Source: Ktedonobacteraceae bacterium
GTDB taxonomy: Bacteria; Chloroflexota; Ktedonobacteria; Ktedonobacterales; Ktedonobacteraceae
NCBI GenBank assembly: GCA_035653615.1
Contig: DASRBN010000021.1
Span: 1 to 64,000 of the forward strand
DNA: 64,000 bases
Direction of reading: 5' to 3'
The notes below the pieces were generated by a model that saw only the letters and a program-made list of their open reading frames with translations, was not told where the DNA came from and searched no databases. The translations under genes were made by a program, and so were the position numbers. Positions within the stretch are counted from its first letter, which is position 1. Each line of letters begins with the position of its first letter. Shown piece after piece: positions 1-64,000 of this stretch.

Positions 1-2
1 AC

Positions 3-419
3 AAGCTGGATGAAAGAACCGTGGTGGTGGGAGATCTCAGTCAACGGCAAATGGTGATGAACGAACATCGAGAGCGGAACAAGTACCTCAACCGAGCAGT
101 GTTCAACGACTGGGGCTTGTATCCCTTCACACAAATGCTCATCTACAAATGCCAGTTGTACGGAAAAGACCTCCACTTTTTAGATGAACGCGAGACGTCG
201 AAAACCTGTAGCGGCTGTGGGCACAAGCAAGCCATGCCGCTCTGGAAACGGACGTATTGTTGCACGGAATGCGGACTCGTCATGGATCGCGACGACAATA
301 GCGCCGTCAACATCTTGATGAGGTTCCTTGCCCGGCTGGGGCCACACACGGGCGATCCCGTGCGGTGTGCGGTCGTTTTCCCCGCAATCGACAATGTAAA
401 TACGTTTGAACACATTTAG
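3..419 (+). CDS. tnpB: IS200/IS605-family TnpB, C-terminal part (5' end outside window)
   Basis: The frame is open from base 3, so the gene enters from the left of the window. What is visible is the end of TnpB: a VVGDLSQRQMV stretch matching the second RuvC-like motif region, then a zinc ribbon with CSGC (about nt 207-218) and CTEC (about nt 261-272), and the last RuvC motif MDRDDNSAVNI. TnpB is an RNA-guided nuclease of IS605-type transposons and the ancestor of Cas12. The visible part has no frameshift and all four ribbon cysteines. The guide RNA of TnpB systems normally overlaps the 3' end of the gene and the element's right end, so it should lie around nt 300-433. Only 14 bp separate the stop from the next start, so the element ends immediately before the sugar kinase. 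No tnpA can be seen. Confidence 0.88.
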   Translation, partial: KLDERTVVVGDLSQRQMVMNEHRERNKYLNRAVFNDWGLYPFTQMLIYKCQLYGKDLHFLDERETSKTCSGCGHKQAMPLWKRTYCCTECGLVMDRDDNSAVNILMRFLARLGPHTGDPVRCAVVFPAIDNVNTFEHI

Positions 420-433
420 AATGGCAGATAGGT

Positions 434-1381
434 ATGCAGGAGAAGAGTATCCTTGTTGTTGGTAGTCTGAACATGGACCAGGTTGTGCATGTGCCACATA
501 TTCCCCAGCTGGGGGAAACATTATTAGGGGCAGGTTCGCTACGGCTTATTCCCGGTGGCAAAGGAGCCAACCAGGCGGTAGCAATGGCGAAGCTGGGCGC
601 GCCTGTGACCATGGCAGGGCGAGTAGGAAGCGATCCTTTTGGAGCGCAGCTTATTAGCTCATTGCGGGCAAATGGGGTCGATGCGGGACTGGTCGTTGTC
701 GATGAACAAGAAATGACCGGCACGGCATTTATTTTTCTCGCACCCGATGGTGATAATGCTATTGTGGTGGCTTCCGGCGCCAACATGCAGGTCGGGCAGG
801 ATCAGGAGCAAATGAGGCGTATTTCTGAGGCGCTTGTGCCTGCCAGGGCGCTGGTGTTACAACTGGAGATTCCATTGGAGACCGTTAAGACATTGATCGC
901 AGCAGCGCATGACCGGAGCGTACCGGTAGTGCTGAATCTGGCTCCTGCCCAGCCGCTGCCGTGGGAGATACTCCAACAGGTGGATATATTGATCGTCAAT
1001 GAGAATGAAGCCAGCCTGCTCAGTGGTCAACGTGTAGAGAGCCGCGAAGATGCCTACATTGTGGCTACCGTCCTGCGCGAACATGGCATATCCACGGTCG
1101 TCATCACCCTGGGCGCGCAAGGCGCTTTACTTGCTCATGACGATGGTATGGGGGGCACAAACATCGTCTATCAAGACGCCCCAAAAGTGCAGGTCATCGA
1201 TACCACTGCCGCGGGCGATTGCTTTGCCGGAGCACTGGCGGTGGCTTTGACGGAAGGCCAGACGCCCCAGGATGCCCTACGCTTCGCCGTCTATGCCGGA
1301 GCCTTGAAGGTGACGAAATTCGGCGCCCAGACGGGACTACCAGGTAGGGCAGAGGTGGAGGCGCTACTGCGAGCATCGTAG
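434..1381 (+). CDS. rbsK: Ribokinase-like PfkB-family sugar kinase
   Basis: A 315-aa PfkB-family carbohydrate kinase that transfers phosphate from ATP to a sugar, most likely D-ribose to ribose 5-phosphate. The N-terminus has the ribokinase signature with GGKGANQ at residues 41-47, and DTTAAGD at 256-262 supplies the catalytic Asp and the anion-hole glycine of PfkB signature 2. Length fits ribokinase (about 300-320 aa). No ribose transporter, rbsD or LacI regulator is adjacent, so the gene stands alone. It begins 14 bp after tnpB, with only a weak ribosome-binding site. The substrate could be another pentose or nucleoside; the family call is firm, the ribose assignment moderate. Confidence 0.85.
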   Translation: MQEKSILVVGSLNMDQVVHVPHIPQLGETLLGAGSLRLIPGGKGANQAVAMAKLGAPVTMAGRVGSDPFGAQLISSLRANGVDAGLVVVDEQEMTGTAFIFLAPDGDNAIVVASGANMQVGQDQEQMRRISEALVPARALVLQLEIPLETVKTLIAAAHDRSVPVVLNLAPAQPLPWEILQQVDILIVNENEASLLSGQRVESREDAYIVATVLREHGISTVVITLGAQGALLAHDDGMGGTNIVYQDAPKVQVIDTTAAGDCFAGALAVALTEGQTPQDALRFAVYAGALKVTKFGAQTGLPGRAEVEALLRAS

Positions 1382-1519
1382 CCAAAAAATTTCATAGCAA
1401 TTTCATCCCTCATATGCTATCCTCTATTACAATCAAAGCAATAAAGAGGTGAACAGATGACAGTCTATCCGCAGCGTCGAACCTCTGAGCGGGACGACAG
1501 GAGTGAAGGAGTTTCTACC

Positions 1520-1857
1520 ATGTCAATCAGCTACCACGATGTCGAAAAGCTCCAGGCGCTTTACCCCAACCATCAAATCGAATTGAAAGAAGGTAAACTT
1601 ATTCTTATGGGTCCATCGGATGCCATATCAGCTATAATCGGAGCTCGTTTCATAGCATTCTTAAGTCCCTGGGTATTTCGCAATAATCGGGGGCAGGTCC
1701 TGGATTCGAGTATCGGTTATCGTTTACCTGATGGTGATCTGCTGTCTCCTGCTGTCTCTTTTGTTTCACGAGAGCGGCTCAAACAATTTCCTCTCCCGAA
1801 CTGTTCCCCGGCTGGGAAATACCCGTTACCAGTATCTGGCCGCCCGTCTTCGACTAA
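1520..1857 (+). pseudogene. Decayed Uma2-family (DUF820) endonuclease-like gene
   Basis: The first ~90 codons from ATG 1520 read as the N-terminal half of a Uma2 protein (ELKEGKLILMGPS, then VLDSSIGYRLPDGDLLSPAVSFVSRERL). After nt ~1794 the reading frame must shift by one to recover the typical Uma2 C-terminus (PELFPGWEIPVTSIWPPVF then TAA at 1855-1857). In the unshifted frame a stop is reached at 1873 with no family similarity. The central ~80 residues, which carry the PD-(D/E)XK-like catalytic core in the family, are absent. I read this as an internal deletion plus frameshift. An upstream in-frame ATG at 1457 also has a ribosome-binding site, but the family similarity starts at 1520. Confidence 0.7.
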
Positions 1858-1884
1858 TGTTTTTACCAAATAGAGGAATCTAGT

Positions 1885-1902
1885 GGCACCCCTGCGGGTG
1901 CC
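1885..1902. repeat. Short GC-rich hairpin before the LLM oxidoreductase gene
   Basis: GGCACCC-CTGC-GGGTGCC forms a perfect 7-bp stem; the following CCAGGCAC resembles repeat family B. It lies between the Uma2 remnant and the next gene and may end transcription of the former. Confidence 0.5.
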
Positions 1903-1931
1903 AGGCACAAGACAACAAGGGAGTCGTGCAA

Positions 1932-2798
1932 ATGCAAGTAGGAGTTGGCCTGCCAACCGGCGTCCCTGGCACATATGGGCAGCTTGTCATAGAATGGGCG
2001 CACCGTGCCGATGAAGGCCCGTTTTCTAGCCTGGGCGTTATCGACCGCCTCGTCTACGATAGCTATGAGCCTTTGATTGCTCTGTCCGCTGCCGCCGGTG
2101 TTACGCGCAGAGTGAAACTCGCTACCACCATCGTCATCAGTCTTCTACATAATACCGCCATGCTTGCCAAAATGTCCGCCACGCTCGATGCCATTTCCAA
2201 TGGGCGTTTAGTGCTGGGGCTGGCGGTGGGCGCCCGCGAAGAAGATTATATCGCCGCTGGCGTCGATTACCATGGGCGAGGCAAACGCCTCTCGGAGCAG
2301 CTTGCTGCCCTGCGTTCCCTGTGGGAAGATGACCAGCTTCGTCCTGCGGCAGCGCGTCCCGGTGGCCCTCCAATACTCGTCGGTGGGTTGAGCGACTCGG
2401 GGTTTGCGCGCATGGCCCGTTATACTGATGGCTATGTGCATGGTGGGGGTCCGCCAAGGGCATTTGCGCGAGCCGCTGATAAGGTGTTCGCGGCCTGGAG
2501 CGATGCCGGACGACCGGGTAGGCCCCGGTTATGGGCGCAAGGCTATTTTGCGCTCGGCGACGATGAAGTTGTCGAAAAGGGCAGGCGTTACATGCGCGAC
2601 TATTATGCCTTTACCGGGCCATTTGCCGAGAGGATTGTTGCCGGAATGCTTACCACTCCCCAGGCCATCGCGCAATTTATCCGCGGCTATGAGGATGCCG
2701 GTTGCGATGAACTGGTATTGTTTCCCACCGTACCCGATCTTGCTCAGCTTGACAGGCTGGCCGATGTACTGAATGGGCTGGGAAGGAAACCATCATGA
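1932..2798 (+). CDS. LLM-class (luciferase-like) flavin-dependent oxidoreductase
   Basis: About 288 aa, a TIM-barrel flavin oxidoreductase of the bacterial luciferase-like superfamily, using FMN or F420. Recognisable segments are the N-terminal VGVGLPTG strand, the VKLATTI...NTAMLAKMSATLDAISNGRLVLGLAVGARE block typical of the family, and the C-terminal region ending in a predicted helix (DLAQLDRLADVLNGL). I prefer ATG 1932 over GTG 1926 because GGGAG at 1919-1923 is well spaced from it. The stop overlaps the next start as ATGA, so it is translationally coupled to the fused monooxygenase and probably acts in the same pathway. Its exact reaction is not known; a flavin monooxygenase or dehydrogenase step on an aromatic or CoA-bound intermediate is an inference. 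Confidence 0.85.
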   Translation: MQVGVGLPTGVPGTYGQLVIEWAHRADEGPFSSLGVIDRLVYDSYEPLIALSAAAGVTRRVKLATTIVISLLHNTAMLAKMSATLDAISNGRLVLGLAVGAREEDYIAAGVDYHGRGKRLSEQLAALRSLWEDDQLRPAAARPGGPPILVGGLSDSGFARMARYTDGYVHGGGPPRAFARAADKVFAAWSDAGRPGRPRLWAQGYFALGDDEVVEKGRRYMRDYYAFTGPFAERIVAGMLTTPQAIAQFIRGYEDAGCDELVLFPTVPDLAQLDRLADVLNGLGRKPS

Positions 2799-5092
2799 AG
2801 ATTGTGATTCTTGGCGCGGGTCCGGCAGGACTCTATGCGGGGTTGCTCATTAAAAAAGCCAATCCCGCGCACGATATTTCTATCATCGAACGCAATCCTG
2901 CCGATGTCACCTATGGCTGGGGCGTCGTCTTCTCTGACCGCACCCTGGCGTCGTTCCAGCGCGCCGATTATAAAACCTATGAGCAGATTCGCGATCATTT
3001 CGTGATCTGGAACGATATCGATACCCGTTATCGCGGTGAAACAATCCGTTGCGGCGGTCATGTGATTGCCAGTATCTCGCGCAAGCTGCTGCTGAACATC
3101 TTGCAAAGGCGCTGCGCTGAACTCGGTATCAGCCTCACGTTTGGTCGCGAGATTGCTGATCTCTCCGAACTCGGCAGCTATGACCTGCTGGTTGCCGCCG
3201 ATGGCATTAACAGTATCGTGCGCAAAACATACGAACCCATTTTCAAGCCGAGCATCGAGTTGGGCAAGGCAAGGTATATCTGGCTCGGCGCAAACAAAGT
3301 CCTCGATGCCTTCACCTTTATCTTTCGCGAGAACGAACAAGGTCTTTTCCAGGTGCATGCTTATCCTTTCAGCGGCACCACCAGCACCTTCATCGTTGAA
3401 TGCGACGAAGCAACCTGGTTGCGCGCGGGGCTTGACCAGGCCGATGAAGCACAAAGCCTTGCCTTTTGCCAGCAGTTGCTGGCCGGTGATCTGAATGGGG
3501 CGCAATTGCTCTCGAATAACTCGAAGTGGATTAACTTTGCCACGCTCAAGACCCGCCACTGGCACCATCAGAATATCGTGCTGCTGGGAGATGCCGTTCA
3601 CACCGCTCATTTTTCGATTGGCTCAGGGACAAAGCTGGCTATGGAGGATGCAATCGCATTGGCGGGCGCACTGGAACAACATTCCGATCTCGAAACCGCT
3701 CTTAATGAGTATGAATTGGAGCGCAAGCCGGTGGTCGAAACCTTTCAGCGCGCTGCCCAGGAAAGCCAGACCTATTTCGAGACGCTCAAACGCTACCTTG
3801 GCCTGGAGCCGTTGCAGTTCACGTTCCAGCTATTGACGCGCAGTGGCAGGATTACCTATGACGATCTGCGCATGCGCGATATCCATTTCGTCGAAGCGGT
3901 TGATCGCTGGTTTGCGTTCAGAGCTTTCGGTGATCTGCCTACTGACGTCGAGGATGGAGAACTATCTCCTGATGATATATCCATAGTTGTTCCGCCCGTC
4001 GCTGCCCCTGCCATCATCGCCTCGTCGGCTGCATTCACACTACTGCGGCTGCGGGATCTCGTGCTATCCAATCGTATTGCCGTTTGTCATACGACTCATC
4101 GTGCTTCATCCTATTACCCTGTACAAAACGGGCTGCTCAACGAAGCCTACGCTAACCAGCTCGTCAGCCTCGGCCTCAGTGGAGCGGGCCTGGTGCTGAC
4201 CGAAATCGTCGCTGTTTCCCCTGGTGGACGCATTAGTCCTGATTGTCCCGGCATGTATGATGCTTCCCATGAGTTTGCCTGGGAATGGACGGTTGCGGGT
4301 TTTCATGGCAACACGCTGGCGAAAATGGCTATCCAACTCGGTCACGCCGGGCACCGTGGCTCGACCCGCCCGCGTTCAGAAGGCCTGGACAGGCCACTGC
4401 GGAATGGCAACTGGCCGCTACTCTCGGCCTCACCCCTGCCCTATACATCCCATAGCCAGGTTCCTAAAGAGATGGATCTTGAAGATATGCAGCGTGTGCG
4501 CGATGATTTTGTACGGGCGGCACAAATGGCAGGGGAAGCGCACTTCGACATGCTGCAACTGCACTTTGGTCATGGTTATCTGCTGGCCAGCTTTCTCTCC
4601 CCGCTCACCAACAGGCGCACCGATGAATACGGCGGAGACTTGCAGCATCGCATGCGCTATCCATTAGAGGTTTTCGATGCTGTACGCGCGGTCTGGCCAG
4701 AAGATAAGCCTATCTCGGTTGCCTTATCTGTTACTGATGGCGTAAAAGGTGGCTTCGAAATAGAGGATGCAATTGTTGTTGCGCAGGCGCTTAAGGAGCA
4801 TGGTTGTGATATAATCCAGGTACTCGCGGGCCAGACCACTATGGACGGCGAACCCGCTTATGGCCGTGGTTTCCTGACTTCTTTGAGCGACCGCGTGCGC
4901 AACGAAGCAGGCATTCCTACGATGGTGGGCGGCTATCTAACCACGAGCGACGAGGTCAATACTATTCTGGCCGCCGGTCGCGCCGACCTCTGTCTCATGG
5001 ACTCGCCGCACCTGAACGATGCAGCCTGGGCGGCTGCCATTAATATCGAACTAAATGAGGATTTGCTCCAATATAAGGAGCTGCATAGCTAG
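2795..5092 (+). CDS. Fused FAD monooxygenase / Old Yellow Enzyme reductase (2-aminobenzoyl-CoA or salicylyl-CoA type)
   Basis: A 765-aa two-domain flavoprotein. Residues 1 to about 390 are an aromatic-ring FAD monooxygenase: GAGPAG at 7-12 binds the ADP moiety and GD at 265-266, followed by AVHTAHFSIGSGTK, binds the flavin phosphate side. Residues from about 410 to the end are an Old Yellow Enzyme (NADH:flavin) barrel with QLGHAGH at 514-520, HFGHGY at 590-595 and the SPLTNRRTDEYGG signature. This fusion is the architecture of 2-aminobenzoyl-CoA monooxygenase/reductase (Azoarcus evansii) and of salicylyl-CoA 5-hydroxylase. The beta-oxidation-type neighbours and RidA favour the aminobenzoyl-CoA route: the ring is hydroxylated and then reduced to a non-aromatic CoA ester. 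Start ATG overlaps the upstream stop. Confidence 0.9.
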   Translation: MKIVILGAGPAGLYAGLLIKKANPAHDISIIERNPADVTYGWGVVFSDRTLASFQRADYKTYEQIRDHFVIWNDIDTRYRGETIRCGGHVIASISRKLLLNILQRRCAELGISLTFGREIADLSELGSYDLLVAADGINSIVRKTYEPIFKPSIELGKARYIWLGANKVLDAFTFIFRENEQGLFQVHAYPFSGTTSTFIVECDEATWLRAGLDQADEAQSLAFCQQLLAGDLNGAQLLSNNSKWINFATLKTRHWHHQNIVLLGDAVHTAHFSIGSGTKLAMEDAIALAGALEQHSDLETALNEYELERKPVVETFQRAAQESQTYFETLKRYLGLEPLQFTFQLLTRSGRITYDDLRMRDIHFVEAVDRWFAFRAFGDLPTDVEDGELSPDDISIVVPPVAAPAIIASSAAFTLLRLRDLVLSNRIAVCHTTHRASSYYPVQNGLLNEAYANQLVSLGLSGAGLVLTEIVAVSPGGRISPDCPGMYDASHEFAWEWTVAGFHGNTLAKMAIQLGHAGHRGSTRPRSEGLDRPLRNGNWPLLSASPLPYTSHSQVPKEMDLEDMQRVRDDFVRAAQMAGEAHFDMLQLHFGHGYLLASFLSPLTNRRTDEYGGDLQHRMRYPLEVFDAVRAVWPEDKPISVALSVTDGVKGGFEIEDAIVVAQALKEHGCDIIQVLAGQTTMDGEPAYGRGFLTSLSDRVRNEAGIPTMVGGYLTTSDEVNTILAAGRADLCLMDSPHLNDAAWAAAINIELNEDLLQYKELHS

Positions 5093-5211
5093 TTTCAATC
5101 CACAGCGAGAGGTCGGGAAAGGGTTCAGCTCCTGCCGCTTTCCATAGGGGAGCATACTGGCAAACCCGAAAAAGTCAAGTGGAAATGTACTAGAGAGGCG
5201 GGTACAGCGAT

Positions 5212-6006
5212 ATGGCAGACGAAAATAATCTCGTACTTGCGGGAAAACGAGCAGTAGTAACCGGTGCAGGTCGAGGCATAGGACGCAGCATTGCCCTTGC
5301 TCTCGCTGGAGCAGGCGCGGACGTGGCCGTGACCGCTCGCACGATAGCTGATCTCGAAACATTAGTCGAGCAGATTTCTGCAATGGGCCGTAAAAGCCTG
5401 TCGGCTCCCTGCGACGTAACCGAGCCTGAGCAGGTGCAGTCGATGGCTCAGACCTTTCTTGAAGGTCTCGGAGGAGTAGACATCCTGGTTAATAATGCCG
5501 GCAATGCAGGTAGTCACAAGTTCCTGAATCATCCCGACGAGCTGTGGCACCGCATGCTTGCCATCAACCTGACCAGTGTCTACTACGTCACCAAAGCCTT
5601 CGTGCCCGCTCTCATAAATCAGCGCAGTGGTCGCATTATCAACATCGCCTCGATTGCCTCGCGTGTTGGCGGCAGCTACATCGCGGCCTATACCGCTGCC
5701 AAGCATGGCGTACTTGGCCTGACTCGCGCTCTCGCCGTCGAATTGCTGCCCTATAACATCACGGTGAATGCCATCTGCCCCGGCTATGTAGACACGCCCA
5801 TGACCGACGCGAGCGTTGCCAACATCTCGAGCCGCACCGGCATGCCAGAGGAGAAGGCGCGCGAAGTCTTAGCAAAAACCAGCCCTCAGAATCGCCTGAT
5901 AGAGCCGGAGGAGATAGCGGCAATTGCCCTCTTCCTGGCGCAGGATGTGACCAAAGGCATTACCGGGCAGGCGTTCAATATCGATGGCGGCGGCGTGATG
6001 TCGTAA
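5212..6006 (+). CDS. SDR-family 3-hydroxyacyl-CoA dehydrogenase / oxidoreductase
   Basis: A 264-aa classical short-chain dehydrogenase. It has the cofactor motif TGAGRGIG (17-24), NNAG, a Ser upstream of the catalytic Tyr160-xxx-Lys164 pair, and a C-terminal GQAFNIDGGGVMS typical of FabG-like enzymes. NAD(P)H-dependent oxidation or reduction of a hydroxyl/keto group on a CoA-bound intermediate is the likely role, given the placement after the ring monooxygenase/reductase and before an enoyl-CoA hydratase. The 119-bp gap upstream holds no gene. Specificity cannot be read from sequence. Confidence 0.87.
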   Translation: MADENNLVLAGKRAVVTGAGRGIGRSIALALAGAGADVAVTARTIADLETLVEQISAMGRKSLSAPCDVTEPEQVQSMAQTFLEGLGGVDILVNNAGNAGSHKFLNHPDELWHRMLAINLTSVYYVTKAFVPALINQRSGRIINIASIASRVGGSYIAAYTAAKHGVLGLTRALAVELLPYNITVNAICPGYVDTPMTDASVANISSRTGMPEEKAREVLAKTSPQNRLIEPEEIAAIALFLAQDVTKGITGQAFNIDGGGVMS

Positions 6007-6091
6007 GCCGCCAGCTCGTAGGGACCGATTGATCGCGCTCAGCGCCGGTGATGAATTTTTTCGATCAAGACCGGTAATCCGAGCAGTCTAC

Positions 6092-6165
6092 CATGTCATT
6101 CTGAGCGGAGCGAAGAATCTTAGCTGGACTCGACGCAGATTCTTCGCTCCGCTCAGAATGACATG
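6092..6165. repeat. Family A palindromic element, copy A1
   Basis: Two perfectly complementary 29-nt arms (6092-6120 and 6137-6165) around a 16-nt loop. The core reads CATTCTGAGCGGAGCGAAG; both arms carry the same compensatory change relative to the other copies (GCGGAG/CTCCGC rather than GCGCAG/CTGCGC). Confidence 0.85.
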
Positions 6166-6275
6166 CAATGGTAAAGGAATCATGAAAGAGGTGTAGCATG
6201 CCCTATCAGAATGACATGCAATGGTAAATGACATGCAATGGTAAAGGAATCATGAAAGAGGTGTAGCATGCCCTA
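6158..6275 (+). repeat. Direct duplication of the enoyl-CoA hydratase start region
   Basis: A 48-bp block (6158-6205) is repeated exactly at 6228-6275. It contains the ribosome-binding site AAAGAGG, the start ATG and the first codons CCCTA. The upstream copy therefore has its own start at 6198 and reads a nine-codon peptide MPYQNDMQW ending with TAA at 6225-6227, about 40 bp before the real gene start. Confidence 0.85.
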
Positions 6276-7050
6276 CGATTTTCTCTACGAAGTAAGCGAC
6301 GGCATCGCAACCCTGACGCTGAATCGTCCCGAAGTGATGAACGCGCTCACTTTCGAGGTATACGCCCAGCTTCGTGACCTGTTTGAGACGCTGCGTTACG
6401 ACGATGCTGTGCGCGCCGTGGTGCTGACCGGCGCGGGGGATAATTTCTGCTCCGGTGGTGATGTGCATGCCATTATCGGCGAATTATTGAAACGCGATAT
6501 GAAAGGCCACCTGGAATTTACACGCATGACCGGAGCCGTCGTCCATAACATGCGGCAACTAGATAAACCGATTATCGCGGCCCTCAACGGCATGACTGCC
6601 GGAGCGGGAGCCGTACTTGCCCTCGCGTCCGATCTGCGCATCGCCTCTGAGAAAGCGCGTTTCGCTTTCCTCTTCACAAAAGTCGGACTGACCGGTGCCG
6701 ATATGGGTGCTGGTTACCTGCTGCCGCGTGTGGTGGGAGCCGGGCGCGCCTTCGAATTACTGCTGCTGGGCGATACCATCGATGTCGCCACTGCCGAACG
6801 CTATGGTCTCGTCAATCTCGTCGTTCCACATGACGAACTGCTATCAAAAGCGCGCGAATGGGCAAAGAGACTGGCCGATGGCCCGGCCCTGGCTATTTCG
6901 ATGACCAAGCGTATGATTAACTCCGAACTGGATATGGACTTCGTCTCCGCCATCGAAGCTGAGGCCCAGGCGCAGGCCCTGATGCTTATGGGCGATGCCC
7001 ATCGTGAGTTTTATGAAAGGTTTAAGGCGAGGCAGCAGAAGATCTCATGA
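6268..7050 (+). CDS. Enoyl-CoA hydratase/isomerase (crotonase) family protein
   Basis: A 260-aa crotonase-fold protein. The oxyanion-hole signatures are visible: GAGDNFCSGGDVHAI (around 55-70) and NGMTAGAGAVLALASDLRIAS (around 110-130). The segment FTKVGLTGADMGAGYLLPRVVG lacks an obvious counterpart of the first catalytic Glu of rat enoyl-CoA hydratase, while the Glu of AFELLLLGD aligns with the second. That pattern is common in crotonases doing hydrolase or ring-cleaving chemistry. It probably acts on the ring-derived CoA ester in the cluster. AAAGAGG lies just before ATG 6268. The stop overlaps the convergent PQQ-propeller gene by 6 bp. Confidence 0.87.
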   Translation: MPYDFLYEVSDGIATLTLNRPEVMNALTFEVYAQLRDLFETLRYDDAVRAVVLTGAGDNFCSGGDVHAIIGELLKRDMKGHLEFTRMTGAVVHNMRQLDKPIIAALNGMTAGAGAVLALASDLRIASEKARFAFLFTKVGLTGADMGAGYLLPRVVGAGRAFELLLLGDTIDVATAERYGLVNLVVPHDELLSKAREWAKRLADGPALAISMTKRMINSELDMDFVSAIEAEAQAQALMLMGDAHREFYERFKARQQKIS

Positions 7051-8709
7051 AGAGGAACCGCCCGCTGGAACCACCGCCAGGATACCCACTCCAGAAGATG
7101 AGGAAGGATCAGGCCCAGGCACGCTAAGGTTGCCTGCAACTTTCCCATCAGAGAGGCGCAGTACCTGTATCTGACCACTGTAGTAATTGGCATAAAGAAC
7201 ATTCGTGCCGGGAACGATCTGAGGCGCAGAAGAAAACTCAATTGAAGCACGCGAGAGAGCGGAATCCGTCCAACGTACATGACCATTATTTGCATCAAGG
7301 GAGATGATAGAGGCATTGCTTTTACCATCCTCTCGTGAAACGGTGATTGATACGATTCCGTTCTGCACCGTCAGTGACCAGACGCCTGCTGAAGCAGGAT
7401 AGTGCCACAGTTGTGTTCCATCTGCCGCTCGCACCGCGTATACGCTTCCGCTTGCCGCGTAGGTAGTGTTGTCCTGGGTCGTCTGGAATTGAACTGTATT
7501 GCTATAAACAACACCGTTGAACTCGGTGAGGCTATAAACCTCTCCATCAAGCGAAACACTCCATCTTGCCGCTCCATTGGTTGCATCAAACCCATACAGA
7601 TGACGATGGCCCGGCTGATCTACAGCAGATGCGGAAATGCAGAGGATGCCGTTCACCACCAATCCGCCAGTGTAATCCGGCTGCTCGTTATCTGTCGGAA
7701 TCTTCTTTTGCCAGAGAATCACACCATTTTTAGCATTGATGGCATAGAGCGTCGTCGTTGGCGCATCGATTTTGCCAGTATACGTTGTTCCATAGAGTAT
7801 TTTGTTGGTCGCAGCTTCCAGAGTAAGCCCGGCTGCGGCATCGACAAGATGATCCCGTGTCGCAATGCCCGTTCCGTTATAACGGTGCTGCCAGCGAATC
7901 GTTCCCATCACGGCATCCAGGGCTGTTACAATACTATAACCTTTCGCATCCTCTGCTTCTGAAAGATAGACAGTCCCATCAGCAAGCAGTGGGTTTCCTA
8001 GAAGATTGAGACTGGCAGTCTGATAATCAACTTTGAACCGCCAGCGTACCGTTCCATCAGCTGTATTGATGGCGTAAAAGTAGTAGCCATTACTACCGGT
8101 GCCGAGCGCGTACAGGATATTTCCTATCACCTGTCCGTCCGGCGGAACAGGGTCGGTACCATTCTGGATAGGCATCTTAAAGCTCCAGACTTGCTTATGT
8201 GTCGCGGCGTCGTAGCGGTAAATCGTGTTATTCACTATGAGATAGAGCGCATCTGAACGTACAACCGGTTGCTTTGTTGGAGTCTGATGTCCCGTGGCAG
8301 GCTTCTGTCCTTGATGAGCTTGCTGTAGCACGACAAGCATGCTTCCGACCAGCAGAATAGCAAACACGATTGCCGCGATCGTGCTGAGGCGGCGCAGGGG
8401 TACATTTTGGGATTGCGAACCCTTAAAAACCAGTTTCATGGGCTTGCTCCTATCATTCTGCGTATGGGTGCCCTGACGTATCTCTGGTATTACTGCGCTG
8501 CGGGATGCGCGATGCTGCGCAAGACGGTTCCAGACTCGCTCTACCGGTTCATTGCTTGCATTGCCGGCAGAGTAATAGTCCTGTAGGGTGCGGACAATCT
8601 GAATATCAAGAGGGTCAGAATGCTGAGTGTTCTGCAGGCCTGCCTGGAAAGCATCGATCTGTTCGTCTACTGTATCTGCATGAAAATGTTCGCGTTCATA
8701 ATTTGCCAT
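7045..8709 (-). CDS. Membrane-anchored PQQ-like beta-propeller protein, putative anti-sigma partner
   Basis: 554 aa. A cytoplasmic N-terminal segment of about 105 residues is followed by one transmembrane helix (about 108-130, LSTIAAIVFAILLVGSMLVV) and an outside beta-propeller built of PQQ-like blades (repeated LYAL/INxxDGxxRW and WxxxL patterns such as LYAINAKNGVILWQKK). The gene starts 18 bp after the ECF sigma factor gene on the same strand, so the N-terminal part may bind that sigma factor and the propeller may sense an envelope or ligand signal. No zinc-finger anti-sigma motif (HxxxCxxC) is seen in the N-terminus, so the anti-sigma role rests on gene order and topology. It is located inside the catabolic cluster but on the opposite strand. 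Confidence 0.75.
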   Translation of the reverse strand: MANYEREHFHADTVDEQIDAFQAGLQNTQHSDPLDIQIVRTLQDYYSAGNASNEPVERVWNRLAQHRASRSAVIPEIRQGTHTQNDRSKPMKLVFKGSQSQNVPLRRLSTIAAIVFAILLVGSMLVVLQQAHQGQKPATGHQTPTKQPVVRSDALYLIVNNTIYRYDAATHKQVWSFKMPIQNGTDPVPPDGQVIGNILYALGTGSNGYYFYAINTADGTVRWRFKVDYQTASLNLLGNPLLADGTVYLSEAEDAKGYSIVTALDAVMGTIRWQHRYNGTGIATRDHLVDAAAGLTLEAATNKILYGTTYTGKIDAPTTTLYAINAKNGVILWQKKIPTDNEQPDYTGGLVVNGILCISASAVDQPGHRHLYGFDATNGAARWSVSLDGEVYSLTEFNGVVYSNTVQFQTTQDNTTYAASGSVYAVRAADGTQLWHYPASAGVWSLTVQNGIVSITVSREDGKSNASIISLDANNGHVRWTDSALSRASIEFSSAPQIVPGTNVLYANYYSGQIQVLRLSDGKVAGNLSVPGPDPSSSSGVGILAVVPAGGSSS

Positions 8710-8727
8710 ATGAATCCTCCTCTGATC

Positions 8728-9279
8728 TTATTGTCTGTAAATGCCGCGCAGCGTATTGAGCGCACGTGAAAGCATGGTGCGAATTGCGCCTTCGTTTTTA
8801 TTGAGAATGGTAGCGATCTCAGCACAGCGCAAACCGGCCATGAAGCGCAGCTCTAACACTTCCTGTTGCGACACCGGCAATTGTTTCAGATAGGCATGAA
8901 GATGTTCATACTCTTCCTGTTGTAATGCAAGCTCATCAGGAGTCGCTTCGTCGTCGATGTTTTCGGCCAGGTGATCGAGCGGGACCATACTCCAACGGGA
9001 ACTTCTTCTGTGGTAATCGATGATCTTATTACGGGCAACCGTCCAGAGCCATGCTCTTCGTTCGTCTTCAGGCATCATCGCAAGTTTTTGTTCATGCTCC
9101 ATTGCTATCAAGAAAACTTCAAAGAGCAGATCTTCAGCATCGTTTGATGTTTGCGCATGCCGGCATACGTAGGCATACATTTTTGATGCGCATTGCCGGT
9201 AGCATTCCGCGATTACTGAGCCATCTCCCGCGGGAATATCTGCCCGGTCATCTTTCCTACCCTGATGGGATGAGTGCAT
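8728..9279 (-). CDS. ECF-type sigma-70 family RNA polymerase sigma factor
   Basis: 183 aa. Region 2 is clear (SNDAEDLLFEVFLIAME and RRAWLWTVARNKIIDYHRR, which recognises the -10) and region 4 is a helix-turn-helix (LPVSQQEVLELRFMAGLRCAEIATILNKNEGAIRTMLSRALNTLR) for the -35. The two are joined by an acidic linker. The next gene on the strand is the membrane PQQ-propeller protein, the common sigma/anti-sigma arrangement. The gene is divergent from the RidA-like gene, and the shared 160-bp intergenic region contains a perfect 17-bp palindrome. Confidence 0.93.
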   Translation of the reverse strand: MHSSHQGRKDDRADIPAGDGSVIAECYRQCASKMYAYVCRHAQTSNDAEDLLFEVFLIAMEHEQKLAMMPEDERRAWLWTVARNKIIDYHRRSSRWSMVPLDHLAENIDDEATPDELALQQEEYEHLHAYLKQLPVSQQEVLELRFMAGLRCAEIATILNKNEGAIRTMLSRALNTLRGIYRQ

Positions 9280-9349
9280 TTTTCAACCCTCACGTCTTTT
9301 TGTAGAGATATCTCGTACATAGCAACGTCCAACGGGCAGAAATGTTACA

Positions 9350-9366
9350 TTGTTGTGACACAACAA
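9350..9366. promoter_or_regulatory. Perfect 8-1-8 palindrome, candidate operator
   Basis: TTGTTGTG-A-CACAACAA lies between the divergent sigma factor and RidA-like genes, 7 bp before TATACT (9374-9379), a good -10 for the RidA-like gene. The palindrome therefore covers its -35 position, as a repressor site would. The binding protein is unknown. Confidence 0.55.
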
Positions 9367-9440
9367 CTCGTGCTATACTGTCACCATGCCGGATTGTTCT
9401 GTAGGGCGCACCCTTGCGGTCGCCTGCTGAGGTGATGCAG

Positions 9441-9854
9441 ATGCAAAAAACGATCATCAATCCTCCCACGCTGGCCCGGCCACGAGGCTTCAGCCATGGT
9501 GTGCTCGTCACGGGTGGGCAACTTCTCTTCCTGGCCGGTCAGACCGGTAGTAACGCGGAAGGCAATATCATAGACGGAGACCTGGTAGGCCAGTATGAAC
9601 AGGTTTTGCGCAATCTTCAAACGGTGGTCGAGGCGGCGGGCGGCACTATGCAGGATATTACCAAAATCAATATTTTTGTACGCGACCGCGACGACTACCT
9701 CGCGCACCTCAAGTCCCTGGGTCAGGTTCATCGCTCATTCTTTGGCGATTACTATCCGGCCACTGCCCTGTTTGAGATCTCGCGCTTTTTCCAGGACGAT
9801 GCACTGATCGAGATAGAGGGTATGGCCGTAGTAAATCCAGATTCGAAAGCATAA
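9441..9854 (+). CDS. RidA-family (YjgF/YER057c/UK114) protein
   Basis: 137 aa from ATG 9441. GAGGTG at 9429-9434 is 6-8 bp upstream, which favours it over TTG 9414 and ATG 9435. The fold is clear from INPPTLARPRGFSHG at the start, GQYEQVLRNLQTVVEAAGG in the middle and the C-terminal ALIEIEGMAVV. RidA proteins hydrolyse reactive enamines/imines, which fits a pathway producing a 2-amino-ene carbonyl-CoA. The Arg that RidA proper uses for carboxylate binding (PxR) reads PAT here, so it may belong to another Rid subfamily with a different substrate, possibly a bulky CoA ester. Confidence 0.85.
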   Translation: MQKTIINPPTLARPRGFSHGVLVTGGQLLFLAGQTGSNAEGNIIDGDLVGQYEQVLRNLQTVVEAAGGTMQDITKINIFVRDRDDYLAHLKSLGQVHRSFFGDYYPATALFEISRFFQDDALIEIEGMAVVNPDSKA

Positions 9855-9892
9855 TCTGCTTGAATGGCGTTGCAATGAAAAAGGTTCTCTGG

Positions 9893-10045
9893 CATGTCAT
9901 TCTGAGTGCCATGAAAAAGGCTTTTTGGATGTCATTCCGAGCGCAGCGAAGAATCGAAGGCATTCACCCTGGCATGTCATTCTGAGCGCAGCGAAGAATC
10001 TGCGTCGAGGCCGCCGGGATTCTGAGCGCAGCGAAGAATGACATG
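9893..10045. repeat. Family A palindromic element cluster, copy A2
   Basis: Four partial copies of the CATTCTGAGCGCAGCGAAGAATC unit lie in a row between the RidA-like and acyl-CoA dehydrogenase genes, mostly in the same orientation. Only the last (10022-10045) closes with the inverted end GAATGACATG. This copy is degenerate compared with A1, A5 and A7. Confidence 0.7.
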
Positions 10046-10095
10046 GGGTGGGTACTTTCCTTATAGTATACTGTTCACATAGAGAGAGTAACTAC

Positions 10096-11247
10096 ATGGA
10101 CTTCGAACTGACAGAAGCACAAAAACGAGTCCAGGCCAGGGCGCGCCAGTTTGCTGAGCAAGAAGTTGCTCCGCTGGCACGCGAGGCCGATGAGAAAGGC
10201 CGGTTTCCCTTGCAACTTGTGCGTCGCATGGGTGAGCTTGGCTTCCTGGCCGGGCCGATTGATCCAGCATACGGTGGCTCCGGCATGGACTACGTCAGTT
10301 ATGCCCTGCTGTGCGAAGAATTGGGACGGGTCGATTCCTCTGTGCGTGGTTTCCTGACCGTGCATGCCAGTCTCGTTTCGTTGTGCATTCAGGAATGGGG
10401 TACCGAAGAGCAGAAACGCTACTACCTGCCCCGCCTGGCAAGCGGCGAATGGATTGGCTGCTACGCGCTGACAGAGCCGAACGCGGGTTCCGATGTCGCC
10501 AGCATGGAGACGACCGCGCGCGAAGAGGGTGATAGCTACATCCTGAACGGCGAGAAAATCTGGATCACCAACGGTACCAGCGCCCGAATCGCCATCGTCT
10601 TTGCCAGCCGGGATCGTTCAGCGCGGCACAAAGGCATCTGCGCCTTTATCGTCGATACCGACGCTCCCGGTTTCCAGCGCGAGCCGATGCCGGGTAAAGA
10701 ATTGGGCCATCGCGCTTCCGAGCATGTCCATATTATCCTAAAAGAATGTCGCGTGCCGAAAAGTGCCTTGCTGGGCGCTCCCGGCGAGGGCTTCAAGCTT
10801 GCCATGTCTGCCCTGGATCGCGGTCGCCTGGGTGTGGCTGCCGGAGCAGTAGGTGTGGCGCAGGCGTGTCTTGATGCCTGTGTCGCATATGCAAAAGAAC
10901 GCCGCCAGTTTGGTCAGCGCATCGCCGATTTCGAGATGATACAGGCGACTCTGGCCGATATGGCCGCCGACGTAGAGGCTTCCCGCCTGCTTGTTTACCA
11001 GGCCGCCTGGACGAAAGACCAGAACCTGCCGGCGACGAAAGCTACATCCATTGCCAAGCTCTTCGCGACAGAGGCGGCTATGCGCGCGGCATCGCAAGCG
11101 GTCTTACTGCACGGCAATCGTGGCTATTCCAATGAATACCCGGTCGAGCGTTACTACCGCGATATCAAGGGTTTGCAAATCTATGAAGGAACCAGTCATA
11201 TTCAGCGCATCATCATTGCCCGCGAACTGGTTGGACGCGCACCGTAG
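10096..11247 (+). CDS. Acyl-CoA dehydrogenase
   Basis: 383 aa from ATG 10096; the frame extends upstream to 10048 but the family alignment begins at MDFELTEAQ. FAD enzyme that introduces a 2,3-double bond into a CoA ester and passes electrons to ETF. Visible are the signature YALTEPNAGSD, the flavin-binding WITNG, the second family signature QFGQRIADFEMIQATLADM, and the catalytic base Glu364 in IYEGTS. No ETF genes are in the window. Its place in the cluster suggests a beta-oxidation step on the ring-derived CoA ester rather than on ordinary fatty acids. Confidence 0.92.
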   Translation: MDFELTEAQKRVQARARQFAEQEVAPLAREADEKGRFPLQLVRRMGELGFLAGPIDPAYGGSGMDYVSYALLCEELGRVDSSVRGFLTVHASLVSLCIQEWGTEEQKRYYLPRLASGEWIGCYALTEPNAGSDVASMETTAREEGDSYILNGEKIWITNGTSARIAIVFASRDRSARHKGICAFIVDTDAPGFQREPMPGKELGHRASEHVHIILKECRVPKSALLGAPGEGFKLAMSALDRGRLGVAAGAVGVAQACLDACVAYAKERRQFGQRIADFEMIQATLADMAADVEASRLLVYQAAWTKDQNLPATKATSIAKLFATEAAMRAASQAVLLHGNRGYSNEYPVERYYRDIKGLQIYEGTSHIQRIIIARELVGRAP

Positions 11248-11299
11248 GGCCTATTTTGATTTTAAACGGTCAAGATCGGCAATCCGAGCGAGCCCGGCT

Positions 11300-11400
11300 G
11301 TGTCATTCTGAGCGCAGGAGCCGAAGCCCTGAGCAGAGCGAACGGGGAAGAATCTGCAGCGATGGCATACCGAGATTCTTCGCTGCGCTCAGAATGACAC
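11300..11400. repeat. Family A palindromic element, copy A3
   Basis: GTGTCATTCTGAGCGCAG at the left and its inverse CTGCGCTCAGAATGACAC at the right end bracket a 100-bp element. The left arm is interrupted by an extra GAGCCGAAGCCCTGAGCAGA-like stretch that also appears in copy A6. Confidence 0.75.
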
Positions 11401-11510
11401 GGCTGGCTGATACTTATCGATTTTGATTGTGAAAGTTCGGCATCGGCCCTTGTGGTCGCTCTTTGCATTTAAATCAATGATGTCTATTTTATCTCGAGGA
11501 GGAGAAACGT

Positions 11511-12860
11511 ATGGCCTATTCGGAATACTGGAATCCCAAGAACGAAACGATGCCTCGCGAGGAATTGCAGGCGCTGCAACTCCTCAAGCTCCGCCGCATG
11601 TGCGATTGGGCGTATGCCAAATCGCCATTTCACCGGCGCAAGTTCGACGCGGCAGGCTTCCATCCCGAACAGCTCAAAACGCTGGATGATCTGCGGCGCA
11701 TCCCTTTTATGACGCGTGAAGAGTGGATGGAATCCATCTTCAATACTCCCATGTTCGGTGATATCACCACGACCGATCACAACCATGCCATTCGCTATCA
11801 CCTCACTTCCGGCACCAGCGGGCGCACTCCCATACGCGTGCTGGATGGTACGAAGGACTGGGATTGGATCGCCGAAATGTGGTGCTACGGCCTATGGGGC
11901 TTCGGCGTGCGCCCTGAAGACAGCGTGTATTTCGCCTTTGGTTATGGCTCCTTCATCGGCTTCTGGGGCGCGCACTACTGCTGCGAGAAAATCGGCGCGC
12001 TGGTCATTCCAGGTGGCGCGCAAACTACCGAGGCTCGCGTTAAACAAATCGTCGAGATGGGCGTGACCACCGTCTGCTCCACGCCTACCTATGCCCTGAC
12101 GATGTGGCAAAAGGCGCGCGAACTTGGTATTGACCTGGCAAAGGATAGCAAGGTTAACAAGCTGATCTGCTCCGGCGAACCTGCCGGCTCCATCCCCGCC
12201 GTCAAACGCCAACTGGAAGAGGCCTGGGGCGCGAAATGCGGCGATACCGCCGGTATGACCGAACTCGGCACCATCATGATCTTCGAATGCTCGCACCAGC
12301 CGGGTGGCACACATATCATCGAGGACAACTACATCGAAGAGGTACTAGACCCGGCAACCGGCGAGCCGGTAGGCTATGGCGAACTCGGCGAGCGCGTCGT
12401 GACCTCCTTTGGCCGCGGCTTCATCCCCGCCATTCGCTATCGCACCAAGGACATGGTCATGAAGGTTCCGGCCAGCACCTGTAGTTGCGGGCGCACCTGG
12501 GATATCTACGATGGTGGCATTCGCGGGCGCTGGGACGACATGAAGCTCATTCGCGGCACCAACGTCTACCCACGTGCCGTCGAATCGATTGTGCGCGAAT
12601 ATCCCGCCATCGACGAATTCCAGATTTACATCTGGCGCAAAGATACGCTCACAGACGAGATCACCATCAAAGTCGAGATCAAGCCTGGCTTCGAGTCACA
12701 ATGGGAGACTCTGCAGCGCGACCTGGCGAAAGACCTGGCCAACGCCCACGAGGGCCTGCGCTTCAACATCGAACGTGTCGACTACGGCGTCCTGCCACAC
12801 TTCGAACTGAAGGCGAAACGCCTGGTGGATGCTCGTCCCGTCGCCCAATATAATCAGTAA
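11511..12860 (+). CDS. PaaK-type aryl-CoA ligase (phenylacetate-CoA ligase family)
   Basis: 449 aa, an AMP-forming adenylating enzyme of the phenylacetate-CoA ligase group, which activates an aromatic acid with ATP and CoA. The P-loop reads TSGTSGRTP (around 99-107), the A5-type motif DTAGMTELG (around 243), and the hinge and C-terminal domain start near RGRWDDMKLIRGTNVYP. CxCGRTW resembles the metal-binding loop seen in some PaaK relatives. AGGAGG just upstream gives a strong start. It lies 14 bp before the small 70-aa gene and is the natural entry enzyme for the cluster, probably making 2-aminobenzoyl-CoA or another benzoyl-type CoA ester; the substrate is inferred from context. Confidence 0.88.
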   Translation: MAYSEYWNPKNETMPREELQALQLLKLRRMCDWAYAKSPFHRRKFDAAGFHPEQLKTLDDLRRIPFMTREEWMESIFNTPMFGDITTTDHNHAIRYHLTSGTSGRTPIRVLDGTKDWDWIAEMWCYGLWGFGVRPEDSVYFAFGYGSFIGFWGAHYCCEKIGALVIPGGAQTTEARVKQIVEMGVTTVCSTPTYALTMWQKARELGIDLAKDSKVNKLICSGEPAGSIPAVKRQLEEAWGAKCGDTAGMTELGTIMIFECSHQPGGTHIIEDNYIEEVLDPATGEPVGYGELGERVVTSFGRGFIPAIRYRTKDMVMKVPASTCSCGRTWDIYDGGIRGRWDDMKLIRGTNVYPRAVESIVREYPAIDEFQIYIWRKDTLTDEITIKVEIKPGFESQWETLQRDLAKDLANAHEGLRFNIERVDYGVLPHFELKAKRLVDARPVAQYNQ

Positions 12861-12874
12861 GAGGAGCAACAACG

Positions 12875-13087
12875 ATGACTACAAGCACTACCGATCTCCT
12901 TGGCAAGCCGCTTACCGAACAGGAGCAAGAACTGCTCAATGTCTACGATGCATTGAAGAAACTGGCCGCGCAGGATGACCTTCCGCCCTGCGTGGCCCGC
13001 AATGTCCGCCAGGCCCTGGCCTCGATGTGGCAGGCCACCAATGACCTGGACTTGCAGTTTGAGCAGTTGTATGAATATGGCGTGTAG
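12875..13087 (+). CDS. Conserved-looking 70-aa protein of unknown function
   Basis: 70 aa, acidic and mostly helical, with no recognised family. GAGGAG precedes ATG 12875 and the gene sits 14 bp after the CoA ligase, so it is co-transcribed with it. There is no signal peptide or membrane segment. Sequence features are LTEQEQELLNVYDALKKLAAQDDLPPCVARNVRQAL, a pattern that could pack as a small helical bundle. The stop codon lies inside the 80-bp palindrome that follows. It could be an accessory or assembly factor for the ligase; this is only a guess from position. Confidence 0.75.
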   Translation: MTTSTTDLLGKPLTEQEQELLNVYDALKKLAAQDDLPPCVARNVRQALASMWQATNDLDLQFEQLYEYGV

Positions 13088-13162
13088 GATTTCTTCATGC
13101 AAGAACAGGCCTGCAACGCGCCGGCGCGTTGCAGGCCTGTTCTTGCATGAAGAAATCCTACA
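13083..13162. repeat. 80-bp perfect palindrome between convergent genes
   Basis: Forty bases are followed immediately by their exact reverse complement, with no loop; the centre is GCGCC|GGCGC. It starts inside the stop codon region of the 70-aa gene and ends at the stop codon of the convergent hydrolase. No U tract follows on either strand, so it is not a standard intrinsic terminator, though it may act as a bidirectional one. Confidence 0.93.
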
Positions 13163-13990
13163 TCATATCAAATGCTCTTTCAAAAACTCCACTGTCATGC
13201 GAATAATCTCGCGAGATCGCGCGTCGTCATTGAAAATATCGAAACCATGCCGACCTGCTGGATGATTTACGAAGGTAAACGGGATATTGCGTGTGCTTGC
13301 CTCCTGCACAAACTCGTCGATAGATTTGTTAAGGGCAGGCTGATCAAGCCCGGCTTTCGCAATAAACAGTGGGGGTATATTGCCAGGCTCTGTACGTAGA
13401 TAGTATACCGGTGAAAATTCCTGAAACGTTGGCTCCTCTTCTGGCGAATAGTGGAAATACTCCTTGTTCAAAATACTCATTCCTCCGTAGTAAGAGACAA
13501 TGCAGCGAATATATGGAGGCGTGCCCCGCATTGCAGTTCGCAGGCCATATAAAGCACCGGCTGAGAAAGCCCATATACAGAGAGCATGTGCATCTATTCC
13601 CAGTGATGAAGCATTCTCACGGACATAGGATACCAGGTCATCGATATCGCTCCCAACCTCATGCAACTTTGTATATCCCTCAATGGAGCGATGGTTAAAG
13701 GTAACAGCCACAAAACCTGATGCCGCTATCAATTGTCCGTAAGAAATGTAGAGTCCAATATCCTTGCCTCGTACTAGCAACTCTGGCGATAAATCTCCGC
13801 CGGAAACAAGTATGACAGCGGGACGCGTTGTACCCGGTTCCATTTCCCACGGATAGTACACGTCCATTTTTAGCGCAAGTTCGCCAATCTGCTTGAATGT
13901 AATGTCTTTCCTGACTGGAACCTGTTCCATGTCAGGAACAGCATACACTAATCGCTTACTGGCTAGCTCGTTGAACGTTGCCTTGTCCAT
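13163..13990 (-). CDS. Alpha/beta hydrolase (esterase-like), paralog 1
   Basis: 275 aa, no signal peptide. The fold is that of BD-FAE/dienelactone-type hydrolases: a strand RPAVILVSGGD with oxyanion glycines, the nucleophile elbow with Ser143 in WAFSAGA, Asp in AKAGLDQP and His in HPAGRHGFDIF. The elbow reads AxSxG rather than GxSxG. It is about 16 bp downstream of a closely similar gene (14006-14881) with which it shares the whole layout, including the N-terminal VYAVPDME and C-terminal DDARSREII blocks, so the pair arose by tandem duplication. Substrate is unknown. Confidence 0.83.
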   Translation of the reverse strand: MDKATFNELASKRLVYAVPDMEQVPVRKDITFKQIGELALKMDVYYPWEMEPGTTRPAVILVSGGDLSPELLVRGKDIGLYISYGQLIAASGFVAVTFNHRSIEGYTKLHEVGSDIDDLVSYVRENASSLGIDAHALCIWAFSAGALYGLRTAMRGTPPYIRCIVSYYGGMSILNKEYFHYSPEEEPTFQEFSPVYYLRTEPGNIPPLFIAKAGLDQPALNKSIDEFVQEASTRNIPFTFVNHPAGRHGFDIFNDDARSREIIRMTVEFLKEHLI

Positions 13991-14005
13991 TTGGCCCCCG
14001 TGCGG

Positions 14006-14881
14006 CTATATTTCTAGCAGGTGTATCTTCAAAAATTCTAATGTCGCCTGGATAATCTCCTTCGACCGTGCATCATCATCCAGCATGTCGAAGGCATGCT
14101 GCCCCGTAGCATGGTTCATGAAATCGATGTTCACATTTTTCGTGACCGCCATCGTCACAAGACGAGCGATGGATGCATTCAGCCTGGGATCATCCAAACC
14201 TGCCCGAACAACTAACAGAGGAGCGACAGTAGCACTTTTATTGACAAGTGCAGCACTTGAGAATTCATCAAGAACTTCCTGCGAAAGGTCAGGTAAAGGC
14301 GGTCCGGGAAACTCTGTTTCCTCTTGCGGCTCCTCATAGTACACTTTCAGGTCTGAAATCGCATAGTAGGAAACGATGCAGCGGATATACGCTTGATTAT
14401 CTCTCAGCGCGGAACGCAGTCCAATCGGACCTCCTGCTGAGCAGACCCAGATGCCGATCTTGTTAGCATCGATGCCCAGCATTTTGCTATCATCGCGCAC
14501 GAATGCAATCAGATCGTCAACATCGCTTGCTGCCTCGTACAGCTTTGCCAGCATCTCGGTAGAGCGATGGTTAAATGTAACACCGATAAGACCCATTGCC
14601 GCAGCCAGTTGTCCCCAGCAAGTGTAAGCTGCCCATTCCTTCGCATCCTTCAGAAATTCTGGTGGCCCATCTCCATGCACAAAAATCACTGCCGGAAGCC
14701 GTGTCTCTCCAGTATAGTTGGATGGATAGTACACATCCAGCTTCAATTCGTTCTCATCCACGGTTTTGTAAACGATATCTTTTTGCACGATAGCCTCTTC
14801 CATCCCAGGAATGGCATACACAACGGGTTTTAGTCGAAAATCGTCTTGCTCTTGATTGTCGCGGTTGTCTTGTTCTTCCAT
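14006..14881 (-). CDS. Alpha/beta hydrolase (esterase-like), paralog 2
   Basis: 291 aa; tandem paralog of the following gene. N-terminal VYAIPGMEEAIVQKDIVYK, an oxyanion strand LPAVIFVHGDGPP, a nucleophile elbow with Ser148 in WVCSAGG, Asp in RAGLDDP and His in HATGQHAFDM. Like its partner it lacks the first Gly of the GxSxG elbow and has a charged N-terminal extension (EEQDNRDNQEQDD). Probably cytoplasmic, with no signal peptide visible. The two genes are likely one transcription unit reading leftward, ending in the large palindrome at 13083-13162. Confidence 0.83.
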   Translation of the reverse strand: MEEQDNRDNQEQDDFRLKPVVYAIPGMEEAIVQKDIVYKTVDENELKLDVYYPSNYTGETRLPAVIFVHGDGPPEFLKDAKEWAAYTCWGQLAAAMGLIGVTFNHRSTEMLAKLYEAASDVDDLIAFVRDDSKMLGIDANKIGIWVCSAGGPIGLRSALRDNQAYIRCIVSYYAISDLKVYYEEPQEETEFPGPPLPDLSQEVLDEFSSAALVNKSATVAPLLVVRAGLDDPRLNASIARLVTMAVTKNVNIDFMNHATGQHAFDMLDDDARSKEIIQATLEFLKIHLLEI

Positions 14882-15072
14882 TTGCCTTCAGAACTCCTTT
14901 TCATATTCCTGAATTTCCAGAAGATATAGTAGCATATTCTCGCAACTGGCCCGCTGGCCCAATACTCAATTCTTCAAAACCATACTGAGAACGACCATCG
15001 AAAAAAGTTGCACTATGCTAACGGATGGGGTAGGATAAGCAAGCAGCAAAAGAAATGAAGGAGGCCGCAACT

Positions 15073-16185
15073 ATGTCCCTGCAAGACGAAACGTTTACCC
15101 TTGGCGTCGAAGAGGAATTTCAGATCGTCAATCCTGATACATACGAATTGAGTCCAGATGCCGATCAACTGGTCCCTGAAGCCCAGAAGTTATTGGGCGA
15201 GGGCGTGCAGAATGAAATGATGCTCTCACAGGTAGAAGTGGCTACGCCCGTGTGCCGCACACTCGATGAAGTGCGAGCAGAACTGACACGCATGCGTTCG
15301 GGCTTGATAGACATAGCAGGGCGTATGGGAAGGCAAATCGCCGCCGCAGGTACGCATCCATTTTCGCCCTGGCAAGAACAGCTCATCACTCCCAGGGAAC
15401 GCTATCAACAGCTTGTGCGCCAGCAGCAGCGTATGGTGCGCCAGCAGGTTATTTTTGGCTGTCACGTGCATGTTGGCCTGAAAGACCGCGAGTTGGGTAT
15501 TCCACTCGTGAACCGCACCCGACTCTGGCTTTCACCACTGCTCGCGCTCGCTGCCAATTCTCCGTTCTGGGCGAGCGAGGACACACAGTATTCCAGTTAC
15601 CGGACGCCATTATGGTGGGCCACTCCCATGTCTGGTCCCCCGCCGGCATTTGAATCAAAAGTTGATTATGATGAACTTGTACAGGCGCTGGTCGCAACCA
15701 AAAGCCTGGAAGATGTAACCAGAATCTATTGGGACATACGCCTGCCGGAACGCTTTCCCACCATCGAATTTCGTGTGATGGATGTATGCATGACCCTAAA
15801 CGAGGCTGTAATGGCCGCCGGGCTTGTGCGCGCATTAGTACGTACCTGCTACGAACAGGCTTTGCGCAATGAACCGTTTCCGCTGGCGCATACTGAGTTG
15901 CTGAGCGCGGCCCATTGGCGTGCCGCCCGCTACGGCCTGGATAGCGATTTGATCGATGTGTACACTGAGCGGCTGGTTCCCGCAACTCAACTCATCGAAC
16001 AGTTCCTCGCATTTTTACGCCCGGCGCTCGAAGCCGAAGGCGATTGGAAGCATGTCTCATATCAGGTGAATGAACTGCTGCGACGCGGCAATGGGGCCGC
16101 AAGACAGCGTGAAGTCTACCGGCGCACAGGGCAATTGAAGGATGTCGTGGAGTACATAGTTGCTGAGACAATTCCTCATCCATAG
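15073..16185 (+). CDS. YbdK-family carboxylate-amine ligase (GCS2 superfamily)
   Basis: 370 aa. It belongs to the plant/proteobacterial-type glutamate-cysteine ligase (GCS2) superfamily, which forms an amide or peptide bond with ATP. Family blocks are TLGVEEEFQIV at the start, MLSQVEVATPVC, AAGTHPFSPW, FGCHVHVGL and IEFRVMDV. Start is ATG 15073: the upstream in-frame ATG 15055 is itself followed by AAGGAGG (15056-15062), which is the ribosome-binding site for 15073. E. coli YbdK has weak gamma-glutamylcysteine ligase activity; the true substrate here is open. Stands alone on its strand. Confidence 0.9.
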   Translation: MSLQDETFTLGVEEEFQIVNPDTYELSPDADQLVPEAQKLLGEGVQNEMMLSQVEVATPVCRTLDEVRAELTRMRSGLIDIAGRMGRQIAAAGTHPFSPWQEQLITPRERYQQLVRQQQRMVRQQVIFGCHVHVGLKDRELGIPLVNRTRLWLSPLLALAANSPFWASEDTQYSSYRTPLWWATPMSGPPPAFESKVDYDELVQALVATKSLEDVTRIYWDIRLPERFPTIEFRVMDVCMTLNEAVMAAGLVRALVRTCYEQALRNEPFPLAHTELLSAAHWRAARYGLDSDLIDVYTERLVPATQLIEQFLAFLRPALEAEGDWKHVSYQVNELLRRGNGAARQREVYRRTGQLKDVVEYIVAETIPHP

Positions 16186-16298
16186 GTCACAATCTCTTGT
16201 AATCAATCCGTAATCCTGGTATACTTGTTCTAAATCGATAAATTATTCAGGCGTTCCGTTCTTTTCTTGTAGTTAGTACAGACCTTTCCGAGGTGGTC

Positions 16299-16610
16299 AT
16301 GGATGCACAACCTGCCGTTCCAAGTGTCACAGTCGTCCTTCCTCACGTGCTGCGTGCCAAAATAGGCAACCGCAAGTCGGTAACGGCGAGCGGCAGTACC
16401 ATTCGTGAAGTTATCCATGCGCTTGACCGCGACTACCCCGGCCTCGAATTCCATATCTGTCACGAAACAGGAGAACTCCGCCCCTACGTTAACATCTTTT
16501 TGAATCGCGAAAGCATCCGCTATCTCCAGGACCTTGATACCCCGGTTACACCTGGAGCAACCATTCATATCCTGCAATCCGTCGCAGGAGGCCAACCAGG
16601 CACTCACTGA
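16299..16610 (+). CDS. MoaD/ThiS-family ubiquitin-like protein with C-terminal extension
   Basis: 103 aa with the beta-grasp fold: VTVVLPHVLRAKIGNRKSV, STIREVIHALDRDYPGLEF and the terminal GATIHILQSVAGG. In sulfur carriers and ubiquitin-like modifiers the chain must end in Gly-Gly. Here Gly97-Gly98 is followed by QPGTH, so the protein would need trimming before activation, or it does not act as a sulfur carrier. The next gene, 43 bp downstream, is a BNR-repeat protein, and this pairing is one I have seen annotated in actinobacterial and chloroflexotan genomes. ATG 16299 is preferred over GTG 16293 because GAGG at 16290-16293 precedes it. Confidence 0.82.
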   Translation: MDAQPAVPSVTVVLPHVLRAKIGNRKSVTASGSTIREVIHALDRDYPGLEFHICHETGELRPYVNIFLNRESIRYLQDLDTPVTPGATIHILQSVAGGQPGTH

Positions 16611-16653
16611 CAATTGGTAATTGACTACAAAGAACAATTCCAGGAGGTAAAAC

Positions 16654-17769
16654 ATGACTCTGCACAGTCTGAAAAGCAAGTATACTCCCGGCACCACCTT
16701 ATTAACTGTTGGCACCAAACGTGGCCTTTTTCTCTTAAGCTCGCAGGATCGCGAAATATGGGAGGTCGAGGCTACCACATTGAAAGGCACCCGTGTTTTC
16801 AATGCTATTCTTGATCAACGCGACGGCCGGCGTTTGTTCGCAACCGATAACGGCGACTTCTTCGGCACGTTTTTGCGCTTCAGCGATGACTTCGGCCAGA
16901 CGTGGCAGGAACCGGAACAGGGTATCCAGTTCCCCAAAGATAGCGGCCAGAAACTTACCAACATCTGGCTAATCCAGCCTGGGCGACCGAATGAAGCGGG
17001 TGTGGTTTACGCGGGTGTTGATCCGGCCAGCCTCTGGGTCAGCGAAGATAATGGCGCGCATTGGGAAATGAATGCGGGACTGGCGAATCATCCTACACGG
17101 GAACACTGGCAGCCCGGTGCCGGCGGTCTCTGCCTGCACACCATCGTTCCTGATCCTACCAATGCATCGCGTATGTGGATAGGCATCTCGGCTGTAGGCT
17201 GCATGCGCACAGATGACGGCGGCAAGAGCTGGGTCTTTGCTAACAAAAATACACGCGCCAGTTTCTTGCCTGATATATATCCAGAGTATGGCCAGTGCAT
17301 CCACCGTTTTGTCCAGCATCCCACGCAGCCCGATGTCCTCTACCAGCAGAACCACTGCGGCATCTACAAAACTTTGAACGCGGGCGATGACTGGATAGAC
17401 ATTCAGCATAACCTGCCCTCGGAATTCGGTTTTCCTATAGCCATTGATCAACATCATCCTGATACCGTGTTCGTGATTGTTGAGGACCCATATGGTCGTC
17501 AGAATGTTGGCGAGCATTTTAGTGTGTATCGTACCCGCAACGGCGGCGAAAGCTGGGAGCCGCTTACCGAAGGTTTACCGGCAGGCCCGGGGGTTCGGCT
17601 TGGTGTCTTGCGCCATGGAATGTGTACCGATACTTCTGACCCCTGTGGAGTCTATGTCGGTACCAATACCGGGCAGATCTTTGCCACTCGCGATGGCGGT
17701 GATAGCTGGCAGCTGATCGCCGACTTCTTGCCGGCAATCTATTCAGTGAACGCGACTGTGATCGCTTAA
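16654..17769 (+). CDS. BNR/sialidase-like beta-propeller (WD40/YVTN/VPS10-type repeat) protein
   Basis: 371 aa, no signal peptide, so probably cytoplasmic. At least five BNR/Asp-box motifs (SxDxGxTW and variants) are visible: SDDFGQTW, SEDNGAHWE, TDDGGKSWVF, TLNAGDDW, TRNGGESWEP and TRDGGDSWQL, spaced by about 50-60 residues as expected for propeller blades. AGGAGG precedes the start. It follows the MoaD-like gene and is probably co-transcribed. True sialidases need an Arg triad and a FRIP motif, neither of which I see, so a structural or binding propeller is more likely than a glycosidase. Confidence 0.85.
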   Translation: MTLHSLKSKYTPGTTLLTVGTKRGLFLLSSQDREIWEVEATTLKGTRVFNAILDQRDGRRLFATDNGDFFGTFLRFSDDFGQTWQEPEQGIQFPKDSGQKLTNIWLIQPGRPNEAGVVYAGVDPASLWVSEDNGAHWEMNAGLANHPTREHWQPGAGGLCLHTIVPDPTNASRMWIGISAVGCMRTDDGGKSWVFANKNTRASFLPDIYPEYGQCIHRFVQHPTQPDVLYQQNHCGIYKTLNAGDDWIDIQHNLPSEFGFPIAIDQHHPDTVFVIVEDPYGRQNVGEHFSVYRTRNGGESWEPLTEGLPAGPGVRLGVLRHGMCTDTSDPCGVYVGTNTGQIFATRDGGDSWQLIADFLPAIYSVNATVIA

Positions 17770-17828
17770 ATCAACTTCAATCTCCTGTTGCCGGGATGAT
17801 TTTTGTTGGTGCTAAGCGGTGATGAGGT

Positions 17829-17878
17829 AGCGCCTGGTACCTGGCCTGGTGGGATTAACAGGCCAGGTACCAGGCGCT
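17829..17878. repeat. Family B palindromic element, copy B1
   Basis: Perfect 19-bp arms (17829-17847 and 17860-17878) around a 12-nt loop, built on the unit GCGCCTGGTACCTGG and its inverse CCAGGTACCAGGCGC, followed by TGTCCCTA. Lies 60 bp after the BNR gene. Confidence 0.85.
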
Positions 17879-17919
17879 GTCCCTAATGAATTTTTCCAAC
17901 CGAATCGAGGAATCCGTGC

Positions 17920-18055
17920 GTGTCATTCTGAGCGCAGCGAAGAATCTCGGTGCGCCTGGACGCAGATTCTTCGCTGCGCTCAGAATGACACGGCTTCGGT
18001 CAGAATGACACGCACGGATGCGCTCAGAATGACACGGCTTCGGTCAGAATGACAC
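17920..18055. repeat. Family A palindromic element, copy A4, with tandem extra ends
   Basis: Perfectly complementary 28-nt arms at 17920-17947 and 17964-17991, followed by two tandem units of CGGCTTCGGTCAGAATGACA (about 17991-18010 and 18033-18052) separated by a partial arm. The right end of the element has been multiplied. Confidence 0.85.
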
Positions 18056-18226
18056 GATTGGCACCACTCAGATTACCGATTTTGCCAGGGAAAATTCATC
18101 AGGGGGCCGGGGTCAATAATCTGCCATCTAGCAACCTCTGCAACCATTTTTACGCCTCATTCGTGTAACACATTAAGGTTATCTTAGAAATAACTGTAGG
18201 GATTACTAATATTACTACCTGTTTTG

Positions 18227-18358
18227 GGGAACCACATAGCCTTTCAAATTTGAAAGGCTTTTGCAGTTTACAGCTACATGGGGCAGTAAGGACGTTGATG
18301 TGCGTGCAGCTAACCCATGTAGTTTCTCAGGTAAAGTGCCGGATAGAGGAAGAACAGA
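18227..18358 (+). promoter_or_regulatory. Structured 5' leader of the sensor kinase gene, class unassigned
   Basis: Between a possible -10 (TAATAT near 18208) and the likely kinase start there are three successive stems: a perfect 22-bp hairpin AGCCTTTCAAA/TTTGAAAGGCT, a 9-bp stem CTACATGGG/CCCATGTAG closing a 31-nt internal segment, and TTTCTC/GAGGAA closing AGGTAAAGTGCCGGATA. The last stem covers the region just before the start. The arrangement resembles a riboswitch, but I cannot match it to a known class. Confidence 0.4.
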
Positions 18359-18359
18359 G

Positions 18360-20588
18360 GTGTATGATTTGAATGTCTCCGCGTCCCCGGAAGCTCCTGA
18401 TGGGGAAAAACAACCATTCTTCAAACGCGATCCGGCAATGCGGTTGTGGCACTCTATACGCGATTGGATGCGAAAAAGGACGTTCGCGCCGGATTGGTTG
18501 CCGGGGAGTTGGCGTCATCCCGTATCTGGCTACGTTGCGGCGGTATTGCTACAGGTACTCGCTGTTATCATCATATGGTTGCTAATCTCCCTCTTTCCTG
18601 CCTTCGAGTTCGCCGGGATACTGGGAGTGCTGGCTATCGTACTCGTAGCCGTGAATTGGGGTATTGGCCCCGGCTTACTGGCGACCGTGCTGGGTATCGT
18701 CCTGCTCGATTCTTTCGTCTTATTGCCGCACAGTGGCGAGAGCTTTTTTGGGGCGAAAAACGTTGTCGAGGTTTTGTTTTTCCTGGTCAGCGGATGTGTC
18801 ACCAGCATTACAGCTGGCCGGGGCGAGCATAAAGCGGCACATCAAACAGGGGAATTTGAGGCCATTTTCGAATCGATGGCCGATGGCGTCTTCGTTTACG
18901 GCAGCGAGGGCTCTATGCTGCGTATGAATGCTGCGTTTCGCAAGATGGTTGGCCTCAAGGCTGAGAACGAAAGAAGTTTTTTCTCCCAGTCACTCGATGA
19001 AAGACGCACACAGCTAACAATGGCCGATGAATTCGGTCAACCCCTACCCTTCGAGCGATGGCCACAGTCCCGTATTTTACGCGGTGAGGTGCTTACTGAA
19101 GCAAATACTGCCGATGTAATATTTCATACCTTTGATGGACGTATTTTGCATGTCAATGTCAGCGGCGCTCCGGTGCGCAATGCCGATGGAGAGCCTGTTG
19201 CCGCGCTCTGTATCTGTCGGGATGTGACGGAGCGTCGCAGGCTAGAACGCCGCACTCATGATGCCCTCAATGCCCTGCTTGCCATGGCAGAATCGCTTGT
19301 TTCCTTGCCTGAAAGCGTGAAAATTACCGGACAACTGTCGCAAGATGCATCTGACAGGATAGCACAGAAACTGGTAGAGCTGACACGTGATGTTATGGGT
19401 TGTGAGCGTGTTGGAATTACCGTCGTAGACCCACAGACACAAAATCTTCGTTCCGTGGCAGTCGTGGGACTTCCTGCCGAGCAGGAACTGCTATGGCGAG
19501 CCAGGCGTCCAGGTTTTCACCTCAGTGATATGCTCATGAATGAAGCATACCAGCAGCAACTTCTTGAGGGCGAGCCGATCATTCTGGATATGACACAGCC
19601 GCCGCTTTCGCAGTATCCCAATCCTTTCGATATTCATCGCATGCTGCTTGTGCCGATGTCTATAGACAATCAACTCATCGGCCTGATCTCCTTAGATTAC
19701 GCCGATAAGGCTCACCAATACACGCAGGAAGAGAAAGCGTTTGCAAGTGCAGTGGCCAGGCTGGTAACGCTGGTGTTCGAGCGCGAACGATTGTTGCGCG
19801 AGCGGGCCGAGGCGCGCGCGAACGAACTGGCCCTTCGCCAGGCGAACCAGCAGATGGAAGAATTCCTTGGCATGATCAGCCACGAATTGAAGACGCCTCT
19901 AACAAGCATTAAGGGTAATACGCAGCTGGCGGTGCGCCAGTTGAAAAATAGTTTGCAATCGCTCGAGAAAATTTTGGGATTGTACGAAAGCGCTGAACAG
20001 CAGAGCCGGCGCTTAAATCGGCTGGTGGACGATCTGCTGGATGTCTCACGCGTGCAAGCTGGTTACCTCGACCTGCATCTTGCTCCTCATGATCTGTTAT
20101 TGATTGTGCGGCAAGCGGTTGAAGAACAACAGCAGGTGTGGTCTGATCGCACAATAACATTGGAATCCGGTGACATTCAAACAGCGCCTGTCGAAGTGGA
20201 TGCTGATCGCATCGCGCAAGCCATCATGAACTATCTGACCAATGCTTTGAAGTACTCGAGCGAAGATCGGCCCGTCCAGGTACGTTTGCAAGAACAGGAG
20301 AATGAGGTCAAGGTCAGCGTGCGCGATTATGGACCCGGCATCTCCACTGAGCAACAGGAATATATCTGGGAGCGCTTCCGGCGGGTCCCCGAAATGGAGA
20401 TACAGAGCCGTTCCCATCTCTCAAATGCGGGCCTTGGTCTCGGTCTCTATATTAGCAAGACCATTATCGAACAGCACCATGGGCAGGTAGGCGTCGATAG
20501 TATACCTGGCGAAGGCTCTACCTTCTGGTTCACATTGCCGCTGGCACCGGACGCCAGGGGTGAAGCGAATAGCCAGGAGGAATCGTGA
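18360..20588 (+). CDS. Membrane sensor histidine kinase with PAS and GAF domains
   Basis: About 742 aa from GTG 18360; the frame is open to TTG 18261, but that stretch folds as a leader and has no family similarity. TTG 18369 is another option. Order: cytoplasmic N-terminus, a DUF4118-type bundle of three or four membrane helices (nt ~18530-18800), PAS domain (FEAIFESMADGVFVYG, ending CRDVTERR), GAF domain (nt ~19320-19780), HisKA with the phospho-accepting His at nt 19881 in ISHELKTPL, and an HATPase_c domain with NYLTNALKYS, DYGPGIS and GLGLGLYIS. No response regulator gene is adjacent, so its partner is elsewhere. Confidence 0.87.
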   Translation: MYDLNVSASPEAPDGEKQPFFKRDPAMRLWHSIRDWMRKRTFAPDWLPGSWRHPVSGYVAAVLLQVLAVIIIWLLISLFPAFEFAGILGVLAIVLVAVNWGIGPGLLATVLGIVLLDSFVLLPHSGESFFGAKNVVEVLFFLVSGCVTSITAGRGEHKAAHQTGEFEAIFESMADGVFVYGSEGSMLRMNAAFRKMVGLKAENERSFFSQSLDERRTQLTMADEFGQPLPFERWPQSRILRGEVLTEANTADVIFHTFDGRILHVNVSGAPVRNADGEPVAALCICRDVTERRRLERRTHDALNALLAMAESLVSLPESVKITGQLSQDASDRIAQKLVELTRDVMGCERVGITVVDPQTQNLRSVAVVGLPAEQELLWRARRPGFHLSDMLMNEAYQQQLLEGEPIILDMTQPPLSQYPNPFDIHRMLLVPMSIDNQLIGLISLDYADKAHQYTQEEKAFASAVARLVTLVFERERLLRERAEARANELALRQANQQMEEFLGMISHELKTPLTSIKGNTQLAVRQLKNSLQSLEKILGLYESAEQQSRRLNRLVDDLLDVSRVQAGYLDLHLAPHDLLLIVRQAVEEQQQVWSDRTITLESGDIQTAPVEVDADRIAQAIMNYLTNALKYSSEDRPVQVRLQEQENEVKVSVRDYGPGISTEQQEYIWERFRRVPEMEIQSRSHLSNAGLGLGLYISKTIIEQHHGQVGVDSIPGEGSTFWFTLPLAPDARGEANSQEES

Positions 20589-20630
20589 CATTAGGGACGA
20601 GATTTCCCAATTTGATTGTGAAAAGCCATT

Positions 20631-21341
20631 ATGGAACCAGATGAGGAGAGAACGAGAGTGTCCAATATACGCGGCGTTATTCTTGATGTTGATGGCACGC
20701 TGGTCTTAAGCAATGAAGCGCAGGCAAAATCCTGGGTGGAGGCCATGGCCGATTTCGGATATTATGTTTCCGTCGAAAGAATAGGCCCATTAGTCGGTAT
20801 GGGTGGCGACAAAGTCTTGCCTGAGACAACCGGGCTGCAAAAAAATAGTGAAGACGGCATAAAGATCGATGCAAGACGCGCGGAAATCTTCAAACAAAAA
20901 TATCTTCCAACGCTGCAAGCCGCGCCCGGCGCCAGAGATTTGCTACAGCATATGCGCGAAAAAGGTCTCAAGCTTGCAGTCGCCAGTTCCGCTAAAATGG
21001 ATGAATTGAAACCCCTGTTGCAGGTGGTGGGTGCCGCTGACCTCGTGCAAGAAGAAACTTCCGCCAGCGACGCCAGCCAATCCAAACCGAACCCCGATAT
21101 TATCCAGGTGACGCTTCAACGCATCGGCCTGCCTGCTGACCAGGTTCTTATGCTCGGCGATACGGTTTACGATATTGAAGCGGCGGGCAGAGCTGGCATC
21201 GGCACCATCGCCCTGCGTTGTGGCGGCTGGTCTGATCGCGACCTTAAAGGCGCACTTGCTATTTACAATGATCCTGCCGATTTGCTAGAACACTACGACA
21301 CTTCGCCCCTCGGAGATTCCTCGTCGGGCCGGTCATTCTGA
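20631..21341 (+). CDS. HAD-superfamily phosphatase (HAD-IA type)
   Basis: 236 aa. The nucleophile motif is ILDVDGTLV, motif II the Ser of AVASS, motif III the Lys of SKPNPD, and motif IV LMLGDTVYDIEAA, all in order, as in phosphoglycolate phosphatase and beta-phosphoglucomutase relatives. GTG 20658 has a better ribosome-binding site (GAGGAGAG 20643-20650) than ATG 20631, and the HAD fold starts just after it, so the true start may be 20658. The last five residues and the stop codon are contributed by a family A palindrome (SSGRSF-stop). The substrate is unknown; it is not the HAD-IIB type known as mannosyl-3-phosphoglycerate phosphatase. Confidence 0.85.
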   Translation: MEPDEERTRVSNIRGVILDVDGTLVLSNEAQAKSWVEAMADFGYYVSVERIGPLVGMGGDKVLPETTGLQKNSEDGIKIDARRAEIFKQKYLPTLQAAPGARDLLQHMREKGLKLAVASSAKMDELKPLLQVVGAADLVQEETSASDASQSKPNPDIIQVTLQRIGLPADQVLMLGDTVYDIEAAGRAGIGTIALRCGGWSDRDLKGALAIYNDPADLLEHYDTSPLGDSSSGRSF

Positions 21342-21398
21342 GCGCAGTGAAGAATCTCTGGCGGCACGCGGATTCTTCACTGCGTTCAGAATGACCGG
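21329..21398. repeat. Family A palindromic element, copy A5
   Basis: 28-nt arms at 21329-21356 and 21371-21398. The arms share a compensatory change (GCAGTGAAG with CTTCACTGC), and the only mismatch is a G-U-type pair. The left arm overlaps the end of the HAD gene and supplies its stop codon. Confidence 0.88.
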
Positions 21399-21716
21399 GA
21401 TCGTTCTGTCTACCGGTCAAGATAGGACGTTTATACTATGCCAGGAACACATCCGGTTAAGAAATCATAACTAAGAACTAGTACTTTCAACTAACGCTTA
21501 ACCTCTATATGCTTAACGGCGCGCGGCATATGCTACAAATGAAATGGCAGTTGTTCGTGGTAAATAGCTCTGTATGGGCCTGGAACACAGCGAGATTTTT
21601 CGTTTATTTGTAGCGTTTATGTTCCTGGGGGATCGGACTGGCAAGCCAGGCAACTACAGGCGACTATGATGGTTGCCTCTACAAGTTATTTTTTCTCTTG
21701 GGAAAGGGAAAGCGCC
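21399..21716. other. Intergenic region before mannosyl-3-phosphoglycerate synthase
   Basis: No gene seen. A loose inverted pair CCTGGAACA (about 21579) and TGTTCCTGG (about 21620) encloses an AT-rich stretch with a possible -10; it could form a leader hairpin ahead of the synthase gene. Confidence 0.35.
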
Positions 21717-22859
21717 ATGCATTTTGACACGGTCAGGTTTTCACATATCCTGGAAAAAGATAAGCTGCATGATGTAGCTTATTTTTTGTCCCATACAGCT
21801 TTTGTTGTTTCACATAAGACGGAAAGCCTCGAGACGTTATTGGGAGTCCTGTGGTATTTGCCGGGTGATAGTCCGGTAATTGTGGTGACGAACTGCCCTG
21901 AAGAACAACTGCCGGGTATCAAATGCGGCATTCAGGATCATTTAGTCGGTCATAAGAACATCTTCCTGGTGCATCAAAAAGATGAACATGTGGCGCGATT
22001 ATTGGAGCTCTCTGGAGTCACACATATCCTTGGCCATGATGGGAAAGTGCTTGATGGCAAGGGCGAGGGTATGTATATCGGTACGCTTTTTGCGACGCTT
22101 TTGGGATATCCTGAGTGGATCGTCTTTTACGATGCGGATAACATCGTACCATGCGCGCTGCTTGAATATACGCTCGCCATGGGAAGATTATTCCTCGCGG
22201 CGCGTCCAACATTCTCCTCATTTGAAAGCGGCGTACCTGCCTTTTTGCATAATGTGCGCATCTGCTGGTCATCCAAGCCCTCTCTTACCGGCGGGAAACT
22301 GGAACAAAACGTGTTAGGTCGCTGTACGCGGGTTATTTCTCCTCTCTTTCACGACGTATTAGAACACTGGCTGGGCGTGCGCAACTACGTGGTCAGCTCA
22401 TCGAATGCCGGCGAGCAAGGTATGACGATGACAACGGCCAGAGCTTTACGCTTCTCTTCAGGCTTTTCGGTAGAAACATTTCAGTTGCTTGATTTCTTAC
22501 TCAAGGCTGCAACCCTGAAAGACCTGCCTGGAAGCACAATCTACCAGCAGTACCAATCCAGGAGTCCTCATTTTCATACCAAAAAAGAGGACGAGCATAT
22601 TCGCAAAATGATCGCCGTTAGCCTGGGCAGTTTCTTCGTATTCCGCCACTATCTCCCACAAAGTGTCGAGGATCGGATAAATCGCCTGATCGATGAACTG
22701 AACCTCGATGTGGCCTGTCCCCTGATCTATCCGTCTTTAGATAGCCTGAGCCTGATGGGTAACGAGGCATTTGTGGATGCATACAGACTATTCGACGAAG
22801 TAGAAACTGGAGAGTACGAAATTGCGGCTGCTGTTAGTCCGTCATGGAGCGACGCCTAA
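21717..22859 (+). CDS. mpgS: Mannosyl-3-phosphoglycerate synthase (GT55)
   Basis: 380 aa from ATG 21717, with GAAAGGGA upstream; the in-frame ATG 21666 adds an unsupported 17 residues. The enzyme joins GDP-mannose and 3-phosphoglycerate to give mannosyl-3-phosphoglycerate, the precursor of the compatible solute mannosylglycerate. Diagnostic segments are FVVSHKTESLETLLGVLWYLP, the metal/nucleotide site DADNIVP with Asp139 and Asp141, and NAGEQGMTMTTARALRFSSGFSVETFQ. The stop overlaps the next gene, a histidine phosphatase, by 38 bp in another frame, so the two are coupled. The upstream HAD gene is 375 bp away and separated by a repeat. Confidence 0.9.
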   Translation: MHFDTVRFSHILEKDKLHDVAYFLSHTAFVVSHKTESLETLLGVLWYLPGDSPVIVVTNCPEEQLPGIKCGIQDHLVGHKNIFLVHQKDEHVARLLELSGVTHILGHDGKVLDGKGEGMYIGTLFATLLGYPEWIVFYDADNIVPCALLEYTLAMGRLFLAARPTFSSFESGVPAFLHNVRICWSSKPSLTGGKLEQNVLGRCTRVISPLFHDVLEHWLGVRNYVVSSSNAGEQGMTMTTARALRFSSGFSVETFQLLDFLLKAATLKDLPGSTIYQQYQSRSPHFHTKKEDEHIRKMIAVSLGSFFVFRHYLPQSVEDRINRLIDELNLDVACPLIYPSLDSLSLMGNEAFVDAYRLFDEVETGEYEIAAAVSPSWSDA

Positions 22860-23442
22860 TAATATCGAGGCGCGCTATACCGGGCAATCAGATGTTGAAC
22901 TCAGCGTCTCAGGCCTGCAGCAGGCAAAGTTGCTTGCTGCGCGCCTGGCTGCAGAGACATTTGATGCGATTGTTTCCTCTGACCTGCGCCGCTCACTTGC
23001 CACGGCGCAGGCTGTTGCCGATTATCATGGGCTTTCCGTATGGGAGGATGCCGACCTGCGCGAGTTTTCCCTCGGCGCCTGGGAAGAGGTGCCATACGCC
23101 GAGGTCAAAGCCCGTGACGCGGCCCTGTTAGATCGCTGGCGGAACGACCCGGAACATACCGCTCCTCCAGGAGGAGAGACCGGCGCCCAGGTGCGCGACC
23201 GCATATTACGCGCGCTCGAACGCTGGCAAGCACAATACCCGAAAGGAACTGTGCTATGGGTGACGCATGGTGGGACACTAGGGGTGCTGCTCTGTCACCT
23301 GCTGGGAATGGAACTGAGACGCCGCAACCAGTTTCGGTTCGCGAATGCTTCAATCACTGAACTCAAGCTCGATGATCAGCTCGCGATACTTAAATATTGT
23401 AATGACACGGCCCATTTAAGGGATGTCAATCCAGTATCTTAG
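22822..23442 (+). CDS. Histidine phosphatase (phosphoglycerate mutase-like), candidate mannosyl-3-phosphoglycerate phosphatase
   Basis: 206 aa, starting at TTG 22822 inside the end of mpgS. The catalytic RHG is at residues 7-9 (LLLVRHGATPNN); other family parts are SDLRRSLATAQAVA, REFSLGAWEEV, the catalytic Glu within PPGGETGAQV, and the second His in WVTHGGTLG. General annotation would be alpha-ribazole phosphatase or phosphoglycerate mutase family. The 38-bp overlap with mpgS suggests that it removes the phosphate from mannosyl-3-phosphoglycerate. A mycobacterial enzyme of this same superfamily (glucosyl-3-phosphoglycerate phosphatase) does the equivalent reaction. No cobalamin gene is nearby. 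Confidence 0.85.
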   Translation: MRLLLVRHGATPNNIEARYTGQSDVELSVSGLQQAKLLAARLAAETFDAIVSSDLRRSLATAQAVADYHGLSVWEDADLREFSLGAWEEVPYAEVKARDAALLDRWRNDPEHTAPPGGETGAQVRDRILRALERWQAQYPKGTVLWVTHGGTLGVLLCHLLGMELRRRNQFRFANASITELKLDDQLAILKYCNDTAHLRDVNPVS

Positions 23443-23931
23443 CTTCTTTACCGGTGAGTCATCGCTTTTGATGGCATTCTCGAACTGGCCGCCGTTCTTT
23501 TCGATGATCTTCTTTGATCCAATGTTGTTCTCGTCGCACGTCAGCAGTACTCTGTATAGTCCGAGTTCTTTGGCTTTCTGAAGTCCAAGTTTCAATATCT
23601 GACTACCGTAACCACGTCTCCTTTTGGATGGGCGTATCTCATAGCCGATATGACCACCCACCTTCATCAGGCGGTCGTTCAGCTCGTGCCGGACTGATAG
23701 CCGCCCGATATACTCGTCATTCTCAATGAGCCAGAAATCGGAGGATGGAACCCATTCTGATGGTAATTTGGAGCGGTCAGTACGCGACAGAACTGCCTGG
23801 ACGAAACTGCCGAAGTTCTCGTTCAAGTTTTCCGCATCTATATTGAGATTCCTGCCCTCGGCCTGAAATTCAAGCAGGGCCTGGATATAGCTTTCTTTGT
23901 ATCTCTCTGACGGGAGCGCAAGAAAGGGCAT
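23416..23931 (-). CDS. GNAT-family N-acetyltransferase
   Basis: 171 aa from ATG at 23931. AAGAGAAGAG lies just before this start; the frame continues 30 codons upstream without similarity. Acetyl-CoA-binding motif A is IGYEIRPSKRRRGYGSQILKLGL (R-x-x-G-x-G), followed by LGLYRVLLTCDENNIGSKKIIEKNGG, typical of GNAT proteins annotated as RimJ/RimL- or YnaD-like. The end overlaps the end of the convergent histidine phosphatase gene by 27 bp. The substrate (protein terminus, amine or antibiotic) cannot be told. Confidence 0.87.
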   Translation of the reverse strand: MPFLALPSERYKESYIQALLEFQAEGRNLNIDAENLNENFGSFVQAVLSRTDRSKLPSEWVPSSDFWLIENDEYIGRLSVRHELNDRLMKVGGHIGYEIRPSKRRRGYGSQILKLGLQKAKELGLYRVLLTCDENNIGSKKIIEKNGGQFENAIKSDDSPVKKLRYWIDIP

Positions 23932-24079
23932 CGCTCTTCTCTTTCTGTCTGTAACGCGGGAAAGCAATTCCCGCTGCATCCCATTATAACCGATGGATAG
24001 CAGAATATAGTAGTTTTGCAACGGTGCTTTGATCTACCAGATTATTCTCATATAAACTTACCATTTATCATCTTATTAC

Positions 24080-24108
24080 TTGACAAAAATTGTAAGATAT
24101 TGTATCTT
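24080..24108 (+). promoter_or_regulatory. Sigma-70-type promoter of the HspR-like gene with embedded operator
   Basis: TTGACA (24080-24085), a 17-bp spacer and TATCTT (24103-24108). The palindrome TAAGATA-TTG-TATCTTA at 24093-24109 overlaps the -10, which places it where a repressor would block RNA polymerase; autoregulation by the downstream MerR/HspR protein is likely. It does not match the actinobacterial HAIR sequence. Confidence 0.7.
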
Positions 24109-24188
24109 ATAGACAAACCCGTCAGTAGAAGTATCTTCGGTAGTGGCTGAGGGTATATGTAAACCAGGGGTAAGAAAGGAAGTTCAGC

Positions 24189-24629
24189 ATGAAAAGGCGT
24201 CCAAGGCCTGACACGCAGGGGGTGAATGGTAATAGCCCGACCTTGCCAAAATATACGATTGGCGTGGTCTCCCAGCTGTTAGGATTGCCCCCTCAGGTGC
24301 TACGGCGCTACGAGGAAGCAGGTTTGCTGGAACCGGCTCGCCAGTCGGGTAAGAACCGCCTGTATTCAGATCAGGATATAGCCATCCTCGAAGAGATCGC
24401 CGAGCTTTCTGAACAGGGCGTGAATGCGATAGGTATACGTCATATTATCCAGATTCGCAAAGATGTCACTATTCTGCAACAAGAGATCAAAGAGATGCGC
24501 GAAGCCTTGCATCGCTATGAGGAGGAGAGGGTGCGCATCGAGATGAGTAGCCAGAGCATCGATATGGATTCTGAGACAATTGAAATGAGCAGCCAGAGCG
24601 TTGATGTGCATGCTGAGGTGGAAGAGTGA
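24189..24629 (+). CDS. hspR: MerR-family transcription regulator, HspR-like
   Basis: 146 aa. Residues about 20-90 are a MerR winged helix: YTIGVVSQLLGLPPQVLRRYEEAGLLEP, then NRLYSDQDIAILEEIAELSEQGVNAIGIRHII. A coiled coil follows (IRKDVTILQQEIKEMREALHRYEEER), then an odd tail in which the unit EMSSQS(I/V)D is repeated. HspR represses the dnaK operon in actinobacteria and its gene normally lies at that operon; here it sits directly upstream of grpE-dnaK-dnaJ. It has its own consensus promoter overlapped by a palindrome. The repeated tail is not usual for HspR. Confidence 0.85.
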   Translation: MKRRPRPDTQGVNGNSPTLPKYTIGVVSQLLGLPPQVLRRYEEAGLLEPARQSGKNRLYSDQDIAILEEIAELSEQGVNAIGIRHIIQIRKDVTILQQEIKEMREALHRYEEERVRIEMSSQSIDMDSETIEMSSQSVDVHAEVEE

Positions 24630-24781
24630 GCAATTTTTTGACTTCTATGCAAAACCGGCGTACCAGGGCTTTTCTGTAGTCGCAATCAGGACGAACCTCT
24701 TCACTTTGAGGTGCGATTTCCGGTCGTATCTCTCCTTGACCTGTTGAATTGTTAAAGATGTGTTAGAATTTGTTATTTTAC

Positions 24782-24810
24782 TTGACGAAATACGTTAAAT
24801 GATGTACGAT
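24782..24810 (+). promoter_or_regulatory. Probable promoter of the grpE-dnaK-dnaJ-cbpM operon
   Basis: TTGACG (24782-24787), 17-bp spacer, TACGAT (24805-24810), 88 bp before the grpE start. No CIRCE element (TTAGCACTC-N9-GAGTGCTAA) is present. Confidence 0.55.
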
Positions 24811-24852
24811 AATGATGTAAAGAAAAGATGGGAGTGAGACGTGGCAGAGGTT

Positions 24853-24875
24853 TTCATAGCGCTGTTTGCTATGAA
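24853..24875. promoter_or_regulatory. Inverted repeat in the grpE leader
   Basis: TTCATAGC-N7-GCTATGAA, perfect 8-bp arms, ends 22 bp before the grpE ATG and close to its GAAAGGA ribosome-binding site. Could be an operator or an RNA hairpin affecting translation. Confidence 0.5.
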
Positions 24876-24897
24876 GTCATGTGAAAGGAAATAGAGT

Positions 24898-25461
24898 ATG
24901 CAGTTTGACCAGGAAGATCGGACTACCGTTGCTCCTCAGCAGGCAACGGGGGGCGGACAAGACGAACAATCTCATCAAAATGATGCAGAGATGACAGCTG
25001 AGTTGAAGACGGCGCTTGTGGCAGAGCAGGCCAAATCAGAAGAATACCTGGATATGCTGCGGCGCACGCAGGCAGATTTCATTAACTATAAGCGGCGCAC
25101 AGGCCAGGAACAAAATGAATCGCGCATCGTTGCTCAGGCAGCCGTTCTGTCTCAAATTCTTCCCATATTGGATGATCTTGGAAGGGCGTTACAGGCGGCT
25201 CCGCCGGAGCTCCGGGATAATTCCTGGGTGCAGGGCATCCTTCTCGTTGCCAAGCGACTGATGAGCGTGCTTGAGCAAATGGGCGTGCGGCAAATCGGTC
25301 AACCCGGCGAGAAATTCGATCCGCGCTGGCATGAAGCAGTATCGCGAGAGGCACGTTCGGATGTACCGGAAGGAACTATTCTGCAAGTGTTCCGACCAGG
25401 TTATGTACTGGGAGATCGTGTTATTCGCCCGGCACAGGTTGCCGTTGCCGGTTCTGTCTAA
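24898..25461 (+). CDS. grpE: Nucleotide exchange factor GrpE
   Basis: 187 aa. GrpE dimerises through a long helix and opens the nucleotide cleft of DnaK to release ADP. The coiled-coil part (ELKTALVAEQAKSEEYLDMLRRTQADFINYKRRTGQE) and the C-terminal beta domain (LEQMGVRQIGQPGEKFDPRWHEAVSRE, then GTILQVFRPGYVLGDRVIRPAQVAV) are complete. The disordered start is acidic and Gln-rich, as usual. It is first in the chaperone operon, with dnaK 207 bp later. Confidence 0.95.
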   Translation: MQFDQEDRTTVAPQQATGGGQDEQSHQNDAEMTAELKTALVAEQAKSEEYLDMLRRTQADFINYKRRTGQEQNESRIVAQAAVLSQILPILDDLGRALQAAPPELRDNSWVQGILLVAKRLMSVLEQMGVRQIGQPGEKFDPRWHEAVSREARSDVPEGTILQVFRPGYVLGDRVIRPAQVAVAGSV

Positions 25462-25641
25462 ACCATTCAAGATCATCTCCGAACGGGAATATTACAGAGA
25501 CCTCTCTGGTTATCATTAACAGAAAACGTTAGTTCATCTAACATAAAATGTGAAATAGGAAAATATAGGGGTTTTGATCTGGGGCCAGGGTGAGAAGGAT
25601 GCGGAAGAGAAAAGCGTTCGTTCACCGGTGGTTCCCAGTAG

Positions 25642-27552
<1,911 letters not shown>

Positions 27553-27557
27553 GTTGC

Positions 27558-27624
27558 TAATGCATGTACCAACTATCGGTTACAGAGCCAACGACCCTGT
27601 AACCGATAGTTGGTATATGCATTA
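27558..27624. repeat. Long hairpin between dnaK and dnaJ
   Basis: Arms 27558-27585 and 27597-27624 are complementary over 28 bases with a single G-U pair; loop 11 nt. It begins 6 bp after the dnaK stop and has no U tract. It may set the dnaK:dnaJ transcript ratio by partial termination or RNA processing. Confidence 0.88.
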
Positions 27625-27700
27625 CGAAATTAATCTCGTTCGCCATTATCTTATTTTATTGAACTCGATAATAGCAGATCATTTTTAGGGAGGAGCGCGT

Positions 27701-28690
27701 ATGGCCGTTGATTATAAAGATTATTACAAAATATTGGGCGTCAAAAAGGATGCAACCGAAAAGGAAATCCGGCAGGCCTATCGCAAGCTGGCGCGCAAAT
27801 ACCATCCTGATGTAAACCCCGGTGATAAAGCGGCAGAAGAGAAATTTAAGGAAATCAACGAGGCGAACGAGGTCCTTTCCGATCCAGAGAAGCGCAAGAA
27901 GTATGATGAGATAAGCAATTACTACCAGCAATATGGGCGTATGCCTGGCGCCGGTGGCTTCCCAGGAGCGGAGGGTGGAGGCACGTACCAGTATCGTACC
28001 ATGAACGAAGAGGATCTGAATGATCTTTTCGGCGGACAGTCACCTTTCTCTGACTTCTTTGAGCAACTCTTTGGAGGCGGAGGTTTTGCTAGAGGTGGTG
28101 TGGGAGGTCGCACAGGCACGGCAGGACGCGCTCAGCAGCGCGCAACGGTAGGGCGCGATGTGGAGTCGCAGGTAGAGGTGACGCTGGCAGAAGCCTATAA
28201 CGGTGTGACGCGCGTGTTCGAACTGACGCAGTCTGATGGCACGAGCAAGCGCATAGAAGTGAAGATTCCGGCTGGCGTGGATACCGGTTCGCGTATCCGT
28301 ATCGCCGGCCAGGGAACTCAAGGCACTGCCGGGCGAGGAGATCTCTACCTGGTTATGGAAGTGCTGCCAGATCCACATTTCACCCGTGAAGGCACAACCT
28401 TGCGCACGCGGGTCGAGGTACCCCTGGCAGTGGCAATGCTGGGCGGCGAGGCTCCGGTCGAACTTCCCGATGGCAAGCGGTTGATGCTGCGTATTCCAGA
28501 AGGAACGCAGAATGGCAAGTCGATCCGTATCCGTGGGAAAGGTATGCCGCATTTGGGGCAACCCGATAATCGTGGCGACCTCTACACGGAAGTGGCGGTG
28601 GTTCTGCCCACGCATTTGAATGCCGAGCAGCGCAAGCTCTTTGAGGCGTTTGCCCGCGCAACCGGCTATAGCGAGCGGGCGACCGTTTAG
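27701..28690 (+). CDS. DnaJ-type co-chaperone without zinc finger (CbpA-like, class II)
   Basis: 329 aa. The J domain (residues 5-70) has the HPD tripeptide in YHPDVNPG; a Gly/Phe-rich linker follows ([29 protein letters not shown]), then the two C-terminal beta domains beginning [23 protein letters not shown]. The four CxxCxGxG zinc motifs of true DnaJ are missing, so this is a class II J protein like E. coli CbpA. It stimulates DnaK ATPase. The next gene encodes a CbpM-like modulator. GGAGG precedes ATG 27701. Confidence 0.93.
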
Positions 28691-28715
28691 GTAGAGAGTA
28701 AGGAGAGAGGTAGCT

Positions 28716-29033
28716 ATGAACGAACATCGATATACCCGTATTGTGATACAGGCGGCTCGACCCACGACTCTCTACACTGAAGAGGAGACTGCCAGGTATG
28801 CCCACCTGGAGATTCAAGTAATCCGTCGCCTGCAAGCTGTTGGCCTGGTCGAAGGTATCCTGACCGTCGAAGGCGAGCGCCGCTACAGCGAAGAGGATGT
28901 GCAGCGCCTGCGCCGCATCCGGCGTCTCCGCCGCGACCTCGGCGTCAACCTGGCAGGAGCCGAAGTGATTCTGGAGTTGAGCAGGCGGCTGGAGGAGTTG
29001 CAGCGGGAGCTCGAGGAGTATAGAAGAAAGTGA
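28716..29033 (+). CDS. CbpM-like MerR-fold chaperone modulator
   Basis: 105 aa. The sequence TLYTEEETARYAHLEIQVIRRLQAVGLVEG...RRYSEEDVQRLRRIRRLRRDLGVNLAGAEVILELSRRLEELQREL is a MerR-type winged helix followed by a helix, as in CbpM, which binds the J domain of CbpA and inhibits it. It lies 25 bp after the CbpA-like gene with AAGGAGAGAGG upstream. A DNA-binding role, as a second HspR, is the alternative; the very basic recognition region (RRLRRIRRLRR) keeps that open. Confidence 0.82.
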   Translation: MNEHRYTRIVIQAARPTTLYTEEETARYAHLEIQVIRRLQAVGLVEGILTVEGERRYSEEDVQRLRRIRRLRRDLGVNLAGAEVILELSRRLEELQRELEEYRRK

Positions 29034-29058
29034 GTTGTCTAGCAACCTACACTTCAAT

Positions 29059-31446
29059 CTAACCTTTGGGCTTCGCCGGCAATGGTCTGCCCGGCAACCA
29101 CCAGTTCCAGCGTCCCAGCAGGCGCATGGTAGCCGGAACGAGCAGCATGCGGATAATGGCTGCATCGACCACGACGGCCACCGTCATACCCACGCCCATC
29201 TCTTTGATCAGCAGGATGGAGGTGAAAATGAACGCGCCTGCGACGATGACGAAGAGCAGCGCGGCATTCGTAATCACACCCCCGGTCTTTTCCAGGCCAC
29301 GCGCTACCGCCTGGCGATTATCATGCGTGCGCAGCCATTCTTCGTAGACACGGCTCAGCAAAAAGACTTCGTAGTCCATTGAGAGGCCGAAGAGAATGCA
29401 GAATAGCAGGATAGGGATGGTGCTGTCCAGGGAGCCTTCAGACGTGAAGTTCAGAACGTTGCTGAAGTTGCCCCACTGGAAAATGAAGACCAGTACTCCG
29501 TAGCAGGCGCTCAAAGAGAGCACATTCATCAAAATGGCCTTGAGCGGCAGCAATAGTGAGCGGAACATCAACATCAGCAGGATATAGGTGCTGGCCAGGA
29601 TGAACAGGATAGCGCGAGGGAAGTTACCATAGAGGTAATTGTTGAAATCCAGGCTATCCGCCTGGTCGCCGCCCACGAGGACGGCCAGCCCTTGCCCGGC
29701 GGCTTTATCACCCGCGCGCAGGTTGACAATCAGCGCCTTGCCCGCGCTGCTATCCACAACTGTATTGGCGCTGGCGGTGATGAGCGTGATATTACCACTG
29801 GTTGTCGCTGAGACGAGCTGAGCGAGCGCGGGATTCTCCTTGTAGGCACCACTGCTATAGAGCGCACTCAGTTGCTGCCCCGTTAGCGCTGGACCGCCGT
29901 TAGAGACTGGCAGGTGCGTCAGGCTGACAACGCTCGTTATGTGTGGCTGGCGGGCAATCCAGTTTGATAAAGCATCAACCTTCGCCAGGTTACTGGCCGT
30001 CAATATACTCGATCCGTCGGGCGCCTGCGCGATGATCGAGATGATATTCTCTTTCGTCTGCGGGAACTCGGCATTCAGTATTTCGAGACCCTGGCGCGAT
30101 GCCGCGCTTGTTGGTAGCGCCGTGACATCGGGAGTGCCGAGGTTGAGAGAAAAGATGGGCCAGCCGAGACCGATGAGAATAGCAGTCACTATCAGGATAA
30201 TCAGCACGGGACGGCGCATGACCGCCATCGCCCATTTTTGCCAGAAACCCTGGCTTTCCTCTACCGGTTGCTCGACTTGCGCCGAAGTGCTATGCCGCGC
30301 GTCCATCGTGAAGCGGCTCAGGAGAGGCACGCGCAAGGTGTTGATGCGATAGCCAAGCACGCTTAGCAGGGACGGTAACAACGTGAGGGCCGCCAGTACG
30401 GATGTTGCCACGACAACCGCGCCACCTACGCCAAAGGAAGTCATAAAAGGAATACCGATCAGCAGCAGGCCACAGAAGCCGATCATTACGATCAGGCCGC
30501 TGAAGAGAATGGCTTCTCCCGAGGTTGCGATTGTCCATGCCACTGCTTCGCGCACAGTGCGCCCGTTGGCTAGCTCATCACGGAAACGCCGCGTCATGAA
30601 AAGGCTGTAGTCGATGGAGATACCAAGTCCTACCACCGATGCCACATTCAGCACGAAGATACTCATGTTAGTATGCAGCGCAATGGCGTAGATCAGAGCA
30701 AGAGCTATCGGTACCGCGACCATGGCCAGCATTAACGGCGTTAGAGCGGCAAGCAGCGTGCCAAAAACCACCAGCAGTACCAGCAATGCAATCGGCAGCG
30801 CGAAGAACTCGGCATGCTCGGTATCCGATTGAGTGATATGCGAAAAATCTCTGCTGATGGCCGGATCACCGGTAACGTAGGCATGTGCAGGACCGGCGGA
30901 AGCCTCAGCGGACACTAGCTTCTGGAAATCATCAAGCTGATCCTTCACAGCGCTCGAATTTACGCTGAAACTGACCGTGACAAACAGTGTGCGGCCATCC
31001 TGACCCGGCCCGCTCTCGACAACGCCGGAAACATACGGAAAAGCGCGAACCTTACTGGTGAAATTTTGTACCTCTTGCCGGTAATTCGCGGCATTAACGC
31101 TCGTCTGATCTGATTGGAAGACTACCAGTAGCTGTGTGGGCGTCGGACGTAATTTGCTGGAAATAATGCTACTGACATGCCCCGCTTCACTGCCGCTATA
31201 AGAATATCCCCCGCTTTGCAGGACAGACCCCACCTTCGTCACGAATGGAATGCTGACGGCGAGCGCGACAACCCAGAATACCAGGATGAACCAGCGAAAG
31301 CGATGCACCTGCCGGCCGTAAGCAAGCCCCAGCCGGTACAGCCAGTGCTTTTCAACGCCTGCATTGGCTTCCCCCTGATTCTGTTCTAAACGCTTCGCCT
31401 CAACTATATGTACTTGATCGTTTTTTGATTCTTCTCGTATCTGCAT
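29059..31446 (-). CDS. MMPL-family RND transporter
   Basis: About 795 aa from ATG at 31446 (AAGGGG upstream); the frame extends to 31518 without family similarity. Twelve membrane segments in two sets of six: a first helix near WFILVFWVVALAVSIPF, an outside loop of about 150 residues, helices 2-6 (FFALPIALLVLLVVFGTLLAAL onward, with GLGISIDYSLFMTRRFRDEL), then the second half beginning VLIILIVTAILIGLGW and ending LLVPATMRLLGRWNWW. The GxxxDY motifs (GISIDYSLF and GLSMDYEVF) that carry the proton are present in both halves. It exports lipids or drugs using proton motive force; substrate unknown. The two ends of the gene are close to cbpM but on the other strand. Confidence 0.93.
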   Translation of the reverse strand: MQIREESKNDQVHIVEAKRLEQNQGEANAGVEKHWLYRLGLAYGRQVHRFRWFILVFWVVALAVSIPFVTKVGSVLQSGGYSYSGSEAGHVSSIISSKLRPTPTQLLVVFQSDQTSVNAANYRQEVQNFTSKVRAFPYVSGVVESGPGQDGRTLFVTVSFSVNSSAVKDQLDDFQKLVSAEASAGPAHAYVTGDPAISRDFSHITQSDTEHAEFFALPIALLVLLVVFGTLLAALTPLMLAMVAVPIALALIYAIALHTNMSIFVLNVASVVGLGISIDYSLFMTRRFRDELANGRTVREAVAWTIATSGEAILFSGLIVMIGFCGLLLIGIPFMTSFGVGGAVVVATSVLAALTLLPSLLSVLGYRINTLRVPLLSRFTMDARHSTSAQVEQPVEESQGFWQKWAMAVMRRPVLIILIVTAILIGLGWPIFSLNLGTPDVTALPTSAASRQGLEILNAEFPQTKENIISIIAQAPDGSSILTASNLAKVDALSNWIARQPHITSVVSLTHLPVSNGGPALTGQQLSALYSSGAYKENPALAQLVSATTSGNITLITASANTVVDSSAGKALIVNLRAGDKAAGQGLAVLVGGDQADSLDFNNYLYGNFPRAILFILASTYILLMLMFRSLLLPLKAILMNVLSLSACYGVLVFIFQWGNFSNVLNFTSEGSLDSTIPILLFCILFGLSMDYEVFLLSRVYEEWLRTHDNRQAVARGLEKTGGVITNAALLFVIVAGAFIFTSILLIKEMGVGMTVAVVVDAAIIRMLLVPATMRLLGRWNWWLPGRPLPAKPKG

Positions 31447-31801
31447 GGAACACAACCCCTTAACTGAAAGCGAACCAGAAACATCCTGGCCCGGCACTAT
31501 TGTATGCGCAACAGTCAAGATGTTTTATCGTGCTATTGCTTATGTTTTGATATGTACTGTTTCATAGTATACTATCAATTTCATATGATTTGGTAGGGCC
31601 TTGAATTGCTGTGATAGATCAATCCAGATGTGTAAACCCTCAAGAAGCCCCGCTTTAATGGTCTTTTTGGTATACAGTGGGCTTACAATGAAAGCGAGAA
31701 AAAAAGTTTTTGTAGGAAAATTATGCTATGCTCTTCCATCCAGCCCTTTATCAGATATTTGCAAATTCTTGCCAAGTATCTGATTTTTATTGCCAAATAT
31801 A
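31447..31801. other. AT-rich intergenic region between the MMPL gene and the SHOCT/DUF4097 operon
   Basis: No gene is supported. The two units diverge here. Only the consensus promoter at 31802-31830 stands out on the right side. Confidence 0.4.
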
Positions 31802-31830
31802 TTGACAATTTCACCAATCCATGTTAATAT
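31802..31830 (+). promoter_or_regulatory. Consensus promoter of the SHOCT/DUF4097 operon
   Basis: TTGACA (31802-31807), 17-bp spacer, TAATAT (31825-31830), 88 bp before the first gene. Among the best sigma-70-like matches in the window. Confidence 0.75.
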
Positions 31831-31918
31831 CTGCATAGAGTTAACGATAATTGCCAGGCAATCGAAGAGAAACGTCAAGAAGACCGGTCTTTGACATAAC
31901 AAGCCAGGAGGCAAGGCA

Positions 31919-32137
31919 ATGAATTTTAATGTCAACCATTATGATAGATTGGCGGTTGAGCATCGTCAAGGGATACAGCATGAGAGCGAACAGCAGCATT
32001 TGCTGGCATGCCTTCCCCATCATCTTATGGCTCGTCGAGCGGCCGGTCGGTTGGGCGTTCTACTCGTAACCCTGGGCACCAGATTAGAGAAGCTTGACCG
32101 GCGCAGTGAGACGGTGGCTTATGATCTGGGAAGATGA
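31919..32137 (+). CDS. 72-aa protein, first gene of the SHOCT/DUF4097 operon
   Basis: Short basic protein, rich in His and Arg, with no recognised family. The central part LMARRAAGRLGVLLVTLGTRLEKL could form one amphipathic or membrane-associated helix. CAGGAGG at 31905-31911 gives a strong start, and a consensus promoter lies 88 bp upstream, so it is almost certainly translated. It precedes the DUF2089-like gene by 41 bp. Confidence 0.7.
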   Translation: MNFNVNHYDRLAVEHRQGIQHESEQQHLLACLPHHLMARRAAGRLGVLLVTLGTRLEKLDRRSETVAYDLGR

Positions 32138-32178
32138 GCGAACCAAGAACATGAAGATGGATTTAGGAGGAATGTAGC

Positions 32179-32538
32179 ATGCATCCTATTATTACACGCG
32201 ACCCGGTGAGTGGCAACGAATTGATTGTGACCCGCCTGGAATGTCCCCAGAGCGGCATTGTGATCGAGGGGCAATTCAGCCTGGGTTGGATCGGTCGTTT
32301 GAGCCGCGAGCAACTTGATTTTGTCGAGTTGCTGGTGAAGAATCGCGGAAACATCCAGAAACTGGCCGCGGACCTGGATATCGCCTATAATACCGCGCGC
32401 AGTCGTCTAGACGAGATCGTGACCGCGTTGGGTGGAACGCCGGAGAGCAATGGCCGCGTTGACCGTCGCTTAATTCTGGACCGCCTCGCTTCCAAAGAGA
32501 TCAGTGTAGAGGAAGCTATGCGCTTGCTGAGAGGTTAA
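32179..32538 (+). CDS. DUF2089-family protein with SHOCT-like C-terminus
   Basis: 119 aa. The N-terminal part (DPVSGNELIVTRLECPQSGIVIEGQF) resembles the degenerate zinc-ribbon start of DUF2089, with one Cys left; the middle LSREQLDFVELLVKNRGNIQKLAADLDIAYNTARSRLDEIVTALG is a helix-turn-helix, and the end RLILDRLASKEISVEEAMRLLRG is a SHOCT-like helical pair. DUF2089 proteins are commonly found next to envelope-stress DUF4097 genes and may regulate them. Strong AGGAGG. Next gene starts 4 bp after the stop. Confidence 0.82.
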   Translation: MHPIITRDPVSGNELIVTRLECPQSGIVIEGQFSLGWIGRLSREQLDFVELLVKNRGNIQKLAADLDIAYNTARSRLDEIVTALGGTPESNGRVDRRLILDRLASKEISVEEAMRLLRG

Positions 32539-32542
32539 TATC

Positions 32543-32995
32543 ATGATCACTGCTGGCGATGAGCGCGGCGATACGCCGGGAGGTTTTTACAGATTGGATC
32601 TGTATGCAGGTAGTACACTGTCAGGGTCAACCTCGGAGCGCAATCGCATTCTGATGATGGTCGAATCTGGACAAATTTCGGCAGTGGAAGCCGCGCAACT
32701 ACTGGATGCGCTGCAATCCCAACGCGAGCGAGCGGGGGAGCGCAACTCGAACCGCACGCTACGTATCTGGATGTCCGATATGACGACCAGGCGCAAAAAA
32801 TACAATATGACCGCGACTCTGCCAATCAACCTGATCGGCGCGTGCCTGCACCTGCTGGGGCGCCTTGTGCCGCAATTGAATAACAACACTATAGAAGACT
32901 TATTGCGCACCATCGAGAGTGGTGCCACAGGTCGCCTGCTGGATTTGCAAGACCTGGAAGAAGGCAAACGTGTAGAAATTTTTGTCGAGCGATAA
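32543..32995 (+). CDS. SHOCT-like domain protein of the DUF4097 operon
   Basis: 150 aa. Residues about 32-60 (SERNRILMMVESGQISAVEAAQLLDALQSQ) are the short helical SHOCT-like motif found at the start of YvlB-type proteins. The rest (TLRIWMSDMTTRRKKYNMTATLPINLIGACLHLLGRLVP, then a helical end) matches the strand-plus-helix region that in some YvlB/DUF4097 proteins follows that motif. No signal peptide. It is 4 bp from the preceding gene and 15 bp from the next. Function unknown; oligomerisation with its neighbours is suggested by the shared motif. Confidence 0.75.
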   Translation: MITAGDERGDTPGGFYRLDLYAGSTLSGSTSERNRILMMVESGQISAVEAAQLLDALQSQRERAGERNSNRTLRIWMSDMTTRRKKYNMTATLPINLIGACLHLLGRLVPQLNNNTIEDLLRTIESGATGRLLDLQDLEEGKRVEIFVER

Positions 32996-33010
32996 ACGAA
33001 GGAGAAAACG

Positions 33011-34795
33011 ATGCAGCAGACTTTTCCTACCGGCGATGAACCACGAGTGATTATTGCGCAGGCAAACGGCGACTTGAGCGTGCGCGGCTGGGATGGGCAG
33101 TCCATCAAGATCGAAACCGATGGGCGCGTGAGCGACCTGCACCAGGAAGGTGATACGCTGATGGTCATCGACTGTGATAGCGATATTAACTTGATGGTGC
33201 CTTTCAATACAGAAATTCGAGTGACGAGCCAGGATGGAGATGTTTCGATCACACAGGTACGTCGTGTCGAGTTGGAGGATATCAACGGCGATGTGGTGCT
33301 GGAAGACATCGGGGTAAACGCAGAATTGGCTCGTGAAGCCGTCGCATTAACGAATCTTGCCGCCGATGTAAGTGTAAAGAATGCGCCTGCGCTGCGCTCT
33401 CGTGGCGGCATTGGCGCAGACGCGGTACTCAAAGACGTGGCGATCATTGAAATCGAGGCCGTTGGTGCTGACCTGGCGCTTACCAATGCCGAAACCGTCG
33501 TTATTGGTACCGTTGGTGGAGATCTGGATGTAGAGGATATCTCGCACGCCCTGAGTTGCGGCACTATCGGAGGCGATTGCAAAGTTGAGCAGAGTGTTGA
33601 TGCTGAGCTTACATTTGGCAATATCGGCGGGGATGTACAGGTCGAAGGCGCGGCCAGCATCCAATTGGGGAGTGTCGGAGGCGATTGCGAACTACAGGAT
33701 ATCCAGGGTGCCGTTGAAGTCGGTAACATAGGAGGCGATGGCAACTTTGATGGGGTCGGTGGAAACTTACAGGTCGGTAGTATCGGCGGCGATGCGGATT
33801 TAGAGAGAATACAGGGGGCTATCGAGGTGGGCAGCATCGGCGGTGACCTGTCCCTGGAGGCGGCATTCCCTGCCAGCAGCCATACGCGCTTGAATGTTGG
33901 CGGCGATGCCAGTATCCGGTTGCCGGATAATCCCAACCTGAGCATTCAGGCCGCGGTTGGTGGCGACGTATCAGGACAATCTATCTCCTCTAGCGGTCAT
34001 GGCAACCTGATCAACCTGGTCTATGGTGAAGGCGCGGCCAGGCTTGAAGTAAGTGTTGGTGGTGACCTGGATTTGCACGGCAACGGAAAACCGCGCAGCA
34101 GTAGTATGAGCAGTTCATGGGGTGATTTTGGCAACGAAATGGCCCAACTGGGGCTTGAGATGGGAAAGCTCGGCCAGGATTTAGGGCGCGAACTGGCTTC
34201 TGCGTTCAGTGGTATCAACTGGTCGAAAGGTCCCAACTGGGGCGACGAGATTTCGCGCAAGGTTGAGGAGCGCGTGCGCCGCGCGCAGCGTAAGGCCGAG
34301 GAAAAAGCGCGCGATGCTGAGAGACGGGCCCGCCATGCCAACGAGCGCGCGGCTCGCGTGCGAGTACGTGTCAATGATCGCGAATGGCAGCTCGATCCTG
34401 AACGGCTGGAGCGGCTCAAGGAACAGGCTCGCAAAGCCGCGACCGAGGGCGTATCTGGAGCGTTGGAGGCCGTGGAACGGGCTGTAAGCAATTTGCGTAT
34501 CCCCAACTCACCAAAGCCACCAACTCCGCCTTCGGGCTTGAACGTGCCGCCAGTCCCGCCGGTTCCACCGGTTTCCCCGGTGCCGCCAGTCCCACCGGTA
34601 AATCCGATGACCGGGCAGGCTAACTTTGGGTCTCAAGGTGAGGGACCGGCCCAGCAGAGTAACGGTGGCGCGCAAGGCGCATCGGATACAGACGAGCCGA
34701 ATCTGGAGCAGGAACGCGAAGCCATTCTGCGCATGATCGCCGAAGGGCGCATCTCGCCAGAAGAGGGAGATCTATTGCTCGAAGGGCTGGGTTAG
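33011..34795 (+). CDS. DUF4097-family beta-helix protein with C-terminal SHOCT-like motif
   Basis: 594 aa, no signal peptide or membrane helix. Residues about 1-360 are beta-solenoid repeats of roughly 20-24 residues, each marked by (I/V)GGD (for example GSIGGDADLE, GNIGGDGNFD, GSIGGDLSLE), as in DUF4097 proteins. Then come a helical, Ala/Arg/Glu-rich coiled coil (about 410-470, RKVEERVRRAQRKAEEKARDAERRARH), a Pro-Val-rich linker (PPVPPVPPVSPVPPVPP, about 515-535) and the end EREAILRMIAEGRISPEEGDLLLEGLG. The last motif recurs in the two preceding genes. Probably a self-assembling cytoplasmic scaffold linked to envelope stress. Followed by a long hairpin. Confidence 0.85.
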   Translation: MQQTFPTGDEPRVIIAQANGDLSVRGWDGQSIKIETDGRVSDLHQEGDTLMVIDCDSDINLMVPFNTEIRVTSQDGDVSITQVRRVELEDINGDVVLEDIGVNAELAREAVALTNLAADVSVKNAPALRSRGGIGADAVLKDVAIIEIEAVGADLALTNAETVVIGTVGGDLDVEDISHALSCGTIGGDCKVEQSVDAELTFGNIGGDVQVEGAASIQLGSVGGDCELQDIQGAVEVGNIGGDGNFDGVGGNLQVGSIGGDADLERIQGAIEVGSIGGDLSLEAAFPASSHTRLNVGGDASIRLPDNPNLSIQAAVGGDVSGQSISSSGHGNLINLVYGEGAARLEVSVGGDLDLHGNGKPRSSSMSSSWGDFGNEMAQLGLEMGKLGQDLGRELASAFSGINWSKGPNWGDEISRKVEERVRRAQRKAEEKARDAERRARHANERAARVRVRVNDREWQLDPERLERLKEQARKAATEGVSGALEAVERAVSNLRIPNSPKPPTPPSGLNVPPVPPVPPVSPVPPVPPVNPMTGQANFGSQGEGPAQQSNGGAQGASDTDEPNLEQEREAILRMIAEGRISPEEGDLLLEGLG

Positions 34796-34804
34796 AGCCT
34801 GATT

Positions 34805-34864
34805 ACCGATGGCCAGAGAAGCCTGGTAAACCGCATGGTTTGCCAGGCTTCTCTGGCCATCGGT
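34805..34864. repeat. Long hairpin ending the SHOCT/DUF4097 operon
   Basis: 28-nt arms (34805-34832 and 34837-34864) with one G-U-type pair and a 4-nt loop GCAT, starting 10 bp after the stop codon. No U tract follows. Confidence 0.88.
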
Positions 34865-35112
34865 GATTATCGTATCAGTGATGTGGCTGTGGTGGCGGGG
34901 AAGGCTTGTGCCCCTGTACATGGGGGGATAATCTTGTAGCCTTCTTCCCATCACTTGAAATATGAGCTTTTCGGCTAAAATCAAAGCAGATGACGTACAA
35001 TTGTGATATAACATATCTAATATGTGCATAACACAACAGATTTCCTGGTGCCGAGTTATCTGTTTATGCAAATGCATACATATCCACGAATTTTCATATA
35101 AAAGGAGAAAAT
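34865..35112. other. Promoter region of the tricorn-like protease gene
   Basis: No gene seen. It holds a palindrome ACATAT-CTA-ATATGT (35011-35025), preceded by ACAATTGT and GATATAAC, about 90 bp before the start codon; a possible operator over a -10-like element. Confidence 0.4.
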
Positions 35113-38100
35113 ATGCCATCTCAAGGATATGTGCGATTCCCTGCTATTCACCAGGATCGCATCGTGTTTGTTTCTGAGGATGATCTATGGTTGTTGTCGA
35201 GCGAGGGCGGGCGAGCCGAACGCCTGACAGCAGGTGTGGGCGAAGTGAGTTTCCCCCGTTTTTCACCGGATGGAACTCAGATCGCTTTTGTCGGCCATGA
35301 AGAGGGGCCGGGCGAAGTCTATATCATGCCTGCCGATGGGGGAGATGCGCGCCGTCTGACCTTTCAGGACGCTTCCTGCCGCGTATTAGGCTGGTCGCCT
35401 GAAGGCAAAGAGATTCTTTATGCCAGCAATGCCGGTCAGTTTGCCGAGCGTTTTGAGGTCATCTACGCCATCAGCCCGGACGGTGGGCAGCCGCGAGAGC
35501 TCCCTTATGGCCTGGCAAATGCCATCTCATTTGGCCCAGATGGGGGTGTCGTGATTGGCCGCAATATCAATGTGCGTGAAATGTCCTATCAGAAACGCTA
35601 TCGCGGTGGTAGGGTTGGGCATCTCTGGTGCGATATTAATGGTAGTGGTACATTCCAACGCCTGCTCAATCTCGATGGCAATGTTGCCGATCCCTGCTGG
35701 GTAGGCGGGCGTATCTACTTTATCTCCGATCACGAAGGCGTCGGCAACGTCTATTCCTGTACTCCTCGCGGTGAGGACTTGCGCCGCCATACCGATCACC
35801 AGGATTTCTACGCGCGTCATCTCTCGAGCGATGGGCAGCGGCTGGTCTATCAAGCGGGCGCTGATTTGTATCTTTTTGACCCAGCAGAAAATACTACACG
35901 TCGTCTGAATGCCGAATTGCCCAGCATACGCACGCAGCGCAATCGCAAATTCGTGCCCGCTAGCAGCTATCTGGATAGCTACGCCCTGCATCCTCAAGGC
36001 TATGCTGTAGCCCTTACCACGCGCGGAAAGGCCTTTACCCTGGGCAACTGGGAGGGACCGGTAGTGCAGCTTGGCGAACCCGACGGCGTGCGTTATCGCA
36101 AACTTGAATGGCTCAATGATGGCAAGCGCCTGGTGGCAGTCAATGACGCAACGGGGCGCGAAAGCCTGGTCGTCTTCGATCCGCAGGGAGCCGGTGAACC
36201 AACGTTGCTCAACGATATTGAGTTTGGGCGCGTCGTGCATCTGGCCGTTTCGCCAACAGACGATGTCGTTGCCATTACCAATCATCGCAATGAAGTGCTT
36301 GTCGTCGATCTCGAGGCAGAAGCTGCTCGTGTGCTTGACCGTAGCGATTACGGCAAGATTCAAGGCATCTCATGGTCACCGGATGGACGCTGGCTCGCGT
36401 ATGGTTTCCCATTTACCTCACAGAAAACGGCCATTAAGTTGTGCGATGTAGAGAGCGGCGAAACGCACTTTGCGACTGAGCCTGTCCTGCAAGATATCTT
36501 GCCCGCCTTTGATCCAGAAGGGAAATACCTCTACTTCCTGGGTTATCGCATCCTCAACCCGGTCTACGATAACCTGCAATTCGACCTCGGCTTCCCGCGC
36601 GGTGTGAAACCTTATGTCATTATGTTGCAGAAGGATTTGCGCTCGCCTTTCGTTGCCGAGCCGAAGGCCCCCGGTGAAAAAGAGAAGGACAAGGAGAAAG
36701 CGAAAGACAAGGAGCAGGAGAATACAGGAGATAAGCAGCAGGAAGGCGATGCCGCAGAAACCTCGGAAGAGCAGGATGAGGAAGAGAATGGAGCATCGTC
36801 AAAGCCACCCGCTATAGTGGTCGATCTCGAAGGAATAACCTCGCGAGCCTTGCCATTTCCTGTAGCGGAGGGCCGCTATGACAAAATCCTGGGCATAAAG
36901 GGGAAAGCGCTCTTCTTATCGCACGCTGTCGAAGGGACGCTCGATCTATCTCTCGATAGGTCCGATATCAAGGGCCATATCGATAGCTATGACTTCGAAG
37001 CGCATAAAAGCGAGTCGATCATTGAGGGAGTCAACGACTTTACCGTCTCGCGCAATGGCAAAACGTTGCTCTATCGCAGCAATCATCGCCTGCGCGTGCT
37101 GAAGGCGGGTGAGAAACCACCCAAGACGGAAAATAATGATCGTCCCGGTCGTGAAAGCGGCTGGCTCGACCTGCATCGTGTCAAAGTCTCGGTTCAACCG
37201 GAGGCGGAGTGGAAGCAGATGTTCCACGAGGCCTGGCGCTTGCAGCGCGAACACTTCTGGACTGAAGATATGTCGGGCATCGATTGGGATGCCATCTACG
37301 CGCAATATGCCCCATTGTTGGATCGGGTCGGGTCGCGCTCGGAACTATCCGATCTCTTCTGGGAACTGCAAGGAGAGCTGAATACGTCCCATGCCTACGA
37401 GCAGGGAGGCGATTACCGGCACGGTCCGCAGTATCATCAGGGATTCCTGGGCGTAGACTGGCACTATGACGTGGAAAGCGACCGTTATCGCATTGCCCGC
37501 ATTGTCAAGGGCGACCCTGCCGATAGCCGCGCAACATCGCCGCTTACCGGCCCTGGTCTGAATGTTTCTGAAGGAGATGCTGTCGTGGCCGTCAATGGTC
37601 AGCGTGTCAGCGCAAAGCGCAGCCCGCAGGTATTGCTGGTCAACCAGGCCGGGAATGAGGTACAACTCACTGTTGAAGATGCGGAAACAAAAGAAACACG
37701 TGTCATTACCGTCAAGGCTTTATCGGATGAGACGCCTGCCCGCTATCGCGACTGGGTAGAACACAATCGCGCGCTGGTTCACGAGATCTCGCAGGGGCGG
37801 GTTGGCTACGTGCATATTCCCGATATGGGCCCCAGTGGCTACGCGGAATTTCATCGCAGCTACCTGACTGAATATGATTATCCCGCGCTGCTCGTCGATG
37901 TGAGATGGAATCGTGGCGGTCATGTATCCGGTCTCTTGTTAGAGAAGCTGGCCAGGCGCCGCATTGGCTATGATTTCTCGCGCTGGAGCCAACCGGAGCC
38001 GTATCCTGCCGAATCGCCGCGTGGCCCGATGGTGGCTCTTACCAACGAACACGCGGGTTCGGACGGCGACATCTTCAGTCACAGTTTCAAGCTGATGGGA

Positions 38101-38403
38101 TTGGGTCCATTGATTGGCAAGCGTACCTGGGGTGGTGTCATTGGTATCAATCCTCATCATAAGCTGGTTGATGGTACCATTACTACCCAACCTGAGGCTG
38201 CATTCTGGTTCAAAGATGTTGGCTGGAACGTCGAAAATTATGGCACCGATCCCGACATCGAGGTCGATATCTCCCCTCAGGACTACGCACACAACGTCGA
38301 TCCACAACTCCAGCGTGCCATCGAAGAGGCCCTGCACCAGATCGAAGTGCGCCCAGCTTTGGAGCCGGAACCGGAAGAACGACCAAGGAAAGCGGTACGG
38401 TAA
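35113..38403 (+). CDS. Tricorn-like protease, S41 family
   Basis: 1096 aa. N-terminal beta-propeller of TolB/WD40-type blades (FSPDGTQIAFVG, WSPEGKEILYAS, DLEAEAARVLDRSDYGKIQGISWSPDGRWLAYG), a second propeller, then the protease part: the helical region, with His760 in ELNTSHAYEQGGDY, a PDZ domain (about 800-880), and the S41 core with Ser983 in EHAGSDGDIF. These match the tricorn core protease triad (His, Ser, with Glu/Asp nearby). No signal peptide, consistent with the cytoplasmic peptide-degrading tricorn. A 50-residue Lys/Glu-rich insert (about 516-565, EKEKDKEKAKDKEQE) is unusual. AAAGGAG precedes the start. Confidence 0.92.
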   Translation: MPSQGYVRFPAIHQDRIVFVSEDDLWLLSSEGGRAERLTAGVGEVSFPRFSPDGTQIAFVGHEEGPGEVYIMPADGGDARRLTFQDASCRVLGWSPEGKEILYASNAGQFAERFEVIYAISPDGGQPRELPYGLANAISFGPDGGVVIGRNINVREMSYQKRYRGGRVGHLWCDINGSGTFQRLLNLDGNVADPCWVGGRIYFISDHEGVGNVYSCTPRGEDLRRHTDHQDFYARHLSSDGQRLVYQAGADLYLFDPAENTTRRLNAELPSIRTQRNRKFVPASSYLDSYALHPQGYAVALTTRGKAFTLGNWEGPVVQLGEPDGVRYRKLEWLNDGKRLVAVNDATGRESLVVFDPQGAGEPTLLNDIEFGRVVHLAVSPTDDVVAITNHRNEVLVVDLEAEAARVLDRSDYGKIQGISWSPDGRWLAYGFPFTSQKTAIKLCDVESGETHFATEPVLQDILPAFDPEGKYLYFLGYRILNPVYDNLQFDLGFPRGVKPYVIMLQKDLRSPFVAEPKAPGEKEKDKEKAKDKEQENTGDKQQEGDAAETSEEQDEEENGASSKPPAIVVDLEGITSRALPFPVAEGRYDKILGIKGKALFLSHAVEGTLDLSLDRSDIKGHIDSYDFEAHKSESIIEGVNDFTVSRNGKTLLYRSNHRLRVLKAGEKPPKTENNDRPGRESGWLDLHRVKVSVQPEAEWKQMFHEAWRLQREHFWTEDMSGIDWDAIYAQYAPLLDRVGSRSELSDLFWELQGELNTSHAYEQGGDYRHGPQYHQGFLGVDWHYDVESDRYRIARIVKGDPADSRATSPLTGPGLNVSEGDAVVAVNGQRVSAKRSPQVLLVNQAGNEVQLTVEDAETKETRVITVKALSDETPARYRDWVEHNRALVHEISQGRVGYVHIPDMGPSGYAEFHRSYLTEYDYPALLVDVRWNRGGHVSGLLLEKLARRRIGYDFSRWSQPEPYPAESPRGPMVALTNEHAGSDGDIFSHSFKLMGLGPLIGKRTWGGVIGINPHHKLVDGTITTQPEAAFWFKDVGWNVENYGTDPDIEVDISPQDYAHNVDPQLQRAIEEALHQIEVRPALEPEPEERPRKAVR

Positions 38404-38413
38404 GAAAAATCAA

Positions 38414-38442
38414 TTGACATTCCACCCCGAACTCAGTACAAT
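38414..38442 (+). promoter_or_regulatory. Consensus promoter of the T-box/valS unit
   Basis: TTGACA (38414-38419), 17-bp spacer, TACAAT (38437-38442), placing the start of the T-box RNA near 38449. Confidence 0.75.
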
Positions 38443-38448
38443 ATACTC

Positions 38449-38767
38449 AAGCAACTGAATACGAAGCTCCTCTGGGAAGAGTAAACATCAGTATCCTGAT
38501 AGAGAAGGTGGGCCAGAAGGCTGGAAGCCCCCGCAGCATCCTGATGTTGAACGTCGCTCGGATTGACTGCCGCAGAAATCCCTCTTGTAAAGGGAAAATA
38601 GAGCGGCACGGGTGAGCCCGTTATAGCGAGACCCCGATAGAACCCTGTGGAATATGCAGGACTGGTCGGGGTGGTGAGTGCGCCGGGTCGGCAACGTCCG
38701 GCGAAATGAGGTGGTACCGCGAAAAAGTGCCCTTTTCGTCCTCATATGGATGAATTGGGCTTTTTTA
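38449..38767 (+). ncRNA. T-box leader RNA, valine-specific, upstream of valS
   Basis: Stem I base is ACATCAG with CTGATGT (around 38483 and 38541); the AGTA of the specifier loop E motif precedes the left arm, and GAAC-GTC-GC follows the right arm, with GTC (Val codon) at 38553-38555. The T-box core TGAGGTGGTACCGCG is at 38707-38721 and pairs with the tRNA acceptor end in uncharged tRNA-Val. A terminator hairpin (GCCC...GGGC) with the run TTTTTT at 38761-38766 follows. The downstream gene is valyl-tRNA synthetase, matching the specifier. T-boxes couple tRNA charging to transcription readthrough. Confidence 0.93.
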
Positions 38768-38797
38768 TTGGTCTGAAATTTGTATCAATCTCATGCA

Positions 38798-38890
38798 GAG
38801 ATTCTTCGCTTCGCTCAGAATGACATGGCCCGCACCATGTCATTCTGAGTGCAAGAAGTCGAAGCCCTGAGCAACGAAGGGGAAGCATCT
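38798..38890. repeat. Family A palindromic element, copy A6, between T-box and valS
   Basis: The right-arm sequence AGATTCTTCGCTTCGCTCAG comes first and the left-arm sequence CCATGTCATTCTGAGTGCAAG second, so the arms point outward, unlike other copies. The element separates the T-box terminator from the valS ribosome-binding site. Confidence 0.75.
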
Positions 38891-38923
38891 CTCGAAGGCG
38901 CACTTAAATCAAAGGAGGAGATC

Positions 38924-41371
38924 ATGAGCTTACCAAAACGGTACAATCCTGCCACGGCGGAGCCGGAGTTGCAGGCTTTCTGGCAACAATCCGGCACCTA
39001 TCATTTTTCGCGTACCAGCAATAAACCTGTTTACTCAATCGATACGCCGCCGCCCACGGTTTCGGGCCATCTACACCTGGGTCATGTTTATTCTTATAGC
39101 CATACAGATTTTATGGCGCGTTTCTGGCGTATGAATGGCTACAATGTCTACTATCCTATGGGTTTCGATGATAACGGCCTGCCAACCGAGCGGCTGGTGG
39201 AGAAGCGCCTGCATATCAGCGCTCCCCAGATTGGGCGCAAGGCATTCATCGAAAAATGCCTGGAGATGAGCGCCGAGGAGGAGAAAAACTACGAGGCGCT
39301 GTGGCAGCGACTGGGACTTTCGATAGACTGGCGCTATACCTACAGCACCATCAATACGCTATCAAGGCGCACCTCGCAACTCTCTTTCATTGATCTCTAT
39401 CGCAAGGGATTGGCCTATCGCAAGGAGGCGCCTACGATCTGGTGTCCTGAGTGCCGCACCGCAATCGCGCAGGCGGAATTAAGCGACCTGGAGCGAGAGA
39501 GCGAGTTTATCACCCTGGCCTTTCATCTTGCAGATGGGGAGCCTTTTCCTATAGCCACAACACGACCTGAGCTATTGCCGGCCTGCGTTGCGATATTCGT
39601 GCATCCAGGCGACCCTCGTTATCAAAAGTATGTTGGACAGCAGGCAACGGTGCCGCTTTTCGGTCAGCAGGTGCCAATACTGGAAGACGCAAAGGCCGAT
39701 CCCGAAAAGGGAACCGGGGCCGTGATGTGTTGTACGTTCGGTGATGTAACAGACGTGGAATGGTGGTACAAATATAACCTGCCGTTGAAAATAGTGATTG
39801 GACGCGATGGCAGGATGACCGAAGCGGCAGGCCAGTTTGCCGGTTTGACGATAAGAGAGGCGCGACGTGCTATTGTCGAGGTCCTGGAGAAGCATGGACT
39901 GGTGCTGGCTCGCCAACCGGTGAGGCAATCGGTGCGTGTACACGAACGCTGCGATACGCCTGTTGAGTATATTGTGACGCGCCAGTGGTTTATTCGCGTG
40001 CTGGACTTCAAGCAGGCATTGCTTGATGCTGGGGAACAGATTACCTGGCATCCTGAGCATATGAAAGCGCGTTATCATGAATGGGTGGAGAACCTGGGCT
40101 GGGACTGGTGTATCTCGCGCCAGCGCTATTATGGTGTGACGTTTCCGGTATGGTATTGCACCGAGTGCGGTGCAGTTCTGCTGGCCGGTGAGGATCAATT
40201 GCCCGTAGACCCGGCGGAACAGCAACCGGCAAAAGCCTGTCCTTGTGGAAGCACATCCTTTATCCCTGAGGAGGATGTAATGGACACCTGGGCAACATCG
40301 TCCATGTCGCCGCAGATCGTTGGGCGCTGGTTGGAGGATAAGGAACTCTACGATAAGGTCTTTCCCATGTCGCTGCGCCCGCAGGCGCACGAGATCATTC
40401 GCACCTGGGCCTTCTATACTATCGTGAAGTCCTATCATGAGTTCGGGATATTACCGTGGAAGGAGATTGCCATTTCCGGCTGGGGTATTGCCGGAGAGGG
40501 CGCCGGTAAGATCAGCAAAAGTCGTGGCGGCGGGCCGATGCCCCCAATGGAGATGATCGAGAAGTACTCAGCGGACGCGGTACGTTACTGGGCCGCCAGC
40601 ACGGGCTTTGGCAAGGACTCGATTATCAGTGAGGAGAAGATTTCCACCGGGGCCAAACTGGTCACGAAGCTGTGGAATGTGGCCCGCTTCAGCGAGCGTT
40701 TCCTGGCCGGGTATCAAGTACCGGCGGAACTGCCAGCCTTCACGCCAACGGATCGCTGGTTGCTTTCCCGCACGCAGCGGCTGATCCTGCGCGCGACAGA
40801 ACTGATGAGTAACTACGATTACGCGGCTGCCAAAAGCGAGACGGAGAGCTTTTTCTGGCGCGAACTGGCAGACAACTACCTGGAAATGTCAAAGGAGCGC
40901 CTGTATGATGCATCCAATGAGATGCACGAGGGCGCACGCTATACACTCTATCACGTATTCCTGGCAGTCCTGAAGCTGTTTGCGCCGTTCCTGCCCTATA
41001 TAACGGAGACGATCTACCAGGCGCTTTTCGCTACCAATGATGGAGCGAAATCTATTCACAATGCCCGCTGGCCGCAGGCGAATGAGACATTGATCGATGA
41101 GCAGGCTGAGGATGCCGGAGAATTGTTGGTAGAACTGGCGACTGCCATACGCCGCTATAAGAGCGAGGCGAGCATCTCGCTTGGCACGGAGTTGCAGCGT
41201 TTGCAACTGGCTACGGAGGATGCCGGTATAGCTACCATGTTGCGAGAGGCCAGGCCCGATATTAAAAGCGTGACGCGCGCCAGGGAGATCGAGGTGAGCC
41301 AGAGTCTTGATCCTGGCCTGGCGCCGGTAAAATCACAGGGTAAGGTTCGTGTCGCTTTGTATACTGAATAA
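38924..41371 (+). CDS. valS: Valyl-tRNA synthetase
   Basis: 815 aa from ATG 38924 with AAGGAGG at 38912-38918; the frame runs back into the repeat element, where no homology is expected. Class I synthetase charging tRNA-Val. HLGH at 51-54 is the HIGH motif and KISKS at 529-533 the KMSKS loop. The editing domain region (around 190-340) includes TTRPELLPACVAIFVHPGD and GTGAVMCCTFGDVTDVEW. The C-terminal end (KSQGKVRVALYTE) lacks the coiled-coil tRNA-binding arm of bacterial ValRS such as E. coli's (951 aa), as in archaeal-type enzymes. Regulated by the T-box above it. Confidence 0.95.
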   Translation: MSLPKRYNPATAEPELQAFWQQSGTYHFSRTSNKPVYSIDTPPPTVSGHLHLGHVYSYSHTDFMARFWRMNGYNVYYPMGFDDNGLPTERLVEKRLHISAPQIGRKAFIEKCLEMSAEEEKNYEALWQRLGLSIDWRYTYSTINTLSRRTSQLSFIDLYRKGLAYRKEAPTIWCPECRTAIAQAELSDLERESEFITLAFHLADGEPFPIATTRPELLPACVAIFVHPGDPRYQKYVGQQATVPLFGQQVPILEDAKADPEKGTGAVMCCTFGDVTDVEWWYKYNLPLKIVIGRDGRMTEAAGQFAGLTIREARRAIVEVLEKHGLVLARQPVRQSVRVHERCDTPVEYIVTRQWFIRVLDFKQALLDAGEQITWHPEHMKARYHEWVENLGWDWCISRQRYYGVTFPVWYCTECGAVLLAGEDQLPVDPAEQQPAKACPCGSTSFIPEEDVMDTWATSSMSPQIVGRWLEDKELYDKVFPMSLRPQAHEIIRTWAFYTIVKSYHEFGILPWKEIAISGWGIAGEGAGKISKSRGGGPMPPMEMIEKYSADAVRYWAASTGFGKDSIISEEKISTGAKLVTKLWNVARFSERFLAGYQVPAELPAFTPTDRWLLSRTQRLILRATELMSNYDYAAAKSETESFFWRELADNYLEMSKERLYDASNEMHEGARYTLYHVFLAVLKLFAPFLPYITETIYQALFATNDGAKSIHNARWPQANETLIDEQAEDAGELLVELATAIRRYKSEASISLGTELQRLQLATEDAGIATMLREARPDIKSVTRAREIEVSQSLDPGLAPVKSQGKVRVALYTE

Positions 41372-41809
41372 AGAGGACACCCTGTAGGAATAGTACCTGG
41401 TGTCTGTCCTTCTCTGGATACGGGACAGGCACAGGCACTGTCCCTACGGGAGTATTTTGTCAAAGTCCATGTGCTGTCTCCTTTCTTCCAAAGATATTCG
41501 TACCATCTATGGAGACGGAAAATTCCTACTGTGTTACAAATTTCCGTCTCCACCAGTTTGCTTATCTGGAAGAGGAAAAAACTGTTTTGAGAGGAGAATA
41601 ATAGCCTGGGTATTTGTGGAATAATAGGTATATATGTCACGTTGTCATTAATGCAGGTAGAAATACCTGCTCCTTCTCAAACAATCTTACCTGGTTCTCT
41701 TACCCCACCCATCAATATCCGCACTTTCTTGTGGTCTGATGGGTGAGAGATAGGGGCTGGGGAGTGAGGAAAATCTTTCACCCGGCTATTCTACATCAGG
41801 AGTTGAAAT
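41372..41809. other. Intergenic region with repeat copy B2 and a hairpin
   Basis: No gene seen. It contains family B sequence with GGGACAG at 41422-41428 and CTGTCCC at 41438-41444, then a perfect 11-bp stem GGAGACGGAAA/TTTCCGTCTCC at 41511-41551 with a 19-nt loop that could terminate the valS message. Confidence 0.5.
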
Positions 41810-42013
41810 ATGAATCAAGCAGCAGATGTTGGTCGCCGGGCCGTCTTTCATGAAAACGACCTGGTCATCTGGCATTATTCTCATGGCAATCGTTCTATCC
41901 CTGTTCCCGCCGTCGTGGTTCGCGAGGAACAGGATGGAGTGGTCATCAGGGCACGCATCGAGGGCAAAACCGAGGTGCTGCATGTTGATCCCAATCAGCT
42001 CGTTACCCGCTAG
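41810..42013 (+). CDS. 67-aa SH3-like small protein
   Basis: 67 aa, about half beta-strand by eye: DLVIWHYSHGNRSIPVPAVVVREEQDGVVIRARIEGKTEVLHVDPNQLVTR, the pattern of a small SH3/KOW-like barrel. No family is recognised. AGGAG is 6 bp upstream of the ATG. It stands alone between valS and lon, on the opposite strand from lon. Could bind RNA or protein; no firmer inference. Confidence 0.68.
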   Translation: MNQAADVGRRAVFHENDLVIWHYSHGNRSIPVPAVVVREEQDGVVIRARIEGKTEVLHVDPNQLVTR

Positions 42014-42371
42014 TTCATACCTACTGGAAGCGAGAGCAAATCGGCGCTTTTCCTACATATGCTGCTCATTCCGGCGCAACATATCGGGAGTGGCGCTATT
42101 TTTTTTATTTCGTAAACCTGCGCAACTCATTGTGCCCCCTGTGCTAAACTCGAGATGCGCTGGCAGGTACTCGAATGTGGGGAATCCCTTGTAGCTTACA
42201 TAGGTGTAGGTTTTTGGTTAGTACTGACCCTGGGCGTGTCATTGTGAGTGCAGCGAAGAATCTGCGCCCGACCACAGATTCTTCGCTGCGCTCACAATGA
42301 CATGCCCAGAACGGCAAGAAATCTACCTGTGTAAGGTCCCTTGTGGTCGCCGGCAAGTTTCGCCTGGTGAA
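42014..42371. other. Intergenic region carrying copy A7 of the palindrome
   Basis: No gene seen. The only marked structure is the family A element at 42232-42307. Confidence 0.5.
42232..42307. repeat. Family A palindromic element, copy A7
   Basis: 33-nt arms at 42232-42264 and 42275-42307. The arm positions that differ from the consensus (CATTGTGAG and CTCACAATG) have changed together, and the only two non-Watson-Crick positions are both G-U-type pairs. Confidence 0.88.
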
Positions 42372-44900
42372 CTACATTGATTTTGAGTGTGCCTGCAAAT
42401 GCCGGGAATGTGCCTGCTTTACCAGATTGATCGTTGAAGCCTCAACCTCATTTTGAGCTGTGGGCAGGCTGTGCAGTGCGACCGGAATCACCTCATCCAT
42501 GCGCTCGACGGGTACAAATTGCAGCGCTTTGATGACCTCTTGCGGCACATCTACCAGGTCGTTCAAGTTGCGTTTGGGCAGGATGAACGTTTTAATGCCT
42601 GCACGGTGGGCTGCCAGCACCTTCTCCTTGATGCCGCCGACCGGTAACACCCTGCCGCGCAGTGTAATCTCACCCGTCATCGCCACATCGCGCCTCGCTG
42701 CCCGTTTTGTCAACGCCGAAATCAGCGCTGTTGCCATGGTAATCCCTGCTGATGGGCCGTCCTTGGGAATGGAACCCGCGGGCAAATGCAGGTGGATATC
42801 ATACTTCTCGTAAAAACGGTTCTCCGCTCCAAGCTGCCCAGCTCGCGAGCGCGCATACGAGAGGGCCGCCTGCGCCGATTCCTTCATCACATCGCCAAGC
42901 TGGCCGGTCAGCGTCAGATTTCCCTTGCCTTCCATCAGTGTTGCCTCCACGGTCATTAAATCGCCGCCGGCGCTTGTCCATGCCACTCCTGTCGCAATTC
43001 CTGCCTCGTCCTCCTCTTCTGGCAGCCCATAATAATGCTTTTGCGGCCCCAGGTAGTCAGCAATTTTCTCCGGCGTGACTCTCGTCTTCGTGCGGCGGCC
43101 CTCGGCCACTTTGCGTGCCACCTTACGCATCACCGTTGCTATCTCACGTTCCAGATTGCGTACCCCGGCCTCGAATGTATAATCGCGAATGATGCGCTGC
43201 ACCGCCTGGTCGCTGATTTCTACCCGCGAGGGCTTCAACCCATGTTCTTTCATCTGCTTCGGAACCAGGAACTGGCGCGCGATGTGCAATTTCTCTTCTT
43301 CCGTATACCCTGGCAGCTCGATCACCTCCAGGCGGTCGCGCAGGGCCGGGGGAACAGGGTGCAGCACATTCGCTGTCGTGAGAAACATGACCTTTGAAAG
43401 ATCGTAGGGCACCTCCAGGTAGTGATCGGAAAAGGCGGAATTTTGCTCAGGATCGAGGACTTCCAATAGCGCGGCGGATGGATCGCCCCGGAAATCCGCG
43501 CCGATCTTATCGATCTCATCCAGCACAAACAGGGGATTGATCGTACCGGCCGTCTTCATCGTCTGGATAATACGACCGGGCAGCGCTCCCACATAGGTAC
43601 GGCGATGCCCGCGAATCTCGGCCTCGTCATGGATGCCGCCTAAGGAGAGACGCACGAATTTACGATTGAGCGCTGCCGCGATTGAACGCCCAAGCGAGGT
43701 TTTGCCGACACCAGGAGGGCCAACGAAACATAGGATTGGGCTGCGCATCGTATCCGAAAGCTTACGTACAGCGATATACTCCAGTATGCGCTCCTTCACC
43801 TTCTCCAGCCCATAGTGGTTCTCGGCCAGGACGCTTGCCGCCGCCGCTATATCCAGCCGGTCAACGGTAGCATTATTCCAGGGAATGCTCACCAGCCAGT
43901 CCAGGTAGGTGCGAATGATCCCGCCATCAGGAGCCATGGAGGGCATGCTATTGAGCCGTTCCAGTTCTTTCAGCGCTCGCTCCTGCACCTCTTCGGGCAT
44001 ACCACAGCTCAGTATCTTCTCGCGCAACTCGGAGGTTTCGCGGAATGCGGGGTCTGTCTCGCCCAGTTCGCGCTGAATGGCCTTCAATTGCTCACGCAGG
44101 AAATATTCGCGTTGGGTTTTATCGACCTCTTGCTGCACCTGGTCATGAATATGATTTTCCAGTTCCAGAATGCTCAGTTCTTTCGAAAGGAGAATGCTCG
44201 TTTTCTGTAATCGTTCTTCGACGTTGAATGTTTCTAGAATAGTCTGGCGCGCCTTTAGAGGGGCATCAAGCGTTGAGACGATAAAATCCGCCAACCACCC
44301 GGGTGAATCGATATTCATGGCGGTGATAGTTGCCTCATCAGAAAGATTATTGCTGAGCCTGACGCATTTTTCGTACAGCGCCCGTACTGCTCGCACCAGG
44401 GCTTCAAGCCCCAAAGTATATTCTACCTCGTCGAGTACAACTTCAGCGCGCACATACATAGATGACTTTTTTGGCAAATTTTCAAGGCGGCGCAAACGAC
44501 GCTGCCCATGAATAAGTATACTTGTCGTGCCATCGGGCATTTTCAGCATGCGGTCGATCACTGCCTCGACTCCAACATCGTACAGGTCTTCAGGATCGGG
44601 GTCTTCTTGTTCCTCGTCCAATTGCATGGCAACAAAGAGCGTGCGCTTCTTCCTCATGGCCTCTTCGATGGCTTTGATTGATTGTGCGCGCCCTACAAAT
44701 AAAGGCGTCACGACATTTGGAAACAGCACCGTATTGCGAATTGGTAGCAGGGGAAGTTCCACCACCTCTCTATGCTTCTCGGGCGCTATACGACCAGCGC
44801 CTGGCGCCTGTCCTATATGCCCCAGGGTGTCCGTGTTTTGATCAGTTTTCTCGAGAGATGTGATTTCAGCGATTGCTTGTGGCGTTTTCTTCCTGGCCAT
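42372..44900 (-). CDS. lon: ATP-dependent protease Lon
   Basis: 842 aa. The N-terminal substrate domain starts around residue 50 ([23 protein letters not shown]); AAA+ domain with the Walker [10 protein letters not shown] (around 395) and [10 protein letters not shown] (Walker B); protease domain with catalytic Ser in [10 protein letters not shown] (around 715) and Lys in [11 protein letters not shown] (around 757). Length is typical (about 780-850). Before the substrate domain is an unusual 49-residue extension ([14 protein letters not shown], then GQAPGAG at 30-36), which is encoded by a family B repeat lying in frame. Degrades misfolded and regulatory proteins. Confidence 0.97.
44794..44813. 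repeat. Family B repeat, copy B3, in frame within lon
   Basis: CCAGCGCCTGGCGCCTGTCC on the plus strand; on the lon strand it encodes GQAPGAG. Differs at one base from copy B4. Confidence 0.75.
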
Positions 44901-45060
44901 TTATGCGCCTCTTATGTGTGTGTCCGATTGATTAGTATTTCGATATCACTCTTAATAACGATACACTCCAACAAAGATTACAACGTCGTCTAACCATTAT
45001 ACAACTCTGCCGCACCCCCTGATGAATTTTCCAACCAAATGGGGGAATGCGATGGGGCAC

Positions 45061-45080
45061 AGGGACAGGCCACTGTCCCT
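45061..45080. repeat. Family B element, copy B5, at the end of the nucleotidyltransferase gene
   Basis: AGGGACAG-GCCA-CTGTCCCT, perfect 8-bp arms, followed by ACAGGGC. The stop codon of the convergent-reading nucleotidyltransferase gene (45079-45081) is provided by this repeat. Confidence 0.7.
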
Positions 45081-45558
45081 ACAGGGCTTCTTTGTTTGCG
45101 ATAGTTTCTCGCAGTATCTCAGCCTTTTCAAATCTCCCCAGTTTCATGTATGCCTCATACTCATATTCCAGCGCTAGCACCGGAATCATCATACCCCGGA
45201 ACTCTACGAACCGTTTGTACTGCTCCAGGTCTACCGGTTTCTCCCAGGTGCCATCTGCCAACCGCTTCTGAACGTCCCCCATAATCTCAACTTTGATACC
45301 ATAGATACAAAGCTCTCCAAAGTGGGACCGTATCTTTTCCGTGGTCGAGAACTTTACCTTGCGCACAACATACTTCGAAAGATATTGTTCAATTGCCAAT
45401 GCCCCTGGCAGATCTGCCTGTAGATCGATATCATTGGGGATGACAGGCACTCCCTGGAGCGCGAAACTGCAACTGCCCGTCACTACCCAGTTCACGGGTT
45501 TATCTTGTAACGTGCTAGAGATTCTACGCAAAACTTTGAAATAGCTCATATCAAGCAT
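45079..45558 (-). CDS. Nucleotidyltransferase-fold protein (MNT/AbiEii-like)
   Basis: About 159 aa from ATG at 45558, which has AGAGGTGGG just before it; the frame continues to TTG 45573. The motif GSCSFALQGVPVIPNDIDLQAD is the GS...DxD signature of the polymerase-beta-type nucleotidyltransferase fold; DID supplies metal ligands. The rest (FGELCIYGIKVEIMGDVQKRL) fits small stand-alone nucleotidyltransferases, which often act in toxin-antitoxin or phage-defence pairs. It lies 29 bp downstream of the DUF6998 gene on the same strand. The target is not known. Confidence 0.75.
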   Translation of the reverse strand: MLDMSYFKVLRRISSTLQDKPVNWVVTGSCSFALQGVPVIPNDIDLQADLPGALAIEQYLSKYVVRKVKFSTTEKIRSHFGELCIYGIKVEIMGDVQKRLADGTWEKPVDLEQYKRFVEFRGMMIPVLALEYEYEAYMKLGRFEKAEILRETIANKEAL

Positions 45559-45587
45559 TTGCCCACCTCTCAAAGAGTATGTTCTAT

Positions 45588-46148
45588 CTACGGCCTGAAT
45601 CCAGCGCCTGGTGCCTGTCCTCCAAAGAGAGCCAGCAATCTTCTTTGCTCATCAGAAAGTAGCAAGCGCGTATTTCTTTGCACGGGGAATATTTCGGCGC
45701 GATCCCATAGTTGTCCAATAACGCTGGTTCTCGTGCCTATTTGAACGCCGCGTTCCCGTAATGCCGCCAGCAATTCCTTTGCATCGAAAAGGAAAACGGA
45801 CTCAATAATCCAGGGAGTAACATAGCCGTGCGGCATGCCCGGCACAGGTTTTGGCCCGGCGAAGACCAGATAATAATCAGGCGAAGGGTCTGTTTTAAGG
45901 CTTAAGTCTCCATCGCGCCTGAGATGCCATTGTACATCAACACTCTTTCCCACGAGTGGTTCCTGCGCGAATATGCCGGCAAATTCCTTATGAGTAGCAG
46001 ATTCTATAAGCGTAATGCCAAAAATAGTGGACGCAATGTAATCACCCACCGAACCAATATTTACCGGATGTTCAATGAGATGGGCAATATTATTCTCAAC
46101 AGTATTTCTTGATCTGATTAGCTCAGCAAGCCGGGGCAAGTTATGCAT
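45588..46148 (-). CDS. DUF6998-like protein of unknown function
   Basis: 186 aa. It has the pattern I associate with DUF6998: an N-terminal helix (LAELIRSRNTVENNIAHLIEHPVNIGSVGDYIASTIFGITLIESATHKEFAGIF), then DVQWHLRRDGDL, DYYLVFAGP, TPWIIESVFLFDAKELLAALRERGVQIGTRTSV and WDRAEIFP. The DxxW/K-type central charged residues might suit a nuclease-like fold, but no active site is clear. The last ten residues (GQAPGAGFRP) are encoded by a family B repeat. AGGAGGAG precedes the ATG. Probably co-expressed with the nucleotidyltransferase gene. Confidence 0.7.
   Translation of the reverse strand: MHNLPRLAELIRSRNTVENNIAHLIEHPVNIGSVGDYIASTIFGITLIESATHKEFAGIFAQEPLVGKSVDVQWHLRRDGDLSLKTDPSPDYYLVFAGPKPVPGMPHGYVTPWIIESVFLFDAKELLAALRERGVQIGTRTSVIGQLWDRAEIFPVQRNTRLLLSDEQRRLLALFGGQAPGAGFRP
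45601..45620. repeat. Family B repeat, copy B4, in frame within the DUF6998 gene
   Basis: CCAGCGCCTGGTGCCTGTCC; on the gene strand it encodes GQAPGAG, the same peptide that copy B3 adds to Lon. Confidence 0.75.
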
Positions 46149-46267
46149 ATCTGATGCTCCTCCAATCGGAAATATGGCTGGGGATAAGCGACACTTCTAC
46201 TTTATTTTATCATTTGTGTCAATAAGCCCTGCTATTGAGGGACGCTATTTCCTTGCATGCGATCTTT

Positions 46268-46735
46268 TCAACCCTTGCTTTGCAGGTAGGCACGAAGCCG
46301 TGAGCAGAGCGCGGCTATCTCTTGTGGACCTCCATGTGGTGCATCAGGCCACTCGTCGGTGCGGACGCCCCAGTATTCGCGGGGAGTGCCAGGATAGCGC
46401 GGTACGAGATGGATATGCAGGTGTGGTACATGATGCCCCAGCACCCATTCATAAATATGCTCCGCCCCCTCCGAATCTCTCAATGCACGACTGAGCCGCG
46501 TTACCATCAAACCTATTGCCTGTGCCTCCTGATCTGTTAGATCGGCCAGGCCCGCTACATGCCGCTTCGGTTCGACCATCAAGTAGCCGAGATAGGTATT
46601 TTGGTTGTCGTGGAGCAGATAAAGATGCCCTACGTAGAGCATATCGTCTTCATATATTGCTTGCCCAGGTATGTCGATTTCTCCCCGGTGCTTGCGGCAT
46701 ACAAAGCAATCATTGGTTTGATTCTGTGTACTCAT
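46268..46735 (-). CDS. HIT-family hydrolase
   Basis: 155 aa. The histidine triad motif reads HHVPHLHIHLVPR (H-x-H-x-H with the upstream His), as in HIT/Fhit-like nucleotide hydrolases that cleave nucleoside phosphoramidates or dinucleoside polyphosphates. An N-terminal CFVCRK pair of cysteines suggests a zinc site common to the HinT/FHIT bacterial group. GGAGG precedes the ATG. It follows a possible small ORF and rnhC on the same strand. Confidence 0.92.
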   Translation of the reverse strand: MSTQNQTNDCFVCRKHRGEIDIPGQAIYEDDMLYVGHLYLLHDNQNTYLGYLMVEPKRHVAGLADLTDQEAQAIGLMVTRLSRALRDSEGAEHIYEWVLGHHVPHLHIHLVPRYPGTPREYWGVRTDEWPDAPHGGPQEIAALCSRLRAYLQSKG

Positions 46736-46765
46736 GATGCTGAACCTCCATATGTACTAAACGAT

Positions 46766-46909
46766 TTACGTGTACTTGACAAGAGCCTTGACCGGCGAAA
46801 TGGTACCCATTGCCAGTTGTTCAAACGTGTCTGCCAGCTTATTTTTCGTCGTGATGCAATCAAAGAGCTTTTCCAGATGGTGCGTATGTGCTTGCAATAC
46901 CTCTTTCAT
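46766..46909 (-). CDS. Possible 47-aa ORF coupled to rnhC
   Basis: A 47-codon frame that starts at ATG overlapping the rnhC stop as ATGA and ends 30 bp before the HIT gene. The translation (MKEVLQAHTHHLEKLFDCIT..., ending GTISPVKALVKYT) is helical and not like any family I know. The tight ATGA overlap and the position in a rnhC-HIT row argue for translation; the lack of a separate ribosome-binding site and short length argue for caution. Confidence 0.4.
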   Translation of the reverse strand: MKEVLQAHTHHLEKLFDCITTKNKLADTFEQLAMGTISPVKALVKYT

Positions 46910-47865
46910 CTCGTTTGTAGAATCGCTTGCGTGGTCTTAAAATGCAGTTTCGCGACTTCCGTCAATATATCTTTGCCGGATTCTGCCGCAAGCTCACGCC
47001 CAACTGCTATAATTGCCGGGTCTGAAGCTCCTTTCGGTAGTACCTTACCTACGCGTCTCGATAATTGCTCCAACTGCTGCACAAATTTGGCGCGTGCCAG
47101 GATGGAGGCAGCTGCCACGGCAATATCTTCCTCGGCCCGGGGACGTTGCACGATAGTAATCGAACGTCCCTTTTCCCTCAACGCCTGGAGTATATATGAT
47201 TCGTCACCGAACTGGTCAATTACGGCAAGCTTACCGGGTACTTTCTCCAGCATCTGTTCCAGGGTCCAGGCATGCCCCCATGCCAGCAGGCGATTCAAAT
47301 GTTGGATTTTATTGTACAACTCGTTATAGCGTTTCGGCTCAATCGGCACCACGAAATGCGGACAGAGCGTCTGAATCCCTTCGGCCAGCGCCAGGATACG
47401 CGAATCGGTCAGCAGCTTGCTATCACGTACCCCCAGCGCCAGCAATCGCTCTTCTGTTCGCTCATCGACATAGACTGCCCCAATTACCAGCGGCCCAAAA
47501 TAATCGCCCTTACCCGATTCGTCCAGCCCGATGCGCGGTCTGCCTGCAGTGTTTATGACAGGTGGAGATGCTATTGAAGGAGCTTCGAGAAAAGATAGTT
47601 GCGTACCTATTGGTTCTGCTGGCCGGTCTAAGAACGTTCTTCTTGCATTCCACCATGCTTGAATTTGCGAGCGTAACTCTCCTTCTTTGCCCTGAATAAG
47701 CGCCTTGCCACTTTTATAAAAGGCAGCCACGACTCTAGCTCTGCCATCAGTTACTGCTATCTGATAACCGGATTGAACCTCTTTTTCTTCGACGATTGTC
47801 CATCCGTTTTCCTGAATAAGTTCTCGGAAAGCATCGATATTCACCTGCAACTTAGGCTCTACCAT
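46906..47865 (-). CDS. rnhC: Ribonuclease HIII
   Basis: 319 aa. An N-terminal TBP-like domain (about 1-100, IDAFRELIQENGWTIVEEKEVQSGYQIAVTDGRARVVAAFY) precedes the RNase HII/HIII catalytic domain with GLDESGKGDYFGPLVIGAVY (around 112-131) supplying the first acidic residues, and IDQFGD further on. The DESGKGD wording and the N-terminal domain are those of RNase HIII rather than HII. It removes RNA from RNA-DNA hybrids. Its end overlaps a possible small ORF by ATGA. The promoter side faces the phosphotransferase gene. Confidence 0.93.
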   Translation of the reverse strand: MVEPKLQVNIDAFRELIQENGWTIVEEKEVQSGYQIAVTDGRARVVAAFYKSGKALIQGKEGELRSQIQAWWNARRTFLDRPAEPIGTQLSFLEAPSIASPPVINTAGRPRIGLDESGKGDYFGPLVIGAVYVDERTEERLLALGVRDSKLLTDSRILALAEGIQTLCPHFVVPIEPKRYNELYNKIQHLNRLLAWGHAWTLEQMLEKVPGKLAVIDQFGDESYILQALREKGRSITIVQRPRAEEDIAVAAASILARAKFVQQLEQLSRRVGKVLPKGASDPAIIAVGRELAAESGKDILTEVAKLHFKTTQAILQTR

Positions 47866-48394
47866 GAAATTCTGTCTCCGTTTAGTTTTAAATCATATTG
47901 CCCTTATTATAGTATTTTACGCGCACTATGTCAGCAGGGAGAACAAAAGATTCCTACTCATCTCTGCCCACTTTCTGAGGAATCGCCGGGGAGGATGAGA
48001 GAATTTTACAAGAGTACTCCTTGTAATCCTCACGTAAATCGATGTACAATTTCAATACACTAGCCAGAAAGGAACGGCTCATGTTCGCTCACTATTGACG
48101 CTGACACGCTTCGCAACATAGATACACTCGACTGCACCTCGTTTGCAGGTTCGTAGGTAGGTTTTTTTGTCGTTATTTTGCCCCGGCTTTCTGGCATTAT
48201 TTTGTCTATCATTTCCTTCCTTCGATTCGTGCGCCGCCGTCTCCTCACGGCATCGCTCAAGGGGTACAAAGGCTTTCATTCCATGGGTTACCAGTATCCT
48301 GCTGGTCGTATCCCTGCTCAAATACCCCCTGATGCTCATATTACATCGCTTGTTGCTTTTGCTAAAAATCAATCGCATACTAGAGGAGACAAAA
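47866..48394. other. Intergenic region between rnhC and the StrB-like kinase gene
   Basis: Divergent genes face each other across 529 bp. Long frames cross it in both directions but none has codon bias or a family match. It probably holds both promoters; none reaches consensus. Confidence 0.4.
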
Positions 48395-49312
48395 TTGTTC
48401 ATTATTCCTGATAACTTTGCGCGCTTCATGATAGAGCTGTTTGGAGAAGAAGGCCGCTCCTGGCTCGACCGTTTGCCTGCTATCCTTGCCGCCTGCGAGG
48501 AGCGTTGGAATATGAAAATAGGCGCTCCGGTTGGCAACCTCTCATTCAATTATGTGGCCCCGGCTGTTCTGGCCGGTGGCACTGAGGTCATGCTGAAAGT
48601 AGGTCTGACCGACGAGTTCCCGTCGCAGCCGGAGGCATTGCGCCACTTCGATGGGCATGGCATGGTGCAGCTACTGGCCTATGATGAGCATGATGCCGCA
48701 ATGCTCATGGAGCGTCTGAAGCCTGGTACATCACTGCGCCTGGTAGAGGATGATGAGGCTGCGATTTCGGCGGCGGCAGAGGTCATGCGCAAGATAGGGC
48801 GTCCCCTGCCACCGCAACATTATCCTTTTCCCACTATCAATGATTGGGGAAAGGGCTTTACCCGGCTGCGCAAACTATATGACGGAGGAACCGGTCCAAT
48901 CCCTTCTGCCAGGTTTGATAAGGCGGAGCAGCTTTATGCTGAATTGAGCGCTTCTATGGATGAACCTGTGCTGCTGCATGGCGACCTGCACCAGGATAAT
49001 ATCCTGTCCGCCGAGCGCGAACCCTGGCTGGCGGTCGATCCCAAGGGATTGATCGGCGAGCCTGCCTATGAGACGGGCGCTATCTTGCGCAATTTCTGGC
49101 CGGACATCCTCGCCATTCCCGACCCGGTATCACTCATGAAACGCCGCATAGACCAGCTTTCGGCGGAATTAGGCTTTGACCGCGAGCGCATTTATAACTG
49201 GGGCTTTGCTCAGGCTGTGCTTTCAGTGATCTGGGGTGTCGAAGATACGGGTAGGGCCGAAGACGAGGGACTTTTCTTCGTCGAGGTGCTTAACGCCATT
49301 CAGATGAAGTAA
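48395..49312 (+). CDS. APH(6)/StrB-like aminoglycoside/hydroxyurea phosphotransferase
   Basis: 305 aa from TTG 48395, supported by GAGGAG at 48383-48388; the frame runs back to 48167 but that part is hydrophobic and unlike the family. The kinase core includes LHGDLHQDNILSAE, the catalytic loop, and LAVDPKGLIGEPAYETG, the metal-binding loop typical of the aminoglycoside-6-phosphotransferase/hydroxyurea kinase family. Family length is about 270-310. Such genes confer streptomycin resistance or phosphorylate unknown small molecules; nothing around it shows transfer. A rho-independent terminator follows. Confidence 0.85.
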   Translation: MFIIPDNFARFMIELFGEEGRSWLDRLPAILAACEERWNMKIGAPVGNLSFNYVAPAVLAGGTEVMLKVGLTDEFPSQPEALRHFDGHGMVQLLAYDEHDAAMLMERLKPGTSLRLVEDDEAAISAAAEVMRKIGRPLPPQHYPFPTINDWGKGFTRLRKLYDGGTGPIPSARFDKAEQLYAELSASMDEPVLLHGDLHQDNILSAEREPWLAVDPKGLIGEPAYETGAILRNFWPDILAIPDPVSLMKRRIDQLSAELGFDRERIYNWGFAQAVLSVIWGVEDTGRAEDEGLFFVEVLNAIQMK

Positions 49313-49362
49313 TACAGGCTTCAATGCTTTACCGTAATCGCGATGTTTCACAGACTATGAAC

Positions 49363-49417
49363 AAACAGTTACCCCTCTGATCCACCGTATAGAGGGGTAA
49401 CTGTTTCAGAATTTTTT
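49363..49417 (+). terminator. Rho-independent terminator after the StrB-like kinase gene
   Basis: Perfect 16-bp stem (49363-49378 with 49391-49406, AAACAGTTACCCCTCT and its inverse), 12-nt loop, then a T run at 49412-49417. Confidence 0.85.
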
Positions 49418-49458
49418 ATTGCCCATATGCGATACTCACTCCTGGTGCGGCTTCTTGA

Positions 49459-50265
49459 TCATAGAGATGCCGAAAGCTCATCCTCAAGTACTCTGTAAAA
49501 TTTCTCCGCTGCATACCTTTCACGCCATGGTTCATGCCCGCATTTCTCCAGCAAGATCATGCGGAAATCCTTCAATCTGGTAGTGAGTGGTTCCTGGACG
49601 CCTGCTGCCGGATGTGGGTCGCAGTCACCGTGGATGGCCACGACCGGGCAGGTAATCTGCTCTGCCAGTTTGAGCAGTTCTCCAGTGCTTCGCAATTCGG
49701 CGGCCTCTGGCCAGACACCCTGGTACACTTCAGCCGGATCAGCGATAAAATCAGGGCTTGTAGCATCAATTGGTCCCTCAATAAGGTCGTAGGAATCGGA
49801 CTTGTCTCCAAGCTGGCCCAGGCGTGCGAAGAAAGCATCTTTTTCAGGGACATCCGCCTTCTCCAGCAGTTCAACAAGCTGGCGATATTCTTCTTGCTCT
49901 TCCTGACTGAGTCTTCTGAGACGGTTTTTCGTGATCAATGGGACATAACGCTCTTCAAACGGGCCGCTGCCCACAAGAATCAATTTGCGTACCAGCGCGG
50001 GGTATCTGGCAGTAACGATATAGCTTAGCCAGGCTCCCCAGGAGTGGCCGATCAGTATAATGGGTGTCATGGCATTTTGTTCGATGAACTGACGTAATTC
50101 CTCCACCTGTCCATTAAGTGTTTTAGCAGTCTGGAGCGGTTCCAGGACGCCTCTTGCCTCCCCTAGTTTTCGAGCAACTGGCGCCACTGAGCCAGCGACT
50201 CCCGGCCCCCCATGAATGATGGCCACACGGTAAGGAGCATTTCCATACTCCCTGAAGGTTTCCAA
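49459..50265 (-). CDS. Alpha/beta hydrolase, proline iminopeptidase-like
   Basis: 268 aa starting at TTG 50265, with AGGAAG upstream. The oxyanion-loop motif HGGPG is at about 19-23, the nucleophile Ser in GHSWGAWLSY (about 90-100), Asp in AIHGDCDPHPAAG and His in CGHEPWRE, completing a Ser-Asp-His triad. HGGPG is characteristic of prolyl aminopeptidases and some C-C hydrolases. The cap region is helical and acidic. Substrate unknown. It is divergent from the exonuclease-UvrC gene. Confidence 0.85.
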   Translation of the reverse strand: METFREYGNAPYRVAIIHGGPGVAGSVAPVARKLGEARGVLEPLQTAKTLNGQVEELRQFIEQNAMTPIILIGHSWGAWLSYIVTARYPALVRKLILVGSGPFEERYVPLITKNRLRRLSQEEQEEYRQLVELLEKADVPEKDAFFARLGQLGDKSDSYDLIEGPIDATSPDFIADPAEVYQGVWPEAAELRSTGELLKLAEQITCPVVAIHGDCDPHPAAGVQEPLTTRLKDFRMILLEKCGHEPWRERYAAEKFYRVLEDELSASL

Positions 50266-50503
50266 CTGTGCTTTCTTCCTTTACAAAGGCGTGGAATCTG
50301 GTGACTGCAAGAATCGCCAGTACCTTTCCAATGATAAAGCAACGGCGCTCAATTCTCAACTACTGATACTTTAGAACGTAAATCCTAAAATAGCAATAGG
50401 ATTTTTACATAAAAGTCCTCGTTCTCTTGCAAACCTCTTCATCACATGGTATTCTTTCGTACATATGATCTATGTTACAACAGATCATGTGGGGAGAGAG
50501 TTT

Positions 50504-52561
50504 ATGGCTCAGGAAGTAAGCAGTACACCGCAGCAAGGGGCATTGCTGCGGCGCGCGCACGAATTGCTGGAGGGCATCGGGCAGCCTGTATCCGAGGATC
50601 TCCTGCTGCAACATCTCTTTGGCGTTGGCGAGGGGATAGCCCACAATGCCATATGGCCAACATTATTGCGTCGAACCCTCGAAAGTTCTACACTTTTTGA
50701 ACAAATCGATGGACAGCAGTGGTCGCTCGTTGCCTGGCGCAGCACCCAGCAATCGCTCAAAGAAATCGACTTTGTTGTACTGGATACTGAAACGACGGGG
50801 CTGCGTCCCGGGCATCACCGCGTAATCGAAATTGCCGGTATTCGGATGCGATACGGTGAAGTGACGGGTTCATTCCAGAGCCTGGTCAACCCGGGTACTC
50901 GCCTACCCGGGTTTATCGTCCAGTTCACGGGCATTACGCAGGAGATGGTCGAGAAAGCCCCCAAAGCCCACGAAGTTCTCCCCGACTTCCTGCATTTTAT
51001 CGATGGTGCCATCCTCGTCGGCCATAATATCGGCTTTGATATCGGTTTCCTCAGCTACGAAGCGCGATTGCTCGGCTACGATTTTCCCATCGATGGCCTG
51101 GATACCATTCCCCTGGCGCGACGATTTCTCCCCGGCCTGCGGCGTTTCAAGCTCGATTATGTCGCCGACCACCTCAAGATTCCTACCCAGAATCGTCACC
51201 GCGCCCTGGGTGACGCCAGGGTAACAGCCGCCATCTTTTTGAAACTGCTCGAACTGGCCCAACAGCAGGGTATTCTGACGCTTGGACACCTGCGCCGTCG
51301 CCTGCAATTGCCCGTCGCCTGGAGCGGAGATATCACCGAGGCCTCCACGACCCGGCAGATGGAACATATGCGCGCCGATGGTCGCATATCCAGGCAGTCC
51401 GACGTGATCCGGCCAACAGGAACGCTTTTCCTGAATCCAGCATGGAAACGTGACTTTCCGACCAGACCTGGCGTCTACCTGATGAAGGACGCAAATGGGC
51501 AGGTTATCTACGTCGGCAAGGCCAAGTGCCTCAAAGATCGCCTGGCATCATACTACAACCAGCCTCTTGGCTATACACGCAAGATGGATGGCCTGTTGCA
51601 AAACGTGAAGGAGATCGAAACGCGCGTGCTTGGCTCCGAACTGGAAGCCTTGCTCGTTGAATCGCAACTCATCAAACAATTACAGCCCACCTACAATGTG
51701 CAGCTGCGTAACTACGAACTCTATCCATTTATCAAAATCGACATCCAGCATCCTTTTCCTCGCGTTTATGCCACGCGCGAGGTAGCCGCCGATGGCGCTC
51801 GATACTTTGGTCCATTCCGCAGCCGGCGCATCGTCGATCTCACCATCGAACTGGTACAGAAAGTCTTTCCTATTCGCACCTGTACCCGTTCCCTGCCGCC
51901 GCAGGCCAAACCATCCGATCCATGTTTACGCCTGCATCTTAATCGTTGCCCAGGCCCCTGCCGGGGCGAGGCCGATTCATCCGCGTACCGCCAGATGATT
52001 GAGGAGGTCTGTGCCTTCCTGGGTGGAGAACGCGAAGACCTGCTTGACCGGTTGCGCCGTCAAATGCTCGAAGCCTCCCAGCAACTAAATTTTGAACGCG
52101 CTGCCTGGCTGCGCGATACTATCCGCAGCGCCGACGAAGTATTGATCGGCCAGCGCCTCATCACGGGGGCAGTCGAGGCCAACAACCTCTTCATCGTCTA
52201 TCCATCCGCGCAAGAAGGATATAACGAACTCTTCCTTATTCGTCATGGGCGCCTGGTAGAGCAACGCTGCGTCCCTCATGAACCCGATTCGATGAAACTT
52301 GCCGTTCGCGAACTCCTGCACCTCGCCGCCTCACTTGGCGACCCTCCCAGCATCGTCGGCAAGGCCGAAGTTGACCAGATCAATATCATCAGCCGCTGGA
52401 TACATCATCACAGCAATGACCGGGCCTTCTTCCCATTCCAGCAGGCTCTCACCGATGAGAATGAGGCACGGTTGCTGGCGCAGCGCATCTGGATTGAGAT
52501 TGACGCGGTACGGACGTTGCCGAGCGAAATGGGTGAAGAGGAGCCGCTTGATACGTTGTAA
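50504..52561 (+). CDS. DEDDh exonuclease fused to UvrC-like GIY-YIG endonuclease
   Basis: 685 aa from ATG 50504 (GGGGAGAG upstream), which is preferred over ATG 50465. Three parts: a winged-helix-like start (about 1-85); a DEDDh 3'-5' exonuclease as in DNA polymerase III epsilon (DTETTG from residue 94, HNIGFDIGFL, HRALGDARVTAAIFLKLL); and a GIY-YIG nuclease domain like the UvrC N-terminus (RPGVYLMKDANGQVIYVGKAK, starting about 321), followed by a UvrC-like region, with LNRCPGPCRGE and a UVR-type helical hairpin. The C-terminal RNase H and HhH domains of true UvrC are absent. Related fusions (DEDD exonuclease domain proteins) occur in actinobacteria. Likely a DNA repair nuclease. Confidence 0.9.
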   Translation: MAQEVSSTPQQGALLRRAHELLEGIGQPVSEDLLLQHLFGVGEGIAHNAIWPTLLRRTLESSTLFEQIDGQQWSLVAWRSTQQSLKEIDFVVLDTETTGLRPGHHRVIEIAGIRMRYGEVTGSFQSLVNPGTRLPGFIVQFTGITQEMVEKAPKAHEVLPDFLHFIDGAILVGHNIGFDIGFLSYEARLLGYDFPIDGLDTIPLARRFLPGLRRFKLDYVADHLKIPTQNRHRALGDARVTAAIFLKLLELAQQQGILTLGHLRRRLQLPVAWSGDITEASTTRQMEHMRADGRISRQSDVIRPTGTLFLNPAWKRDFPTRPGVYLMKDANGQVIYVGKAKCLKDRLASYYNQPLGYTRKMDGLLQNVKEIETRVLGSELEALLVESQLIKQLQPTYNVQLRNYELYPFIKIDIQHPFPRVYATREVAADGARYFGPFRSRRIVDLTIELVQKVFPIRTCTRSLPPQAKPSDPCLRLHLNRCPGPCRGEADSSAYRQMIEEVCAFLGGEREDLLDRLRRQMLEASQQLNFERAAWLRDTIRSADEVLIGQRLITGAVEANNLFIVYPSAQEGYNELFLIRHGRLVEQRCVPHEPDSMKLAVRELLHLAASLGDPPSIVGKAEVDQINIISRWIHHHSNDRAFFPFQQALTDENEARLLAQRIWIEIDAVRTLPSEMGEEEPLDTL

Positions 52562-52653
52562 CATACAGAGAGATTGTGGTACACTCTGTCCACATAACTG
52601 ACGGGATGGTGCGGGATTGGCCGCAACGACTTGCGTGAAGGAGACGCTCCACT

Positions 52654-53253
52654 ATGTTGCTTTCTGATAAACGTATTCTGGAAGAATTGAAAAACGGCAA
52701 TATCGTCATTGAACCATTTGACCCGCGCCAGTTGGGAACCAACTCCTACGACTGTCGTATGGGCGAATGGTATTACCAGGGTGATGCCAATGTAGAGGTG
52801 ATGCACCTGGATAATCCAGACGAAATTCGCCGTTATTGGGGCGAGCCACGTAGGGCGAGAGATGGGAAAGTTGCTATACGTGCGGGTACCACCATTCTGG
52901 CTCATACCCAGGAAATTATTGGAGGGCATAATGGATACCTCGCAAAGATGTACTCGCGCAGCACTGTCGCCAGGTCGGGCCTATCGGTATGTCGCTGCGC
53001 AGGTGTTGGCGACGTTGGCTATATCAGCCGCTGGACGATGGAGATCAGCAATCATACCCAGACCACCATCTGGGTACCTGTCGGATTTCGTATCTGCCAG
53101 CTCACCTTCGAGTATGTGGGTGAAACGTTAAAGGAATACACGGGCAAATACGGTAGAGCCAACCATGAATGGACGCCAGAGGATATGCTGCCCAAACCCC
53201 ACTTCGATTGGGATTATGATGTCTATCGCACGGATAAAGGGATGCGTGTGTGA
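52654..53253 (+). CDS. dcd: dCTP deaminase family protein
   Basis: 199 aa. It fits the dCTP deaminase/dUTPase fold: MLLSDKRILEEL at the start, QLGTNSYDCRMGEW, GTTILAHTQEIIG (the region around the active-site Ser/Glu in the family), YSRSTVARSGLSV, GDVGYISRWTMEISNH and FRICQLTFEYV. It would make dUMP or dUTP from dCTP for dTTP synthesis. The next gene, tmk, overlaps by 4 bp, so the two dTTP-pathway genes are translationally coupled. The RSTVARSG wording (RSS in most members) is the only unusual reading. Confidence 0.88.
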   Translation: MLLSDKRILEELKNGNIVIEPFDPRQLGTNSYDCRMGEWYYQGDANVEVMHLDNPDEIRRYWGEPRRARDGKVAIRAGTTILAHTQEIIGGHNGYLAKMYSRSTVARSGLSVCRCAGVGDVGYISRWTMEISNHTQTTIWVPVGFRICQLTFEYVGETLKEYTGKYGRANHEWTPEDMLPKPHFDWDYDVYRTDKGMRV

Positions 53254-53897
53254 GGAAGGGGTCTCTTGTATCATTTGAGGGCCTGGACGGTGCCGGAAAA
53301 ACCACACAGATGGCATTGTTGGAGCAATGGCTTCAGTCTCAACAAATACCATATGTGCGTACGCGCGAGCCGGGGGGAACGCCGCTCGGCATCGAACTGC
53401 GGCAATTGTTGCTGCATCGCCCTGACCTGCAGATCATGCCGCTAGCTGAGGCCTTTCTGTTCCAGGCCGATCGCGCGCAGCACTTCGCTCAACTTGTCCT
53501 GCCAGCCCTTGCTGAAGGCAAACTTGTTATCACTGATCGCTGCTTCGATGCCAGCATCGCTTATCAGGGCTATGCTCGTGGCGTTGGCATGGAGCTGGTT
53601 GAGCGTCTTTCAATGATGGCAACACAAGGGCATGTGCCTGATCTCACTATCCTGCTTGACCTCGATCCCTCTCAGGTACATGTAAGAACGGATAGCTCAC
53701 AGGCCGAAAATAGAGACCGTGAAGAGCAAACACGATTCGATGTTGAGCCTGAAGATTTTCACCAGCGTGTGCAGGAAGGCTTTCGCATACTTGCGCGCAA
53801 ATACCCCGAACGTATCAAAGTAGTAGATGCCTCGAATACGCCAGAAGAGATTCACCAGGAGATAGTAGCATTAGTGAAGCAATTGTTAGAATCCTAA
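53250..53897 (+). CDS. tmk: Thymidylate kinase
   Basis: 215 aa, starting at GTG 53250 overlapping the dcd stop (GTGTGA). P-loop FEGLDGAGKTTQ (9-20), the DRY/H-like motif TDRCFDASIAYQGYARG, and the LID region QAENRDREEQTRF are all present. It phosphorylates dTMP to dTDP. The ends of tmk and the convergent TPR gene overlap by 4 bp. Confidence 0.95.
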   Translation: MRKGSLVSFEGLDGAGKTTQMALLEQWLQSQQIPYVRTREPGGTPLGIELRQLLLHRPDLQIMPLAEAFLFQADRAQHFAQLVLPALAEGKLVITDRCFDASIAYQGYARGVGMELVERLSMMATQGHVPDLTILLDLDPSQVHVRTDSSQAENRDREEQTRFDVEPEDFHQRVQEGFRILARKYPERIKVVDASNTPEEIHQEIVALVKQLLES

Positions 53898-54268
53898 AAT
53901 TCCTCTAACCTTTTCTTCCTCTTCATGGCGTCGAAATACCCTGGTTCCAGTTCCAATGCTCGATGAACGGCCGCCAGTGCCTCCTCTTTCTGACCCAGAA
54001 TTCCCAACACCCAGGCTTTCCCATCCCATGCTGCTGCATACCGGTCATCGAGTTCGAGTGTGCGATCAAAAGCCGCCAGCGCCTCAGCATAGCGCCCCAA
54101 CATTCCCAGGTATGTTCCCCTGGCGTACCATGCTTCTTTACTTGTTTCATCCAAAGCCAGGGCTCGTTCTACTGCCGCCAGCGCCTCAGTATAGCGAATT
54201 GCCCCTGATAACTGCTGGCTGTACTCCAGCCAGAATTTTGCGCGTCTCTTGTCCTCTTCAGATATCAT
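53894..54268 (-). CDS. Tetratricopeptide repeat protein
   Basis: About 124 aa from ATG at 54268, which has GGAGA just before it; the frame extends to 54325. Three TPR units: LSGAIRYTEALAAVERALALDETSKEAWYARGTYLGMLGRYAEALAAFDRTLELDDRYAAAWDGKAWVLGILGQKEEALAAVHRALELEPGY. TPRs mediate protein-protein contacts. No signal or membrane helix. Small cytoplasmic adaptor with an unknown partner. Confidence 0.8.
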   Translation of the reverse strand: MISEEDKRRAKFWLEYSQQLSGAIRYTEALAAVERALALDETSKEAWYARGTYLGMLGRYAEALAAFDRTLELDDRYAAAWDGKAWVLGILGQKEEALAAVHRALELEPGYFDAMKRKKRLEEF

Positions 54269-54438
54269 CGGTTCTCCATTCTGGGGCGCGACCATGCGGT
54301 TGAACGAAATATAGTGGGAATCCACGTAGCCGATGAATCGGCGCTGGGCGCGATGAATCGGCCCCTACAGCTGCGACGGGGTCGATTCATGGCTTCCCTG
54401 ATTATTGCGTTCAAGTGCATCATCTGGCCCCTACAATC

Positions 54439-55104
54439 TCATTTCGCCTGTTTGCGTTCCCATGCCGCCAAAACCTGCTGGTACGCTTCCCAGGTATCCA
54501 CGTCGTAGTTTGCCATGGCATCGCTTATTTCGACCAGTTCCACCTCTTTCTTATGGTTTTCGACTACTTTGCGTCCGCCTTCGTCACCCTCAATCTGCAG
54601 TAGTTCGGGGAACAGGCTCCTGTCGAACAGCACCGGGCTGCCGCGTTTCCCATCATAAACCGGCGCGACGATGCGTTTTCCTGTCCTGCGATAGATGGTA
54701 ATTAAACTATCGATTACTTGCTGGGTCAACAAAGGCTGATCTCCGAGTACGACGAGGGCGCTATCAACGAAGTAATTCCTCTCGCCTTTCGTATAGCCAT
54801 TAGCAGTGAGCATCTGTATACCCAGGCGCATCGATGTACTCATTCCTTGCAGGTAGTCGGGATTTTCGATGAGCATGATGTCCTGTGGGATGCTGCCGGG
54901 GAAGATAGTCGTTCGAACCTGTTCTGCCTGGTGTCCCAATACAATTACCGCCGGGCGGGCCTGCGATGCCAATACTGCATCTATAACATGCGCCAGTACT
55001 GGCCGATTATGTAAGGGTAGCAACAGTTTGTGCCGTCCGCCCCCCATGCGGCTGGAGCTACCGGCAGCCAGAATAATGGCCGCTGTGGAAACAGAAAGTT
55101 GCAT
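54439..55104 (-). CDS. MobA/MocA-like nucleotidyltransferase
   Basis: 221 aa. N-terminal signature ILAAGSSSRMGGGRHKLLLPL is the nucleotide-binding loop of molybdenum cofactor cytidylyl-/guanylyltransferases (LAAGxSxRMGxxK). Family-typical VVLGDQPLLTQQVIDSLI and GKRGSPVLFDRSLFPELLQIEGDEGGRKVV follow; the last is typical of MocA, which adds CMP to the cofactor for xanthine dehydrogenase-like enzymes. No Mo-enzyme genes are close. The neighbour on the other strand is larE. Confidence 0.88.
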   Translation of the reverse strand: MQLSVSTAAIILAAGSSSRMGGGRHKLLLPLHNRPVLAHVIDAVLASQARPAVIVLGHQAEQVRTTIFPGSIPQDIMLIENPDYLQGMSTSMRLGIQMLTANGYTKGERNYFVDSALVVLGDQPLLTQQVIDSLITIYRRTGKRIVAPVYDGKRGSPVLFDRSLFPELLQIEGDEGGRKVVENHKKEVELVEISDAMANYDVDTWEAYQQVLAAWERKQAK

Positions 55105-55221
55105 TTCATTTTCTCTTACAGTTGTGCTTAGATTACATCGTCGATGATGTTATAATACAGCAGGTGCTTTGTAATCACCAGAAGATGTGCAGGCTTAATA
55201 GCTTTCTATCTTATCCCACCC

Positions 55222-55246
55222 TGCTTGCCTGAAGTGCAGGCAAGCA
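55222..55246. promoter_or_regulatory. Hairpin in the larE leader
   Basis: TGCTTGCCTG-N5-CAGGCAAGCA, perfect 10-bp stem, flanked by a further CTATCT/AGATAG pair. It ends 40 bp before the larE start. Confidence 0.5.
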
Positions 55247-55286
55247 GAATAGATAGCGCGATCCTGGTCCAGGAGAACATCGTATC

Positions 55287-56153
55287 ATGCTCGATACTCA
55301 ACAAGTCAATACCGGTAACATTGAAAAATTGGATGCTGAAACGCAGGCTAAATATGACCATTTACAGGCAATATTACGCGACATGGAATCCGTGCTGGTC
55401 GCCTATTCGGGTGGAGTCGATAGCGCCCTGCTGTTGAAAGTGGCCCATGATGTGCTTGGCCCGCGTGCCCTTGGAGCCATCGCCTCTTCCCCCGCTTATG
55501 CCGATGAAGAGACTGCTCAGGCTATCGCAGTCGCGGAGGAGATGGGCGTTCCATTGATTATGCTGGAGACGCACGAACTTGAAGATGAGCGCTATGTCAA
55601 AAATGATTTCAATCGCTGCTACTTCTGCAAAACAGAATTGTTTTCCCAACTAGTACCGCTAGCTCAGCAGCATCATTTGCTCCATATCGCCTATGGGATT
55701 AACAAGGACGATGACGGTGATTTTCGCCCCGGGCAGCGCGCCGCGCGTGAATTCAGTGTGCGCGGCCCGTTGAAGGAGGCTGGTATGGGCAAACGCGAGA
55801 TACGCGCGGTAGCCCGTATGCTCAATGTGCCTGTATGGGATAAACCGGCCATGGCCTGCTTCTCCTCGCGCATTCCTTATGGCAGTAAAGTCGATGTAGC
55901 CTCGTTACAGATGATTTATAAGGCGGAAAAGCTGCTGCGCGAGCTGGGGTTTCGCCAGGTACGTGTGCGGCACCATGACAAACTGGCGCGTATTGAGGTC
56001 GAGCGGACAGAGATTCCGCGTTTGATCGAGGATGAAATGAGTCGCGTCGTCACGGATGGATTGCGCAAGATAGGCTATACCTATGTTACCGTTGACCTCC
56101 TGGGCTATCGTACCGGCAGTATGAACGAAGGATTTTTTAAGAGGAAGAGATGA
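55287..56153 (+). CDS. larE: ATP-dependent sacrificial sulfur transferase LarE
   Basis: 288 aa. PP-loop SGGVDS at 41-46 binds ATP; Cys191 in the MACFSSRIPYG segment corresponds to the Cys that donates sulfur in Lactobacillus LarE. NRCYFCKTELF adds a further CxxC pair found in the family, which in other members can hold an Fe-S cluster. LarE makes the dithiocarboxylate of the nickel-pincer cofactor with LarB and LarC, neither of which is in this window. AGGAG is 11 bp from the ATG. A cysteine desulfurase starts 3 bp after the stop. Confidence 0.92.
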   Translation: MLDTQQVNTGNIEKLDAETQAKYDHLQAILRDMESVLVAYSGGVDSALLLKVAHDVLGPRALGAIASSPAYADEETAQAIAVAEEMGVPLIMLETHELEDERYVKNDFNRCYFCKTELFSQLVPLAQQHHLLHIAYGINKDDDGDFRPGQRAAREFSVRGPLKEAGMGKREIRAVARMLNVPVWDKPAMACFSSRIPYGSKVDVASLQMIYKAEKLLRELGFRQVRVRHHDKLARIEVERTEIPRLIEDEMSRVVTDGLRKIGYTYVTVDLLGYRTGSMNEGFFKRKR

Positions 56154-56156
56154 GAA

Positions 56157-57308
56157 ATGATGCCGGAGCGTACCATTTACCTTGACCATGCCGCCACCAC
56201 CGCGCTCGATGCGCGCGTGCTGGACGCTATGATACCCTATCTGACGACCGAATATGGCAATGCCAGCAGCATCTATACGCTCGGTCGTCATGCCATGCAA
56301 GCCATCGACGGCGCGCGCGAGCAGGTGGCCGAAATCCTGAATTGTCGTCCCACTGAGATCACCTTTACGGGCTGCGGTTCCGAATCCGATAACCTGGCGA
56401 TCAAGGGTATGGCCTTTGCCTCGCAGAAAAAGGGCAACCATATCATCACGTCGTCGATAGAGCACCATGCCGTACTGCATACATGCCAGTACCTGGAGCG
56501 TTTTGGCTTCAAAACCACCTATCTTCCGGTTGATGGCTATGGCCGCGTGAACCCTGATGATGTCGAGCGTGCCATTACCGATCAAACGATACTCGTCTCG
56601 ATCATGTATGCCAACAACGAGGTGGGAACCATCGAGCCAATCGCGGAAATTGGTCGCATCTGCCGTGCCAGGAAGTTAGCGTTCCATGTTGATGCAGTGC
56701 AGGCAGGCGGATCGCTGCCTATCGATGTCGCCGCGCTCAACGTTGACCTGCTCTCGCTCTCGGCTCATAAATTCTATGGCCCCAAGGGAATAGGTATCCT
56801 TTATGCCCGCCAGGGAATGCGCATCCTGCCACAGATGCAGGGTGGCTCGCAGGAGCGTGGCAAGCGTGCCGGTACGGAGAATGTCGCCGGGATCGTGGGA
56901 GCGGCAACGGCCTTACGCCTGGCCTATGAAGACCTGCCACAAGTCCAACCACGTATCCAGGCTCTGAGAGATCGCCTGATTGCAGGCGTTTTAACCATTC
57001 CTAGAAGCCAGTTGACGGGGCATCCAATCGAGCGCTTGCCAAACAATGCGAGCTTTGTCTTTGAGGGCGTTGAGGGCGAATCTATCCTGCTCAGCCTTGA
57101 CCTGCTCGGCATCGCAGCCTCGACCGGTTCGGCCTGCACTTCAGGTTCAGTTGACCCTTCACACGTGCTGCTGGCTATGGGCCTACCCGTCGAACTGGCA
57201 CATGGCAGCCTGCGCCTGACCGTGGGTAAAGGTAATACTGAGGAAGACGTGGAGACAATCCTTTCCGCGCTGCCGGGGATTATCGAGAAATTACGCGAAC
57301 TGCGTTGA
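56157..57308 (+). CDS. Cysteine desulfurase (NifS/IscS family)
   Basis: 383 aa, PLP enzyme of aminotransferase class V. It removes sulfur from cysteine to give alanine and a persulfide. N-terminal IYLDHAATTALD, the PLP Lys205 in SAHKFYGPKG, and the active-site Cys327 in STGSACTSGSVDPSHVL with a long loop, as in group I (NifS/IscS) enzymes. It starts 3 bp after larE, so it may reload sulfur on LarE (its Cys or an Fe-S cluster) rather than feed general tRNA thiolation. No iscU, sufB or mnmA is seen nearby. Confidence 0.93.
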   Translation: MMPERTIYLDHAATTALDARVLDAMIPYLTTEYGNASSIYTLGRHAMQAIDGAREQVAEILNCRPTEITFTGCGSESDNLAIKGMAFASQKKGNHIITSSIEHHAVLHTCQYLERFGFKTTYLPVDGYGRVNPDDVERAITDQTILVSIMYANNEVGTIEPIAEIGRICRARKLAFHVDAVQAGGSLPIDVAALNVDLLSLSAHKFYGPKGIGILYARQGMRILPQMQGGSQERGKRAGTENVAGIVGAATALRLAYEDLPQVQPRIQALRDRLIAGVLTIPRSQLTGHPIERLPNNASFVFEGVEGESILLSLDLLGIAASTGSACTSGSVDPSHVLLAMGLPVELAHGSLRLTVGKGNTEEDVETILSALPGIIEKLRELR

Positions 57309-57315
57309 GCAGAGA

Positions 57316-57510
57316 TTATTCTAGCTCGACGGTAACTTTGATAGGCTCTTCGCCCTCCTCAGCGTGCCGGATGGTGATATCCGCAGTAAGGTTGAGCGCG
57401 TCAAGCAATTCTATCAATGTGTTGAGCGTAGGATCCGAGTATTGGCTGGTCGCCGGATCGACCCTGGCTCATTGTCAAGTAGTCCTTTTTTGTGCTACAT
57501 TGAAAGGTAG
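57316..57510 (-). pseudogene. Remnant of an HTH-type antitoxin-like gene
   Basis: On the minus strand the frame from 57468 to the stop at 57316-57318 reads ARVDPATSQYSDPTLNTLIELLDALN (first part) followed by LTADITIRHAEEGEEPIKVTVELE, similar to the C-terminal half of XRE-type helix-turn-helix antitoxins. Immediately upstream, in another frame, TKKDYLTMSQ looks like the preceding segment, so a frameshift lies near 57468. No start codon or N-terminal half remains, and no partner toxin gene is next to it. Confidence 0.5.
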
Positions 57511-57652
57511 ATACAGGCAATCATCAGCATTGGCTATGCTTTTGCTATGAATCTTATTCGCTACTATATGCCACAGCCGGTGGGGAACAGGCAACAAGGA
57601 TGTTGCAGTCCTTTCGCTCCCGCCTTTGCCAGAGAGAAGGAGTAAATTATTC

Positions 57653-58822
57653 ATGGATACGCTCAAACGTGAGGTGCTGTCGGAGCGCGTACGATCGGTG
57701 AAGCCTTCGGGTATTCGTAAATTTTTTGACATCATCAATACAATGCCTGATGTCATTTCGTTAGGAGTGGGTGAGCCGGATTTTGTCACGCCAGAGCATA
57801 TCCGCCAGGCAGGTATCCGCTCCATCGAGCTGGGACATACCCGCTATACATCTAATTATGGCATCCTTGAGTTGAGAGAAGAGATCGCACGTATGCTGAA
57901 TCGCCGCTATGGGCTGACCTACGACCCGGCGACAGAAATTCTGGTCACGGTTGGTGTCAGCGAGGGCGTTGACCTGACAATGCGCACGCTTATTGACCCC
58001 GGCGATGAGGTGATTTCTCCTGATCCTGGCTATGTCGCCTATGAAGCCGATATCATCTTCGCGGGGGGAGTTCCTGTTCCCGTTCCAACCTATGCCAAAT
58101 ACAATTTTGGTGTGCGCGCCTCCGAGATAGCCGCCGCCATTACGCCGCGCACAAAAGTGATCTTGCTCGGCAATCCCAATAATCCCACCGGCGCGGTCGT
58201 GCCCCGTGAGGAACTGGAAGGGATTGCCCAGCTTGCCATTGAGCATGATTTGATTGTAGCCGTTGACGAGGTATACAGCCGTCTCGTCTATGGAACGGAG
58301 CATATCAGTATTGCGGCTCTGCCTGGTATGCGCGACCGCACCGTCCTGCTGGATGGCTTCTCGAAGGCCTATGCGATGACCGGGTGGCGCATTGGTTACG
58401 TTGCCGCGGCGAAGTACATCCTGGAGGCTATGCTTAAAATTCACCAGTACGCGATCATGTGCGCCGGTACTGCACCCCAGGAGGCAGCTCTAGAGGCGCT
58501 ACGTCATGGCGAGGCCGATGTGCAGGAGATGCATGATTCTTATGCTCGTCGTCGCCGTATGTTCGTCGATGGCCTTAACCGCATTGGTCTGCCGACCTGC
58601 GAGCCACACGGCGCTTTCTATGCCTTTCCCTCTATCGCCGGTACGGGCCTGTCGGATGAGGAATTCGCCGAAAGACTGCTTTTTGAGGAGAAAGTAGCTG
58701 TGGTTCCAGGCAGTTCTTTTGGAGCAGCTGGCAAGGGATATGTACGCTGCACCTACTGTACCGCCTACGACCAGCTCGAAGAGGCCCTGGTGCGCATGGA
58801 GCGCTTCCTGAAGAAGCTGTAG
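57653..58822 (+). CDS. Class I/II PLP-dependent aminotransferase
   Basis: About 389 aa from ATG 57653, with GAAGGAG 10 bp upstream. Type I fold: SLGVGEPDF near the start, YTSNYGILELREEIA, GNPNNPTGAVV, DEVYSRLVYG, the PLP Lys238 in LDGFSKAYAMTGWRIGY, and PHGAFYAFP. These match the AspC/PatA-like branch (aspartate, aromatic or LL-diaminopimelate-type aminotransferases). A perfect 30-bp hairpin follows the stop directly. Exact substrate cannot be assigned. Confidence 0.92.
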   Translation: MDTLKREVLSERVRSVKPSGIRKFFDIINTMPDVISLGVGEPDFVTPEHIRQAGIRSIELGHTRYTSNYGILELREEIARMLNRRYGLTYDPATEILVTVGVSEGVDLTMRTLIDPGDEVISPDPGYVAYEADIIFAGGVPVPVPTYAKYNFGVRASEIAAAITPRTKVILLGNPNNPTGAVVPREELEGIAQLAIEHDLIVAVDEVYSRLVYGTEHISIAALPGMRDRTVLLDGFSKAYAMTGWRIGYVAAAKYILEAMLKIHQYAIMCAGTAPQEAALEALRHGEADVQEMHDSYARRRRMFVDGLNRIGLPTCEPHGAFYAFPSIAGTGLSDEEFAERLLFEEKVAVVPGSSFGAAGKGYVRCTYCTAYDQLEEALVRMERFLKKL

Positions 58823-58887
58823 AAGTGTTGAGGAAGAAGTTGAGCGGCGCTTCGCGGAGCGCCGCTCAACTTCTTCCTCAACACTTC
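58822..58887. repeat. Perfect 30-bp hairpin between convergent genes
   Basis: Arms 58822-58851 and 58858-58887 are exactly complementary; loop TCGCGG. It starts at the last base of the aminotransferase stop codon and ends 20 bp before the DsbA-like gene's stop. No U tract on either side. Confidence 0.92.
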
Positions 58888-58906
58888 ACCTCAACACCCT
58901 ATTATT

Positions 58907-59542
58907 CTACTCCGCGATAGGATCCCAGCGCACACCGCCCCTATCGCGCTTCAACTCGAACAGGTTGGGCTGGCGCAATGCCCAGGCGGTATAGTCCCAC
59001 AACTCGCCTGCATCTTCGCCGCGTGGCACGTTCTGGATAATTGGTCCGTAGAAGCCAACATGCGAGCCTTCTATCGCTATGGTCGGTACACCGAAAGCGC
59101 GGTAGCGTTGTACGGCTTCCTCGTGGTCAGCAAGCACATCCTGAATTGTGCTATCATCGGCCAGGGCTGCATCGACAATTCCCGGGTCCAGGTCTGCCTG
59201 TTTCGCAGCCGCCCGGATTACATCCAGCTCTTTAATGTTCTCCCCGTGTCCATGCCGGGCCGCTCCTAATGTTAAATAGAGTCGCTCGACCGCGTCGTTA
59301 CCATACTGGCGGCGTGCCAGCGCCAGGGTGCGCTCGGCTGCCCATGTGCCGTCCTTCTGATAATCTGGCGTCACACCCTCCTTGCGGTTCACCACTTCGA
59401 GGCTGAAGAATCGCCAGGTGATGTCAAGTGGGCGAATCTTGCGCGCTTCGCGAATCCATAAAAATGTGCGCCATGCCAACGGGCAGGCGGGGTCAAAATG
59501 GAAATGAATACGAACCGGTGTTGTTGCTTCTGGTAATGGCAT
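58907..59542 (-). CDS. DsbA-family protein, Rv2466c-like
   Basis: 211 aa, thioredoxin fold with a helical insert. The active-site region reads FHFDPACPLAWRTFLWIREA, in which only the first Cys of CxxC is present (CPLA), and the cis-Pro region is FGVPTIAIEGSHVGFYGP. FDPxCPWxW is the wording of the mycobacterial DsbA-like mycothiol-dependent reductase Rv2466c, so a role in thiol redox or nitro-group reduction is possible. It is flanked upstream by a perfect palindrome (59593-59609). No signal peptide, so probably cytoplasmic. Confidence 0.83.
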   Translation of the reverse strand: MPLPEATTPVRIHFHFDPACPLAWRTFLWIREARKIRPLDITWRFFSLEVVNRKEGVTPDYQKDGTWAAERTLALARRQYGNDAVERLYLTLGAARHGHGENIKELDVIRAAAKQADLDPGIVDAALADDSTIQDVLADHEEAVQRYRAFGVPTIAIEGSHVGFYGPIIQNVPRGEDAGELWDYTAWALRQPNLFELKRDRGGVRWDPIAE

Positions 59543-59592
59543 TGAAGTAAAGACTCCTCTTTTTGATTGTGTGAGTGACTATCGTCTTACTC

Positions 59593-59609
59593 ACTTCACA
59601 AAATGAAGT
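59593..59609. promoter_or_regulatory. Palindrome upstream of the DsbA-like gene
   Basis: ACTTCA-CAAAA-TGAAGT, perfect 6-bp arms, 51 bp before the start of the minus-strand DsbA-like gene and next to a second inverted pair (GTGAGT, ACTCAC). A possible repressor site. Confidence 0.4.
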
Positions 59610-59668
59610 AACATACATATCATACGTCGCGTTAAGAAGGGATGTCAAGGCAGGGAGGTTATCCATAA

Positions 59669-61024
<1,356 letters not shown>

Positions 61025-61078
61025 AATACAACGCTGTATATACCGGTGCCGGAAACTTGCAGTCAACGAGCTGCTCAT

Positions 61079-63544
61079 TCACGGGCCAGAAGGCGATTGT
61101 ATTACAAACGAAATCTGATCAGGCCTGGTAGGTAAAAGGAGCGTATCGTCTCCGGGAATTTGAATAGATACCTTGTCGATTCCTGGCTTATTTGTCAGTG
61201 TTTCCAGAGCTACTTGCTTACTTTTCCCTTCGATAAGCTGTGCGAGTTGTTGTTCCTGTGCTGTGTTGAACTGGTACACCCATAAACCCGCGGCGCTCAC
61301 CTGTATGCTTATCGTTCCATTACCCGGATTTGACAGCGTCGCATTTATGAAAGTTGTCTTGATTGTTCCTACTAGTGCATAACCCGGACCGGGCTTGGAC
61401 GCAGCCTGGGCTTTGAGTAGTGCTACAGCCATAGCAATCGCTCCGGTGTAATCGTAGACCTCACCAGAGCATGTGAAATGCACCGTTACGGTGACGTTCG
61501 ATGCTCTATCACCCGCCTGATGATTGGAGACAATGTTTGGTTTACATTGCGGAGTGCTGACCATACGTTGATTCGACTGGATTTGCGGTTGCAGCACTTG
61601 CTGTGGATCAGGTGAGTTTGCGTTAATCAACGTAGTAGCGGCGTTATTGATATCGCTCTGCTGCACGGCAGTATACTGTTGCGGGTCTTTCCCATTAGTA
61701 AATCTGAGTGATGAATTAGTAAAAACGCTGTATGACAACTGCCCGTATTGATTGTTATTAAAAATATTGTTTCCTATCGTCCCTACTTCAAGCACATGGG
61801 CAGGGCCGCACTTTTGTGACCATGTAGAAGGTGAAGGAGCAGGTGGAAGTGTTTCCGTTGCATCCAATACCATGTGAAAGAAAGGAGCATCCGGATATGT
61901 GTTGCTGTAGACGGAACCTACTAGCAGTGTAAGAGAAGAAGAGGTATCAAAATTGTCGATGCAAACTGTGCCTGACGCGTGTGTACCCGGAATCGTGCCT
62001 GTGCCCGTGGCATTGACCGTCAAAGAGTTTGAGGGCGTGCTGGCCGAGATCACCTGCGCTCCTACTTGATGCTGGGAATGACTTGGAGTTCCTGTTACCG
62101 CCGAAATCGTGAAGGCGTTTTTCAAATCATCGGTGGTTGGGATGATCGTTACAGTAGCGGAACTGGCAATTGCAGGTCCCTGAGAATGAGCAGGCGGGTT
62201 ACTCCTGCTAGTGACGCTGCCAGTGCCCTTATTGAAGAGGGCCGGGCCTGCATAAACAATTCCACCGCCGACGAGTGCCACAATAAGCACAATCAATGCG
62301 GCGATTAAAAATGGTTGGCGCTTTTTCTTGCGAGCAGCCTGTACAGGTGGTTCTACTGCTGCTGTAGCATCCAGTTCTCTCAAAGGCGGAAAAATAGTGC
62401 CTGATCTGGAAGCTTGTTCCATTGTTCCGCTTGCCGGTAGCTTTAGTTTATCTGGCTCAGCCAGGACGGGGTCCTGAATGGGGGTGGCAGTAACGGTGGC
62501 TGCTGGTGGAGTATCTGGTGGTCGTACATATGCTACCGCGTAGCTTTCAGGAGCGGGGGTGTTCGAGGAAGGCTTGACCGGTGCAGAAATATCAAATCCT
62601 GGTGCGAAAACAAGAGGTGTTGTCCTGTCTGAGCGATCCAGATCAACACCGGAAAAGGCTCTCTGAGCGCCTGTCATTCCATCTACCGCTTGGTTGAAGG
62701 CATTGGCGAAGGCGCTAATCGAGGTAAAACGCTCTTTAGGGTCTTTTGCCAGAGCATGTAGAAGAACAGCATCGATTTCACTTGAAAGCTGAGGGTTCAA
62801 GCTGCCTGGTGATTTTGGCTGTACGTGAAGATGCTGGTACATCATGTTTGCTGGCCCACCTTGGAATGGCAGGCTTCCAGTAAGTAATTCGTAAGCCATA
62901 ACCGCCAGGGCGTACTGGTCCGCAGAAGGCGTTGGTGTACCCTCCCACTGTTCTGGGGCCATGTAAGATGGCGTTCCTCGAATAGACTGGCTCGCGCTCG
63001 AAGTTGCTGTAATAAAGCGTGCAATGCCAAAGTCTGAGAGCAGCAGGTCGGGAAAGCCATTGACATCTTCACGAGTGCGTAGCAGGAAATTGGACGGTTT
63101 CACATCCTGATGAATTACCTGGCGATTGTGAGCGTGTTGGAGCGCGGCTGCGGCTTGTTGTACGATTTGCTTGACTACCTGCGGTGTTAGCAATGTCCCA
63201 TTTATATGCTGGCGTAACCATTGGGCTAACGACCCTTCGGCGCGATAAGGCATCACCATGAACATGATGGTCGTATCGCCGATCAGCTCTTCTCCCACAT
63301 CGTACATGGGGAGAATATTGGGGTGATCGAGCTTGGCAATAGCTTTAGCCTCGCGCAAGAATAGGCGCACTCCATCCTCACGCGCTTTTTCCGTTGAATA
63401 CGGGCCTATCTCAGCCCGTATCACCTTGATAGCTATATGCTGTTCGATACGTGCATCTTCAGCGAGGTAGACATCGCCCATGCCGCCGCTCCCCAGGATG
63501 CGTATCAGGCGATAGCGACCAATTTGCTTTCCCTCGAGCGACAT
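61079..63544 (-). CDS. Membrane Ser/Thr protein kinase with large ectodomain
   Basis: 821 aa. N-terminal Hanks-type kinase (about 10-275): LGSGGMGDVYLAED, IAIKVIR with the ATP Lys, DVKPSNFLL, SDFGIARF and MAPEQWEG. The catalytic loop reads HQD (145-147) in place of HRD, so it is a non-RD kinase whose activation loop control may differ. One transmembrane helix at about 412-434 (FLIAALIVLIVALVGGGIVYAG) separates a proline/alanine-rich juxtamembrane region from a C-terminal ectodomain of about 380 residues with no PASTA repeats and no family I recognise. GGGGGAAG precedes the start. Confidence 0.9.
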   Translation of the reverse strand: MSLEGKQIGRYRLIRILGSGGMGDVYLAEDARIEQHIAIKVIRAEIGPYSTEKAREDGVRLFLREAKAIAKLDHPNILPMYDVGEELIGDTTIMFMVMPYRAEGSLAQWLRQHINGTLLTPQVVKQIVQQAAAALQHAHNRQVIHQDVKPSNFLLRTREDVNGFPDLLLSDFGIARFITATSSASQSIRGTPSYMAPEQWEGTPTPSADQYALAVMAYELLTGSLPFQGGPANMMYQHLHVQPKSPGSLNPQLSSEIDAVLLHALAKDPKERFTSISAFANAFNQAVDGMTGAQRAFSGVDLDRSDRTTPLVFAPGFDISAPVKPSSNTPAPESYAVAYVRPPDTPPAATVTATPIQDPVLAEPDKLKLPASGTMEQASRSGTIFPPLRELDATAAVEPPVQAARKKKRQPFLIAALIVLIVALVGGGIVYAGPALFNKGTGSVTSRSNPPAHSQGPAIASSATVTIIPTTDDLKNAFTISAVTGTPSHSQHQVGAQVISASTPSNSLTVNATGTGTIPGTHASGTVCIDNFDTSSSLTLLVGSVYSNTYPDAPFFHMVLDATETLPPAPSPSTWSQKCGPAHVLEVGTIGNNIFNNNQYGQLSYSVFTNSSLRFTNGKDPQQYTAVQQSDINNAATTLINANSPDPQQVLQPQIQSNQRMVSTPQCKPNIVSNHQAGDRASNVTVTVHFTCSGEVYDYTGAIAMAVALLKAQAASKPGPGYALVGTIKTTFINATLSNPGNGTISIQVSAAGLWVYQFNTAQEQQLAQLIEGKSKQVALETLTNKPGIDKVSIQIPGDDTLLLPTRPDQISFVIQSPSGP

Positions 63545-63643
63545 CGTAACTTCCCCCTAAAGTAGAAAAAATAGAAAGAAAGCGCATAGCAAATGTATCT
63601 CTCATAATTATAGCATGGGCATTTGAAAATGTATAGTTTCTTT

Positions 63644-63910
63644 TCATTCCCTGGTCGAAGGCTTGGTCGCGCGCTCAAGGGATGCAAGGCGAACAAATGC
63701 CTCTCTTGTAGAGTGTCCGCATATGTCTTCAGATGGTTGCAATCTATTGCAGACTTCCGGTCGCTCCGGCCTACCGAAGAGCGCGCAGCGATTGTCCTTC
63801 GTCAGGTGAATACAGCGCACCCCGGCTGGTTTGCCATGAGGCATACCAGGAATAGGTGACGATATCGATAGCGCAATACAACAGGCTCCGCAGCCAACCC
63901 GGCAGTCCAT
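63644..63910 (-). CDS. YkgJ-family cysteine-cluster protein
   Basis: 88 aa. The Cys pattern DCRVGCGACC, RCIHL, CALFGRPERPEVCNRLQPSEDIC is that of YkgJ-like proteins, which bind zinc or an Fe-S cluster; eight Cys in all. CxxGxCC and a further C-x2-4-C are the family's markers. GGAGG is just upstream of the ATG. The function is unknown. It is 100 bp from the kinase gene, on the same strand; the two need not be linked. Confidence 0.85.
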   Translation of the reverse strand: MDCRVGCGACCIALSISSPIPGMPHGKPAGVRCIHLTKDNRCALFGRPERPEVCNRLQPSEDICGHSTREAFVRLASLERATKPSTRE

Positions 63911-64000
63911 TCCTCCTCCGCTTCTCTCCAGAACATTGCTAAACGATATGCGAGCTATAATGCTACCGTGTAGCCGGTATCGTCAAGGACTTCTACGATT
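63911..64000. other. Right edge of window, no gene seen
   Basis: Upstream region of the YkgJ-like gene; no feature supported. Confidence 0.4.

Follow-up and report, generated by a model that had tools for sequence, protein, structure and literature searches.

One and the same short motif occurs in the products of three successive genes in the DNA analysed here, and one of these proteins is a regulator. This raises the question of why a DNA-binding protein should share a part with its operon partners, and how the operon itself is controlled. The window, i.e. the whole stretch that was analysed, comprises 64,000 nt of a Ktedonobacteraceae genome (assembly GCA_035653615.1, contig DASRBN010000021.1, positions 1 to 64,000). 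All three genes are on the plus strand, with gaps of 4 and 15 bases between them, and a fourth, small gene precedes them:

31919-32137, plus strand: small first gene, 72 aa, recognised by homologues and third-codon-position bias, no Pfam family
32179-32538, plus strand: DUF2089 regulator gene, 119 aa, with a degenerate zinc ribbon (aa 9-37), an HTH (aa 41-86) and a SHOCT-like hairpin (aa 95-118)
32543-32995, plus strand: small-protein gene, 150 aa
33011-34795, plus strand: Toastrack (DUF4097) protein gene, 594 aa
32461-32532, plus strand: SHOCT-like motif of the regulator (Pfam PF22746, whole-genome scan, profile-profile alignment)
32636-32725, plus strand: SHOCT-like motif of the small protein (Pfam PF22746, whole-genome scan)
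34712-34789, plus strand: SHOCT-like motif of the Toastrack protein (Pfam PF22746, whole-genome scan)

The first-pass annotation had named a DUF2089-like regulator and a DUF4097 protein, and both identities hold according to Pfam. The regulator scored 62.3 bits for the DUF2089 HTH domain in the PF09862/PF22747 test (cut-off 33.4) and 36.9 bits for the zinc-ribbon sequence domain PF22747 (cut-off 27.6), and the Toastrack protein reached 29.8 for PF13349 (cut-off 22.9). The quoted motif strings are present exactly, at the ends of proteins 1 (the regulator) and 3 (the Toastrack protein) and near the start of protein 2 (the small protein). Their description as SHOCT-like is borne out by PF22746 (SHOCT-like_DUF2089-C), which has a curated cut-off of 27 bits: protein 2 (34.1 bits, E 1.8e-8) and protein 3 (29.7 bits, E 4.4e-7) are above it, and protein 1 is slightly under it (23.4 bits, E 4.4e-5). 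When the protein 1 family was aligned with the protein 2 family, profile against profile, precisely the motif segments were paired (E 2.7e-6, probability 88.5%), which supports the sub-threshold motif of protein 1. In the whole 6.6 Mb genome, PF22746 was found only in the three operon copies and in one weak match.

The motif had been taken for a single shared helix, and this had to be corrected. The AlphaFold models of proteins 1 and 2, which are of medium confidence and single chains only, predict a two-helix hairpin, formed by residues 96-104 and 110-118 in protein 1 (mean pLDDT 79) and by residues 25-41 and 47-66 in protein 2, where it is the region of highest pLDDT. The regulator hairpin also resembles the small subunit of exonuclease VII (XseB) weakly (E 0.006-0.007); these scores are below the cut-offs and membership was rejected.

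A survey of 80 named DUF2089 loci from Chloroflexota, Bacillota, Poribacteria and Spirochaetales revealed how regularly the motif, hereafter called the tag, accompanies DUF2089. It is present in 73 of the 80 DUF2089 proteins, and at least one further tagged gene follows downstream in every locus with at least 3 kb of downstream DNA (61/61), two or more such genes being found in 36 of these 61. Among the same 80 loci, none of 986 upstream ORFs on the same strand and none of 2,328 ORFs on the opposite strand carries it. DUF2089 was found in 50 of 61 related genomes, and 65 of the 76 above-cut-off PF22746 matches in these genomes are located within 5 kb of a DUF2089 gene. The rule that the downstream partner is tagged holds across phyla, as does the restriction of the motif to DUF2089 operons. 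Conservation of the gene order, a check set beforehand by the first-pass annotation, is also evident: DUF2089, the small SHOCT protein and a Toastrack protein with C-terminal SHOCT-like motif follow each other in 19 of 20 same-family loci, so that DUF2089 and Toastrack share one operon in the window and in these 19, the twentieth being interrupted by a contig end. DUF2089 genes with SHOCT-tagged partners also recur in other Chloroflexota, in Bacillota, in Poribacteria and in Spirochaetales.

Could the likeness of the motifs be due to chance or to the generic composition of amphipathic helices? With its length of about 25 residues the motif is short, and the family-specific HMM built from protein 1 alone gave no convincing match to the other two proteins. 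However, Pfam, the profile-profile alignment and the cross-phylum results of the 80-locus survey contradict a chance origin, which we regard as ruled out for practical purposes.

The tagged partners are of various types, including Toastrack proteins with the tag at the N- or the C-terminal end, a helical-repeat protein and a protein with membrane helices. That each partner retains the same tag while its remainder varies would fit the assembly of the products into one complex. Two observations on gene content may be added. Second DUF2089 copies in relatives (L049-L052) lack a Toastrack gene and are located 3' of a SHOCT-tagged protein that is composed of helical repeats of roughly 30 residues each. 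Further, in L084 (G022) and the same genus g13 a second Toastrack-like protein, which also has its SHOCT-like motif at the C-terminus, is encoded far away from DUF2089 and unlinked to it.

This kind of operon is already published. Ravi et al. 2024 (PMC11237479) describe a DUF2089 protein that combines a zinc ribbon, an HTH and a SHOCT-like terminus, together with Toastrack in a four-gene context, and the likeness to the window extends to the Toastrack partner and to a tag at either partner end. The window is a variant which differs in three respects: the cysteine pairs are lost, so that the zinc ribbon is degenerate, an extra first gene is present, and there is no linked membrane gene (PspC or LiaI-LiaF-TM), such a gene being reported for variants of the context but not for all. 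Three PspA homologues are encoded elsewhere in the genome, and PspC was not found in it. Two features are new with respect to the known context, namely how strict the tag rule is in different phyla and a row of repeats, probably sites for the regulator, at even distances over the operon promoter; neither a repeat operator nor a statement that all partners are tagged was found in the covered part of PMC11237479. Among the seven papers that a full-text search yielded for DUF2089, this one alone, judged from titles, abstracts and counts, treats it as a subject, and the literature searched contained no functional study of DUF2089 operons.

Other known systems resemble the window less closely. The yvlABCD operon of B. 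subtilis, with YvlB, likewise combines a SHOCT-like domain and a Toastrack scaffold in an envelope-stress operon, but it differs in its membrane proteins, in PspC and in its control by sigma-W, which is described as at least partial, and DUF2089 is unmentioned in the covered parts of its descriptions. Protein 2 weakly matches the start of the model of enterococcal LiaX (liaXYZ), inside the SHOCT-like segment. However, its score of 12.9 bits is far below the cut-off of 350 bits (NF038025) and the window operon has no two-component system; membership in LiaX or LiaG was rejected. The classical SHOCT domain (PF09851, PMC3581485) is also a short domain of two helices that, as in the window, mostly occupies one end of a protein, but it is a separate Pfam family from PF22746.

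What could the tag do? Ravi et al. (PMC11237479) propose membrane anchoring for SHOCT-like domains, and a few tagged partners indeed have membrane helices. On this explanation the hairpin would be a membrane- or envelope-targeting tag that brings the proteins to the inner face of the membrane, where they need not touch each other. Nearly all tagged proteins, however, as well as all four proteins of the window operon, have no predicted membrane helix, and a DNA-binding regulator would need a further reason to bear a membrane tag. We consider membrane targeting as the role of the tag unlikely, although deserving attention. Alternatively, the hairpin could be a peptide by which all tagged proteins dock to one further protein such as RNA polymerase, a chaperone or a protease, in which case they would be its clients and not members of one complex. 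YvlB is strongly enriched, among the most enriched proteins, in an Mfd pull-down from B. subtilis in which RNA polymerase subunits are also present (PMC8318588), a link between Toastrack and transcription that is unexplained. A general docking tag should, however, occur beyond DUF2089 operons, and the clustering of 65 of 76 copies within 5 kb of DUF2089 makes this explanation quite improbable. The explanation we prefer is that the tag probably mediates contacts among copies of the regulator and between the regulator and its partners.

Upstream of the operon, a promoter and a row of repeats overlap:

31802-31830, plus strand: sigma-70-type promoter TTGACA-17-TAATAT, inside the array; an equivalent promoter is visible in relatives
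31748-31856, plus strand: probable operator array, with conserved offsets in 16 same-family regions and a putative binding protein

The promoter, which had been claimed as the operon's own, matches the consensus at 10 of 12 positions. The array consists of the units TTATCA at 31748 (imperfect), TTGCCA at 31769, TTGCCA at 31790, TCACCA at 31811 and TTGCCA at 31851, the first four of which are direct repeats 21 bp apart. The motif [AT][CT]NCCA recurs in 16 upstream regions of the family at fixed offsets from the -35 hexamer, mostly -33, -12, +29 and +50, with a spacing of about 21 bp or multiples of it; in the window, position +9 is occupied too. Altogether there are 43 such sites as compared to 11.7 +/- 3.3 in shuffles, and 0 of 500 shuffles reached 43, the half-site motifs having been defined after inspection of the sequences. 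Only the autocorrelation assumes no motif, and here 21 bp ranks first in the window's family (z 5.5). The 65 control intergenic regions of the same family contain 0.55 sites per region and not a single pair at 20-22 bp.

Similar rows were detected outside the family. In 37 Bacillota regions 21 bp again ranks first (z 15.4), while Bacillota control regions also have a 21-bp excess (z 5.5), alongside excesses at further multiples of three, and this probably stems from coding sequence. In other Chloroflexota a spacing of 31-32 bp is strongest, with 21 bp also present. When 32 Bacillota promoters were aligned, the half-site TT[AG]A occurred at -42 in 11, at -33 in 8, at -21 in 24, at -12 in 20 and at +9 in 9 cases, the chance expectation being 0.7-1.2 per position and the alignment on a TTGA-containing -35 box creating a bias towards TTGA-like spacing. 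At +9 the half-site is present in 9 of 11 other Chloroflexota. The array was found independently in the window's family and in the Bacillota, in register with the -35 box, and we regard both the operon and the array as well supported.

Which protein binds the array is suggested by a parallel change in protein and DNA. All 24 same-family DUF2089 proteins have the HTH motif AYNTA and none of them has the zinc-binding CxxC pairs (0/24), while nearly all others have SYPTV together with CxxC pairs, at least two such pairs being present in 78 of 80 SYPTV-type proteins of the named loci. The window regulator is, as judged by HTH homology, a degenerate DUF2089 relative, for which we do not claim that it is a zinc protein. 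In the same family the half-site is likewise altered, from TTRA to YNCCA. Since HTH motif and half-site differ in the same family, DUF2089 may well be the protein on the array; this is the best indirect evidence for such binding, although the change is a single evolutionary event and counts once. The HTH fold resembles LuxR-type and sigma region 4 domains in a weak match. On the other hand, the 21-bp repeats could be bound by another regulator or reflect a DNA-shape feature of a strong promoter, with DUF2089 acting elsewhere, and AT-rich promoters can indeed carry phased tracts. Yet in two phyla the array accompanies DUF2089 operons and keeps the same register, it is absent from the control regions of the window's family, and its half-site differs where the HTH motif of DUF2089 differs. 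This alternative appears to us rather doubtful.

Elsewhere in the genome, the pattern of three array copies is matched perfectly at one place only, and in each relative the pattern of two copies with TTGA yields just a few scattered places. A large regulon was rejected on these grounds, and autoregulation is the likely mode of control.

Taking DUF2089 as the binding protein, we propose the following model. DUF2089 would bind the direct repeats, which follow each other every two helical turns (21 bp) and extend over the -35 box and the spacer, and the bound protein would hold a strong promoter repressed; repression of its own promoter is suggested by the combination of a near-consensus promoter with sites that overlap these two elements. 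The C-terminal hairpin of DUF2089 would link its copies to each other and to the equivalent hairpins of the small protein and the Toastrack scaffold. Free scaffold or small protein, engaged or released for instance where the membrane is under stress, could then alter the occupancy of the regulator and thus set expression. By analogy, the operon is probably an envelope or membrane stress module, because the related proteins YvlB and LiaX act at the envelope: YvlB interacts with PspA and LiaH (PMC9239133), and LiaX controls membrane remodelling (PMC11601895). The signal would accordingly be envelope stress. Against the model speaks that self-association of the classical SHOCT domain was tested and not supported by the authors (PMC3581485), that no protein of the operon has a predicted membrane helix, that PspC was not found in the genome, and that the confidence of the AlphaFold models is medium and the HTH fold match weak. 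For a self-regulated DUF2089-Toastrack operon with cooperative repression and competition of the partners via the tag we estimate a probability of roughly 45%.

It is tempting to speculate further that DUF2089 is a widespread repressor whose sigma-region-4-like HTH recognises rows of -35-like sites spaced by 21 bp. Its subunits would be kept in register by a SHOCT-like hairpin, and scaffold and effector proteins would bear this hairpin too in order to compete for the repressor and titrate it. We hold this wider proposal to be unlikely as it stands; if true, it would describe a circuit wired by one shared two-helix tag. DUF2089 operons are found in many Chloroflexota and Bacillota, and a precise candidate operator together with a strict tag rule makes the DNA target, the sign of control and the partners directly testable. 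The operon also offers an experimental handle on the role of the SHOCT-like domain, be it pairing or membrane anchoring.

The 72-aa gene between the promoter and the DUF2089 gene was overlooked in the first-pass annotation. Of the 20 same-family loci, 13 have a homologue upstream of the DUF2089 gene, at a distance of about 1.4 kb in L045; no copy was found in the other 7, and the gene has no match in Pfam. A model built without the window's copy recovers it with E 1.3e-12, and differences are mostly at third codon positions in three of four pairs of relatives. An upstream ORF in L064 was considered as a further homologue and is unsupported once left out of the model. Paralogues exist elsewhere in the genome (G000:C19:151400 and G000:C35:25771); one of them adjoins a regulator that reads as WYL-type from its sequence, a pairing also found in G031 (L083).

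The small protein is composed of the N-terminal SHOCT-like hairpin and a C-terminal domain for which no convincing solved relative was found. Its first part (32543-32640) adds about 25-30 N-terminal residues that most relatives lack and for which the structure prediction has low confidence. The Toastrack protein contains an Ala/Arg-rich helical stretch and a Pro-rich linker before the C-terminal SHOCT-like motif.

The long hairpin claimed for the end of the operon was found as well:

34802-34867, plus strand: long hairpin at the end of the operon, with arms of 31 nt and a loop of 4 nt

It is not a standard intrinsic terminator, as it has no T-run and was missed by the terminator scan, and it is not a dispersed repeat, its sequence being unique in the genome. 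Several relatives have long hairpins of different sequence at the same place. Four other hairpins in the window (6092-6165, 17919-17992, 21329-21398 and 42230-42309) share arms near GTCATT(C/G)TGAGCG..GAAGAATC and constitute a dispersed repeat family that is unrelated to the operon hairpin.
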